The notes beneath the pieces are model-generated. The model had not been told where the DNA came from, made no database searches, and saw only the letters and a program-made list of their open reading frames with translations. This document shows positions 1 through 64,000 of a stretch of 64,000 nucleotides of DNA, one piece after another (within the stretch, counting starts at the first letter, position 1; every line of letters begins with the position of its first letter). The stretch comes from Spiroplasma cantharicola. Lineage in GTDB: Bacteria; Bacillota_I; Bacilli_A; Mycoplasmatales; Mycoplasmataceae. The translations under genes were made by a program, and so were the position numbers. The stretch lies in assembly GCF_001281045.1 (NCBI RefSeq), contig NZ_CP012622.1, positions 620,001 to 684,000 of the forward strand, in the 5' to 3' direction.

Positions 1-202
1 CAAATCAGCAATCATTTATGATAATAATCTTCTTAGTTGAAAAAATAGAATATGTATTAATTTCTTCAATAATTTTTAAAATTGAATCGTCAATAAGTGA
101 ATATTCAAAAATTTCATATTCACCATCAGTATTAGCTTTTTGACTTAACTTATCAATTTGCTTTTTAATTAAATAATTATCATTAGAATATACAAAGAAC
201 AT
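1..202 (-). CDS. holA: DNA polymerase III delta subunit, N-terminal part (runs off left edge)
   Basis: The delta subunit loads the beta sliding clamp as part of the clamp-loader complex. Only about the first 67 residues are present; the frame continues off the left edge through a TGA read as Trp. The N-terminus (MFFVYSNDNYLIKKQIDKL) fits the first beta strand and helix of the HolA AAA+ module, before the Walker region. I chose the ATG at 202 because an AGGTGA ribosome site precedes it; an in-frame GTG at 211 is the alternative. Position beside rpsT and comEC matches the conserved comE-holA-rpsT neighbourhood of Firmicutes, which is the main support for the call. Confidence 0.8.
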
Positions 203-260
203 ACTTATCACCTATTAAGTATAATTTACCATTAAAAATTAAGAAAAAATATAATTTATT

Positions 261-289
261 TTGAATTAAATATTTTTTTACTATATACT
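261..289 (+). promoter_or_regulatory. Promoter of rpsT
   Basis: TTGAAT (261-266) and TATACT (284-289) are separated by 17 bases, a good sigma-70 type promoter about 45 bases before the rpsT start. This is by inspection only. Confidence 0.6.
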
Positions 290-333
290 CTATTTGTATA
301 TAAATATCTTGTTTAGAGGGGTGAATTACGAAA

Positions 334-576
334 ATGGCAAATATTAAATCACAAGAAAAACGTATTTTAACTAATGAAAAATCACGTTTAGCTAACAAAG
401 CATTTAGAAGCTCAGTTAAAACTGCAATTAAAAAAGCTTTAATTGCAAAACAAGAAGATTCTAAAGAAAAAGAAGCTTTAATTAATGAAGCAGTTAGTTT
501 ATTAGATAAATCAGTAACAAAAGGAATTTTTAAAGCTAATAAAGCTGCAAGAGAAAAATCAAGATTAATGAAATAA
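334..576 (+). CDS. rpsT: 30S ribosomal protein S20
   Basis: S20 binds 16S rRNA in the body of the small subunit. The 80-residue, Lys/Ala-rich, all-helical protein starts MANIKSQEKRILTNEKSRLANKA, shown here only in short form, and contains the family pattern of repeated Lys/Arg helices with FKANKAAREKSRL at the C-terminus. Length is normal (about 85 in most bacteria). A strong GAGGGG ribosome site precedes the ATG. It is transcribed opposite to holA and comEC, as in Bacillus, and ends at a bidirectional terminator. Confidence 0.96.
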   Translation: MANIKSQEKRILTNEKSRLANKAFRSSVKTAIKKALIAKQEDSKEKEALINEAVSLLDKSVTKGIFKANKAAREKSRLMK

Positions 577-591
577 TTGATGCAATAATAT

Positions 592-617
592 AAACTTCTT
601 TTAAAAGAAGTTTTTTT
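592..617. terminator. Bidirectional terminator between rpsT and comEC
   Basis: A perfect inverted repeat (AAACTTCTTTT / AAAAGAAGTTT, 592-613) is followed by a T run on the plus strand. It also overlaps the comEC stop codon, so it can serve both convergent genes. Confidence 0.8.
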
Positions 618-2664
618 GTACTTTAATTACCCTATTACTTTTGACTTTATATTTATAACTATTTTTGGCATTTGTAATGTAAGTTTTGCATTGATATTTT
701 TTTAATGTCTTAATAGTATCTTGGCTAGGAAAATCATATATCTTTGATTTATGTCCAGATATAAAACAATTTCTAGGTTTTATTGTTTTAATAAAAGACT
801 GTGAGCTGCTAGTTTTACTGCCATGATGAGCAACTTGAAGTAAGTCAATTCCTCCATTAATTTTTGTTAAAAAATCTTTATTTTGTAATAATCTTGATTC
901 TCTTTTTTTTGAAATATCACCTGTAAATAATATCTTCTTTCCTTTTACTTCTAATAATGAAACTTGTGAATTATCATTTTCATCCTTATTTTCTAGTTCT
1001 ATAAAATTACTAATTTTTAAATCTCTAATAGTAAAGATAAATTGATTATCATAATTATAAAAAATGTTTTTAATATTATATATAGCTTTTAAATCATCAA
1101 TTTGGTCATAGTGATCTTTATGATTATGACTAATAAAAAGAGCATCAATTTTTCTAACTCCATTATAAAGTAAATATTGTTGTAAACTTTTTTTATTGAA
1201 TCCGTTTCCTTTTCCAGCATCAAATAAAATATTTTTACCTTTATATTGAAATAAAAAACTATTACCATTACCAACATTTAACATTGTGACTGAAGGATTT
1301 ATTTTAGAAAATTGATTTGCTTGAAAAATATAAAAACAATTAAAAATGAATAAAAAAACTAATTTTTTTTGAATTTTCTTTTTTTCAGTCTTATAAGAAG
1401 TTATAACTTTAAATAGTAAAAAATAAGTTATTAAAAATAATATACTAAAATGACCACAAATTGTAAAAATATTAATATATTCAAAACTTTTGCAATAATA
1501 GTAAAGAAGCTTATAATCAAAATTCAAAGGATGTTTGGAAAATGGTATTCAAAAAAATAGAGATAAAATAAATGAAAAAATAATAAAAGGCATTAATAAG
1601 ATTTCAAAAAAGGAACTTAATCAATATATTTTGTAATCGAAATATATTTGAACTGGAATGAATATTGCATTTACAATTAAAAAATTATAGATAATATTGG
1701 TTATTGGTTTCTTATCTTTATATTTCTTTATAAATAAAAGTGCAATAATTGTAAGAATAAAACCAATATTAAATATAAAAAGAGGATTTATAAATAAACA
1801 AACAATTCAAATAATAGAAAATTTTGTAATTTTTGAAAGTTTGAATTTTCAATTCTCTTCGACTCATTTTATTATTAAAAGTACACATGCCTTTAAAAAA
1901 AATAAAGGAAAATTTAATAATGAACAATAATATAAAACTAATAATATTAAGATAATTTTATATTTTTTATAGATTTTGAATTTTTTAAATATCTTTTTAT
2001 TAAAAAAAGAAGAAATTATATAAATATTAAAACCACTTAAATTAATCAGAAAACCTAAAGAGTAAGAATTCAAAGTAATATAAACTGGATCATTAGTTTT
2101 TTGTTGAAAGAGAAATAATTTAGTTAAATGGTTTGATGAAGTAATTAGTTGATATAGATAATATTGTAAAAAATGTCAATTCTTTTTCTCTATAATTGGT
2201 TCAAATATCTTATATTTAACATTTCTGTTAAGTAAATATGAATTAAAAGTAAACTCCCAAAAGTTACCTTGAATGCTGACTTTTTCAATGCTTCCCCCAA
2301 TATTGACAAACTCCCCTACCGCTAATTTTACCTCCCCTACTGGTATATAATAGAGTGTCGTTAGCTGTTTTATCAAAATATAATTTTCTTTAACCTCTAC
2401 TACTTTATATAGCTTTAAATTAAGTTTTTGATTAAAATCTAACTTATAAAATATTAAGAAAAAAACTATAAATAGAGCAATTATAACAAAAAATGGATAT
2501 GTCTTTTTAATTCTTCAAATAAGAGAAAGTAAACTAAATAAATAGATAAAAATACAAATATAAATATTTTTTATGTCTTTAGTTAAAGAAATTAAAACAA
2601 GATTTAGAAAAACTATAAATAAGTAATTTTTACTAATAGATCAATTTTGGAATTGCTTTAGCAT
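601..2664 (-). CDS. comEC: ComEC/Rec2 competence membrane channel
   Basis: ComEC forms the channel that carries transforming single-stranded DNA across the membrane. With TGA as Trp one frame of 687 residues is open. In order: N-terminal membrane helices, an OB-fold-like segment (about residues 97-165), the Competence domain with several membrane spans and an SGFNI stretch (about 198-265), and a C-terminal metallo-beta-lactamase domain. That last domain carries the full motif SHNHKDH (His513, His515, Asp517, His518) plus a later TGD and HHGS. The ATG at 2664 lies inside the upstream comEA-like gene, overlapping it by 32 bases, which suggests translational coupling. Length is close to Firmicutes ComEC (about 700-770). 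It appears intact, so the DNA-uptake machine may be functional. Confidence 0.9.
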
Positions 2665-3169
2665 AAAAATCAGTATTAAATTTACTTCCTACATATATTT
2701 TTTTAAGCTTTATCATGCAATCATCATAAGAATTTTCAAGACTTAAAAATATTTCAGCGCTCTTTTTAGATACTTTTTCACTAACTCCTCTTGTATAAAA
2801 AAAGTCATTATCTAATTTAAAGCGACTTGTCTTAATCACGTTAATTTCATCTTTTGGGTAAAAAACAATTGAATTATTTTTCTGTAAGTTATTATTCTCA
2901 TCTATTTCAAATAAATTATTTAAATAACTCAAATTACTTGTTTGTAAAAATTCCCTGGAATTACTCAAATTTTCTTCATTTTTAACTTTAACCGGCAAAA
3001 TATTTTCTTCTTCTAATGTAATATCATATTTAACTTTTAGATAAATATATCTTTGATTATCCACAATAACATTATTAATTTCTGTTTCTTTAATATTTAC
3101 AATTAATAGAATACTAAATCCAATCATTAATGATAATAATAACAATATAGTTAATTTTATTTTTTTCAT
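2633..3169 (-). CDS. ComEA-like membrane-anchored DNA-binding protein (divergent)
   Basis: This 178-residue protein has one N-terminal membrane helix (about residues 5-25). The middle ends in LQKNNSIVFYPKDE, which resembles the end of the SLBB domain of Bacillus ComEA. The C-terminal 60 residues look like a weak helix-hairpin-helix pair (INVIKTSRF, RGVSEKVSKKSAEIF, then IYVGSKF). ComEA binds double-stranded DNA outside the membrane and passes it to ComEC. Position directly before and overlapping comEC supports this strongly; sequence alone is weak. The ATG at 3169 is preferred over a GTG at 3175 because GAGGTG sits five bases before it. Confidence 0.6.
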   Translation of the reverse strand: MKKIKLTILLLLSLMIGFSILLIVNIKETEINNVIVDNQRYIYLKVKYDITLEEENILPVKVKNEENLSNSREFLQTSNLSYLNNLFEIDENNNLQKNNSIVFYPKDEINVIKTSRFKLDNDFFYTRGVSEKVSKKSAEIFLSLENSYDDCMIKLKKIYVGSKFNTDFYAKAIPKLIY

Positions 3170-3203
3170 AGACACCTCAAATATTTATATCGCTTATAAA
3201 AAT

Positions 3204-3240
3204 AAAAAAATTTAATTTAAAAAGGAATCTTTAAATTAAA
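3204..3240 (-). terminator. Terminator after the fused ABC transporter gene
   Basis: A 10-base-pair inverted repeat (TTTAATTTAA 3211-3220, TTAAATTAAA 3231-3240) is followed by seven T on the minus strand. It lies 40 bases past the stop of the 3280-5853 gene. Confidence 0.6.
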
Positions 3241-3279
3241 TTTCTTATCTTTATATAAGTTGTTAGAAAATTACTAATT

Positions 3280-5853
3280 TTATTTAATTATTTTTTTAAT
3301 GAATATCAAATAACTAAATGCTAATAAAATTAAACTCAATAGTAAGTACATAAATGAACCTGCCACAGGAGAAAATGTTTTACCCACTTTCCTAATATAG
3401 TCAAAACTTTTTATATTTTCTCACTTGTTTGATTCATTTTCATTATAACCTACTAGTTCATAAGTAGTATCCACTCATTCAGTAGAATAATATAGTGAAT
3501 TAAAGTACTTATCATAACTTGACTCAAATAGAATTCTAACAAATGTAGTAAATGGATTTAAATAAGCATTTTTTCTTGCAAATTGATTATATTCTTTTGC
3601 ATATAAATCAAATTCTGGGTCGCTATATGAATCATTAGAATTACCATAAATTGGATTTTTTAAGTGAATATAGCTCATAAGCAAATCTGTATAAATTTTG
3701 TTAAATGTTCTTACACCATCTGAAATATTAATTTGATTATTTCATTGATCATTAAATCTTGTTTCTTTAGTATAAGTTCACATTCCACTTCTTAAATAAT
3801 CATAATAATCAAATGGTCTTTCTAAAATAGAATATCCAGGATTTTTTTCAAAATCATATTTGTCATAAGCATATTTAGATATTTTTTTGATTAGATTTGC
3901 AATATCTTTTAACTCACTATTCTTAGTTTTACTATTAATTTTTTCAATTAATTCATATAAACCATTAGAACCTTTATATAAATCTTTGTCAATCACTTCT
4001 GCTTTAGAATATTCTCTAAATAAAGTTGAATTATAATTTGTCTTTTCTTCTTTTGGTTGTAACTTTTTTATTTCCTTTAAATCATTAATTAATTTATTTT
4101 CTTTAAACTCACTACTAACTTCTAAATTTATTAAACTGCCGTCTTTATAAATTCTCAAATTATCACTTTCAGTAATTAGACCATTTATTAATAAAGTTCT
4201 AATATAAGTTCTGGAATTAATTTCTTTTCTATAAGAGCTATCATTTAATAAATAATTATATTCTGTTAAATAGAAAAAATTTGATTCAAAATTAAAAATC
4301 TTATTTATGTTTGTTAAACTTTCAAGATGTTGTTTTATAAGTGAATCTTCTCCATATTTATTCATTATTTTTTGCATTTCTAAACCAACTAAAAATCTAG
4401 TATTATAAAGCTTTAAATAATTACTATTTTCATTCTTATTTCATGTTGTATATGAAGGAAAAATAAATGCTGTAACTGAAGCGTCAATCAATAATGACAT
4501 TGAACTACATAGGGCAAAGATAGTTCCAATTACCCCTATTAATGCTGAAGAATTTATTGTCACAAAAAGACAAATAATAGAAAATATTAAAAGATCTAGA
4601 ATAAATAAAATAAAATAACCTGGTAAAACATTACTCAAAGTTTTTATACTATAAAAATTTTGAGTTGTTGGTATAAAAATTGCCAAAATAGATATCATAA
4701 TTAAAATATAGCTAAAAATTATTAATTTATTTATTAAAAATCTTTCTCAAAAAATTTGTGTTTTACTTAAACCACTTCTTATTTCCAAATTTAAAACACC
4801 ATTATTTATTTCCTTATTATAAAATCTGACATTAAAATGAATTTCAAAGTATGAAATATAAATTAAAATCATAGTAAATGGCATTCAAGCTAGTAAGGTT
4901 GAATTAATATCAAAATTCTTTGGAGGTAGCAAATATAAAAATAGTAGTTCAACAAATATTGTTGATGTAAATAAAATTACACTCATTATAATAAAAATTT
5001 TTGATTTAATTAATTCAAAAAATACTCTTTTTGCAATTGCAAAATTTAATGCCACTTTTTTTGTTTTGCTTTCAATTACATTAGTTTTATTTTCAATTTC
5101 TATTACTTTATCAAAATTAATATTATTTGTTAATCCTCCGACTTGTTCAATATAAATATCTCTTATATTTTCTTTCTTATTGTCAAAAGTTTGATTATAA
5201 ACAATTTCTCCCTTATTATCTACTTTCTTTAAAATAACTATTCGATTGATTAAACTACTTAATTCATCAATATTGTGAGAAGTTATAACAATCGTTTTTT
5301 TAAATTTAGTAGCTAAATTTGAAAGTATCTTTAGAAATTCTAATCTTGACTTTATATCCAAATTTGCTGTGGGTTCATCCAAAATAATAATTTCTGGATC
5401 AGTTATTAATATTGAAAGTAATAGAGCTCTTTTTTGCATTCCTGCTGAAAGTTCACTGAATTTATTATTTTGATATTCTTCTAAATTTAATGCTTTTACA
5501 TATGCACTTAAATTTTCAAGAACATCTTTTTTTGAAATATTCTTTAGATTAGCAGTATACATTGCAAAATCAATTATTTTAAAATCTTTGGGATAATTAT
5601 TTTGATCAGGGAAAAAAGCCATTTTTGTAAAAGCTTTTGTCTTTTGAATTTCATTATCTTCAAATAATATTTCCCCTCCATTTTTAATATATTCATTAAA
5701 GATTAATTTAATAATTGTTGTCTTACCAGATCCATTATCACCTAGAAAACCAACAATGTCACCTTTCTTTAAAGTAAAACTTACATTGTTAACTCCAGAC
5801 TTGTTTTTAAATACCTTTGATAAATTTTTAACTTCAAAAAAATTATTACTCAT
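3280..5853 (-). CDS. ABC transporter, ATP-binding domain fused to a membrane permease domain
   Basis: A single 857-residue frame. Residues 1-230 form an ABC ATPase: Walker A GDNGSGKT (38-45), signature LSAGMQKR (about 139), Walker B with IIILDEP (about 158) and a switch His in TSHN. From about residue 290 there is a membrane part: an N-terminal helix, a large extracytoplasmic loop of roughly 350-400 residues, then clustered helices ending with one at the C-terminus. This is the ABC-2 exporter pattern. In most bacteria ATPase and permease are separate genes; here they are joined without a break. Substrate unknown. GGAGGG precedes the ATG. A related but shorter fusion is at 14249-16030. Confidence 0.85.
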
Positions 5854-6034
5854 AAGTAGTCCCTCCTATTAATTAAATGTTTGATAGTTTAATAATTAAT
5901 ATTTTTCAAATAATAACTTTTTTCTTCTCTTTTTCACTTTCTTTCACAATTATTATAGTACACACAACTCTCTTATTAGTATTAAAAAATAACTTTGAAA
6001 ATGTTAAAATTTTAGTAATAATAAGGAGATGAAT

Positions 6035-6673
6035 ATGTTTGAGTTTACTTTAGTTGATATTATTTCATTAATTACTGGAATAATAAGTTTAATACTAGCC
6101 ACTTTTATATCAATATGAATTTATAAAAAAGATGATTTTAAAGACTTTTATCGAGAATTTAAAGAAAAGTATTTTTTTACTTTCAATAAAAATTTTCTTA
6201 AAGAAATTAATAGTTATTTAAATATTAGTGAAAAAAATAACGATGAAATCGATTCAATTGAAAATCATTTAAATAAAATACTATATTTTTTAAGTTTTTT
6301 AATTGAAAATAAAAAAACTATTAAATCAATATATAACAAGTATAAAAAACATATCAAAAGTCACTTGAAGAAAATGAAAATCAATTCCAGTTCTTCTAAA
6401 GCAAATAAGTCAAGTAAGCAAATTAGTTTGAATAAAATACCTGATACTGAAATGGAGTTTTTAGCAAATTTTAAAGATAAAAAGATAAATGAAATTTTCA
6501 ATAACTATAATAAAATTTATAATAATTTATTTAGCGTTTTTATTGATAAAACAATAAAAAAAGAAAAAATTGAGGAAACTATGGAAGCTTTAAGTTTTTT
6601 ATCTAAAGCAGAACCTGATATAATTTTAACTATTTTATGAATCTTTAAATTATCAAAAGCAGTTAGTGATTAA
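6035..6673 (+). CDS. Hypothetical membrane-anchored protein
   Basis: The 212-residue protein has an N-terminal membrane helix (about residues 8-29, including one TGA-coded Trp) and then a charged, Lys/Asn-rich, probably helical region with a Ser/Lys-rich linker at about 115-130. I recognise no domain. The start follows AAGGAG at good spacing. It stands alone, between the divergent fused ABC gene and the convergent valS, and ends at a shared terminator. Confidence 0.75.
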
Positions 6674-6705
6674 AAAAAGAAAAAGCTTAAGCTTTTTCTT
6701 TTTTT
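6672..6705. terminator. Bidirectional terminator between the 6035-6673 gene and valS
   Basis: A near-perfect palindrome centred on AAGCTTAAGCTT with A/T runs on both sides. It spans both stop codons and would end transcription from either side. Confidence 0.8.
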
Positions 6706-9347
6706 AATTCATTTAATTTATCAACTAATAATTCATGTTGTTTTTTATAATTAATATATTTTTCTTTTTCAGCTAAAACTTTTTCTGCAGCAGCACGTTT
6801 TAAAAAGTTTTCATTTGCAAGCATTTTTTCACTTCTATCGATTTCTAATAAAAGTTCATTTATTTTATCTTGAGTTTCTTGAATTGCTTTATCCTTATCA
6901 AAGAAATCCTTATTAGAAATATCTAAAAAATAATCTTTAATAGCAATTGAAGTTAAATCCTTATCATCAATTATACTAATATCTAATTTACAATTAACTA
7001 ATTTTTCAACAAAGATATTAATATAACTAATTCCTTTTTCAATTATTGATTTAAATTTGGATTTTTTAAGATTAAAATGAATATTTAAAGAAATTGCATT
7101 TTTTATATTTTGATTTGCTCTAAACTCTCTTAAGTTATTTACTATTTCAAAAATATGATCCACTGTTAAGATTTTAAATTGATATTTCTTATCTAATCAT
7201 CTTTCTTTTAAAATTGAAGATTGTAAGTCAAAAGATTGATAAATTTCTTCACTAACAAAAGGCATAAATGGATGTAACATAATTAAAATATTCTTTAAAA
7301 CATAACCTAAAGTTGATTGACTAAATTGTTTTTCTTGTTTATTTAATAAACTATTCTCTCCTACCTGAGCTTTTGAAAGTTCAATATATCATGAGCAATA
7401 GTCATCTCAAATAAAATTATAAAGTAGTTTTCCTGCAACTGTGAACTCATATTTTTCAATTGCTTCTTTAACCATTTTTTTTGTTTCACTTAAACGATTT
7501 AAAATTCAAAAATCTATTTGATTATTAACTTCATTAGCTTTTACCAATAATTTTTCAAATTCTAGATTAGTAGGAATTTTTTTAAGATTTAACATTACAT
7601 ATCTAGAGGCATTTCATATTTTATTAATAAAATTTCAAGTACTAGTTAATTTTTCTTCACTATATCTTAAATCTTGACCAGGACTTGAATTTGTTAATAA
7701 AAAATATCTTAATGAGTCTGCTCCATACTTTTCAATAACATCCATTGGATCAACACCATTACCAAGAGATTTTGACATTTTTCTTCCTTGTTCATCACGA
7801 ATTAAACCATGAATTAAAACATCTTTAAATGGTTTTGAAGATGTAAATTCTAAACTTTGAAATACCATTCTAGCTACTCAAAAGAAAATAATATCATAAC
7901 CAGTTACCATTGTTGATACTGGAAAATATCTTTTCATCATTTCTGATTGTTTTTTATTATTTCAATTCATTGTTGCAAACGGTCAAAAAGCACTAGAAAA
8001 TCATGTATCTAAAACATCTGAATCACGTTCTCAATTTTGTTCATCTTTTGGAGGAGTTATGCCAACATAAACTTCTTTTGTATCTTTGTGATATCAAGCA
8101 GGAATTTGATGACCTCATCATAATTGACGTGAAATTGTTCAATCGTGACTATTTTCCATTCATTTATTTAATGTATCATTAAATCGATTTGGATAAAAAT
8201 TAATAGCTTCTTTTGATTTTTGTAAATCTAAAACTTGTTTTGCTAATGGTTTCATTTTTACAAATCATTGATCTGAAATAAATGGTTCAACAATAGCATT
8301 GCTTCTTTCTGAATAACCAACTTGATGAACTATTTCTTCTTTTTTAATAAAAGTTCCCTCTTTAGTTAATTTTGCAATTAATTGCTTTCTTGCTTCAAAA
8401 CGATCTAATCCTTGAAATTCTTGTGCTAAATCATTCATAGTTGCATCATCATTCATTACAACTATTTGTTCTAAATTATGTTTTAACCCTATTTCAAAGT
8501 CATTAGGGTCGTGAGCGGGCGTACATTTCATTACCCCTGTTCCAAATTCAATTTCGACATATTCGTCTGTTATAACAGGTATTAGAGCCTTATTTGATGG
8601 GTTTATAACAGTTTTACCAATATATTTGCTATATCTTTTATCCTTTGGATTGACAACTAAACAAACATCTCCAAACATTGTTTCTGGTCGAGTTGTAGCT
8701 ACTTGTAAAAAATCTTTTTGATTATCACTTAAAATATATTTAAAGTGATACATTGCACCCTTAGTTTCTTTATAAATAACTTCAATATTTGAAAGTGCAG
8801 TTTTTTGCTTAGGATCTCAATTAATTATTCTTTTTCCTTTATAAATTAATTTATCTTCATACATTTTTACAAAGACATAATTCACAATTTGATTTAACTC
8901 ATCTGAATATGTAAATTTTTCTTTTGAATAATCTAAACTTAAACCTAATTTTGCCCATTGGCTTCTAATAGTTGCAGCATACTCTTCTTTTCATTCTCAT
9001 ACTTTTGCAATGAATTTATCTCGTCCTAAATCATATTTTGAAATTCCTTGTTCTCTTAAGCGTTCTTCGACTTTTGCTTGAGTTGCAATTCCAGCATGAT
9101 CCATACCAGGAATTCATACAGTATCAAAACCATTTAATTTTTTAAATCTAATTAATAAATCTTGCAAGGAACCATCTCATGCATGACCTAAATGCAATTT
9201 ACCTGTGACATTTGGAGGTGGAATTACTATTGAATAAGCTGGTTTTTTACTATTAAATTCAGCTTCAAAAATTTTTTCCTTAAGTCATTTAGAATATTTA
9301 TTTTTTTCAACATCCTTATGATTATATTTCTTATCTAATTCTTTCAT
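6687..9347 (-). CDS. valS: Valyl-tRNA synthetase
   Basis: A class I synthetase that charges tRNA-Val. The 886-residue frame has [13 protein letters not shown] near the N-terminus (HIGH motif), an editing domain with [10 protein letters not shown], the KMSKS motif at about residues 523-527, an anticodon-binding domain, and a C-terminal coiled coil (about 830-886) typical of ValRS. Length matches the family. A GGAG site precedes the ATG at 9347. A T-box leader with its own terminator lies directly upstream, so expression should respond to uncharged tRNA-Val. Confidence 0.96.
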
Positions 9348-9371
9348 ATTTTGCTCCTTTAAAAATAAAAA

Positions 9372-9582
9372 AACCTATTTTTTAATAATTAATTACTAAA
9401 AAATAGGAACGAGTTATTCAAAATAACACGCGGTACCATCCTAATTGGTTGCTATAACAACCCACTCATATATCAAATTTTTTAAACTTATACAACCTTC
9501 AATAATAGTAAATTCTAGTTCACACCATCCACTAGATCTCTGAAAATTACTTTTTATTTACTCCTTATAAGTACTTACTTTT
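9372..9582 (-). promoter_or_regulatory. T-box riboswitch of valS
   Basis: On the minus strand the leader carries the T-box core GGATGGTACCGCG (9430-9441 region), the tRNA acceptor-end sensor. It is followed by a terminator hairpin, AAAAAATAGG (9398-9407) with CCTATTTTTT (9374-9383), and a T run. Upstream lies the AGAGA-type bulge of stem I near 9535-9545. A GTT in GAAGGTTG, near 9500, could be the Val specifier, but I could not fold the stem to confirm it. A TATAAT-like -10 box is at 9585-9590. Confidence 0.85.
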
Positions 9583-9601
9583 TAATTATATCAAATCAAA
9601 T

Positions 9602-9626
9602 AAAAAAAATAGCATAAAATGCTATT
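9602..9626 (-). terminator. Terminator of the membrane-protein cluster upstream of valS
   Basis: On the minus strand an AATAGCAT/ATGCTATT hairpin is followed by eight T. It separates the 9736-12361 cluster from the valS promoter. Confidence 0.75.
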
Positions 9627-9735
9627 CAATCACAAAAAATTCCGACACTAATTGTGATTTATTATTTAAATTATTTACATTCATTCTTTTTATTTCATAT
9701 CGTATTGAATATCTTCACTTGTTTTAACTAAGTAT

Positions 9736-10566
9736 TTAAATAGCTAAAACTGAAAATTCTGGCTTCTTAATCGATTTTTTAATAGTTTTTAATAACTTAG
9801 TTTCTTTATACTCTAACAAATTGTATAAATTTAAAATTCTTTCATATTGGATAGCCTTTTCTTTTAATTCTAATTCAATAATTATTTCAGTTAAATTATC
9901 ATTATAACTTTCAAGCTCTTCATGTTTTAAAGTTTTTGCAATTTTATTAAAAGTTTTATTGATACTTTTTAATATTTTATTCATTGAAATTCTATATGCA
10001 ATATAAACAAATGTTAATGCAAATAATGAAAAAATTGATCCAATAAAAATCAGTGACAATCCAAATGATATTTCCTTATTAACATTTATAATTAAATTTA
10101 CTAACGAAAACATTATTCCCTTTGAAACAGTAGCTGGAAGTTCAACTAATTCAATATTTTCAATTGGATTTGGTAAATAAGCAGGAATATTATTGATATT
10201 TGTTTCTAAATTTAATCCTTGTGTAACTGTAAAAATAACTAATGGTGAAACCAATATAAATATTTTTAAAAAAGCTAAAATATTCTTTTTAATTAATATT
10301 TTTTTAAAAGATATGGCTGAAATGTTTTGAAAGTCAATTGTTGACATAAATTCATCATAATCACTAAAAAATTTTCACAATATTGAAATAATTGAAATTG
10401 TTCCTAAAATTAATTTAATTCCAATTAACATTTTTGAATTAACATAATTAAATCTTAAATTATCAACTGATGGAATAAGCAAAAAAATGGCAAATAAAGA
10501 AATGATTGCTGAATATACAATTATATTATTTAAATCAATATTTTTTCTAATATTCTTTATTTTCAT
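9736..10566 (-). CDS. Hypothetical membrane protein, third gene of a membrane cluster
   Basis: The 276-residue protein has four likely membrane helices (about residues 15-33, 45-62, 95-115 and 165-190) and a C-terminal coiled coil of about 80 residues. One in-frame TGA (Trp) joins two pieces. The ATG at 10566 follows AAAGGAG. No family recognised. It shares its layout (helices then a charged C-terminal tail) with the gene just upstream, and the two may work together. Confidence 0.75.
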
Positions 10567-10635
10567 TAATTTGTACTCCTTTAATATTATTATAGGGTTT
10601 TTTAATTAATAAATCAAATAATTGAATGTATTCTT

Positions 10636-11511
10636 TTAAATGTTTAAAAAATCTAAGAATATATGGTCATAAACCCTTTCAATTCAAAATAAATTTTTTG
10701 CTTTTTTTCTTGAGAATTCAAGCATTGAACTTTCTTCAAGTAATTCATAATAATTTGATCAAATTTTTGTGTAATTATCAAGAATTTTGTCGTTTATTTT
10801 CTTAATTTCTAAAATCTCATTATTTGTTAAATCCTTGTTATTGCTAAAAATAAATAATCCATTTTTTGAAACTAAATCATTTTTTTTGAAAACTACATTT
10901 AGATAGTTTTCTGAAAATTTTGCATCTTTAAATAAAGATTCATTTGAAAAATATTGAGTTTTAATTAGATTTTTATAATTTGACTCAACTTCTTTGTTAG
11001 ATTGAGTTAATTTTTGAAATGAGTTTAAAAATGATGGAAGTAACATAACATTTAACATTGACTCTAAGATTGCTGTTAAAAGCGGCTTGTCACTTAAAAT
11101 AGAACTTAATTCATAATTTATAAATATTACTGTTATAAAATTTGAAAAAATAATATAAATTCAAAATCAAATTGGTGTAAATTCAAGACTTCTTTGAGCT
11201 TTAAACTTATGATTTTCTAATTTCAAATTATAATCAAATATACAAATTAATTGAAAAAATTTAGACTTTGAAAATCAGTTGATATAAGTGAATTTTAACA
11301 ATAAATAGATACTTCCCCCAACAATTAAATATGATACTATATCATTTGATTCTTTAATAAATAAATTTGTAATAAATAAAACTAAAGTTATTGAAAAGAT
11401 AGTTTGATCAAAAATGAAAGCAAATAAACTCATTAAATTAGTTTTAAAAAACTTTCTAATTATTTTGTTATGCTTTTTAAGCAAATTAATACTATTTTTC
11501 TGATTCCTCAT
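10636..11511 (-). CDS. Hypothetical membrane protein, second gene of a membrane cluster
   Basis: A frame of 291 residues with at least four predicted membrane helices in the first 190 residues, then a soluble, Lys/Asn-rich C-terminal half. The start overlaps the end of the Pr6Pr gene by 20 bases, which indicates a shared transcript and probably coupled translation. No recognisable motif and no known function. The next gene follows after 69 bases. Confidence 0.7.
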
Positions 11512-12361
11512 TAGTAATTTCCCCTTTATAATTATTAATTTTTGAAGCGATAAATAGATAAAGACTACCTAGACCGATTATTATTGAAATTATAGCAATT
11601 ATAGCAATGAACATCCAAACAATTCCACTTAATCCAGAAACTTGATTATTGTGAATCTCTAAGAAAAAGTATGGATATGCTCCTTTTTTACTTGCTAATA
11701 AAGCATTTGAACCAACACTTCTATAAATTAATTCTCCTCTAATCAAAGAAAAAATTAGATAGATTATTGGATAAATACACATTACTAAAAAATCCTTTTT
11801 GATAAATTCTTTAAAACTAAAATTCAATTCTTGTTTCATTAAAAATAAATAATAAGCAATTGTAGCTATTGGCACAACTGTATGTAAAACCATTTGATCA
11901 ATTCATCAAATTGGTGTTAAAACTAAATCATTTTCTGTTAATAATACTTGAGGAAGTAACATTCCATTAAAAATTAACCCTGTAATTGTGATGTAAGTAA
12001 CTACGCATAGAGTAATAGTTCTTGATAAGAATTTCACTTGACCTTCTCTATTATGATTAAAAAAGGATACAAGAAATCAAATTGCTACTAAAATATTTGA
12101 TTGAATTGTAAAAAAACTAAAATAGTTAATAATATAGCCTTGATAATCATAGCCAACAAATTCTCCAGGTTTATTATTATTTATATCTTTAATATAAATA
12201 GCCCATTTTTTAAATTCTTCACCATCTATTTTATATACACTATCACCAATATTGATCATTCCTCTTATAAAACCTTGTAAAAGAAAACCTATAATTAATA
12301 AAGATATAGATAATTTATATCAAAGTTTTCAATCCTTTAAATTTTTTTTAGTTATAAACAT
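11492..12361 (-). CDS. Pr6Pr family membrane protein
   Basis: A 289-residue integral membrane protein with six or seven predicted helices. The segments YFSFFTIQSNILVAIWF and QMVLHTVVPIATIAYY match the conserved blocks of the Pr6Pr family, a group of uncharacterised membrane proteins common in Mollicutes and other Firmicutes. No reaction is established for the family. The ATG at 12361 follows AAGGTG; ATGs further in would remove the first helix. It leads a three-gene cluster with two further membrane proteins. Confidence 0.75.
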
Positions 12362-12365
12362 TTTT
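12344..12365. repeat. 22-base direct repeat, copy 1 (start of the Pr6Pr gene)
   Basis: This copy covers the ATG and first codons of the Pr6Pr gene. An identical 22-base copy lies at 12430-12451, 86 bases upstream of it in the direction of transcription. Confidence 0.8.
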
Positions 12366-12429
12366 TTCACCTTTTCAATATACAAAAAAATTATAGACTA
12401 TTTAACAGTATAATTCACTATTTTGTATC

Positions 12430-12451
12430 TTTTTTAGTTATAAACATTTTT
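12430..12451. repeat. 22-base direct repeat, copy 2 (mini-ORF upstream of the Pr6Pr gene)
   Basis: Identical to 12344-12365. On the minus strand it encodes a nine-codon ORF beginning MFITKK, the same six residues as the real Pr6Pr N-terminus, but with no ribosome site. Probably a small local duplication. Confidence 0.7.
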
Positions 12452-12482
12452 CAAAGTTAGTTATTAAATTCCAATTTTATTA

Positions 12483-12525
12483 AAAAAATAAAAAATATAC
12501 ATTAATGTATATTTTTTATTTTTTT
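12483..12525. terminator. Palindromic terminator at the end of the 12516-13325 gene
   Basis: A long palindrome centred on ACATTAATGT with A-rich and T-rich arms; it overlaps the stop codon and has T runs on both strands. Confidence 0.7.
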
Positions 12526-13325
12526 AATTTTGTTATAAATTTTTTAATATCTTCAGTTGTTAAAAATTCATCACTATCAGATATGTTTCTATCTTCTTTT
12601 TTTAATAATCTTTCTTCTTTTACAAGAGCCTTTTTGTTTACTGATTCTGGAGCAATACGTTTTTTAACAACAGTAGCTGACTTTGATTTTACAGTAGCTT
12701 TTTGTTTATTATTTTTTTTCATTTTTTCCAAAACTTTTAACCTCTCTAAATTTTCTCTTATTTCCAACTCTTTTAATTTTTTCTCTTCTTCAGTTAATTT
12801 TTTATCTTCTTCAATAATTTTTACTGTCTCTTCAGCTGGTGTTGATTGTTGAATCGGTTCTGGTGTTACATTTAATGAATTATTATAATTTATATTACTT
12901 CCACAAAATTCACACCCAAAAGTCTGATTATTATCATGATGATTGCAATTATGATTAATTTGAGGATTTACTATAAAATTACTTTCACTTTGTTGCAATG
13001 TATTATGCAATAAATTATTGTGTTCTTGAGTCATATCTTCTCCATAATTAAAAACTATTTCACCATAGTTCACTAATGGCATATTGTTGGGTTTTAACTT
13101 ATTCATTCCTAATATTGATGGAGTGAATTCAGAAGTTCCAAATTCTGTTGTAAAATTGCTTCTTACTCCAAAATTTGGATTTGAAATACCATTAGAATTA
13201 CTACTCATTAAATTTAAATTATTGCAAAAAACTTGTGCTTCATCATAATTTAAAAAGCGATTAACTTCTGTCATATCTGGACTGACAACAAAAAAAACTC
13301 CGTCTTTTACTAAAATATAGTACAT
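12516..13325 (-). CDS. Hypothetical coiled-coil protein with a Cys/His cluster
   Basis: The 269-residue protein begins with a compact region (MYYILVKDGVFFVV, then a Phe/Asn-rich part) and a linker. A possible metal site follows at about residues 125-142 (CNHHDNNQTFGCEFCG), then a Lys/Glu-rich coiled coil from about 165 to 215 and a basic tail. No signal peptide or membrane helix. GGAGG precedes the ATG. I do not recognise the family. The tail of alternating charge and the small Cys/His knot could suit a nucleic-acid or structural role, which is only a guess. Confidence 0.75.
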   Translation of the reverse strand: MYYILVKDGVFFVVSPDMTEVNRFLNYDEAQVFCNNLNLMSSNSNGISNPNFGVRSNFTTEFGTSEFTPSILGMNKLKPNNMPLVNYGEIVFNYGEDMTQEHNNLLHNTLQQSESNFIVNPQINHNCNHHDNNQTFGCEFCGSNINYNNSLNVTPEPIQQSTPAEETVKIIEEDKKLTEEEKKLKELEIRENLERLKVLEKMKKNNKQKATVKSKSATVVKKRIAPESVNKKALVKEERLLKKEDRNISDSDEFLTTEDIKKFITKLKK

Positions 13326-13504
13326 AATAATTCCTCCAAAAAAATTAAAATTTAATTATTTATAATATTAATATTATACACTAAAAAAACCAATTTTTAA
13401 ATCCATTCTTACGAATTAAATCAAGCAAAAAAATGTGGTTATTAATTAAATAGTATCATAATATACAATTATTTTTTTAAACTTTTTATTAAAAAATATT
13501 AATG

Positions 13505-13996
13505 TTAATCTTCTTGATAAGCTAATGAAAGATCAATATGGCAGTATCCAAAGGGATTTTTTTCTAAATAACTTTGATGGTACTCTTCTGCATCAAAAAA
13601 ATTTTTTACTTTTTGATTTTCTACAACTATTTTTTGACTACTATCCTTTTGCTTTTTTTCTAAAAAATTTTGAACTATTTTAAAATCTTCTTCCTCTTCT
13701 CAATAGATTCCAACTCTATATTGAGTTCCAATATCATTTCCCTGCTTATTTAATGAATAAGGATTGATGATTTTAAAATATTTTTCTAATATCTTTTCTA
13801 AGGAAATTAACTTATCGTTGTATTCTAATCAAATTGCCTCAGCATGATTTGTTTTTCCAGAACAAACTTGTTCATAAGTTGGATTTTCAACATCGCCTTG
13901 ACAATAACCAACTTTAGTATTTGTTACACCATCAATTAAATCAAAATAAGCTTGAACTCCTCAAAAGCAACCACCAGCTAAATATATTGATTTCAT
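13505..13996 (-). CDS. msrA: Peptide-methionine (S)-S-oxide reductase
   Basis: MsrA reduces methionine-S-sulfoxide in proteins and repairs oxidative damage. The 163-residue protein starts [13 protein letters not shown] with the catalytic Cys in the GCFWG motif (Trp coded by TGA), followed by [17 protein letters not shown] and HAEAIWLEY, the family blocks. The ATG at 13996 is chosen because AGGAG lies nine bases before it; an ATG at 14005 directly abuts that site. No resolving Cys is seen at the C-terminus. Single gene. Confidence 0.95.
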
Positions 13997-14186
13997 TTTT
14001 TTCATCTCCTTTTAAAAATAAATTTAAAGTTATTTCATAATTAATAATTATTTTATAACAATATTTAATTAAATTTTATTTTTTTAAATTGTTTTAAAAC
14101 CTTCTCAATAAGATTTTAAAATAAAATTTGAAAGTCTAAACAAGTATAAATTTCTTTAGTATTTTGTTACTATTATTAACTAAATT

Positions 14187-14230
14187 AAAAAAAAAAAAAA
14201 AAATCATTATTTCTATAGAAATAATGATTT
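14187..14230 (-). terminator. Terminator of the 593-residue fused ABC gene
   Basis: A 13-base-pair stem (14201-14213 with 14218-14230, loop TATA) followed on the minus strand by an unbroken run of 17 T. The homopolymer is a likely site of length variation. Confidence 0.85.
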
Positions 14231-14248
14231 TTAAGAGATTTTAAATTT

Positions 14249-16030
14249 TTATAAAGGTAGATCCTTTTTAATAAATATTCAATATGAAGCAATATATAAC
14301 CCTGTTCCAATAACACCCAAGGCAATATATTGACCTAAATATTTTGAGATTTCACTCACATTATTGAATTCAACTGTAAATAAACTATTTAATGAAAAGT
14401 ATTTTAAAAATTCAACTGATGGGATTTGACTTGCAAAAAATAAAACATAGAATATAATACTAATTCCCCCAGCTGTAGATAAAGAGGCTGCTGATTTATT
14501 AAAATAACAACTACATATAAATGCAATTGAACTAATTGCATATAACATTAAAAATAGCCCAAAAAAGTACATTGCAAATAATCCAATATTAATTTCCCCA
14601 CCTTTCCCAAAAACAGAAATTGTTATTATTGTTGTTAAAAATTGAATAAATATACTGATAAATAAAGAGAAAACAAATGTTCCCCCCTTTGTTAGAATTA
14701 CACTCTTTCTTGATTGATTGGTTGTTAATAAATTAACCATTGTACCTTTATCTACTTCACTTGCAACAATATTATTTCCACTTGTTAATAAATAAACTAA
14801 CAATAATGAATATGTAATTCCTGTTGAACTAACAACTAATGCTACAGTAGCTCCTGTTAGCACTTCAGACCAAGTACTTCCTTGAATAATCATTTCATTA
14901 ACTGAACTATCATTAATCATGACAGCAAAAGCTACAATAATTAAAATAACTGGCAATATCGTTGTAAACAATCATAAACCTAAGGTTTTTCGCATAGTAT
15001 CTTTAATTAATTCAAATGATATTTTTCTTTCTTTTGTAGAAACATTCACATTGATATTATCCAATGATTCAATTACATCAGTTTCAATTTCATTTTGATA
15101 ATATTTCATAAAGTATTGCTCCAAATTTAGCGGATGTTCTTTAATAAATTCCAATTTATTTTTACTCATTTTGACAATAAAATCATTTATATTTTTATTC
15201 TCAACAACGGCAAATAAAGTATTATTGTTAAAGCTTTTAATAGTTCAATTTTTTGATTCAACATCCTTTTGAGTAACTTTATCTTTAAACTTAATTTCAT
15301 AAGTTTTTTCATCATTATATTGAATATCTTCAATATTAATAGTTGAAATTATTTTTCCACGTTTAATAATAGATACATAATCACAAGTTCTTTCAATTTC
15401 TGAAAAAATATGTGAAGATAAAATAATTGCTTTACCTTCTTCTTTTGATTTTTGTACTAATTTAACAAATTTTTCTTGCATTAAAGGATCTAAACCACTT
15501 GTTGGTTCATCCAAAACAATAATATCAGGATTGTGCATTCAAGCTATTACTAAAGCTACTTTTTGTTTCATCCCTTTTGACATTTTTTTAATTTTCATAT
15601 TTGGATTAAATTCTCAATAATCAATATACTTTCTTACATCATCTCAATTAGTCATATTTCTTAATTTGAAAACTTGTTTTAAGAGATCAATTCCTGTCAT
15701 TTGAATTGGAAAAGCAATTTCTCCTGGAACATAACCTAAATTTCTTTGAATTTTATTAGCATCTGTTCATGAATCAAATTGAATTAACTCAGTAATTAAA
15801 CTTTGATCATTTTTTAAATTTGGTTTATTTTCTAAATAAACATTTGAAGTTCCTGAATCAGATTTTATAAACCCCATTAAACTTCTAATTGTTGTTGATT
15901 TTCCAGCCCCGTTGGGTCCTAAATAACCAAAAACTTTACCATATTTGACATTAAAGTTAATATCAAAAATTCCATAACCTGATTTAAATTTTTTATTTAA
16001 ATCTTTTACTACAATTGCATTATTAGACAT
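14249..16030 (-). CDS. ABC transporter, ATP-binding domain fused to an ABC-2 permease
   Basis: A 593-residue frame with TGA as Trp. Residues 1-300 form an ABC ATPase (Walker A GPNGAGKST, signature MSKGMKQK, Walker B IIVLDEPTSG, switch LSSH) ending in the usual EQYFMKYY tail. The frame then runs into a permease with six helices (about residues 340-590), with no stop or start between. Such ATPases normally end at this tail, so the junction shows where two genes were joined. AGGAGG precedes the ATG. This is the ABC-2 exporter class; substrate unknown. Two small membrane proteins follow upstream on the same strand. Confidence 0.88.
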
Positions 16031-16083
16031 AAAAGTCCTCCTCTTTTTTAATTTTTACTATATTATTTAAAAACATTAAATAA

Positions 16084-16731
16084 TTAATATGTATCCTCAA
16101 AAGCAATTTTAGTGATATAAAATTTATTTTTTAATTGAATTAGATATTTTTGCCATCCAATTTTAATTCTTCATTTAAGAGTAAATTGATTTTTAGTCTC
16201 TAAAAATAATTGTCTTATTAGTAAAAATAATTTTCTCAAAAAGAATGAAATACATTCTAAAACTTTCATAAATAGTTTAAAAATTTTTAAAATAATTGAA
16301 AGTATCATTTCCCTAATTAGATAAAATTTAAACATTTCTATTTTTATTAAAATATAGAATAAAACAGAACATGAAGTTAATAATTGTATAATGAAAATTT
16401 CAAAGCTAAATGAAATATTTAAATTGAATTTATAAGCAATTGAATTTATTAAAAAATGTGTATTAACAAAAATTAAAAATATTTCTTTTAATGTTATTTT
16501 AATAGACTGCTTATTTACTTGTTTAGTTATCAATGAATTATAATTATTTGTATTAATTGATCATAATTTTATTTGAAAAGTAAAAAACAAATAAAAGACA
16601 AAAGTTCCTAAAATTAAAATAAAATGTCTACTTGTTATTTGATCGTTAAAAATAGCAAAAATGAAGCAAATAAATAAAAGTAAAATAATTGGATTTAAAA
16701 CCCATTTTAATTTTGTTCTTATTATTTTCAT
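16084..16731 (-). CDS. Hypothetical membrane protein
   Basis: A 215-residue frame that contains several TGA Trp codons. Four or five hydrophobic helices, then a basic C-terminal part with many Lys. A weak AAGG site lies upstream of the ATG at 16731. The next gene in the same direction is the fused ABC gene, starting 54 bases past this stop, so co-transcription is possible. No family recognised. Confidence 0.65.
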
Positions 16732-16819
16732 TAAATTCGCCTTCTTTTGATAATTACTATATCACATTTATCAGTTACTATTAAAAGGATTTAAATATAA
16801 TAAACCTTTTAAAAAAATT

Positions 16820-17182
16820 TTATTTCTGTTCTTCTGCTTTTTGTTCTTTTTTTTCAGAAAATTTATCTATTTTATTAGAATAAACAAAATAAAATAAACC
16901 TCAATCAAGAAATGATTTTTTTGTTACTTTTTGGATTTCTATCCAGTTTTTATTTGATTTTAGAAAAATTAAACCACAAATAGTTGCGATCAAACTAAAT
17001 ATAGCAATTAAAGACGAAAATACAACTAATCCTAATCATAATCAAGATATTTTTTGACTTAAAGTAATAACTAATAAAGTTATAAAAACTCCTGTAAGCA
17101 ACATAGAAACTAAAAAAATAAGAGCAGAACATAAGGCTACTTTATAAACACCTTGTTTAATATTTTTAATTCTATTTTCCAT
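16820..17182 (-). CDS. Hypothetical small membrane protein
   Basis: A 120-residue frame starting MENRIKNIKQGVYKVAL with two clear membrane helices (about residues 15-40 and 48-72) and a cytosolic tail ending in a Lys/Glu-rich stretch. GGAG lies five bases before the ATG. Likely partner of the neighbouring membrane genes; function unknown. Confidence 0.75.
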
Positions 17183-17276
17183 GTTTTCTCCTATTTATTA
17201 GTACTTTTTATAATTATAAACTATTGCTTAAAATAAATAACAAAATTTTATAACAATATATCATTTATATGGAGAA

Positions 17277-17318
17277 AAAAATACCATAGTAAAAATAAAA
17301 TTTTACTATGGTATTTTA
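17277..17318. terminator. Terminator of the lipoprotein operon
   Basis: A 17-base-pair inverted repeat (17278-17294 with 17301-17317) flanked by A and T runs, eight bases past the stop of the 17326-19434 gene. Confidence 0.85.
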
Positions 17319-17325
17319 TATTGTC

Positions 17326-19434
17326 TTATTGTGTAATTAAATTAATTTCTGAAACAATAAGTTTCTTATTTTTATATTTCATAGCAATATCAAAAATAGT
17401 TTCGGTATTGCCATCATTTATTGTATATCTAAAATTATTAACAGATTTAATTTGAGTTTTAACTGTTAATTTTTTAAATAATTCCTCAGCTTCAGTTTTT
17501 AAATCATTAATTTCTTGATTACTTTCTTCAATTCATTTTGATAAAATATCACTCATTTTTCCAATTAATTGATCTTCATCATTTAAAATTTTAAATAACT
17601 GTTCAAAAACTGAACCGTTTTTTAGTGTTCCATCACTGTTATAACCCAGAATTTCAAACATATTTTCTATGTCATTTAAAGCCTTTTCTAGTGTTGAATC
17701 TTTTGCTAAACGAGCTATTAATTCACCCAAATCTGAGAAATTAACAGTTGACTTTGTAATTGAATTAAATTGAGTGTTTAATTCAATTACAAGTTCTTTT
17801 AAAGATTTTTTTGCTAGAAAGTTTAACGAACTAGGCTTTGCTTCATTAAATCTTTTAACAGCTTTATTTTGATTTTCTTCATGTTCAAATTTAGAATTTG
17901 ATTCATTTCCTAAAAGTCCAGATAAATTAATTTCATTCATTGGTTTTGCTAATAAATCTCTAATAGAAAAATTAAAGTTTTCATTTGTATTATTTCATAA
18001 ATAACCTATTCAGTCATTTTTAAATTTCTTTCCCTCTCCAGATACACTAGTTATTTTTTGCATTAGTTCTTTGACAGGACTAGGTAAAATTCCAGGCATT
18101 GATACAAGAGCTCCAATTACAGTACTAAATAAACTACCACCATAACTTGAATTTATTCCACCATTTATAATTGATCTTACCATTGCATTTACATAAACTT
18201 TGGAAATAATTATATTAATAGATTCTTGTTTCATTGCTATAACTGCAACTTTTGAAAGTAAGCCCATTAAACCATCATTTACATTTTCTGTAAATTGTTT
18301 ACCTATTGAAAAATTCTTAGAGTTAGTGGCAAATAAAATACCAATATAGTTTTTAAAAACAACTCCATTTAAATCTTCATTTACCATATAGTTTAATTTT
18401 TTTAATAACTCTTTAATATCAAGTGAATTGCTATTAAATATCTGACTTCTTTTTTCTTCAATTTTTTCTAAAGTTAATACAGAAGAGGTCATTTCTTCAT
18501 AACTGAATTGTTCCATATAAACTACTAATGTTCTTACAAATCTAATAATTTCAGCAATGGAATCAATATTTGCAATTAAATCAAGTTTTAATTCAACACT
18601 TCCATTCATTAAATTTGAAATATTTTCAGCCAAACTAGATGTTGCACTATCAATATTTTGTTCAACTTCTGCTTGTGTTTCATAAGATAACTTTGTAACA
18701 TTACCTTTTACTAATTTTTCAACAGCATTTGATAAACCTATCATGCTTGAGTCCAATGCAGTTTGATAATTCATATTTTCATATATTTTATTACTGAAAG
18801 CATTTTCTAAAAGTTTTAAATTTTCTTGATTTAAAACTTTTCCCAATGTCTTAAGTAAATCAGGAGAAATAATTGAACTAATCATTGACGGATTACTTGC
18901 AACTACTCCTAATAATTGTTGTAAGGTAGTTGGATCTGACATTAATGATAATACTGTGGGTAATGTATTTTTAATAATATCAACTATTCCTTCATCAGCT
19001 GCACTTGGGTCCAATACATAATCTTGATAGACATTATCTGATATTTTTAAATCAGATGCTAATAAATCCTTTGTATTAAAATACTTATCTGCTACTTTAT
19101 AAAATTTATCATTAGATTCAACACCCTCTGAATCATTAAACTCAGTTAATTTTAAAGTTTTTAAATACTCATTTCTTACATTATTTTCCATCATATATTT
19201 TGAACTAAAGTGGGTTTCACCATCTGATAATTCCTTTTGATTTAAATAAAGTGATTTTGCATATTGAGACATTAACTTTGATATAGTATCTTGTCTTTCA
19301 GCACTTTCAAAATTATCTTCAACTTCATCTGGTTTTTCTTTTTCTGTTGTGTTTTTATTTCCACATGCTACAACTGCTCCTATTGGAGAAGCCATTAACG
19401 TAATGGCTCCTATCAAACTTAATAATTTTTTCAT
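17326..19434 (-). CDS. Large lipoprotein, function unknown
   Basis: A 702-residue protein with a lipoprotein signal peptide: MKKLLSLIGAITLMASPIG followed by AVVACGNK, with the lipid-bearing Cys at about residue 24. It should be anchored on the outer face of the membrane. The rest is acidic to neutral and largely helical, with many Leu/Ile/Asn/Ser and no recognised domain; it is cut by TGA Trp codons at about 18010 and 17533. I prefer the ATG at 19434 to that at 19446, because the AGAG site directly abuts the latter. It is the last gene of an operon with the esterase upstream (24-base gap). Confidence 0.8.
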
Positions 19435-19458
19435 TTTAATATTCATCTCTTTTCTTTT

Positions 19459-20592
19459 TTACTTTTGATTTCATTTTTTTTCAATTTCATTAAAAATAAT
19501 TTTTTTAGCAAATTGATGTCCGTTTTTTGTTGGATGGACATAATCTAAGAAAAAGAAATCTTCTTCTTTTCCAACATTTTTTTCTTTAACAGTTGCTTTC
19601 AATTCAAAATTTGTTATATCAATTCCACTTAAATCTGATGTGGTTGAATCACAAAGCTCTTCTGTAATATTTTTATTTGCTCCGGAATTTTTAAATTCTT
19701 GTGTAATTTCACTAAATCTTGTATAAAGGTCAAAAAATAAAATTGAGTCATTATACATTTTATTGGCAATCTTAATAATTTTTGAAATTTCATAATTGAA
19801 ATCATCACCAATCATTTTAATTATTTCTTTAGTTGCTTGATTTATTTTATAATATCTTGGTATTAAGGTCATATCTGGTGGTGATAAGAAAACAAGTTTT
19901 TTTGCACCATTATTTAATAAAGTATACAAAGCATTTTTGATATTTAATAAAGCATTTTGCATTATTTCTTCTCTTTTATTTGAGTTATTAAGATTATCTA
20001 AGATTGCAAACATATCATTTCCACCAATTTCAACTAAAAATAAATCATCATCGTGTATTACTTGTTGTTCTACAAGTGCTTGGGCCTGCTTATAAATTCC
20101 TGTATTTCCTAATAATAATGAAGTTGCACCCTTTGTTTCATAAGCAGTTGCTCCCCCAACAGAATAATTTTTTCCTCAAACTTTTTGCTGATTTAATTCA
20201 ATTTCTGGTTTATGAACTAAATTTGAAGATTTAAATTCTTGTGTTGAAAAAGCAAGTTCTTGATTTATAAGAGCTGCTGTGGTTAAACCATTGCTAAATC
20301 CACCAATATATTCTCCTGACATTCTAAGATTAATATTAAATTGGTCTTTAACAATAGTTTGTAAACCACCTTGATCACTTAAAGAATCACCTAGTGTAAA
20401 GAAATTTGAAAACCCTTTATGTTTTGTTTTATCATCACTTGTATCTTTTGCATTTCTAGTATCAAATTGAGTTCCGATATTTTTATCAAAATCAAAATTA
20501 ATATCAGTTGCATTTGGTATACAAGCTATTACTGTAGAGCTAGAAACTGTCAATAAACTAATTGATGATAAAGTTAGCAATAATTTTTTCAT
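19459..20592 (-). CDS. SGNH/GDSL-family esterase or lipase, lipoprotein
   Basis: The 377-residue protein has a lipoprotein signal (MKKLLLTLSSISLLTVSSS, then TVIAC with the lipid Cys at about 24). Block I is FFTLGDSLSDQGG with the nucleophile Ser, block III is VEIGGNDMF, and block V is FLDYVHPTKNGH with the catalytic Asp-x-x-His. All parts of the SGNH triad are visible, so it should be an active ester hydrolase facing outward, perhaps releasing fatty acids from host lipids that mollicutes cannot make. Substrate is inferred. Its start lies two bases after the upstream stop, indicating one transcript. Confidence 0.88.
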
Positions 20593-20594
20593 AC

Positions 20595-21524
20595 TTATTT
20601 ATTTCCTCTCTTTAAATTGACTATTCAAATAGTTAAAAATGTTGTATAAATTGGTATGACAATTATGATAAACATAAAGAAAATAATAATACCAGCTCTT
20701 AATATTTTTATAGTCTCTGTAAAAAATGGATAAGATAATTCTTCATAAGTTACTTTTGTTTTAGGCATATTATTTTCATTTAACTCTTTATTTTTAAAAA
20801 TACTGTGCCCTAAAATATTTAAACCAAACTTTATATTTTCAATTTGTCGATTTAAAAATCAAACTTTATTATTTACAATCATAGTTCCTAAACTTTTATT
20901 AACTTTAATTCCATCTAGTCCTGGACCATCATAATCCATTCATGAATCATAAATTTCTTGGTCAATAATTGTTTGATCTCTTTTTGCTTGTTCATAAAAT
21001 TGTCAAGAGAATATTTCGTTTAAGCCTTTACTTTTAAAAACTCATTGAATTCCAGCATGAACATAACCATAACTTAAAAATTTTGTAGCAACAGCTTGAT
21101 CAAATTTAATTAAATCCATTCCCAAATCATATAAATCTATATCTCTTTGATTTTGAATATCATTAGCTCATCTTTTTTCAAATCATTGATTAGAAAAATC
21201 AATGTAATTTTCTTTTTTAATAACGTAATTACTATCTTCAAATGAATTTATAGTTGAAAGAGCATCACTTGAATATGCACTTTTAATTGCTGTATTCATT
21301 ACTTGTTCATAAACTAAATCTTGGCCATCAATTACATACATACCTTTTGGCATTATAGTTTGTATTTGTTTTTCAATACTATTAATAAATTTTTTTGATT
21401 CAAGTCCCAATCCTGGAGTTATCATCAAAAAACTAAATATAAATAAAAAAGCAGTTATTGATGATGAAATTATTAATTTTAACTTTATTTTTTTATTAAG
21501 AAAATTCTTAAATTTCTGTTTCAT
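20595..21524 (-). CDS. Two-helix membrane protein leading the lipoprotein/esterase operon
   Basis: A 309-residue protein with one helix near the N-terminus (about residues 12-32), a roughly 220-residue extracytoplasmic region rich in Tyr/Trp/Asp, and a second helix near the C-terminus. The ATG at 21524 follows AAAGGA at nine bases; a GTG at 21563 is less likely. No family recognised. The layout resembles surface-exposed bitopic proteins that support lipoproteins, but this is inference from context only. Confidence 0.7.
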
Positions 21525-21752
21525 TTTAATAAATCCTTTTCTAAATTTCTTATCCTTTTTCACTTAAAAAATAAATTAACTCATAAAGTAAAGTTAATTA
21601 TTTATCACCTATTTTTCAAATTATCTTTACTTACAAAAAAATAGGCTTACAAAAAATATACTCTTTTAAAAAAGCCTTAACAATTTATTTGAAGGTCTTA
21701 AAGGACTTGACTTTTTTTAGTTTTATATATTTTAAAAAAATAAGAAAAAAAT

Positions 21753-21795
21753 AACACTTATAAAAGCCCCATTTTAAAGGACTTTTATAAGTGTT
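21753..21795 (-). terminator. Strong hairpin with T run inside the intergenic region
   Basis: A 14-base-pair stem (AACACTTATAAAAG and its complement, 21753-21766 and 21782-21795) followed by T-rich sequence on the minus strand. It is a second terminator 180 bases beyond that of the ATPase gene. Confidence 0.6.
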
Positions 21796-21972
21796 AAAAA
21801 TTAATAAATATTCTCTTCTATTTTATATAAAAATATTTTAGTATAAAATAAAATCTTTTTATAGAAATATCAAATTTTTAATGCATTTTAAGCTTTTTTT
21901 GAACTTAATTTAATAAAAACTAATATAAGTAAATTATTCTAATATTATTTCTTTTATTGTTTATTTAAATAT

Positions 21973-22003
21973 TAAAAAACTCATTTATTTTAAAATGAGT
22001 TTG
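21973..22003 (-). terminator. Terminator of the P-type ATPase gene
   Basis: An AAACTCATTT/AAATGAGTTT hairpin followed by a T run on the minus strand, 21 bases past the stop at 22024. Confidence 0.75.
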
Positions 22004-22023
22004 TTTTTTTAACTATTTTATAA

Positions 22024-24915
22024 TTAACTTGGTTTTTTCTTACTTCTTCTTTTTCGTTTTTCATTTTGAATATCTAATTCAACTAATTCCTGAGCTAAAA
22101 TTCTATTTCTTCTTCAAGGTTCTGGTTTATAATGATAAATTAAAAATGTAATTGCATCTAATAAAAGCATAAATATTACTGGAATAAGTGATATTCCAAG
22201 AGCTCCTAAAATTAGATATCAATTATTACTATTGTAACTATTAACTGATGCAAGATTTAGTATCTTTTCATTAAATCCAGGTATAAAAATTACAATTAAA
22301 TTTACAAGTACTGCTATCATACTTGCAATTCATAATGGTTTATTAATTATTAGATTTATTTTTTTATCTGCTTTTCAATTTGATAACTTTATAAAGTTTG
22401 CATAAAAACATGGAGCACAAGTTATTGTTACAAACATAGCTGTTCTTCCAAAATCTCCAATTTCAATTTTTTGTTCAACACTATATTCATTACTTCTTAA
22501 TGCTTGATGTCAACTTAATGAAGGATTATACTGATCACCCAAAATTTCTTTTAAATAATCCTCAGTTACAAACATCATTCCAAAATAGTATGCTCCAATT
22601 GAAGCAATTGTTGTAAATAGAATTATTTTGAATAATGTATATCCTAATCCCTTAAACAATGAATTTTTACCCTTGATTGGTTTAATTTTCATTAAAGTTG
22701 GGTCATTTGAACCCATTCCCATTGATAAAGCAATAATAGATTCTACAATTAAATTCATTCATAAAATATTAGTTGCTTCTAATGGAGAAACTGTATTAAT
22801 TACAGAAAGAATAAAGATTGCTAAAACATTAGCTAAATTAACACCAATAACAAAAGCAATTGCTCTTTTTATCTTTTGATAAACGTTTCTTCCTTCATTA
22901 ACTCCTTTAATAATTGTTTCAAAGTTATCATCAGTTAAAATAATATCACTTGCTTGTTTAGCAACATCAGTTCCTGTGATACCCATAGCAACACCAATAT
23001 CTGCTTTACTTAAGCTTGGTGCATCATTTACTCCATCACCTGTCATTGAAACAATATTACCTTTTTGTTTTAAAGCATCTACAATTCTTACTTTATGCTC
23101 TGGATTTACTCTTGCAAAAACCTTTATTTGCTCAATTACTCTTAATAATTGTTTGTCATCTAATTGATTTAAGGTATTGCTAGTCATAACCTCATATTCT
23201 GAATGAGCTAAATCCAAGTCTCTTGCAATTGCAAGAGCAGTTACAGCATGATCACCTGTAATCATTACAACTTCAATCCCTGCTTCATGTGCAAGTCTAA
23301 CTGCATTTACTGCAGTTTCTCTAACAGGGTCAATCATCCCAACAGCACCTAAAAAAACCAAATCATGTTCTAAATCACTTTTATCCTTTAATTTATCATA
23401 ATTTAAATGATATGCAAATGCTAAAACTCTCAGAGCATCTTTTGAAAGTTCATTTGCTGATTCTAATAGTATTTTTTTATCTTCTTCTGTAATATCTCTT
23501 ACAACATTATCTATCATTATTTTGCTACATCTTTGTAATAGTTGATCAATAGCTCCTTTTGTAAATGCTGTATTTACTTTATTGATTGTGTTTACAGTTG
23601 TCATCATTTTTCTTTCACTATCAAAAGGCATTTCATCAATTCTTTGTCAAACATCACGTGAATCTTGTTCATCATAGCCAATAGTTTCTGCAAAATCGAC
23701 AAGAGCCAATTCTGTTGGATCTCCAATTCTTTCACTACCTTCTGTAACTGAATCATTACATAAAACTAATGCTTTTAAAAATAAATCCATATGATTATCA
23801 TTTTTTTCTTTGGCATATTCTTTTGAAGCAATAATTTTATTATCCATTATCATTTTTTTAACTGTCATTTTATTTTGGGTTAAAGTTCCAGTTTTATCTG
23901 TACAAATAAAGTTAACATTTCCTAAGGTTTCAACTGCTTGAAGTTTTTTAATAATAACATGTTGCTTAACCATTTTTTTAGTACTGATACTTAAAGTAAT
24001 TGAAACCACAGCAGCTAAACATTCTGGAATAACTCCAATAGCTAAAGTAATTGCTACCATTAAATAATTTGCTCAGGCTTTTTGATCACCACTGAAAAAT
24101 AAAGTTGTGAAAATTAAAATCGCCAAAATAAAACTTAATCCACTTATTCAATAAGTAAATGAATTTAATTTTTTTTCTAATGGTGTTGATTCTTCTTCAT
24201 TTTCATTAATTGATTTAGCAATTTTTCCAATTTCAGTTTCAACTCCAGTTTTAATAACCATTCCAATAGCTCTACCAGATGTCGTAAAAGTTGACATAAA
24301 AGCTATATTTTTCATTTCAGCTAAAATTGTTGTTGATTCTTTTAAAGCCAAGTGAGTTTTATCAACAGATACTGATTCACCCGTTAGTATTGATTCATCA
24401 ATACTTAAATCATTTGCTTCAATAATTCTCAACTCAGCAGGTACATATTTTCCAGCTTCTAAAACTACAATATCTCCTGGAACTAACTCTGACGCATCAA
24501 TTTCTTGTTGCATATCATTTCTAATAACTACCGTTTTTGGCTTAGAAAGCGATTTTAAAGCATCCATTGATTTTCTTGCTTTAATTGTTTGAACCGTTTC
24601 TAAAATAGCATCAATTAAAACAATTGAAAAAATAACAATTGCATCAATAAATTCAGATGCTTCAATATGACCTTTATTAGATATTATTGGCGCAATAATT
24701 GAAATAACTGCAGCACCCATTAAAACTAATAAAATTGGTTCTACTAAAGTTTTTAGAAATATTAAATATCAAGGTGTTATTTTACCTTTTGGAAGCTCAT
24801 TTTTACCATACTTTTGTTGTTTTAATGTAACTTCTTCAGTAGTTAGACCTTTTTTTATATTAGTTTCTAATTGTTTTTCAAGTTCTTTATCAGAACCTAA
24901 GAGATTTTCATCCAT
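22024..24915 (-). CDS. Cation-transporting P-type ATPase (calcium type)
   Basis: A 963-residue P2-type ATPase. An N-terminal cation-ATPase domain (residues 1-70) leads into the actuator domain with LTGES. The core follows with the PECLAAV transmembrane motif (the PEGLP position of Ca2+ pumps) and the phosphorylation site DKTGTLT (Asp340). The hinge motif GDGVNDAPSL and a C-terminal membrane domain of about six helices complete it. The tail is very basic (KRKRRSKKK). Known relatives export Ca2+ using ATP; the substrate is inferred from the motif and Mg2+ is possible. Expressed alone, ending at a terminator. Confidence 0.9.
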
Positions 24916-24984
24916 ATTTGTTTCCACTTCTTTTATATATATAAAATTATAACAAAAATATAAAATTTTTTATTAAATATTAGA

Positions 24985-26214
24985 TTATAAATTTGTGTAT
25001 ATTGGAAATTTATCACATAAGTCTTTTACTTCTTTTTGCAATATTTTTAAATTCTCTTCACTATGATTTTTTAAAACACTTGCAATAATATTACCAACTT
25101 GTTCAAATTCGGCCTCTTTAAAACCTCTTGTAGTCATCGCAGGTGTACCTAATCTAATTCCTGATGTGTGCACTGGTTTTTCTTTATCAAAAGGAATCAT
25201 ATTTTTATTTGATATTATTCCAATTGCTTCTAAAATACTTTCAGCTTCTTTTCCAGTTATTCCAATTGATTCTTTTACTTCTACAATTATTGTATGATTT
25301 TCTGTTCCATTGGCTACTAATCTTAAACCATTTTTACTCAAAGTATTTGCTAAATGTTTTGCGTTAATTATAATTTGATTTGCATATTCTTTAAATTCTT
25401 CACTATCTGCTTCAAATAAAGCTTGAGTTTTACCTGCTATTTGATTTTCTAAAGGTCCTCCTTGGACACCAGGAAAAACAGTTGAATCTAGTTTTTTTGC
25501 AAATTTTTCTTTACAAAGGATTAATCCCCCTCTAGCTCCTCTTAAAGTTTTGTGAGTTGTTGTAGTTACAACATCAGCATATTCACAAGGATTTGGGTGA
25601 ACTCCCCCAGCAACAAGACCTGCAATATGTGCCATATCAACCATAAAGTAAGCTCCAACACTATCTGCTATTTCTTTAAATCTTTTAAAATCTATTATTT
25701 TTGTATAACTACTTGCTCCTGCAAGAATTAATTTTGGTTTGTGTTTTATTGCTAAATCACTAATTTCTTTAAAATCAATTTCTTCTGTTTTTTTATTAAC
25801 TTTATAAAAAACAAAATTATATAGTTGTCCTGAAAAATTGATAGGATAACCATGAGTTAAATGACCTCCAGCATCAAGACTCATTGAAAGTACTGTATCT
25901 CCTGGGTTTATAAGAGTTCTATAAGCAGCTTCATTTGCTTGACTCCCCGAATGTGGTTGAATATTTGCGTGTTCAGCTTTAAATATTTTCTTTGCAAGTT
26001 CTATTCCATAAGATTCTATTTCATCAATATAGCGACATCCACCATAGTATCTTTTCCCAGGATAACCTTCAGCATATTTATTTGTCAATACTGAACCAGT
26101 CAATTTTAAAACTTCATTTGAAACATAGTTTTCTGATGCAATTAATTCAATGTGATCTTGTTGACGTTTTAATTCTTTTTTTAATGATTCTTCAATTATT
26201 GGGCTCATTTTCAT
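24985..26214 (-). CDS. glyA: Serine hydroxymethyltransferase
   Basis: A PLP enzyme converting serine and tetrahydrofolate to glycine and methylene-tetrahydrofolate. The 409-residue protein shows [27 protein letters not shown] and the PLP-lysine block [14 protein letters not shown] near residue 225, all family hallmarks. Length is normal. AAGGAG lies nine bases before the ATG at 26214; the ATG two codons later is less well placed. Confidence 0.97.
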
Positions 26215-26243
26215 AATTTTGTTCTCCTTAAATTTCTATCTAT

Positions 26244-26280
26244 AAAAATAATACTTGAAATATTCATTTTAAGTATTATT
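26244..26280 (-). terminator. Probable terminator after the first PTS gene
   Basis: An AATAATACTT (26247-26256) / AAGTATTATT (26271-26280) hairpin followed by a short T-rich stretch on the minus strand, between the PTS gene and glyA. Confidence 0.5.
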
Positions 26281-26300
26281 TATTTTATAAAAAGTACTTT

Positions 26301-28919
26301 TTAAATAGTTTTCAGTACTTTTTTTGCAGATATTTTTTCTTCAATTAGTTCATTTAAGTTTATATTAGAAATTTTATTCTGCAACAATCCATAATGAATT
26401 TGAACAATATTTAGATTATTAAATATAATTGGTTCTATTTCTTTTTCCACTTTTTTATCAATAAATTTGGAATTATGAATATTTTTAACAATATTCATAT
26501 TAATTGTTTCAAGAACATTGTTTAAATTTACAAAATCAATAATTTGATATTGTTTATCAATTTCCAATTTTAAGAAATTAATTTTTTCAGAGTTATTTAT
26601 TTTATTATATTTTTTTATAAGAATTGATGCTTTATCTAGCTGATTTAAGGAAACCATTTTTTTTCCTTTTTCTATTATTTTTTCCTTTTGAAATTCTTCT
26701 TTTGAAATTATACTATTTAGTTTTTCTTTTAATTTTATTCACTTTTGAATATTTTTTTCTACTGATTTTATTAATTTTAAAGTATTTTTATCTAAAAGAT
26801 TTAAGTTCAATTTTAGTTCCTTTTTTAAAGTAATTAATTCATTTTTATTTAAATTTAATTCTAACAATGAGAAAGTTGCTAAATTTTTAAATGTTCTAGC
26901 TAATAAAGTTTTTTCACTTGCTCTTTCTTTATAAGTTAACATACTTAAACAAATAGCAAGTGAAATAGAAAATAAACACATTACTAGATAAATTAATCCA
27001 TTTGTTACTGGGTCGAGTTTTCCTACTCCGTTAAAAACTGGATCAGAAAAGTAACCAATTGCTGCAAAAACTCCTAAACCAGATTGAGACCTTTGTGTAA
27101 CTCCCATAATATTTGCTATTGCTCCTGCAAAAAATGCAGCAATCGCACCTGATAATAAAGGTCTTTTTTTAGGTAAATTAATTCCATAAAGAATTGGTTC
27201 AGTAATTCCTAAAAAACCTGCTGGAAGCATTCCAATTGCTTCTTTTTTCAATTTAGCATTTTGTGTAATAATTATAACTCCAATTAATGCTCCAACTTGC
27301 GCTCAAATAGAAATTGATGGTCCTACACCATAAATACTTTGTCCTCCATTTGAAATATGATCTAACATTGTTATCATTCCTAACATACCATGGATTCCAA
27401 AAATAACAGCTATTTGTCATATTGCAGTAAAAATACCTACACCAATTCCTAGTGGAATTTTTCCCAAATAAAAGATTAGTGATCCAAATAATGTTTCAAT
27501 AAAGTTTCACACAATTCCATAGCCAAAAAATGCTAATGGAGAAACCACTATAATTACAATAAATGGTCTAAACATTAATTCCAAAGCAACTGGGATTACT
27601 CTTTTTAATCAGGTATCTAGTTTTTTTGCTGTATATATTGCAGCAATTATTACAAATATTTTTGTATTCATAGTGTTAACTCTTATTTTTGTGATTTGAT
27701 CTAGCATAGGATTTCCAGTATTAATAGTTCCCAAGTCTAGTATTAAAAAATCATGACCTAATCCTAATCTACCACCATCACCAAAAAGCAATGGTGAACA
27801 TAGAATAATCCCTAAGGCAACACCCATCAGTCCTTCTAATTTGAAATAATTTGCAGCAGAAACTGCAATAGTAATACCCATAAAAAATGCAGATGACCTA
27901 CCAGTAATATAAAGAATAATTCAACCAATTCCTGTATCAGTAATTAAAACTTGATTAGGTCCTGAAATTTTGAAAACAATATTTGGCATTACTCCAGTTT
28001 GAGTTAAAATAGCAATCATTGCTTGAATTAAACCAGTTCCAACCATTATAGGAATTATTTTTAACATAATTGCTGAAAACATAACTAAAAATCTTCTAAA
28101 TAACGATATGTTTTCATTTTTTAAAGCTATAGAAGATTTTAAATTAAGTTCTTTATTATTTAATTTAATTACTTCATCTTTTAATTTATAAACATCTTGA
28201 CCAATTACAATTTGCAATTCAGGTCCATTTCAAACAGTTTGTTTTACAATTGGTAAATTTTTAATATTATCAATATTTACAAGTTCTTTATTTTTAACAC
28301 TAAACCTAAGTCTGGTCATACAATTATAGACCTCATTATAATTTATTTTACCACCAACAAATTTATTAATTAATTTTGCACTTTCTTCATACTTATTCGA
28401 AACATTAAAAAATTTAATGGGATCAATTGATTTCAAATCTTCTTTTTGTTTTTCTTTGAAATTATAAGATATTGTACAAATTAAATCTCCTTGCTTAATT
28501 TTTCCCAATTTTAAATTATTAATTTTATACTCCTCTAATTCATTTATAACAAATACAATTGGTGTTTCATTTGAAAAATTTTTACTCTCTAATAAATTTA
28601 AATCAACACTAAAAATATCACTATTTTTACTTACTTTGTCTCCTATTTTAAGTTTACTAGTAAATCCCTCTCCCTTTAAAGAGACTGTTTCCATTCCACA
28701 ATGAATTAAAAATTGTAAGCCATTTATATCAAAACCATATGCATGATAGGTTTCAAAAACCATAGTTACTATTGCATTATCAAAAAAACCTTTAAAGTTA
28801 TTTGTTTTTGGAATAATAACTAAACCATCACCTAATATTCGATCTGCAAACATTGAATCTTTACAGTCTTCAATTTTTTTTACTTCACCATCAACTGGTG
28901 AGTACAAATTTATTTCCAT
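26301..28919 (-). CDS. PTS beta-glucoside-type enzyme IIABC with C-terminal extension (copy 1)
   Basis: Imports and phosphorylates a sugar, most likely a beta-glucoside. Domain order over 872 residues: IIA of the glucose family (1-150; His59 and active-site His73 in FLIHCGMET), IIB (about 175-260; phosphorylated Cys200 in NCMTRLRF), IIC (about 290-665; GITEP with Glu574), then a 200-residue Lys/Asn-rich coiled-coil tail. Textbook BglP enzymes are ordered B-C-A and lack the tail. AAAGGATG precedes the ATG. It stands alone, last of four paralogs, with a palindrome 66-94 bases upstream. Substrate is inferred from the neighbouring glucosidases. Confidence 0.88.
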
Positions 28920-28984
28920 TAAATCATCCTTTCACTAGTAATTTTTCCATAATTTTAAATAAAAAACACATTTTTTTCTAAAAG

Positions 28985-29013
28985 AAAATACTTTCATTAA
29001 ATGAAAGTATTTT
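28985..29013. promoter_or_regulatory. Palindromic element upstream of PTS copy 1
   Basis: AAAATACTTTCATT and its exact complement (28985-28998, 29000-29013). It lies 66-94 bases upstream of the start at 28919, the same distance as the near-identical elements before PTS copies 3 and 4. Because it sits 56 bases past the stop of PTS copy 2 and is followed by T residues, it may also end that transcript. Confidence 0.6.
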
Positions 29014-29068
29014 TTTAAATCTGTTAAACTAAAATTAAATATTTTAATACTATATTTTATGTATTAAT

Positions 29069-31690
29069 CTATCTTTTTATTTGTTTTAAATTTTCTTGTT
29101 TTAAATTTGCTATTAATAAATTTAAATTAATATTTTCTTCTTTACTTTTCAATAAATTATAGTATATTTGAACACTATTTAAATTATTAAAAATAATATT
29201 TTCTACGTCTTTAAGGATACTTTTTTTAATATGAATTAAATCATAAATCTTTTTAATAATAGTTCTTTCAATGTTTATAATTGATTCATTTAATTTGTCT
29301 AAATCTATCTGCTTAAACAATTGATCAATCTGTTCTTCTAACACCGCAATTACTTTTGAATTGTCAATTGATTGATATCTTATTTTATAAATATCTGCCA
29401 ATTCAAACTTAGATTTAGCAATTAAAATCTTACCTTTTTCAATTATTTTTGTTTTAATTGAGTCTTCTTTTTCAATAACTGAATTTAATTTTTCTTTTAC
29501 TTTTAATCAGTTTTGAATATTTTTTTCAGTGGCTTTAATTAATTTTAAAGTTGTTTTATCCAAATTCAACATTGTTTGATTTAGTTCTTCTTTTATTTTA
29601 GTAACTTCATCTTTATTTAAATTTAATTCTAACTGTGCAAAAGTAATTAAACTTTTAATTGTTTTAGTTAATAAAGTTTTTTCACTTGCTCTTTCTTTAT
29701 AAGACATCATACTAAATAATACAGCTAATGAAATTGAAATTATGCAGGCTAATAAATAAAATAATCCATTTTCAATTGGACTTATTGCAGCAGTTCCCCC
29801 TAATTGAGGTTCAGCAAAGAAGCCAATTAATTGAAATACTCCAATTCCAGTATTAGCTCTTTTAGTTACATTTAAAAGACTAGCAATAGCTCCTGCCAAA
29901 AATGCAGCTGCAACACCTGATACTAAAGGTCTTTTTTTAGGTAAATTAATTCCATAAAGAATTGGTTCAGTAATTCCTAAAAAACCTGCTGGAAGCATTC
30001 CAATTGCTTCTTTTTTTAATTTTGCATTTTGTGTAACTAAGATAACTCCAATTAAAGCCCCAACTTGTGCTCAAACTGAAATTGAAGAAATACCATAAAC
30101 ACTATGTCCCCCATTTGCAAGATTATCAATCATAACTATTATTCCAAGCATCATATGTAAACCAAAAATAACAGCAACTTGTCATAAACCAACAAATATA
30201 CCAACTCCAATTCCAATTGGAATTTTTCCTATATAAAATATTAATGAGCCAAATAATGTTTCAAAAAAGTTTCATGCAATTCCATAACCAAAAAATGCTA
30301 ATGGACAAACTAATGCAATTACAATAAATGGTCTAAACATTAATTCCAAAGCAACTGGAATTACTCTTTTTAATCAAGTATCCAATTTTTTTGCTGTATA
30401 TATTGCACCAATAATAACAAATATTTTTGTATTCATAGTATTAATTCTAATTTTTGTTATATCATCTAGAACTGGATTTCCCGTGTTAATAGTTCCTAAA
30501 TCAAGTATTAGGAAATCATTTCCCATCCCTAAACGTCCACCATCACCAAAAAGTAATGGCGAACAAAGAATAACTCCTAAAGCAACACCCATTAATCCCT
30601 CCAATTTAAAATAATTTGCAGCAGAAACTGCAAGAACTATTCCCATAAAATAACTAGTTGATATACCAATAATAAATAAGATAACTCACCCCACATTAGC
30701 TTCTGCAATCAATACGCCATCTTTAGAGCCTGTCTTAAATATAATATTTGGCATTATATTAGTTTGAACTAAAATAGCAATAATAGCTTGAATTAAGCCT
30801 GCTCCGACCATTACAGGAATTATTTTAGCCATAATCCCTGAAAACATAGCTAACATTTTTCTTGTTATTGAAATTTTTTCACTTACTAATCCCAGTTCAT
30901 TTTTAACTCCTATTGTTTGATTATTTAATTTTAAAACTTCGTCTTTTAATTTATAAACATCTTGCCCAATTATAACTTGTAGTTCAGCTCCATTTCAAAC
31001 CGTTCCTTTTACAAGATTAGTTTTCTTCAATTCATCAATATTAACCAAACTCTTATTTTTTATTTTAAATCTCAATCTAGTCATACAATTATAAACTTCT
31101 TCATAATTTGATGAACCTCCAACAAATTTATTAATTAATTTTGCACTATTCTCATATTTATTTGAAATATTAAAAAATTCTTTTGAATCTGTTGAGGGTT
31201 CTAAAATCTTCTTTTCATTTTTAGAAATAAATTCATATGTTATTGTACAAACTAAATCTCCTTGTTTAACTCTACCAATTTTTAAGTTATTTATTTTATA
31301 TGAATTTAAGTCATTGATATCAAAAACAATTGCAGTTTCTTTTGATAAATCATTTTTTTTGAAATAATCTAAATCAACTGTAAAAAGATCGTCATCTTTA
31401 TTTACTATATTACCAATTTCTAATTCTGTTGTAAAACCAACTCCTTTTAAAGGTTTTGTATTCATTCCAACATGAACTAAAAACTGTAAACCATCTACAT
31501 CAAAACTATAAGCATGAAATGTTTCAAAAACCATAGTTACTGTTGCAATATCAGTAAAACCCCTAAAATTATTTGAAGATGGAATTAAAATAAAACCATC
31601 ACCTAACATTTTTTCAGCAAACATTTGGTCACTACATTTTTCTAATTCTTTTATTTCTCCATTAACTGGCGAATATAATCTAATTTCCAT
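29069..31690 (-). CDS. PTS beta-glucoside-type enzyme IIABC with C-terminal extension (copy 2)
   Basis: A 873-residue paralog of the neighbouring enzymes with the same A-B-C-tail order. The IIA active-site motif is FLVHVGMNT, IIB has NCMTRLRF, and IIC has MLPAGFLGITEP. IIA is the most divergent of the four active copies (MNTKPL in place of MDTVLL), so substrate or partner may differ. The ATG at 31690 follows AGGAGG; the ATG at 31705 lies inside that ribosome site and is rejected. It is monocistronic, preceded by phased A-tract repeats and a degenerate copy of the palindrome. Confidence 0.87.
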
Positions 31691-32244
31691 TCTCTTCCTC
31701 CTCATTATAATATTTTCACAAATTCAATTAAAAGTTAATGAATTTTTGATAAGAGGAAAATACTTTTAAAAGTGGAAAGTTTCAAAAAAAAATGTAAAAA
31801 GTTTCAAAAAAGTTTCAAAAAAGTTTCAAAAAAAAAAAAAAAAGTCATTTCTTATATTAAAATAACTTTTTAAAATTTTATTTATTTGAAATATTTTTTA
31901 AATCACTAGGAATTTCTTCTTAAAAATATTTCAAATTTAATTATGACATTTATTTAATCAGTAGAAATTGAACCCTAACTTTTTCCAAATCACTGATTCT
32001 ACCTCTAAAATAAATTAGAATTTAAATATCTTTTGTATTTGTTATAAAATATATTTCAAAATTTTTATATACAATATTTTATTTTAAATTAATTCTACTA
32101 TATATTTTTAAACTATTTTTTGTTTTACTAAAATATTTTTTCATTAATTGACTATAAGATATTATTTTTAGTAAAGATAATGTTTTATTCAAATTTATAA
32201 ATATTTTTTCAAAAAAAGTTTTTTGGGAATTCTATTTTTTGTTA
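31691..32244. other. Intergenic region with tandem GTTTCAAAAAA repeats, no gene seen
   Basis: 554 bases without a convincing gene. It contains a degenerate palindrome (31757-31786), A-tract repeats (31789-31843), a weak tRNA-like fragment near 31950-32010 and otherwise featureless A+T-rich sequence. Any terminator of the upstream glucosidase should be near 32190-32240, where a weak AAAAAACTTTTTT stem is seen. Confidence 0.6.
31789..31843. repeat. Phased A-tract repeats of GTTTCAAAAAA
   Basis: An 11-base unit occurs in tandem at 31801, 31812 and 31823, with a further copy at 31789, ending in a run of 16 A. The 11-base period is close to one helical turn, so the DNA should be curved. It lies 100-155 bases upstream of PTS copy 2. 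Confidence 0.75.
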
Positions 32245-33648
<1,404 letters not shown>

Positions 33649-33760
33649 TTATTATTCCTCCTTAGTTAATAAATACTTCAACTATTTTTTTATGTTATTG
33701 GTAAGTTTTAAATTTATTTCTTTAAAAATATATAAAACTTCTTTAATATTTAATAAACAA

Positions 33761-36412
33761 TTACGCACTTAATTTAAGTTCTTTTTTTAATAAATTTTTT
33801 TCTTTTTTTAATTCATCTATTTTTTCATTTAGATTAATATTTGGATTTTTATTATCCAATAAACCATAATATATTTGAATACTATTTAAATTATTAAATA
33901 TTATCGGTTCTAAATCTTTGATGACATCTTTATTTAGAAAACTTAATTTATTTAACTTACTCATAATTTTTTTCTCAAGTTCTGAAATATTTTTATTTAA
34001 TCTCTCTAAATCAATTAACTTATATTGTTCATCTATTTTTTCCTTTAATAAATTAATTTTTTGAGAATTATCAATTGCCTTATATTTTTCCATATATAAA
34101 TTAGCTAAATTAAATTTTTTATTTTTTATTGAATTTTTACCTTTAGTAAGTATTTTTTCTTTTGCAAGCTCTTCAATTTCTAAAATATTATTTAATTTTA
34201 CTTTTGTTTTTAATCATGTCTGAATGTTTTTTTCAACAGATTTTATAAGTTGTAAATTTTCTTTGTCAATACTACTTACAATTTGATTTAAGTCTTTTTT
34301 AAGTTTTAAGGAATCTGATTTATTTAAATTTAATTCTAACATTGTTAATAATCTTAATTTATTAATTGTCTTATTAAATAAAGTTTTTTCACTTTCCCTT
34401 TCTTTATATGACATCATACTAAACAATAAAGATAATAGAACTGACATTAAACAAGCTAATAGATAAAATAAACCATTAAGAGTAGAACTTATTTTTCCTA
34501 CACCTCCTAAGACAGGTTCAGAAAAGAAACCAATTGCTTCAAATACACCAATACCACTTTTTGCTCTTTGTGTAACTCCAACAATATTTGCAAAGGCTCC
34601 TGCAAAAAATGCACCACATACCCCAGAAATTAAAGGTCTTCTTTTAGGTAAATTTATACCATAAAGAATTGGCTCTGTAATTCCAAGTAAACCTGCAGGA
34701 AGCATTCCTATTCCTTGTTTTTTTAATTTTGCATTTTGTGTAACTAAGATAACTCCAATTAAAGCCCCAACTTGTGCTCAAACTGAAATTGAAGAAATAC
34801 CATATATTGTTTGACCTCCAGTTGTTGGTGAAAAATAATCAAGCATTGCAATTAAACCTAAAACCATATGTAATCCAAAAATAACTGTAACTTGTCAAAT
34901 TGCAACAAAGATACCAACCCCTATTCCTAATGGTATTTTTGTTAAATAGAACATTGATGATCCAAATAAAACTTCAATAAAGTTTCAAATTATTCCATAA
35001 CAAAAGAAAGATAAAGGAACAACTATCATAATTACAATAAAAGGTCTAAACATTAATTCCAATGTAATTGGAATAACTCTTTTTAGTCAAGTATCTATTA
35101 TTTTAGCTGTATATATAGCACCTGCAATAACAAAGACTTTTGTACTCAGCGAGGTGACTTTAATTTTTGTTATCTGATCTAAAATTGGATTTCCAGTATT
35201 AATTTTTCCAAGGTCAAATAATAAAAACTCATTTCCCATACCATTTTGTCCACCATCACCAAATATAAATGGACAACAGAGAATAAGACCAAGTGCAATT
35301 CCCATTAATCCCTCTAGTTTAAAATGACTTGCCGATGCAACAGCAACCATAATTCCTATAAAATAAATAGTTGATTTTCCCATTGCAAATAAGATAACTC
35401 ATCCTATTGCAGCATCTTGAAATAGAACATCATTTGCACCAGGATTTTCACTTAATTTAAATACAATATTTGGCATTACTCCTGTTTGCATTAAAATAGC
35501 TATAATTGCTTGAATTAACCCAACACCAGCACCAATAGGAATCATTTTAACCATAATTGCTGCAAATGTAGTTAAGAATTTTCGTCCTAAGGAAACTTTC
35601 GAACTATTAATCCCTAATGAAGTTCTTATTGCTAAAGATTGAGAATTTAAATTAATAATCTCTTCTTTTAATTTATAAACATCTTGTCCAATTATAATTT
35701 GTAATTCATTTCCATTTCAAACCGTTCCTTTAATAAGATCCAACTTTTGAATTTCATCAATATTTACAAGTTCCTTATTTTTAACACTAAATCTAAGTCT
35801 TGTCATACAATTATATACTTCATTATAATTTGACTGAGTACCTATTAATTTATTAATTGAAGCTGCACATTTTTCATATTTATTTGTCATATTAAAAAAG
35901 TGAGCAGGATCAGTTATAGTTTTTAAATCTTTTTCCACCTTTTTTGATTTGAATTTATAATCAATTGTACAAATTAAATCTCCTTGATTTACTTGTCCTA
36001 ACTTCAAGTTATTTATTTGATAACTACTTAAATTATTAAATTCAAAAACTATTGGTGTTTCATTAACTATTTTTTTCCTTTTTAATAAATCTAAATCTAC
36101 ACTAAAAATATCATCATCTTTAGTTACTTTATCCCCTACTTTTAAATTTGTTGCGAATCCTTCTCCTTTTAACAAGACGGTATCCATTCCACAATGAATT
36201 AAAAATTGCAATCCTTCAACATCAAAACCATACGCATGATAAGTATCAAATATCATAGTCACTTTTGCATTATCAAAGAATCCCTTAAAATTATTTGATT
36301 TTGGAATAATAACTAGTCCATCACCTAACATACGATCTGCAAAGATTGAGTCATTACAATCTTGAATATTTTTTATTTCACCATCAACTGGTGAATATAA
36401 ATTTAGTTTCAT
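33761..36412 (-). CDS. PTS beta-glucoside-type enzyme IIABC with C-terminal extension (copy 3)
   Basis: 883 residues, domain order IIA (FLIHCGMDT active-site His), IIB (NCMTRLRF), IIC (GITEPILYG) and a coiled-coil tail containing EPIIFNNLNSIQIYYGLL, shared with copies 1, 2 and 4. The start at 36412 has GGAGAGGA just upstream; the frame is open for 36 more codons but those have no ribosome site and run through the palindrome. It follows an RpiR regulator and precedes a GH1 gene, forming one of the repeated modules. Closest to copy 4. Confidence 0.9.
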
Positions 36413-36479
36413 ATATCCTCTCCTAACAGTAATATTTTCCATTAAATTGGGAAAAAGAAAATATTTCTCCATTAAAAAG

Positions 36480-36508
36480 AAAATACTTTCACTGTTAGAA
36501 AGTATTTT
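36480..36508. promoter_or_regulatory. Palindromic element upstream of PTS copy 3
   Basis: AAAATACTTTC (36480-36490) and GAAAGTATTTT (36498-36508) with a seven-base spacer, 68-96 bases upstream of the PTS start. It overlaps the stop codon of the RpiR gene. It is a candidate RpiR operator, or a terminator/attenuator. Confidence 0.6.
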
Positions 36509-37232
36509 GTACGCATTCAAATATTTGTAGAAACAGCATCTCCAAAGCTATATTTCTATATATTGATTTTGTTTTATCTAATTGATAATTAATTAAAGTT
36601 TTATCTGTAAAATTTATATCCAATTGAATATCTTGATTTGCAGTTGTAATTAAAAATCTTTTATTTTCTTCATTAGTTTCACACTCAAATATTTTTAGTA
36701 ATGAGCGATTATTACTTGAACAAACAATTAAAATTTCAAGCTCATTTTCACTATTTTTTACTGCATCTTTTCTATATTCTCAAGAAATAATTCTAACTAC
36801 TTTATTTAAATTAGCAAATAATTCTGAAATATACAAACTTGCATGTCTAATTTGATTTGAAGGATATAAATTTATAATTTTTACATCTTTAATTGCTTTT
36901 GCTAAATTTTCGATAAATAAACTATTTTCTATAATTCATTTTTGAATAGATTCAAATCTTTCAAAAGAACTAACTTTATTAACATTTTCAGTTCAACCAT
37001 AACGATCATACTCACTTTTTAAAATAAAAACTAATTCTCTGTATCCTGTACAACCAATTTTTTGAGAAAATTTGGTTATAGTTGATAATGAGACATAACA
37101 TTCTTTTGCAAGCTCTTCTTGATTTTTGAATTCCCCTTTTGCAAAGTTTTCTATAATTTTTTTAGCAATAATTTTAAAGTTTGTTTCTTCAACAGAATCA
37201 CTTAATTTTATTAATTTATTAATTGCTGTCAT
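36495..37232 (-). CDS. MurR/RpiR-family transcriptional regulator (module A)
   Basis: A 245-residue regulator: N-terminal helix-turn-helix (LAKECYVSLSTITKFSQKIG, about residues 41-60) and a C-terminal SIS-type sugar-phosphate-binding domain. Family members sense phosphosugars and control the genes next to them. It is followed, after the palindrome, by PTS copy 3 and a glucosidase, the likely targets. It is very similar to the regulator at 43832-44569. The ATG at 37232 (MTAINKLIKL) is preceded by AGGAAA at longer than usual spacing. Confidence 0.9.
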
Positions 37233-37276
37233 ATCATATCATTTCCTATTCATTCAAATTATATATTTAAATAAAA

Positions 37277-37316
37277 AAGTAAAATATTATATTTACTTAT
37301 GTAAAATATTTTACTT
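37277..37316 (-). terminator. Terminator after the second glucosidase of module B
   Basis: An AAGTAAAATATT (37277-37288) / AATATTTTACTT (37305-37316) hairpin followed by a T run on the minus strand, directly after the glucosidase stop. It also lies 45-84 bases upstream of the RpiR start and could hold an operator. Confidence 0.65.
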
Positions 37317-38768
37317 TTATATCTCCATAGTTTTAACAAATTTTTTAAATCAATCAAATGATTTTTTCTTAAATCTATCCCCAGTTCCTTTATGATAATC
37401 GTCATAATCAACAAAAATTAAACCATAACGTTTTGACATTTCATTTGACCCTGCACTAACAACGTCAATTGGAGTTCACATAGTATAACCAAATAAATTT
37501 ATTCCATCTTCAATTGCTAAACTCATTTGCTCAAAGTGTCTTGATAGATAATCAATTCGATAATCATCTTCAACAGTGTTTTTTTCATTTAATTTTTCTA
37601 AAACACCAATTCCATTTTCTGAAATAAATAAAGGGACATGATATCGATCTCACAATTGATTTAAAGTATATCTTAAACCAATGGGATCAATTTGTCATCC
37701 TCACTCTGATGCTTCTAAGAAAGGATTTTTACCAAGTTTCATTAAATTACCTTCAGTTAATTCACCTTCTTCTTTTGCAATTGTACTTGACATATAATAG
37801 CTAAATGAAATAAAGTCAACAGGATTATTTTTTAATAATTCATCATCACCTTTTTCTTTTATAATTTCAATATTATTGTCTTTAAAATATTTTAAAGAAT
37901 ATCAAGGGTATTCACCTTTAATCATTACATCATAGTAAAATAATTTTCTCATTAATTCCTTTTGTTGATTTTCAAAAACATTTATTGGATTACAATCTAA
38001 AGCATACGTAGTTGAATTAGCAAGCATACAACCAACTTGAATATTTTTAAATTTTTTAGAATACTCAACAACTTTTGCTTGTGCAATAAACTGATGATGT
38101 AAGTCTTGATAAGAAGAATTTATTTTTTCAAATACAGTTTTTTTAGTATTATCTTCTACAAAGAAAGCCCCCATTAAAACTGATAAATTTATTTCATTAA
38201 TTGGTAATCAGTATTTCACATATTCATTAAATTCATCGATAAGTACTTTGGCGTATTTAAAATACATATCAACTACTTGTCTATTTCTTCATCCACCGTG
38301 ATTTTGAACTATTGGAAATGGTGTATCAAAATGATTTATTGTAACCATTATTTCCAATCCCTGTTTTTTACATTCTTTAAATACATTTCTATAAAACTCT
38401 AATCCTTTTTGATTGGGTTCTTTTTCGTCACCATTTGGAAATATTCTTCCTCAAGCCACTGACATTCTAAATATTTTTAATCCTGCTTCTTTAAACAAAG
38501 CAATATCTTCTTTATATCTATTATAAAAATCTATTCCAAATCTTTTAGGATAATGTAAACCCTTTTTATTTTCAATTGAATCTAATAAATCCTGTTTTGT
38601 TAATTTTCTTGTTGCAGTTAAATCTTTCTTATCTTTTAATTCAATATAAGGAATCATTTCTAATAATGATAACGATTTTCCATCAACATCATAAGCTCCT
38701 TCTATTTGAGAAGCTGCTGTAGCTCCCCCTCAAAGGAAATCTTTTGGAAATTTTAATTTTTTTGCCAT
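37317..38768 (-). CDS. 6-phospho-beta-glucosidase, GH1, 483-aa class (copy 2)
   Basis: GH1 enzyme of the longer class, with an insertion at about residues 40-75 that the 467-aa copies lack. [19 protein letters not shown] at the N-terminus, acid/base Glu192 in PINEIN and nucleophile Glu384 in ISENG. Its ATG overlaps the stop of the preceding glucosidase by one base (TAATG), so the two are translated together. Two different GH1 types in one operon suggest two linkages or aglycones handled by one transporter. Most similar to the copy at 44661-46112. Confidence 0.92.
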
Positions 38769-40171
38769 TAAATATTTTCTCCATTTCTTTCTATTAGTTC
38801 CTTGTATCAAAAGAAACTATCTTTTCTGATTCTTTTCATATCTTTTTCATCAAATTCATCACGATTGACATAAACAAATCCATATCGTTTTGAAACTCCC
38901 TCGTGAGTTGAAACTAAATCAATTGCGCTTCAAGGCATATAACCAATCATTTCAACTCCATCAGAAATAGCTTCACTCATAGCTTTAATATGTTTTTGAT
39001 AATATTCAATTCTATAATTATCATGAATTTTTTCATCCTTTGTTAAAACTTCTTTTGCACCAATTCCATTTTCTGTTATCATAATTGGTAATTGGTATCT
39101 ATCATAAACTTCTCTTAAAGTATTTCTAAATCCAACATAATCAATTTCTCAACCATAATCAGTTTTTGGTAAGTTTTTATTTTTAACAGTTTTTCCTACA
39201 CCTGGAATAACAAGACCTGAGTGTTGATCTATCTTATTATCTAAGGTTTTTTTAATATCTTGAGCACTTACATATTCAACAGTCATTGTCGAATAATAAT
39301 TAAATGCAATAAAATCTGGTTTGGAATCTTTTAAAATTTCTTCTTCCTCTTTTGTAATAATTATCTCTTCTTTAATTTTTTTTAAGAAATTTTTAAATCA
39401 CGTTCCATATTCGCCTCTACAGACAATATCTAAAAATATTCAATTTCTTATTTGATCAAAATTTAGTTTTGCTAAATGATCTTCTGGTTTATTTGAATTT
39501 GCATAAACTGATGAAATATTTGGTGCGGGACCAATCTTTACATTTGGTAGCATTTTCTTACAAAGCCTAATTACTTTTGCCTGAGCTACATTTAAATTAT
39601 GCATAATTTGTCATTTACTTGCTTTTGATTTTTCTGAAATTACTCCAATAACTTGACCCACAAAAGCAAACATATTTAACTCATTTATAGTTAATCAATA
39701 TTTAACTTTTGAGCCATAATTTTCAAATAAAACTTTTGCATACAATTCAAATATATTTGAAAACTGATTGCTATCTAACCCGCCAATTTCTTCGATGAAT
39801 GTTGGAGTATCAAAATGAAATATTGTAACAACTGGTTCAATATTGTACTTTATAAGTTCATCAATTAAATCATTATAAAATTTAATTCCTTCAGGATTTA
39901 CATCCCCTTTAATATTTTTAATAATTCTTGGTCATGAGATTGAGAATCTATAAGATTTAAATCCCATCTCAGCCATTAAAGCAACATCTTCTTTTCAGTG
40001 GTTATAGTGATCTGTTGCTACTTTAAACCCTGTAATACCTTTTGGATAATTTTTTCTTTCATCAAATTTATCCATTATCGATGGAACTTTTCCTCCTTGA
40101 TTTATTGCTCCTTCAAATTGGTATGCACTACTTGAAGCACCCCATAAGAAATTTTTTGGAAATTTATTCAT
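38768..40171 (-). CDS. 6-phospho-beta-glucosidase, GH1, 467-aa class (copy 3)
   Basis: A 467-residue paralog of the 32245-33648 enzyme; side by side the N-terminal third differs at roughly one residue in seven. Acid/base Glu in TINELN and nucleophile Glu in ITENGIG are present. AGGAGG precedes the ATG at 40171, and this ribosome site lies within the end of the ROK gene, with an 8-base gene overlap. The stop overlaps the next ATG. It belongs to the tight operon PTS-ROK-BGL-BGL. Confidence 0.92.
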
Positions 40172-41102
40172 TATTTTTTTCCTCCTTTGTTAAGAAATAT
40201 AACCCGCCATAGCAAGCTGCTTGATTTTTTAAAATAGATACATCAAATTTTGACTCTATATTTTCACATGTGTACATAAGCTTCTTATCTCAGTAAAAAT
40301 TTTTGTGTTTTGTTAATTTTTGCTTAATCATTTCAATAAATTGTTCGTTGGAACTAACTCCCCCACCAATAGTTAATAAGTCAAAGTCTAAAATATAATT
40401 TAAATTTATTATTAACTTAGCTAAGTGAGAAGTAAAATCATCCATCATTTCAATAACTAATTTATCATTTGAGTTATATAACTCAAAGAATTCTTCTCCT
40501 GTTATTTTTTTTCCTGTTCTCATTAAATACTTAATTAAAGCAGTCCCCATTCCTGTATCAAAAGTTATAGTTGCTGGGTCTGTTTTATTTAAACTACTAT
40601 ACATTTTACCTATTTCACCAGCTTGAAATGTATTTCCATTAAAAAGCTCTCTATTAATTATAATTCCACATCCAATTGCCGTTCCAATTGTTAAGTGAAT
40701 CATATTTATTATTTTAGAATTATTTTTAATTCTTTCATTATACTCCCCTAACACTGCAGCTTTAGCATCATTTAAAAGAACAAATTTATTTAATTTAGAA
40801 TACTTACTAAAATATTTAATTAAATCAATATCAACATCTTTGATTGCTGATTCACTAAGTACTCTTTTATTTTTTGTATCAATAATTCCAGGTAAGCATA
40901 TTGCTAAATTAAATTTTTCAGATTCCTGGTCAAGTACTTTTGATATTTCAGATAATACATCTACAAATGAAGTTCGAAGATCTTCTAAGTTTTTTGAACT
41001 TGCTATTGTATAATTTATTCAAAAACTTTTAGTTACTTTATTATTTTTAAAGATAATACATTTTGTAGATGTTCCCCCAATGTCAAAGCAATAATTATAC
41101 AT
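40164..41102 (-). CDS. ROK-family sugar kinase (module B)
   Basis: A 312-residue kinase with the ATP phosphate motif FDIGGTSTK at the N-terminus, LTIGTAIGCGIIIN in the middle and the ROK block FQAGEIGKM. No helix-turn-helix, so it is an enzyme rather than a NagC-type regulator, and the Cys-rich zinc loop of many ROK kinases is absent. Likely to phosphorylate glucose released by glucosidase action or a beta-glucoside itself, as BglK does in Listeria; the substrate is not shown by sequence. AGGTGAG lies inside the PTS gene, which it overlaps by 8 bases. Confidence 0.85.
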
Positions 41103-43749
41103 TTAAACTCACCTGACTTTTATGTGTTACTTTATTTTTCTTTAACTCATGAATCTTTTCATTTAAATTAATTTTAGGAACTTTATTTTCAAGTAAACCA
41201 TAATATATTTGAACACTGTTTAAATTATTGAATATTATAGGTTCTAAATCTTTAATAACATCTTTTTTTAAAAAATTCAATTCATTTAATTTACTCATAA
41301 TTTGCTTCTCAATATTTGAAATATTTTTATTTAATTTTTCTAAATCAATTAATTTATATTGTTGATCAATTTTTGATTTTAATAAATTAATTTCTTGAGA
41401 ATTATCAATTTGATTATATTTTTGCATATACAAATTTGCTAAATCAAATTTTTTCTTACTTATTAAGGCTTTACCTTTAATAAGTATTTTTTCTTTTGTA
41501 ATCTCTTCATTTTCTAATAATGTACTTAATCTTACTTTATACTTTAATCATGCTTGTATATTTTTTTCAATAATTTTTATAAATTGCAAATTTTCTTTGT
41601 CTAAAATATTTGTAATTTCATTTAAATCTTTTTTTAATTTTAAAGAATCAGGTTTACTTAAATTTAATTCTAAAACTGTTAATAATTTTAATTTATTAAT
41701 TGTCTTATTTAATAAAGTCTTCTCAGTTGCTCTTTCTTTATATGACATCATACTAAATAATATTGATGTTGATATTGCCACTGAACAAGATAATAAATAA
41801 AATGAACCATTAAGAGTGGGATTTAGTTTTCCTACTCCTCCATATATTGGTTCAGAGAAGAAACCAATTGCTTCAAATACTCCAATCCCACTTTGTGCTC
41901 TTTGTGTAACACCAAGAATATTTGCAAAAGCCCCAGCTATAAATGCACCACATACCCCTGAAATTAAAGGTCTTTTTTTAGGTAAATTTATACCATAAAG
42001 AATTGGCTCTGTAATTCCAAGTAAACCTGCAGGAAGCATTCCTATTCCCTGTTTTTTTAATTTTGCATTTTGTGTAATTAGGATAACTCCAACTAAAGCT
42101 CCAACTTGTGATCAAACTGAAATTGAACCAGCTATACCATAAACTGTTTGACCACCAGTTGTTGGTGATAATAAATCAAGAAATGAAATTAAACCTAACA
42201 TCATATGTAATCCGAAAATAACTGCTACTTGTCACATAGCAACAAATATACCAACACCAATACCTAATGGTATTTTTCCTATATAGAACATTGATGAACC
42301 AAATAAAGTTTCAACAAAGTTTCAAATTATTCCATAACCAAAGAATGATAATGGAGCTACTATAATAATTACAATAAATGGTCTAAACATTAATTCTAAA
42401 GCAATTGGAATTACTTTTTTTAAATGAGTGTCTAAAATTTTTGCAGTGTATATAGCTGCAACAATAACAAAGACCTTTGTGTTCATTGCATTTACTTTAA
42501 TTTTTGTTATTTGATCTAACATTGGATTACCAGTATCAATTGTTCCCAAATCAAATAATAAAAAATCATTTCCAAGTCCCATACTTCCACCATCACCAAA
42601 CATTAAAGGACAGCAGAGAATAAGTCCAAGTGCAACTCCCATTATGCCCTCTAATTTAAAGTAATTTGCAGCAGATACAGCTATCATAATTCCCATAAAA
42701 TAAGTTGTCGTTTTTCCCATTGCAAATAACATTATTCACCCTATTGAAGCATCTTTAAATAAAACATCATTAGCACCTGGATTTTCACTTAGTTTAAAAA
42801 CAATATTTGGCATTACTCCTGTTTGCATTAAAATAGCTATAATTGCTTGAATTAACCCAACACCAACCATTATAGGAATTATTTTAACCATAATTGCTGA
42901 AAACATAGCTAAAAATCTTCTTGCTAATGGAATTTTTGTATTATTAATTCCTAAAGAAGCTCTTATAGCCAAAGATTCATTATTCAATTTAATAACTTCT
43001 TCTTTTAATTTATAAACGTCTTGACCAATTACAACTTGTAGTTCATTTCCATTTCAAACTGTTCCTTTTACAAGTGACAATCTTTTTATTTCATCAACAT
43101 TTACAAGTTCCTTATTTTTTACACTAAATCTAAGTCTAGTCATACAATTATATACTTCATTGTAATTTGATGAGCTTCCTATAAATTTATTAATTGAAGC
43201 TGCACATTTTTCATACTTATTTGACATATTGAAGAATTCAATAGGATCAGTTATACTTTTAAGATCCTGTTCTTTTTTTTCTTCTTTAAATTCATAATCA
43301 ATTGTACAAATTAAATCTCCTTGTTTTACTTTACCTAACTTCAAGTCATTTATTTTATAGTCAGTTAAACTATTAATTTCAAAAACTATTGGAGTTTCAA
43401 TCGACAATTTTTTTTGCTTTAATAATTCCAGATCTACATTAAAAATATTATTTTCTTTGGTCACGTTATCGCCTACTTTTAAAGTAGTTGTAAATCCCGT
43501 TCCATTTAATGCTATTGTATCCATTCCACAATGAATTAAAAATTGCAATCCCTCAATATCAAAACCATATGCATGATAAGTATCAAATATCATAGTTACT
43601 GTTGCATTATCAAAAAAACCTTTAAAGTTATTCGAATTTGGAATAATAACTAATCCATCGCCTAGCATACGATCTGCAAACATTGAATCATTACAATCTT
43701 GAATATTTTTTATTTCACCATCAACTGGTGAATACAAGCTTATTTTCAT
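41095..43749 (-). CDS. PTS beta-glucoside-type enzyme IIABC with C-terminal extension (copy 4)
   Basis: 884 residues, IIA (FLIHCGMDTIAL), IIB (NCMTRLRF), IIC (GITEPILYGINLP) and the coiled-coil tail. It leads the four-gene operon PTS-ROK-BGL-BGL and follows an RpiR regulator. It is closest to copy 3 over its whole length and in the upstream leader, so the two modules arose by duplication. AAGGGGA precedes the ATG at 43749; an open extension to 43857 lacks a ribosome site. Confidence 0.9.
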
Positions 43750-43816
43750 ATATTTTCCCCTTACAGTAATATTTTCCATAAAATTAAGAAAAAATAAATA
43801 TTTTTCCACTATAAAG

Positions 43817-43845
43817 AAAATACTTTCTAAATTAGAAAGTATTTT
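43817..43845. promoter_or_regulatory. Palindromic element upstream of PTS copy 4
   Basis: AAAATACTTTC (43817-43827) and GAAAGTATTTT (43835-43845), 68-96 bases upstream of the PTS start, the same half-sites and distance as before copy 3. It overlaps the RpiR stop codon. Confidence 0.6.
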
Positions 43846-44569
43846 TAATATGTTCAAATATGTGTAAAAACAACATTTCCAAAGCTATATTTCTATAAAT
43901 AGACTTTGATTTATCAAATTGGTAATTAATTAATATTTTGTCAGTAAAATCTACATCTAATTGAATGTCTTGACTTGCAGTTGTAATTAAAAATTTTTTA
44001 TTTTTTTCATTAGTTTCATCTTCATATGTTTTTATTATTGAATTATTGTTACTTGAGCAAATAATTAAAATTTCAAGTTCATTTTCATCATTTTTAACAG
44101 TATTTTTTATATACTCAGATGAAATAACTCTAACTATTTTATTTAAATTATCAAATAATTCTATGATGTATGCACTAGCATGTCTGATTTGATTTGAAGG
44201 ATATAAATTTATAATTTTCACTTCCTTAATTGCTTGGGTAATTTTTTCAATAAATAAACTATTTTCTATAATTCATTTTTGAATAGAATCAAATCTTTCT
44301 AAAGAGCTAACTTTATTTACATTTTCAGTTCAGCCATAGTGGTCATATTCATTTTTTAAAATAAAGATTAATTCTCTATAGCCTGCACAACCAATTTTTT
44401 GACTAAATTTTGTTATAGTTGATAATGAAACGTAACATTGTTTTGCAAGATCTTCTTGATTTTTGAATTCTCCTTTTGCAAAGTTATCTATAATTTTTTT
44501 AGCAATAGCTTTAAAGTTTGTCTCTTCAACAGAATCACTTAATTTTATCAATTTATTAATTACTGTCAT
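43832..44569 (-). CDS. MurR/RpiR-family transcriptional regulator (module B)
   Basis: 245 residues, same layout and length as the regulator at 36495-37232: helix-turn-helix (LAKQCYVSLSTITKFSQKIG) and a SIS-like domain. AAGGAC precedes the ATG at 44569. It precedes the PTS-ROK-BGL-BGL operon, which it probably controls through the palindrome at 43817-43845. The nearly identical recognition helix in both regulators suggests cross-regulation. Confidence 0.9.
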
Positions 44570-44660
44570 TTTTTTTGTCCTTTTTTTCCTACTAATTAAA
44601 ATTATATATTTGAATAAAAAAAAGTAAATAATATATTTACTTATGAAAAATATTTTACTT

Positions 44661-46112
<1,452 letters not shown>

Positions 46113-46181
46113 ACTTCTTTTCTCCTTTATCAATATTTTGCCTTAATAAAAATAAAATAAATCTATTTTTATTTTAAATAT

Positions 46182-46206
46182 AGTACTTTACAATTTGTAA
46201 AGTACT
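46182..46206. promoter_or_regulatory. Palindromic element upstream of glucosidase copy 4
   Basis: AGTACTTTACAA and its exact complement around a single central T, 70-94 bases before the glucosidase start and three bases past the RpiR stop. Same position as the elements before the PTS genes, but with a changed half-site, which fits its more divergent regulator. Confidence 0.6.
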
Positions 46207-46208
46207 TA

Positions 46209-46934
46209 CTATATTTTTTTAAAAATATAAAAAAATAGCATATGAAGTACAACTTCTCTTGATGAAAATTGTGAATTATCCAATGAATAATCTACTGTCA
46301 TTTTTTTTGTAAATTTAAAATTTAATTTATCAATTTGTTTATCTGAGGAAATTAAAAAATTAGTATAATTTTCGTCATAAGCTTTTGAAAAATTATCAAT
46401 TAAAGTATCGTTATCTCTACCAGTCAATATTAATAAATTAAACCCCTTTTCATTATTTTTTTTAGCTTTAAATCTAAATTCATTATTCAAAACTGTAACA
46501 TTTTTTTCATATTCATATAGCATATTTGCAAAATATCTTGAAGATTCATTTGCTTGATATGATGTATAAATATTAATAAAATCGCTTTCCCTAATTTTTT
46601 CACACACAGTATTTATAAAATCCTCATTTAAATGAATTCATTTTTCAATTGATTGAAAAATTTCGAAAGTTTCCATTTTCTCTTTTCTTTCATAATCAAG
46701 TTTTCTTCATTCATTTTTCATTTTAAAATTTAATTCTCTAAAACCAGAGAATCCCATTTTTTTGGCAAACTTGGTAATAGTTGAAATTGATACAAAAGTT
46801 TGTGCAGCTAATTCCTCTTGATCACAAAATATTGCCCTGTCAGCATTTTCTAATATTCTTTTTGCTATTATTTTAAAAGTTGTATCTTCAAATTCCTTGC
46901 TAATGATTTTTAAATTATCAAACACATATGTCAT
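46209..46934 (-). CDS. MurR/RpiR-family transcriptional regulator (module C)
   Basis: 241 residues with helix-turn-helix (LAAQTFVSISTITKFAKKMG) and a SIS-like domain. Clearly more distant from the other two regulators. It precedes glucosidase copy 4, its likely target. Starts MTYVFDNLKI at 46934; no strong ribosome site is visible. Confidence 0.88.
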
Positions 46935-47034
46935 TAGTTTTACCTATGAAATTTTTTTCTTTCTATATATCTAATAATAAATATAAAAAAAAAAAAAAAA
47001 TATTTAATTTTAAACAAAAAAAGTTTTTTAACTT

Positions 47035-47519
47035 TTATTTAAATCAAAATATTTTTTTTACATCAATTATTCTTTGATTTAAACTACCTCTATATAAAAT
47101 ATTTGGGTCATATAACTCTTTAATAAATCTCCCCTGAATTAAAGTATCAATTTCTAGCAGTCTTGATACATGGTAATATCCTTTTCATTACAACTATTTT
47201 TTAAAATCAATTCTTTAATTGTAAAGCTTGTATATAATTAAATACTTAGTCCAGTTTCTTGCTTTATTTTTTAAATAAAGGGTAATAATTCAATTGTGCT
47301 AAACATTGGATCACCCCGCTAAAAGTAACTCCCCTCAGCAATGAGTTTGATTTTATTTCAGAAATAATTTCAGTTTCATATTCTTTATCAAAATTTCGCC
47401 CTATTTTTAAATTTCAACTCAAGATATTATGGCAACCACAACACACATGTAAGCAACCTGCAATGTAAATAACCAGGTCCATCACTAATTGTTTCTTTAT
47501 AAATTTTAAATATTTTCAT
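47035..47519 (-). pseudogene. nrdG: Remnant of anaerobic ribonucleotide reductase activating protein
   Basis: Pieces in different frames match NrdG in order: MKIFKIYKETISDGPG, then YIAGCLHVCCGCHN (the CX3CX2C radical-SAM cysteines), ISEIKSNSLLRGVTFSG, GDPMFS after a frameshift, and the C-terminal block DTLIQGRFIKELYDPN with FRGS-like YRGSLNQRIIDVKK. At least three frame changes and several TAA/TAG stops separate them. An intact NrdG would be about 155-160 residues, which the 485-base span fits. The enzyme makes the glycyl radical of the oxygen-sensitive class III reductase; here it cannot be made. Confidence 0.8.
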
Positions 47520-47646
47520 TAATTTTATAATAAACTGGTATATGATTTAAGTTTCTAAAATATTCTCTATCAGTAACACCTTCAACTACACCAAAAACTT
47601 TTTTAGTTTCCTTTACTGTAATTAGTAACTAATTCTTTTTTCATAG
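47506..47646 (-). pseudogene. nrdD: Fragment of anaerobic ribonucleoside-triphosphate reductase
   Basis: About 47 codons, with one stop, encode KKVFGVVEGVTDREYF and RNLNHIPVYYKI, which match a block in the C-terminal half of NrdD. The rest of the gene, including the glycyl-radical site, is missing. It directly precedes the nrdG remnant, the usual gene order. Confidence 0.65.
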
Positions 47647-47800
47647 AGCAATATCCTTAAAATATTTTTTTATAAATATAAAACTAAACTTTTATATTTA
47701 GTTGTGAATTAATACTTTCAAAATAAATTAAAAAATCAATAAAGACTTATAATAATATAATAAAAAATCTTAATTAAAATATAGCACCCCTATATTATTT

Positions 47801-47853
47801 ATATATGAAAGTAAAAAACCTTATTAATAATAAGGTTTTTTACTTTCATATAT
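47801..47853. terminator. Perfect 25-base-pair hairpin after the ROK gene
   Basis: Arms 47801-47825 and 47829-47853 are exactly complementary with a three-base loop. The inner part (AACCTTATT with six T after it) is a bidirectional terminator; the outer arms extend it unusually far. Confidence 0.7.
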
Positions 47854-47871
47854 AATTTTATGTAAATCAAT

Positions 47872-48843
47872 TTAACTTTTTAAAATCTTTGCTAGAACTC
47901 CAAAACAGCCAGCTTTATTTTCTAAATTACTTTTTATTATATTTATATTTTCAATTGGTGAAAAATTTTGAAATAATAAAATATAATTTTTCGCCTTTTG
48001 AATTATGGTATCTAAAAATTTACTATTCGAACTTATTCCTCCACCAATAGTAATCGCATCAAAATCCATTAGAAAATTTAATGATACTAAATATTTAGTT
48101 AAACTAGTTGTTCATATATCAAAAATATCAACTGCCATTTGATCATTTTTTTCAACTAAGCTCATGAATTTTTTACCATCAATTAAATTTTTCTTTTTGG
48201 CACTATCTTTTGCTTTAGCTGTTATTACATTTTCAATTGGGGCAACTTTACCTAGTTCAATTGAATCATTATATCTCTTTAAATTTGCACCCGTAGAAGT
48301 GCTTTGAACAATTAAATTAATATCAGGTCTATCAAAGTTAGCAAAGAGTTTAGATAGCTCTCCTGCTCCCCCTTTAAAACCTTTATAAATTTTACCATTA
48401 ATAATAATTCCCCCACCAAGTCCTGTTCCTACAGTGACATGAAGCATATTTTTATATTTTTTATTCTGACCAAAATAATATTCTCCATAAGCAGCAGATT
48501 TTGCATCATTTTCAATTTCAAAAGTTTCAATATTTTTAAATTCAGCAAAAAAATCTTTTAAATTAATTTCTTTAATATTAGTTAAAGATGATTCAGATAA
48601 TATTTTGTATTTTTTTGAATCAATAATTCCTGGAATACTTATTCCTAAATTAATTTTAATATCTCTTGGCAAATCCCTTTTGATTAGTTCAAAAACATAA
48701 TTTGCATCTAATTGTCATGCATTTGCTCTTTTTTGATTATCATATTCTATAACACCTTCTGATAATATTTTTTGATTATCATCGATGATTATTTTTTTAA
48801 TACTTAATCCTCCAATGTCATATAAGTAGTTAGTGTTTTTCAT
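47872..48843 (-). CDS. ROK-family sugar kinase (sulfated-sugar module)
   Basis: A 323-residue ROK kinase: YDIGGLSIKK at the N-terminus (Leu in place of the usual Thr), HVTVGTGLGGGIIIN and FKGGAGELSKL. No helix-turn-helix and no Cys-rich zinc loop. It is last in the line TauE-sulfatase-PTS-ROK, 29 bases after the PTS stop. I infer that it phosphorylates a sugar released in this pathway. The Thr-to-Leu change is worth noting, but the rest of the nucleotide fold looks intact. Confidence 0.82.
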
Positions 48844-48872
48844 AAATTAATATTCCCATTTCTTTTTTAAAG

Positions 48873-51530
48873 CTAGCCAATTATTTTGTTAGCTTTTTTA
48901 TTTACGTTATTTTGTTGTGAAATTTTTTTGATTATTTTGTTTAAAGTGATTTTGACATCAATTGGGTTTGATAATTTGTAAGTTATTTTTAAATCATTTA
49001 TAGAATTTTTATATAATAATTTTATTGAATTAAAATCTTCTAGTGAAAAATAATTTTCTAATTCATTTAAGTTATTTATAATAATTTCTTCTTTCTTTTT
49101 AATTGCCTGATTTAATCACTCTAATTTATCAACCATTTTTTTATCTAGTTGTTGAATTTTCATTTGCAAATCTTCTTTTTTAATTTCAAAAAAAACTTTT
49201 TTATGTTTTTCCATAATTGCTTTTGCTTTTACTATCTTACCTTTATTAATTAAAATAGAACCTTGTTCAAATAATTTCTCTTTGATTTTATTTTCTTTGT
49301 CAAAAAGTATTTCACGATTAATTTTATATTTTAGACTTTCAATTAATAACCTCTCAATTTTTTTTATTTTAATAACTTCTTCTTTGGTAAAGAAATTTTC
49401 TTCTGTTTTTAAAATATTTACTATTTTTTGTTTATCTTCAGTTGATAAATTAGAATTGGATAAATTAATTATTTTAATTAATTTAATATTATTTTTTTTG
49501 ATAATATTATTTTCCAATGATCTTTCTTTGTACATAAATATTGTAAACATTAAAGCTAATGCAACCGATAACATACAACATAAAATATTGTAAAAACCAT
49601 TTAAAGCATTTGGCAGTAATTCAACAGTAACTATTTCTGGGTTAATTGGATTTGAGAAAAATCCAAAGAACGAAAATACTCCTAATCCAGTACCTACTCT
49701 TTGTGAAACACTAAGCATATTGCTTAAGCAACCTGCAAAGAATGCTCCAAGAGTACCTGCAATAAAAGGCCTTACTTTTGGTAGATTAATACCATAAACA
49801 ATCGGTGCTGGAACTCCAAAGAAACCTGTAATTACAGTTGAACGAGCTTCTCTTTTAGTTGAACCATTTTTAGATATTATTATAACTGCAACAACAGCTC
49901 CAACTTGTCCTCAAACAGAAAACTCTCCTCCTGGAGTTAAATAACTAACCCCATCAGTTAATACTTGCATTTGAGAAATTTGTCCTACAGCAGAATGCAT
50001 TCCAATAACAACTAATGGCTGTCAAATCAGAGCATAAATACCAGTTCCAATTCCTAATGGAGCTGCTGTTACAAATCTTAAACCTACTGCAATTAATTGT
50101 TCAAAAATATATCAAATAGGTCCAATGATAAAGAATGTTATTAGAGCTGAAATTAATAATGTTAACGCTGATTTTAAAATTAATTCCAAAGATTTAGGAA
50201 CTCAAGTTGCAATTCAGTTATCAACTTTTTTTGTAATTATAATTGCCAATATTACAACAATTATTCTTGCTCCTTGAGGCATTATTTTTATTGAAGAAAG
50301 ACCAGATCAAACAGGATCATTAGGACTTATTCCTGTTTTAAATAAGTCTCAAGTATAACCAAAACCGATTGGTCCTCCATCACCAAATATTAATGGGCTT
50401 CCTAAAATAATAGAAATACTCATAGCAATATACATATTTAATTTAAAATACCTGGCAGCACTTAGTCCTGCCAATACTCCCATAAACCTTAAGGGAGTAT
50501 TGGATATTACATATAAAATAGCTCATAAAACATTTGTTTCTTTAATAAATTCTTGTCCTGGTTTTAAGCCACTCTCTGGCATTTTTAAAACTATATCTGG
50601 CATTATTTTTGAAATCTGTAAAACTCCAACAAATGCCATTATAATACCTGACCCTATCATAATTGGAATTAATGGCATCGATATTGAAGAAATTACAACT
50701 AACATTCTTTTTTTAAAAGACATTTTTCTATTTGCTAATAAATCAAATTCTCCTGAATTTTCAATTATTTTTAAAGCGTTATACAATTTGTAAACGTTTT
50801 TTCCTAAAATTAATTGTAATTCATTATTTTTTCAAACAACTGCCTTTATTTGGGAGATTTCTTGAAGTGAATTAATGTCTACAAGACTTTTATCTTTTAT
50901 TTTAAACCTAAGACGAGTTGAACAATTGTAAGAATTACTATAATTTGCTTTTCTTCCAACAAGTTCAATTACTCTTCTTGCAAGTAAGTCTCAATTTGAA
51001 CTAGTTTTAAAATATTTATCAACTTCAATTTCCCTTTCAGGTTCCAAAATAGATTCAAAAGTTCCTATTAATTGACCTTTTTTAACTTTTGTAGGTCCTG
51101 TAAAATAGGGTTTAAAAGTTCAATTTAACCTATTAGATTCATCATTAATTACAACAGCAATATTAGTATTTTTGTGGACTACTTTTAAATATTCCAAATT
51201 TACTTTTGCAATTTTTTCAAAATTTTTTAATTTATCATCTTGTTCTTTTACAATTTTAAAATATTTACTATCCTCTAATTCAAAGTCAAGACACATATTA
51301 ATCATGATTGAAGAGTTCAAATTATTTTGCTTCAAAAATAAACCATGATTTGTTTCAAAAATTAAATCAACATTTGCATTTTCAATTGGGTTATAGATTT
51401 CATTTGATGTTGCAGATATAAAATAACCTATTCCTAGAGAGTTATTTTTAAAAACTTTATCATCAATATTTTCTATTAAATCAATTACTCCATCACAAAC
51501 AGCATAAACATTTAAAATTTTTTTCTGCAT
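48873..51530 (-). CDS. Divergent PTS enzyme IIABC with altered active sites and C-terminal extension
   Basis: 885 residues with IIA-IIB-IIC-tail order. The IIA domain is degenerate: the FLIHCGMDT motif is replaced by SIMINMCLD, so the phosphorylated His is Asn78 (the other conserved His, in NHGL, remains). IIB keeps its Cys in NCSTRLRF. In IIC the conserved GITEP is GVPAP, replacing its Glu with Ala575. IIC otherwise aligns (YGINLPKVRPF) and a 215-residue coiled-coil tail follows. It must be phosphorylated from another IIA, or act differently. It lies 38 bases after the sulfatase, so a sulfated sugar is the inferred substrate. Confidence 0.82.
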
Positions 51531-51568
51531 AAGTAATTCCTTTCAAAAGTTTAATTATTACAGGATTA

Positions 51569-53107
51569 CTAAGCAATTTTTGAAGCTTCTTTATCTAGAC
51601 CAATTCTTTGATAAGTTTCTAGAGGAGCATCAACTGTTTTCATTTTTTTAACCATTTTTTCAATCATCATTTGTTCAATTTTTTTATCTTTTAATGGATT
51701 TAATTGATTTGGATCATTTTCTAAATCAAATAATAGATTTCCATATTTAAATGAGTTTGCACTAAGTAAAGGTATATCTAAATTAAATTTCATCATTGGC
51801 ATTCAATTTGAAAATCTTGTTCCTTTTACATATTGCATATCATTTAAAAAGATATCAGGTAAAAATCCTTTCATGAAATTAAAGTTCAATGTGTATTGTG
51901 TATTTGGAGAGTTTTTTTCATCTTTAGCAGCTTTCATATAAACATATTTTCCATCATATATATTTACATGTCCTCCATTAATACCAAATAAAATTTCTTT
52001 ATGATTATTTTTATCTTTTCTTAGTGCTTCATAAATTGAATTACCATCTCGATCAAAATCGTCTTTCATATTAAAGTATTCCAAAATTGTTGGAGCTATG
52101 TCAATTGTTTGACATAATTTATCAAATCTTTTTCCATCCATATTTGCAAATTCAGGAATATGTAAAAAGAACGGTGTGTGAATTAATTCATCATATCAAG
52201 GTGAAGATGATTTACCAACAAAATTATGTTCTCCAGTTAAAAATCCATGATCTGTATTTACAATTAGCATTGTGTCTTTTCACAAATCATTTTCGTCAAA
52301 ATAATCTAAAATTTTTCCCAAGTATTCATCAATCATTGAAATTAGTGCGGCATATTCAATTTGAAGTTTTTTAACATTTTCAGATTCCTTTTCTTCATCA
52401 TAGTGACTATATTTTGGTCAATTCGGAATATTGTCTGTATATGTAGCTCCATAAATATCTCTATATTTTTGAGGCATTACAAATGGTTCATGAGGATCAA
52501 AACATTCAATTTGTAATAATCAATTATCTAATTCCTTATGTCCTTTCAAAAAATCAATACCTGATAACATTGTTTGGACACTAGAATAACTTGTATCTTC
52601 TTGTGTTAAATGAGCCAAATTTGATTTTCCATATTTCAAAAAATTTCATTTCTCTTCTGTAGTTGATGGGTCAAAACTAGTATTTAAACCATTTTCATGA
52701 GGTTGATCGTGATTTTTACCATAAGCTGCCGGTATTCATTGATCATATTCTTGTCCCCTATAACCTTCTCAAGTGTTATATCTTGTATGATAAGTCCCTC
52801 CACCATCTTCTCAATAATGTCAATGGTCAGTTGTTAAATGAGTATAAATATTATTATTTTTCAAATGCTCAAATATTGAATTATCAAAAGGTTCTAATTG
52901 TCCTCAACTTCTATGTAAAAAATTATATCTTCCAGTATGAATTTCTCTTCTAGCAGGCATACATGGCATACTTCCTGCATAAAAATTATCAAATGTAATT
53001 GTCTTTTCTCCTAATCTTTTAAAGTTTGGCGCATGAACTCAATCATTGCCATAATTAGGTAAGTACTTTCTTGTTAATGTATCAAACATTAATATAACTG
53101 CTCTCAT
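51569..53107 (-). CDS. Sulfatase, Cys-type (formylglycine-dependent), cytosolic
   Basis: A 512-residue arylsulfatase-family hydrolase that removes sulfate esters. The signature C-x-P-x-R is complete in SMPCMPARREIHTGR (Cys49 becomes formylglycine). Metal-binding residues are visible: Asp9 in MFDTLT and the pair in VNTDHGFLTGEHNF. There is no signal peptide, so it should act in the cytosol on an imported substrate. AAAGGAG precedes the ATG. Its activating enzyme is divergently encoded about 1 kb away and a PTS gene follows. Specific substrate unknown. Confidence 0.93.
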
Positions 53108-53120
53108 TTTTTTCTCCTTT

Positions 53121-53141
53121 GTAGAATGTTAAACATTCTAC
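53121..53141. promoter_or_regulatory. Inverted repeat close to the sulfatase start
   Basis: GTAGAATGTT and its exact complement around a single base, ending 14 bases before the sulfatase ATG. Position between promoter and ribosome site suits a repressor operator or an RNA hairpin. Confidence 0.5.
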
Positions 53142-53150
53142 AAATATAAT

Positions 53151-53197
53151 ATAGTAAATATTCCAATATTAATACTTATTTTGGAATATTTTACTAT
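53151..53197. promoter_or_regulatory. Second inverted repeat upstream of the sulfatase
   Basis: ATAGTAAATATTCCAA (53151-53166) pairs with 53181-53197 with one bulged T. It lies between the TauE terminator and the nearer repeat. Operator or attenuator; not resolved. Confidence 0.5.
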
Positions 53198-53211
53198 CCA
53201 AAAAGGAAATT

Positions 53212-53255
53212 AAAAATAATATTAGATTTAATTAAATTAGATCTAATATTATTTT
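53212..53255 (-). terminator. Terminator of the TauE/SafE gene
   Basis: A 15-base-pair stem (53213-53227 with 53241-53255) overlapping the stop codon and followed by T residues on the minus strand. Confidence 0.7.
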
Positions 53256-54062
53256 GATAATAGATATTCAGATTACAATTATTAATAATCACTTAATATA
53301 AATTTCTTTTTTAATAATTTTTTTTAAATAGATGGCTGCAATAAATCCTAGTATTACTGGAATAGCAAAAACTAAATTTTTGATTCAAACTTCTTTTACA
53401 GTTCAAGGATTATAGCCCATAGAAATAGGATTTAAAATCAAAGAAATAAACGAAGAAATCATTATTAAAGTATGAGAGATTGGTGCAGCTGTACTTATTT
53501 TTAAGGAAAAAATTATTATAAGTAAAGGCATTATGATTGGACCTCCACCCATTCCAGTTAGAGATGTTATAATACCGCCAATAAAAGAAATTAGAGATAA
53601 AAGAAGAATATTAATTTTTTCCCCTTCATTACTTGTAATATAAAAATTTTTATTAAGCTTATATACTTTTTGACTATTATCTTTTATTTTTAAAAAATAC
53701 TCTGAGTAAATTAGCATAAAGGTCACAATTACTAAAGTAACTGCTACTATAATTTTGATTACACTATCTGAATTAATACTTTTTGATATTGTATTTCCAA
53801 TTAAAATTGATATTGTCGAAAAGACAATACCAACTAATAAAATTTTGTAATTAAGTCTCTTTTTAATAATTTCAATTAACACATTCATGGAAGAACCTAA
53901 AAATACTAAAAAAGTCGATATGTACTTTATTTCATTTAATTCATCATTTAAAAAAAGTAAAAATAAAGGCACATAAAGTACCCCACCACCAACTCCAGAA
54001 ATAGATCCCAATATTGATATCAATAAAATAATAATTGATAGCCATAATAATGTAATTCCCAT
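53232..54062 (-). CDS. TauE/SafE-family sulfite/sulfate exporter
   Basis: A 276-residue membrane protein with about eight helices and the two repeat motifs of the family, SISGVGGGVLYVP near the N-terminus and SLTGMGGGPIIMP in the second half. Family members move sulfite, sulfonates or other small sulfur anions. Next to a cytosolic sulfatase the obvious role is to expel the released sulfate, which is inference. GGAGAT precedes the ATG at 54062. It starts 80 bases from, and divergent to, the formylglycine-generating enzyme. Confidence 0.85.
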
Positions 54063-54096
54063 TTTTTATATCTCCAAATAAATTTTACAATAATAA

Positions 54097-54124
54097 TTGC
54101 ATTTTTTGGAAAAAATTCTATAAT
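54097..54124 (+). promoter_or_regulatory. Promoter of the formylglycine-generating enzyme gene
   Basis: TTGCAT (54097-54102) and TATAAT (54119-54124) with a 16-base spacer. Transcription would begin near 54131, close to the GGAGG ribosome site, so the leader is very short. Confidence 0.55.
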
Positions 54125-54142
54125 AAGTAATGGAGGATAAAA

Positions 54143-54997
54143 ATGATTTTAATACAAAGTGGTACTTTTTTAATGGGTGGCGATGCCGAAGATGGTTTTA
54201 TATATGATAAAGAAGGACCACCTACTCTTATAGATATTAATGCGTTTTATATTGATGAAACTTCTGTAACTAATGCAGAATTTCAAAAATTTACAAATGA
54301 AACTGATTATATAACCGAAGCTGAAAAATTTGGAAATTCATTTGTATTTGCAGGATTATTAAGTGATGATGAAAGACTTACATATCAAAAAGCTGATTTA
54401 ATGGGAATTTGATACGATGTTCCTGGAGCAAATTGAAGACATCCACAAGGACCAAAAACAAATATTGCCGATAAAATGAACAACCCAGTTGTTCACGTAT
54501 CTTTATTTGATGCTATTGAATATTGTAAATGAGCTGGAAAAAGATTACCAACCGAAGCTGAATGAGAATATGCAGCTCGAGGAGGTTTAGTACAAAATAA
54601 ATTCAGTTGAGGAAATGAATTAAAACAAAATAATAAATATAATCTAAATATTTGAAATGGAGACTTTCCATTTGGCAATACTTTAGAAGATGGTTATTTA
54701 GATTTAGCTCCTGCAAAATGCTTTGATCCTAATGGATATGGAATTTATCAAATGTTAGGAAATATTTGAGAATGATGTATCAATGTAAAAAATGTTCCGC
54801 TAGAATATTTTAAAAAAAATAGCACTAAGGAAATAATAGATTTAGAAATCAATGAAAGTAAAGACTATGCCCTTCGAGGTGGTTCATATTTATGTCATGA
54901 TGGTTTTTGTAAAAGATATAAGGTTTATTCTAGAAATGGAACAGCTCCTAGATCAACTGCAGGAAATATGGGATTTAGATGTGTTAAAGATGTTTAA
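54143..54997 (+). CDS. Formylglycine-generating enzyme (sulfatase-modifying factor)
   Basis: Oxidises the Cys of the C-x-P-x-R signature in sulfatases to formylglycine, using molecular oxygen. The 284-residue protein has the FGE-sulfatase fold: GTFLMGGDAEDGF at the N-terminus, VSLFDAIEYCKWAGKRLPTE, WEYAARGG and LGNIWEWC. The C-terminal copper-site pair is Cys251 and Cys256 in SYLCHDGFCKRYK, the canonical spacing. TGA Trp codons are frequent. GGAGG precedes the ATG. It is divergent to the TauE gene and near the sulfatase, its evident client. No signal peptide, matching the cytosolic sulfatase. Confidence 0.93.
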
Positions 54998-55003
54998 TAA
55001 AAT

Positions 55004-55042
55004 AAAAAAAGTATTTAAAACAAAAATTTAAATACTTTTTTT
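55004..55042. terminator. Bidirectional terminator between FGE and fructokinase
   Basis: A 16-base-pair inverted repeat (55004-55019 with 55027-55042), A-rich on one side and T-rich on the other, between convergent genes. Confidence 0.85.
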
Positions 55043-55073
55043 ATTTTTTATATTTACTGTTTAACAAAATGTC

Positions 55074-55991
55074 TTATAGTTTTTCTAAGAAAGATAACGC
55101 TCCAATATATTTAACAGCTTTATTTGCAAACTTATTAGCTTTTGAAACTATTTCAATTATCTTTTCCTTTGATGAGTTAACATCTATTTTTTCCTTTACA
55201 TACTCATTTATCAAACAAGAAATAAATGCATCACCAGCTCCTGTTGTATCAGCAATTACATCAGATTTTATAGTTGGTACAAAAATTATTTCATTATTTC
55301 AACTACACATTGTATCTTTACTACCTCTTGTTATACAAATTAAACTCTTTTTATTTTTATTCATAAGAATTTTTAATGCTTCTTTTTCATCTTTTATTTT
55401 TGTTAATAAAAATAATTCTTCATCACTTAATTTAATTAAATTTGCAGTTTCTAAAAATTGTTCACATAAATTTGTAAATTCCTTAACTTCATTTTCAGTT
55501 ACTCAAAGCTTATCTCTAAAATTTGGATCAAAACAAAATTTTATTTTATTTTCCTTTGCAAATTTAAATAAATCTCAATAGGATTTATTTAAATTTCCTG
55601 GTAAAAAAGCTGTTGCACTACCAAAATGAATAAAATCAATTTCTTTTAATTTATCAGTATCAATATTTTCTAACTTAAAATCGGCATCACTATTTCTTAT
55701 GAATTCAAAAAATCTTTCTTTATTTTCATCTAATGTAACTTTTGCAATAGTTGTTGCAAGTTTTGAATATTGAATGAACTGCTTTTTTATATTAAATTTA
55801 TTAATTAATAATTCTATCTTCTCTTTATACTCATCGTTTCCTAAACTACCCATAAAAAAACTTTCATTATTTTTTAAAGCCGCAATTGAACAAGCAACAT
55901 TAAAACTTGCTCCTCCTACTTCAACTTGTAATTCACTATTATTAGAATATACATCTACTAGAACTTCACCTATTGAGATTATTTTTTTCAT
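55074..55991 (-). CDS. Fructokinase / PfkB-family carbohydrate kinase
   Basis: Phosphorylates the fructose freed by sucrose-6-phosphate hydrolase. 305 residues with VEVGGASFNVA near the N-terminus (PfkB signature 1) and DTTGAGDAF near the C-terminus with the catalytic Asp (signature 2). Length fits. It begins two bases after the hydrolase stop and its AAAGGA ribosome site lies inside that gene, so it is last in the scr operon. Specificity for fructose is inferred from context. Confidence 0.9.
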
Positions 55992-55993
55992 AT

Positions 55994-57445
55994 TTATTTT
56001 TCCTTTAATTCATTTTTAAAAATAATATTATTTCAAACATATTTATTTGAATCCAGTTGAAATACTTTTAAATTTTTTAAATTAGTTTCTATTTGATTAT
56101 GATTTTTAATAAAAAATCTTAAGGAAATTGCATGCTCTCCCTCATTAATAAATATTTCTAAACAACTTCTATCTATTAAAATTCTTATTGAATCAATTTT
56201 TAAATTATCAAAATTTATTTTTGATGGCAAATTTAATTCATCATTGTAATCCATTAAGCTTCTATCAATTGAAAAAATATTATTTTCATTTTTGATGATA
56301 ATATTTTTTTTCTTACTTTTAATTATAATTTCAAAATTTTCATTTGCAACTTTTTGTGAAATAATTTCTACAATTCCATTTTGATAATTAAAAATATTAT
56401 TTTTTAAATCGATTTTATTTAATCTTAATTTTTCTAACTCTTTAACTGGCATTTGATATAATAAGTCATTTTTTAAAGTTAATTGTCTAGGTACAGTTAA
56501 ATGATTACTTCAAGTTTTTAATTCCTTTGGAAAAGGATTTGATTTTGAATTTCCCAATCAACCTAACATAATAATTCTATTTTCAGTATTTGAAAATATC
56601 TGAGGTGCATAAAAATCAAATCCTAAATCAATTTTTTTTAATTTTGATTTAAATTTAAAATTAGCTTTATTATCAACTTTTACTTCTCTATATTTAACAA
56701 AATGACTTCCTTCTGCTAAAGAAGTTTCTTGTTCTAAACATGCAAAGATATATTCCTTATTCTCTATATTAAAATAATTTGGGCACTCAACCATATAGGA
56801 ATTTTGCTCATCATTTTCATCTATTAAAATATCTTTGCTTCATTTTCATTCTTCATCTTGGAACTCATAAACGTTTAGTACTCCTTTGTTTTCCAAAGTT
56901 TGTGCACCATTTAACATAAAGAGTTTATTATCTTTTTCAAAAACTACTGGATCTCTAAAGTGACCAGTATATTTTTTTAAATCACATTCAAATAACAATT
57001 CTTTAGATACAACTTTTTCTTTTAAATCAATTAATGCTTTTAAAGTATAACTAGTTCTTTCTAAATCATTGAACTTAACATTACCTGTATAATAAATTTC
57101 CATTTCACCATTTTTATTAACTCTAGCGCTTCCAGAAAAGACTCCATTTTTATCATAATCAGTTGAAGGAATTAACGTTAAACCTTCATAAACATAATTA
57201 ATAAAATCTTTTGTAGTATACAAAGCTCAAGACTTATTATAATGTTGAATACTAAAAGGACAATTTTGCATAAAAATAAAGTATTGATCTTTATAAAATA
57301 CTAAACCATTTGGATCATTTGTTGAACCAGAAAAACCTGCCAAGTGAAATTGATTATTATATCAATTCTTTATTTTTTTATTATGATATTTTTGAAATAA
57401 GTTTAGGTGATTTTCATTAATTAAACTATATTTTTCTCATTTCAT
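55994..57445 (-). CDS. scrB: Sucrose-6-phosphate hydrolase (GH32)
   Basis: Splits sucrose 6-phosphate into glucose 6-phosphate and fructose. 483 residues: GH32 five-blade domain with nucleophile Asp44 in TNDPNG, transition-state Asp165 in HFRDP and acid/base Glu220 in VECPNYF, then a C-terminal beta-sandwich. No signal peptide, so it acts on imported sugar phosphate. Its ATG is three bases past the stop of the IIBC gene, whose end supplies the GGGAG ribosome site. Confidence 0.93.
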
Positions 57446-57448
57446 TTT

Positions 57449-59299
57449 TTATACTCCCTTATTTTTTAATTTTTTTTCTTCTTTCAGTTTTATTTTTTCA
57501 AGTTTATTATTTTTTGATTCTTCTTTTTCTTTTTGTTTTATTTGTTTTAATTCTTCAATATATTTTTCATATTTAATTTTATCTTCTTTTAGTTTTTTCT
57601 CTTTTGTTTTCATACTTAACAATTTTTTCTCAGCTTTGTTAATTAATAATTGATAATTTTTTGTATCTTTATTTTGTTGTATATTTTTAATTTCAATTTG
57701 TTTATTAACAATTTTTGTTGCTTGCTTATCAATTTGCTTTTGAGAAATTTTTCTTCCTGCTTCTCAATAGAAAAATATAACTAAAGCGAATGCAGAACCA
57801 AATGAAATAATATTTACTAAAATAATTAATATTAATTTAACTCAATCTCCTGAATATAATAATAATCCAGGAATTACAGTTACACCCATTCCAGGACATG
57901 TTACATTTAATAATCCTGCAAAGAATCCCCCAATAAATCCACCAATTGAAGCATAAATGAATGGTTTTATTTTAGGTAAATTAACTCCAAAAATTGCAGG
58001 CTCTGTTATACCAAACATTGTTGATACTGCAGATGACATACCCAAATTTTTTTCTTGTTTTGATTTTGTTTTAAGCGCCACTGCCATTGCAGCTCCACCT
58101 TGTGAAATAATTGATGCAGTTCAAATAGCATTAAATATTGAACCAGTTACTTCTGCATTAACTCCTTGAGGAATGCTTCCATCAATTACTAATTGCATTT
58201 CTAAACCTTGTAAAACTTGATGACAACCTGTTATAACAATTGCTTGTAGTAAACCTGCAACTATTCCTGTACCAAATCCAAATGGTATTGCTAAAATAGA
58301 TTTGGTTCCTATTAATACACCTTGTTCTACTAATAATAAAATTGGTCCTAATATAAATAAAGCTGCCAACAATGCAATTAAAATTGTTAGAAATGGTGTA
58401 AAAATAATATTTACAGATTTAGGCATTCATGTTTTTATAAACTTTTCAAGATAAGCCACACCAATTCCAACTACTAAAGCTGGTAAAACAGAACCTTGAT
58501 AACCTGTAATTGGAATTATTCAAACCATTTTAGCAGTAACTGGAGTATCCAATCATTTTAAACCAGCTGCAATTCACTCTTCTTGCTTTCCACCATTAGC
58601 TTCAAAATTACTTTGAGCATTATAAGCTGCAATTAATCCCTTGTCAGGCAATAATGGATTAATTAACATTAATCCAATAATAATACCCAAAACAGGATTT
58701 CCACCAAATCTTTTAACAGTTGACCAACAAACTAATACGGCTAATGAACTAAAAGCAGTTTTAGTTACAATATCTACTATTATTCATAATAATGAATCTG
58801 ATTCAGGATCATATGGAATTAAATTTTTAATTAAAGCAGCAAAACCCATTGCCAAACCTGCAGCTACAATTGCAGGAATAATTGGTAAGAATATATCTCC
58901 CAAAGTCTTCATGCTCATTTGTATTCACGCAAATTTTCCACCACTATTTCTTAAAGCTTCTTTATTTGCTTTTGCTTTAAGTTTAAATTCTTCATAAGAA
59001 TCACTTTTTGATATGCTATCTAATTCATCCAATTTAGAATTAACTTCCAAAATTTTTTGCACTTCACTATATGTTGCTTCAACAACACCAGTTCCTAAAA
59101 TAATCTGCAATTGATTTTGAGTTCAATTTGTACCTTTTGCAATTGGTGAAGATTTTATTTCACCAATATTGACTTTTGATTTATCAATTACATTAAAGCG
59201 CAATCTTGTTACACAATGTAAATAAGATTCAATGTTTGCTCTTCCCCCAACAGCATTAATAAATTTTTCTGCTTCTTGTGCATAATTAACTTTTTTCAT
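57449..59299 (-). CDS. scrA: PTS sucrose-type enzyme IIBC with Lys-rich C-terminal tail
   Basis: 616 residues, IIB first (Cys29 in HCVTRLRF) then IIC (GITEPAIFGVNLP), ending in a 110-residue Lys/Glu coiled coil from about residue 505. No IIA domain, as for sucrose enzymes that borrow IIA-Glc. Position directly before sucrose-6-phosphate hydrolase and fructokinase supports sucrose as substrate. GAGGG precedes the ATG. IIA must come from elsewhere, perhaps from the IIABC enzymes of this window. Confidence 0.9.
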
Positions 59300-59331
59300 T
59301 ATTTTATACCCTCACTTGTTACTTTATTAAA

Positions 59332-60030
59332 TTATTTTCTTCATTCAATAAAATTTCATTTAAAGTATTTTGGATCATATCAGCTCTTTCTAAACTCTAA
59401 CATTTCACCAAAAATATCATAGACTTTTCCTAAATCAAGAATAAAGTTAAATGAATCTTTATCTTTAAAATTATTTAATAGATCATTATTATCACTTTCA
59501 TTAACAAAAGATATTTCCTTAGAAGAGTGACTTATAATTGAATTAGAATTATTTTCAATTCAAAGCATTAAACCACTTTCGTTTAATTTTTCAATTGTTA
59601 TACTTTTGAATTTATCTCTTAATATATAACTTTCCTGATACAAAATTATTTCATCTGTATTTGTTTTTCTTAGACATTTAAAATACAATAATTTTTTGCC
59701 TTCTTGGAATCCTGTCATTTTAGATAATTGCTTATTGCAAGTAATTTCAACTAAGTCATAATATTTATTTTTTGAGCCTGGGAAAAGTTCTCTAAAACTA
59801 AATAATAAATTATTAGATATTTTATCTTGAACAACAAAACCCTTTCCATTAATTGACTTAACAATTTGCAATTCAATTAGTTTATTAAAAGCTATTCTTA
59901 TTGGCTGTTCTGAATAACCAAATTTAGTTTTTAACATATTTTGACTAGGTAAAATTTCTCCAGGAAGAACTTTATTTTCTCTAATTAAATACATTAAATA
60001 ATCGAATATAACTTCTCATTTTTTATTCAT
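59332..60030 (-). CDS. GntR-family regulator of the sucrose operon (UTRA domain)
   Basis: 232 residues with an N-terminal winged helix (VLPGEILPSQNMLKTKFGYS and the recognition helix QPIRIAFNKLIE) and a C-terminal UTRA-type ligand domain. TreR, which senses trehalose 6-phosphate, is a known member of this class. It lies between the two IIBC genes, 29 bases past the stop of the first, so it is part of the operon and probably represses it. The ATG at 60030 has GGGA upstream. Confidence 0.88.
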
Positions 60031-60059
60031 AGTATAATCCCTTTATTAAATTAATTATA

Positions 60060-61742
60060 CTACTTTAAGTAATTTTCAAGAGATTTTTTACCTCATTTAG
60101 TTTTTAAAAATCCAGTACTTACCCCCGCAGTGACTCCCCCAGAAATTAACATGGCAATTGAGATATGTGCTCCCATTGGAACTGATTGTAAAACTGAATT
60201 AATTCCTTCTTGATTAAAGTATTCAACAGTATGTGAAGTTGTTCAATCAAATTGGACAAGTCCAATTCAACTTGCACTTCCAAGTGAGTTTGCAACTGTG
60301 TGTGTCATTCCTAATCATCAACCAGCAATTCCACTTCCAATTGCAGCTGCAATAAATAAAGGTTTTACTTGTAAGTTAATTCCAAACATTGCTGGTTCTG
60401 TTATACCAGTATATCCTCCAATTGCACTAGAACTAGCTTTTGTAATTTGTTCCTTATCTTTTTTTACAAAGAAAATTAGCATTAAAGCAGCTGTTCCCTG
60501 AGCAATATTTGAAACACAAGCTACTGGTGTTATAAATGAAAATGAATGACCATATTTTAATTGACTATCAACTAATAATTGTGTTTCAATTGGTAAAAAT
60601 CCTTGATGTAAACCTGTAATAACAAGAAATGGATAGAAGAAGGCAAAGATCATTCCACCAAAACCAATAAAACTTCAATTTGTATATTTAAATATTCCTG
60701 CTAAACCAATTGATATTCCTTTTCCAATAATTTGCCCCAAAGGTCCAATTACTCAAAAAGCTAATCATGATGATACTAAAATTGTTCCTAACGGAATTAC
60801 TAATATAGCAATTACATTTGGAGTAATCTTTTTCAATAGTTTCTCTAAATTTACAGAAAGAGCTAAAACTAATAAAACCGGAACTATCTGAGCTTGATAA
60901 CCAATTAATTTAATTTTAAAAAATCCTCCAGCAACTCCGCCAAACACTTGATAATAAATACCTACTGTTTTATTTAAAGCTTCTAAATACCCTTCATCTT
61001 CTGGTCCAATAACAGGCAGACCATTATTTATTAAGTACTCACTAAAAGCTGATTTTCTTGCCTCTTCTATTGCACTTGCACTAGCTCCTAAATCAAATTC
61101 TAATAATACTGGCGTACTTGTTGAATAACTATTTAATAATCCTGGTGATATTAAAACCAGTCCCATTGCCATTCCTAAATAAGGATTTCCTCCCCATTTT
61201 TTTGCTGCAGTATAACCTACAAATGCTGGAATTGAACCTAATATTGCTCCTCCAATTACATCAAGTAATTTTGTAAAACCTGATGAAGGTGCAAATGATC
61301 CAATTAATGATTTAAGTGCTAAAGACATACCCCCAGCAATAAATACTGGAACTAAAGGTACAAAAATTGAAGCAAAGGAATTCATTCCCCTTTTTGAAAT
61401 CATAAATAAATTAGATTTAACAGAAACATCTTTTCTCCAAAATGGCTCTTTATTTTCTATTTTTAATTCTCCATCAATAGAATTATTATTAAGAACAATA
61501 TCAATTTGTTTATAGAGTTTATCTACAACCCCAGCACCAATAATAATTTGATGTTGATTTTCTTGTTTTTTATATCCTTTAAATAAAGGATGCTTTTTAA
61601 CTTGCTCTAAATCAAATTTATCATCATCTTTTAATACAAATCTTAATCTAGTTGCACAATGCTGAATTTCTTTGATATTTTCTTTACCACCAAGTAAATC
61701 AATCATTAGTACAGCATTGTCATAAAATATATTTTTTGACAT
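60060..61742 (-). CDS. PTS sucrose/trehalose-type enzyme IIBC
   Basis: 560 residues, IIB (Cys29 in HCATRLRF) then IIC (YTGITEPAMFG), no IIA and no long C-terminal tail. It leads the operon that contains the TreR-like regulator, so trehalose or sucrose is the likely substrate; sequence alone cannot decide. ATG 61742 follows GAAGGTG; a TTG at 61757 is less likely. No phosphotrehalase gene is in the window. Confidence 0.88.
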
Positions 61743-62376
61743 TTTGAACACCTTCAAACCTTTTCATATTAATTATTTAACTTTATAAGAAAAATATATA
61801 TACCTATAATCATAAGTTTTAATTAATAAAATATACTGCTAAAATGAAATTGTAAAAAAGCAAAAAAAATAACCAATATTAAGGACATAACATTGGTTAT
61901 TGGAAATATTTTTTTAAGACTAATACTATTAAACATTTATTCGGAAAACTATGAGTAGTTATATAAGTAAATAGTAAATTTATAAATAATTATAAAACAG
62001 GATTTTAAGAACAAAGAAATAATCCCATTTGTTGTTTATTTATTTAAAAGTATTAGTAATATGAGAAAAACATTTGTGAAGGAGATTTCTCCCCTCCATT
62101 TATATTGTTTCAAAATTTAAGGAAAAAATCTATACACTTTTATAAGTTAAAATGAATTACTCAACTTAAAAATGTTTTATAAAATGCTTTATTTCTTAAT
62201 AAAACATTTTTAAGTTTCATTTTACTATTTGCTTTTTTTTTTTTTTTTATAATTAGAAAGTGTTAGTTATTTCCTATTATAACTAACACATCTTTTATAA
62301 AAATATAATTAGTTTTAAATTAATTTGACTCTATTAAGTTGTATAATAATAAAATAATTAAGGGGGAAATTAATTT
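61743..62376. other. Divergent intergenic region with several hairpins and a poly-T tract
   Basis: 634 bases without a convincing gene. It holds the control region of the scr operon, a TAACCAAT/ATTGGTTA repeat near 61871-61900, an 18-base-pair inverted repeat (62163-62180 with 62199-62216), a run of 16 T (62233-62248), and an 11-base-pair repeat (62260-62270 with 62279-62289). A TATAAT box for the dehydrogenase is at 62342-62347. Confidence 0.6.
62163..62216. repeat. 18-base-pair inverted repeat
   Basis: Arms at 62163-62180 and 62199-62216 are perfectly complementary with an 18-base loop. Between divergent genes, so it is not simply a terminator of either. Confidence 0.65.
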
Positions 62377-63213
62377 ATGAAAAATAAAGTGTGATTTATT
62401 ACAGGGGCAAGTCAAGGATTTGGTCTAATATTTGTTAAAAAATTATTAGAAAAAGGACATTGTGTTTTAGCAACAAGTAGAAATCCAGAAAAAATAGTTC
62501 AAGAAATTGGCAAAAATGAAAATTTGTTAGCAGTTAAAGTTGACTTATCAAAACAAAAAGAATTGGATAAAGCAATGAAACAATGTTTTGATAAATTTGG
62601 TTCAATTGATATTTTACTAAATAATGCGGGATATGGTCAACTATGAACTTTCGAAGAAACTAGTGATGAAGAAATTAGAAAATGTTTTGAAGTCAATTTT
62701 TTTGGAACACTAAATGCAACTAGAGCAGCATTGCCATATATGAGACAACAAAAATCAGGACATATTTTTACAACTTCATCTGTTTGAGGATATGTAGGAG
62801 ATCCCTATATTTCTACTTATGCAGCTGTTAAATTTGCAACTGATGGTTGAACAGAAGCACTAAGTCATGAACTTGAAAATTTAAATATTGGTGTAAGTTG
62901 TATAAAACCAGGAGGTTTTAGAACAAACTTTTTAGAATCAACTTCAATGGTTACTGGTGAAAGTAAAATTGAGGACTATAAAACTGCAAGAGATGCTTAT
63001 TTTGATGGAATTGCAAAATTTAATAAACAACAAGATGGAGATCCAGAAAAATATTGTGACTTTATTATTAATTTAACTAATAAAACTACAAAACCACCTC
63101 TTCATATTTTTACAGGTCGAGATGCTTATAAAAAAGCAGAAACTAAAATTGCAAATTTAAAAAAAGATATGAAAATATTAAAAAAAGAAGCTACAAATTT
63201 ACATGTAAAGTAA
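62377..63213 (+). CDS. Short-chain dehydrogenase/reductase
   Basis: A 278-residue oxidoreductase of the classical SDR family. NAD(P)-binding motif TGASQGFG at about residues 9-16, NNAGYG at about 87, catalytic Ser in TTSSVWG and Tyr/Lys in YAAVK (about residues 147-151). The C-terminal 60 residues form a Lys-rich helical tail. AAGGGGG precedes the ATG. Single gene; substrate not evident. Confidence 0.92.
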
Positions 63214-63224
63214 ATTTTATTGCT

Positions 63225-63288
63225 AATGAACATAGAAATAAAAAAGATAACTAAATCTAGTTATCAAAAATTTATTTATATGTTCATT
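63225..63288. terminator. Complex bidirectional terminator
   Basis: Nested inverted repeats: AATGAACAT with ATGTTCATT outside (63225-63233, 63280-63288) and GATAACTA/TAGTTATC inside, followed by T runs. Lies between convergent genes. Confidence 0.75.
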
Positions 63289-63290
63289 TT

Positions 63291-64000
63291 TTATTTTTTA
63301 GCAGTTCATTTAAAAGTTAAAGTAGTAATTGTAAAAATTGCAATAAGTATCAATATAGCCCCAAGTACTGGTTGTCATGTTGCTGTAAAGTCTTTTGAAC
63401 CATCATGCAAATTAAATCCACTATCTCATCCCTTATCGCTTCAACCTCTTGTTGCATATAAAAATATAAAAACTGAATATTTATGAGGAATGAAATATGT
63501 AAATATAATCATTCCTTTGCTTGATTCAAATGTTTCTGGAGGTAGCATTATCCCAGACAAGAATATACTAAAAAAGTAAATCATCATAATCATACCTTGC
63601 ATTGAACCAACAGAACTAAATAGTCCCCCAAACATTGTTGCTAAAGCAATTGAAGTTAAAGTTATTAAAATCATTGATAATAATAAATAACCTCAATGAA
63701 CTCCTCCTAAAAGCTTTGCAAAAGTAGGATCATTTTTATTTAAAGCTAAACTATAAATTTCAGAGAAAATTAGATTAAAGATCATCATTAATATAAATGA
63801 TATTATTCCAGCAATTAAGTAGACAAATCAAAGAGCTCCAATAAACATCCCTTTTCTGATTCCAGTTATATCAATTCTTTTCAAAAAAACAGAGTTTTTT
63901 CATTCAACTACTGCTGGTGCTAATAATGTTAAGCAAGTAAGACAAGGCAATAAAGTATAGGCGAATAAAATTGAATTAGGATTTCCATTTCCACCAATAG
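63291..64000 (-). CDS. ABC-2 type permease (5' end runs off right edge)
   Basis: The C-terminal 236 residues of a membrane protein with five or six helices, including the GIMLPPETFE segment with following helix typical of ABC-2 exporters. The frame is open to the right edge with TGA as Trp. The ATPase is not in the window. Substrate unknown. Confidence 0.8.

Follow-up and report, generated by a model that had tools for sequence, protein, structure and literature searches.

A conserved Spiroplasma EIIABC in a sulfatase operon has lost catalytic residues of its IIA and IIC domains and may import a sulfated sugar without phosphorylating it

A phosphotransferase system (PTS) enzyme II of Spiroplasma cantharicola lacks both the phosphorylated His of its IIA domain and the Glu of the ITEP motif in its IIC domain, and both changes are shared by three species. 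The gene (48873..51530, minus strand) lies within the 64,000-nucleotide stretch of DNA analyzed here, referred to as the window, and encodes 885 amino acids in a single open reading frame under code 4, the host being a mollicute with a 1.18 Mb genome that reads TGA as Trp. The best explanation we can offer, held with slightly less than even confidence from sequence comparisons, is that this altered EIIABC imports a sulfated sugar, probably without phosphorylating it, and that a ROK-family kinase encoded in the same operon would phosphorylate the sugar after desulfation.

By fold and descent, the protein is a PTS EIIABC. Matches to PF00358, PF00367 and PF02378 are all above the cut-off, and the layout comprises an inactive IIA (residues 1-150), an intact IIB (178-260), IIC (265-672) and a helical C-terminal extension (673-885; window positions 48873-49514); an extension of about 200 residues also follows IIC in four paralogs encoded in the window. 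The site of the phosphorylated IIA His (E. coli His90) is occupied by Asn78 (codon AAT, 51297..51299, minus strand; context SSIMIN78MCLD), and GVPAP stands in place of GITEP (G572-V-P-A575-P; 49803..49817, minus strand), with Ala575 encoded by GCA at 49806-49808 on the same strand. All four window paralogs (26301, 29069, 33761 and 41095) align with a His78 equivalent and with GITEP. A sequence-only reading of this DNA had claimed both substitutions together with retention of the IIB Cys, and each of these claims was borne out; IIB keeps Cys203 and both catalytic Arg residues (C203-S-T-R206-L-R208, 50907..50924, minus strand; context YNC203STR206LR208F). Also retained are His62 (51345..51347, minus strand; context FETNH62G), equivalent to E. 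coli IIA-Glc His75, and IIC His512 (49995..49997, minus strand; context GMH512S), which aligns with MalT His240 and E. coli His211-212 (PMC11393339). The altered EIIABC contains four His residues (62, 119, 512 and 776), of which only His62 lies in the IIA active site, and no second ITEP-like motif, its sole xEP being ILEP at residue 161 in the linker. A misaligned His or an ITEP elsewhere in the protein, either of which would have spoken against the sequence-only reading, is thus ruled out as an artefact. As two defining catalytic features are missing, annotation of the protein as a beta-glucoside PTS that works by itself would be inappropriate.

In the PTS glucose superfamily, the sugar 6-OH is the phosphorylation site, and the Glu homologous to that of ITEP is important for substrate binding in other enzymes II. 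E298 of E. coli IIC-Glc coordinates OH-6 of glucose and, together with T297, makes the main contacts with this sugar; their counterparts are T354 and E355 in MalT, with E334 in ChbC corresponding to the Glu (PMC11393339). The motif of the altered EIIABC aligns without gaps to those of E. coli IICB-Glc and B. cereus MalT, and therefore Ala575 replaces the Glu equivalent to E298 and E355, and Pro574 the Thr equivalent to T297 and T354. Loss of these two sugar-binding residues is consistent with import that is uncoupled from phosphorylation. An AlphaFold model built from 25 sequences (mean pLDDT 75, with most IIC blocks at 75-96) suggests that the IIA, IIB and IIC folds are all complete, in agreement with the earlier description of the protein as otherwise full length. 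In structural alignments, the modelled IIA matched 2gpr (Z 20.3, 150 residues), the modelled IIB matched 1o2f (Z 14.3), and the modelled IIC matched the MalT crystal structure 5iws (Z 18.5, 341 residues, rmsd 4.7).

Evidence that the altered protein is maintained came from its relatives. Full-length orthologs with 79% identity were found in two of the 60 genomes searched among relatives (G003 and G009). Both share Asn78 and GVPAP with the altered EIIABC, and residues 560-600, the 41 around GVPAP, are identical in all three proteins. A pattern scan of genome contigs yielded no further orthologs; its patterns include Trp (TGA here), and near genomes may be missing from the set scanned. In a comparison set of 65 mollicute EIIABCs, consisting of the altered protein, its two orthologs and 62 others, His78 and Glu575 are each present in 62/62 of the others and in 0/3 of the altered clade; that Asn78 and Ala575 are unique to the three orthologs favors the proposed uncoupled import. 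Signature positions, defined as those conserved in at least 90% of the other EIIABCs, are changed at 10/19 sites in IIA, 2/17 in IIB and 3/25 in IIC, while canonical paralogs have at most 4/20 IIA changes. The catalytic signature of the IIA domain has therefore gone, with a new one now maintained in its place, whereas IIB seems functional and a single invariant position has changed in IIC; loss of signature in IIA only is a further point in favor of uncoupled import. Among basic residues in IIC, only Arg563 is both new in all three orthologs and absent from other EIIABCs.

Pairwise dN/dS values (Nei-Gojobori, code 4) are 0.19 over the whole gene, 0.18 in IIA, 0.31 in IIB and 0.14 in IIC. They indicate purifying selection on every domain, a point in favor of the proposed importer, and hence not decay. 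The earlier statement that this was "not plain decay" is supported by these values and by conservation in three species, and a pseudogene reading is rejected on the same grounds. In a genome rich in EIIABCs, a redundant paralog at an early stage of decay could explain the loss of many conserved IIA residues and an overall dN/dS that exceeds the 0.07-0.13 of canonical paralogs. However, reading frames are intact in three species, dN/dS is far below 1 in each domain, and both substitutions are common to all three proteins, as are the 41 residues around GVPAP, making decay extremely improbable.

The arrangement of neighboring genes points to a sulfated substrate. A Cys-type sulfatase (51569..53107, minus strand; C49-M-P-A-R) is encoded 38 bp upstream of the EIIABC gene, and a predicted ROK-family sugar kinase (47872..48843, minus strand) 29 bp downstream. 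The sulfatase has no obvious signal peptide in its sequence, and is assigned to type I on the basis of its CxPxR site, its match to PF00884 (94 bits) and its partner, a formylglycine-generating enzyme (FGE) of the kind that activates Cys-type sulfatases (54143..54997, plus strand, divergent; GGSYLC....C; PF03781, 235 bits). Between the two lies a gene for a TauE/SafE-family exporter (53232..54062, minus strand), which precedes the sulfatase gene. The ROK protein (PF00480, 145 bits) has the ENDA motif with its catalytic Asp, and DIGGL for DIGGT, as does a relative with 54% identity in G023. DIGGLS in place of the ATP-binding DIGGT was seen in ROK proteins of two genera (window 47872-48843 and L175:4556-5524). 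The gene order in G003 is the same as in the window. In G009, an IS-like insertion (IS3-like transposase ORFs, L012:8957-11087) parts TauE and FGE from the sulfatase, EIIABC and ROK genes, which stay together. That the three-gene block is intact in both genomes, despite the insertion in G009, identifies sulfatase-EIIABC-ROK as the unit, and its retention and its close 38 and 29 bp spacing are consistent with import followed by desulfation and phosphorylation. Similarity of the sulfatase to known structures was indecisive as to substrate, the best PDB sequence match being to an unspecific sulfatase (E 6e-23), with a GlcNAc-6-sulfatase at 6e-17. A literature search on Spiroplasma sulfatase-PTS loci found no paper.

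The same surroundings bear on whether the protein transports at all. It could instead be a sensor or regulator that binds the sulfated sugar and signals through the phosphorylation state of IIB or by binding a regulator. The combination of catalytic changes with three conserved domains would fit such a role, as would a nearby gene for an RpiR-type regulator (46209-46934). However, the RpiR gene comes ~940 bp after ROK, and the next gene after ROK in G009 is instead an anaerobic ribonucleotide-reductase-like one. Moreover, the elevator-type IIC is full length and keeps its other conserved positions, the sulfatase neighbors in other bacteria are transporters, and the operon contains no other importer gene. 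We therefore regard a sensor as very unlikely. The sequence-only reading had offered "a sensor or non-phosphorylating transporter" as one option; nothing was found that supports the sensor, while the transporter is possible given the loss of the Glu that holds OH-6 (PMC11393339) and the kinase gene that follows.

Comparison with sulfatase-linked PTS loci elsewhere both strengthens and complicates the case for a sulfated sugar. Four other mollicute genomes (G015, G033, G080 and G081) encode relatives of the sulfatase, each genome with FGE and a nearby EIIABC that has a canonical IIA (His) and GISEP or GVSEP; TauE is present in most, and none has an adjacent ROK gene. A scan of named genomes for the sulfatase gave 80 loci, 18 of them with an adjoining PTS gene, including loci in Enterococcus, Listeria, Paenibacillus, Collinsella, Lachnospira, Pediococcus and two mollicutes. 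The PTS at all 18 loci keeps the Glu, and IIA keeps its His wherever IIA was seen. Loci in Enterococcus and Listeria carry a radical-SAM/SPASM gene of the sulfatase-maturase type, and most also have TauE and FGE. The resulting cassettes (PTS-sulfatase-maturase-TauE-FGE), found in Enterococcus, Listeria, Paenibacillus, Collinsella, Williamsoniiplasma and Mesoplasma, resemble the operon described here in that a PTS lies beside a close relative of the sulfatase (45-63% identity) and the ITEP Thr is replaced (Pro574 here). They differ in keeping the IIC Glu and, where seen, the IIA His, in having no ROK, and in the lineage of their EIIC. Import at the Glu-keeping loci would give a sulfated sugar phosphate, with the sulfatase alone finishing the route, and no ROK gene was found within ~10 kb of these 18 loci (0/18), which favors a compensating role for the kinase in the altered operon. 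A second sulfatase subfamily directly adjoins PTS genes with normal GITEP (L181:3748-11244, in G082, and L111:4011-7518); the G082 locus also holds GH1, TauE and FGE.

Loss of the ITEP Thr was counted in a tree set of 76 EIICs, made up of 21 that are sulfatase-linked (loci L096-L147, 18 of them with PTS, and L030-L034), the altered EIIABC included, and 55 others. The Thr is replaced by Ser, Gly or Pro in 21/21 sulfatase-linked EIICs, compared with 8/55 of the others. The tree shows five origins of the sulfatase link, and paired comparisons went in the expected direction in ~4/5 cases and never in the opposite one, too few for significance. Universal Thr loss among sulfatase-linked EIICs supports a sulfated substrate, also for uncoupled import, and suggests that Pro574 is tied to that substrate; Ala575 is private to the altered clade. 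The sequence-only reading had put forward a new specificity, such as for a sulfated sugar, and this part is well supported by the sulfatase operon, the adjacent FGE and TauE, and the pairing of this sulfatase subfamily with PTS genes in many Firmicutes. Since all other sulfatase-linked EIICs keep the Glu, accommodation of sulfate alone is weakened as the cause of the Glu-to-Ala change; a sulfated substrate by itself needs no such change, which also counts against uncoupled import.

The second part of that suggestion, feeding by another IIA, is possible. Under such a model, IIA is vestigial, IIB Cys203 is phosphorylated by a soluble Crr or by the IIA of a paralog, and the sugar, perhaps sulfated, is phosphorylated at a free hydroxyl in a reshaped pocket that lacks the Glu. 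IIB has an intact signature next to a degenerate IIA, the genome encodes an intact soluble IIA (Crr, 158 amino acids, LLHIGLDTV), and the window contains two IIBCs that lack a IIA and must already draw on one in trans; for these reasons, trans-feeding is a serious rival. The sulfatase-linked PTSs elsewhere, which look catalytically complete, also favor continued phosphorylation, and retention of Cys203, Arg206 and Arg208, with only 2/17 IIB signature changes, would be unexpected if phosphotransfer had been abandoned, and is the chief obstacle to uncoupled import. On the other hand, Glu575 is invariant in the 62 mollicute relatives and in all Firmicute EIICs seen, and its equivalent holds the phosphorylated OH-6 in IIC-Glc; a kinase gene follows in the operon, yet there is no ROK near the Glu-keeping sulfatase-linked PTSs. 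We consider trans-feeding a real but less than probable explanation, and sequence alone cannot separate it from non-phosphorylating transport.

The altered clade resembles beta-glucoside-type EIIABCs (TIGR01995; paralogs P0002-P0005) in its IIA-IIB-IIC order with C-terminal extension, its fold, its IIB Cys and Arg residues and IIC His512, with 31-34% identity, and trees place it on a long stem within that lineage. It differs in having Asn for the IIA His, Pro-Ala for the ITEP Thr-Glu and a largely lost IIA signature, and its neighbors are a sulfatase and ROK, whereas those of the beta-glucoside-type paralogs are GH1 6-phospho-glucosidases. A single clade with the GISEP sulfatase-linked mollicute EIIABCs is rejected (AU p 0.0002), and hence a different paralog was recruited; mutation in place of the relatives' sulfatase-linked PTS is rejected on the same evidence. 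The nearest ROK outside the clade, the 54% identical protein of G023, shares the DIGGLS motif and is encoded in a canonical PTS-GH1-ROK operon, and for this reason the kinase was probably acquired from an operon of that type. Descent from the G023 operon is rejected, the G023 PTS not being sister (AU p 0.001). That the nearest relative serves a canonical PTS-GH1 operon also argues against uncoupled import, as ROK may have been inherited rather than compensatory. Tandem EIIABCs with GVPEP or GIPEP (L066, L077 and L082; G031:976-987 kb) are sister to the sulfatase-linked GISEP clade, and that of L082 has Gln at the IIC His512 position. A further EIIABC group (L084, L086, L087 and L091) has GITET for GITEP, losing the Pro and keeping the Glu.

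For uncoupled import, we propose that a sulfatase operon took in a beta-glucoside-type EIIABC, which then came to import a sulfated sugar. The IIA of this importer would be unable to carry phosphate, and replacement of Thr574-Glu575 by Pro-Ala would deprive the ITEP loop of the two side chains that chiefly grip the sugar, one of them the carboxylate holding OH-6 in E. coli IIC-Glc, and so leave space for an anionic sulfate group. Most likely, the sugar would enter unphosphorylated, its acceptor position being blocked or unheld. A cytoplasmic sulfatase, activated by FGE, would then strip the sulfate, ROK would phosphorylate the freed sugar, and TauE would export the sulfur anion. We infer this substrate, this mode of transport and this role for ROK from the loss of the donor site and the acceptor-holding residue and the gain of a kinase gene, for which unphosphorylated uptake, desulfation and phosphorylation by ROK form the simplest route. 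It has been argued that C6-sulfated sugars do not suit the PTS as substrates, having no phosphorylation site (PMC6837340), which fits a 6-sulfate substrate and favors uncoupled import. What would power such uptake is not evident.

The idea that IIC can move a sugar unphosphorylated is shared with known uncoupled PTS permeases, namely laboratory mutants and a galactitol-type IIC that moves xylose (PMC10989795); in the altered EIIABC, uncoupling would have arisen in nature and reached fixation in several species. In its most specific form, the proposal is that selection in nature turned a PTS enzyme II into a permease uncoupled from PEP, the OH-6-holding Glu having been removed to fit a 6-O-sulfated sugar and phosphorylation having moved to a kinase acting after desulfation in the cytoplasm; we advance this only tentatively, judging it rather doubtful in full. 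PTS transporters are defined by the coupling of transport to phosphorylation, and here a conserved lineage is missing both ends of that coupling within its own polypeptide. If uncoupled import is true, natural evolution can separate the two processes, and the altered clade would offer a test of the function of the ITEP Glu. Loss of the ITEP Thr, as a possible marker, may help to predict sulfated-sugar uptake in gut and insect-associated bacteria.
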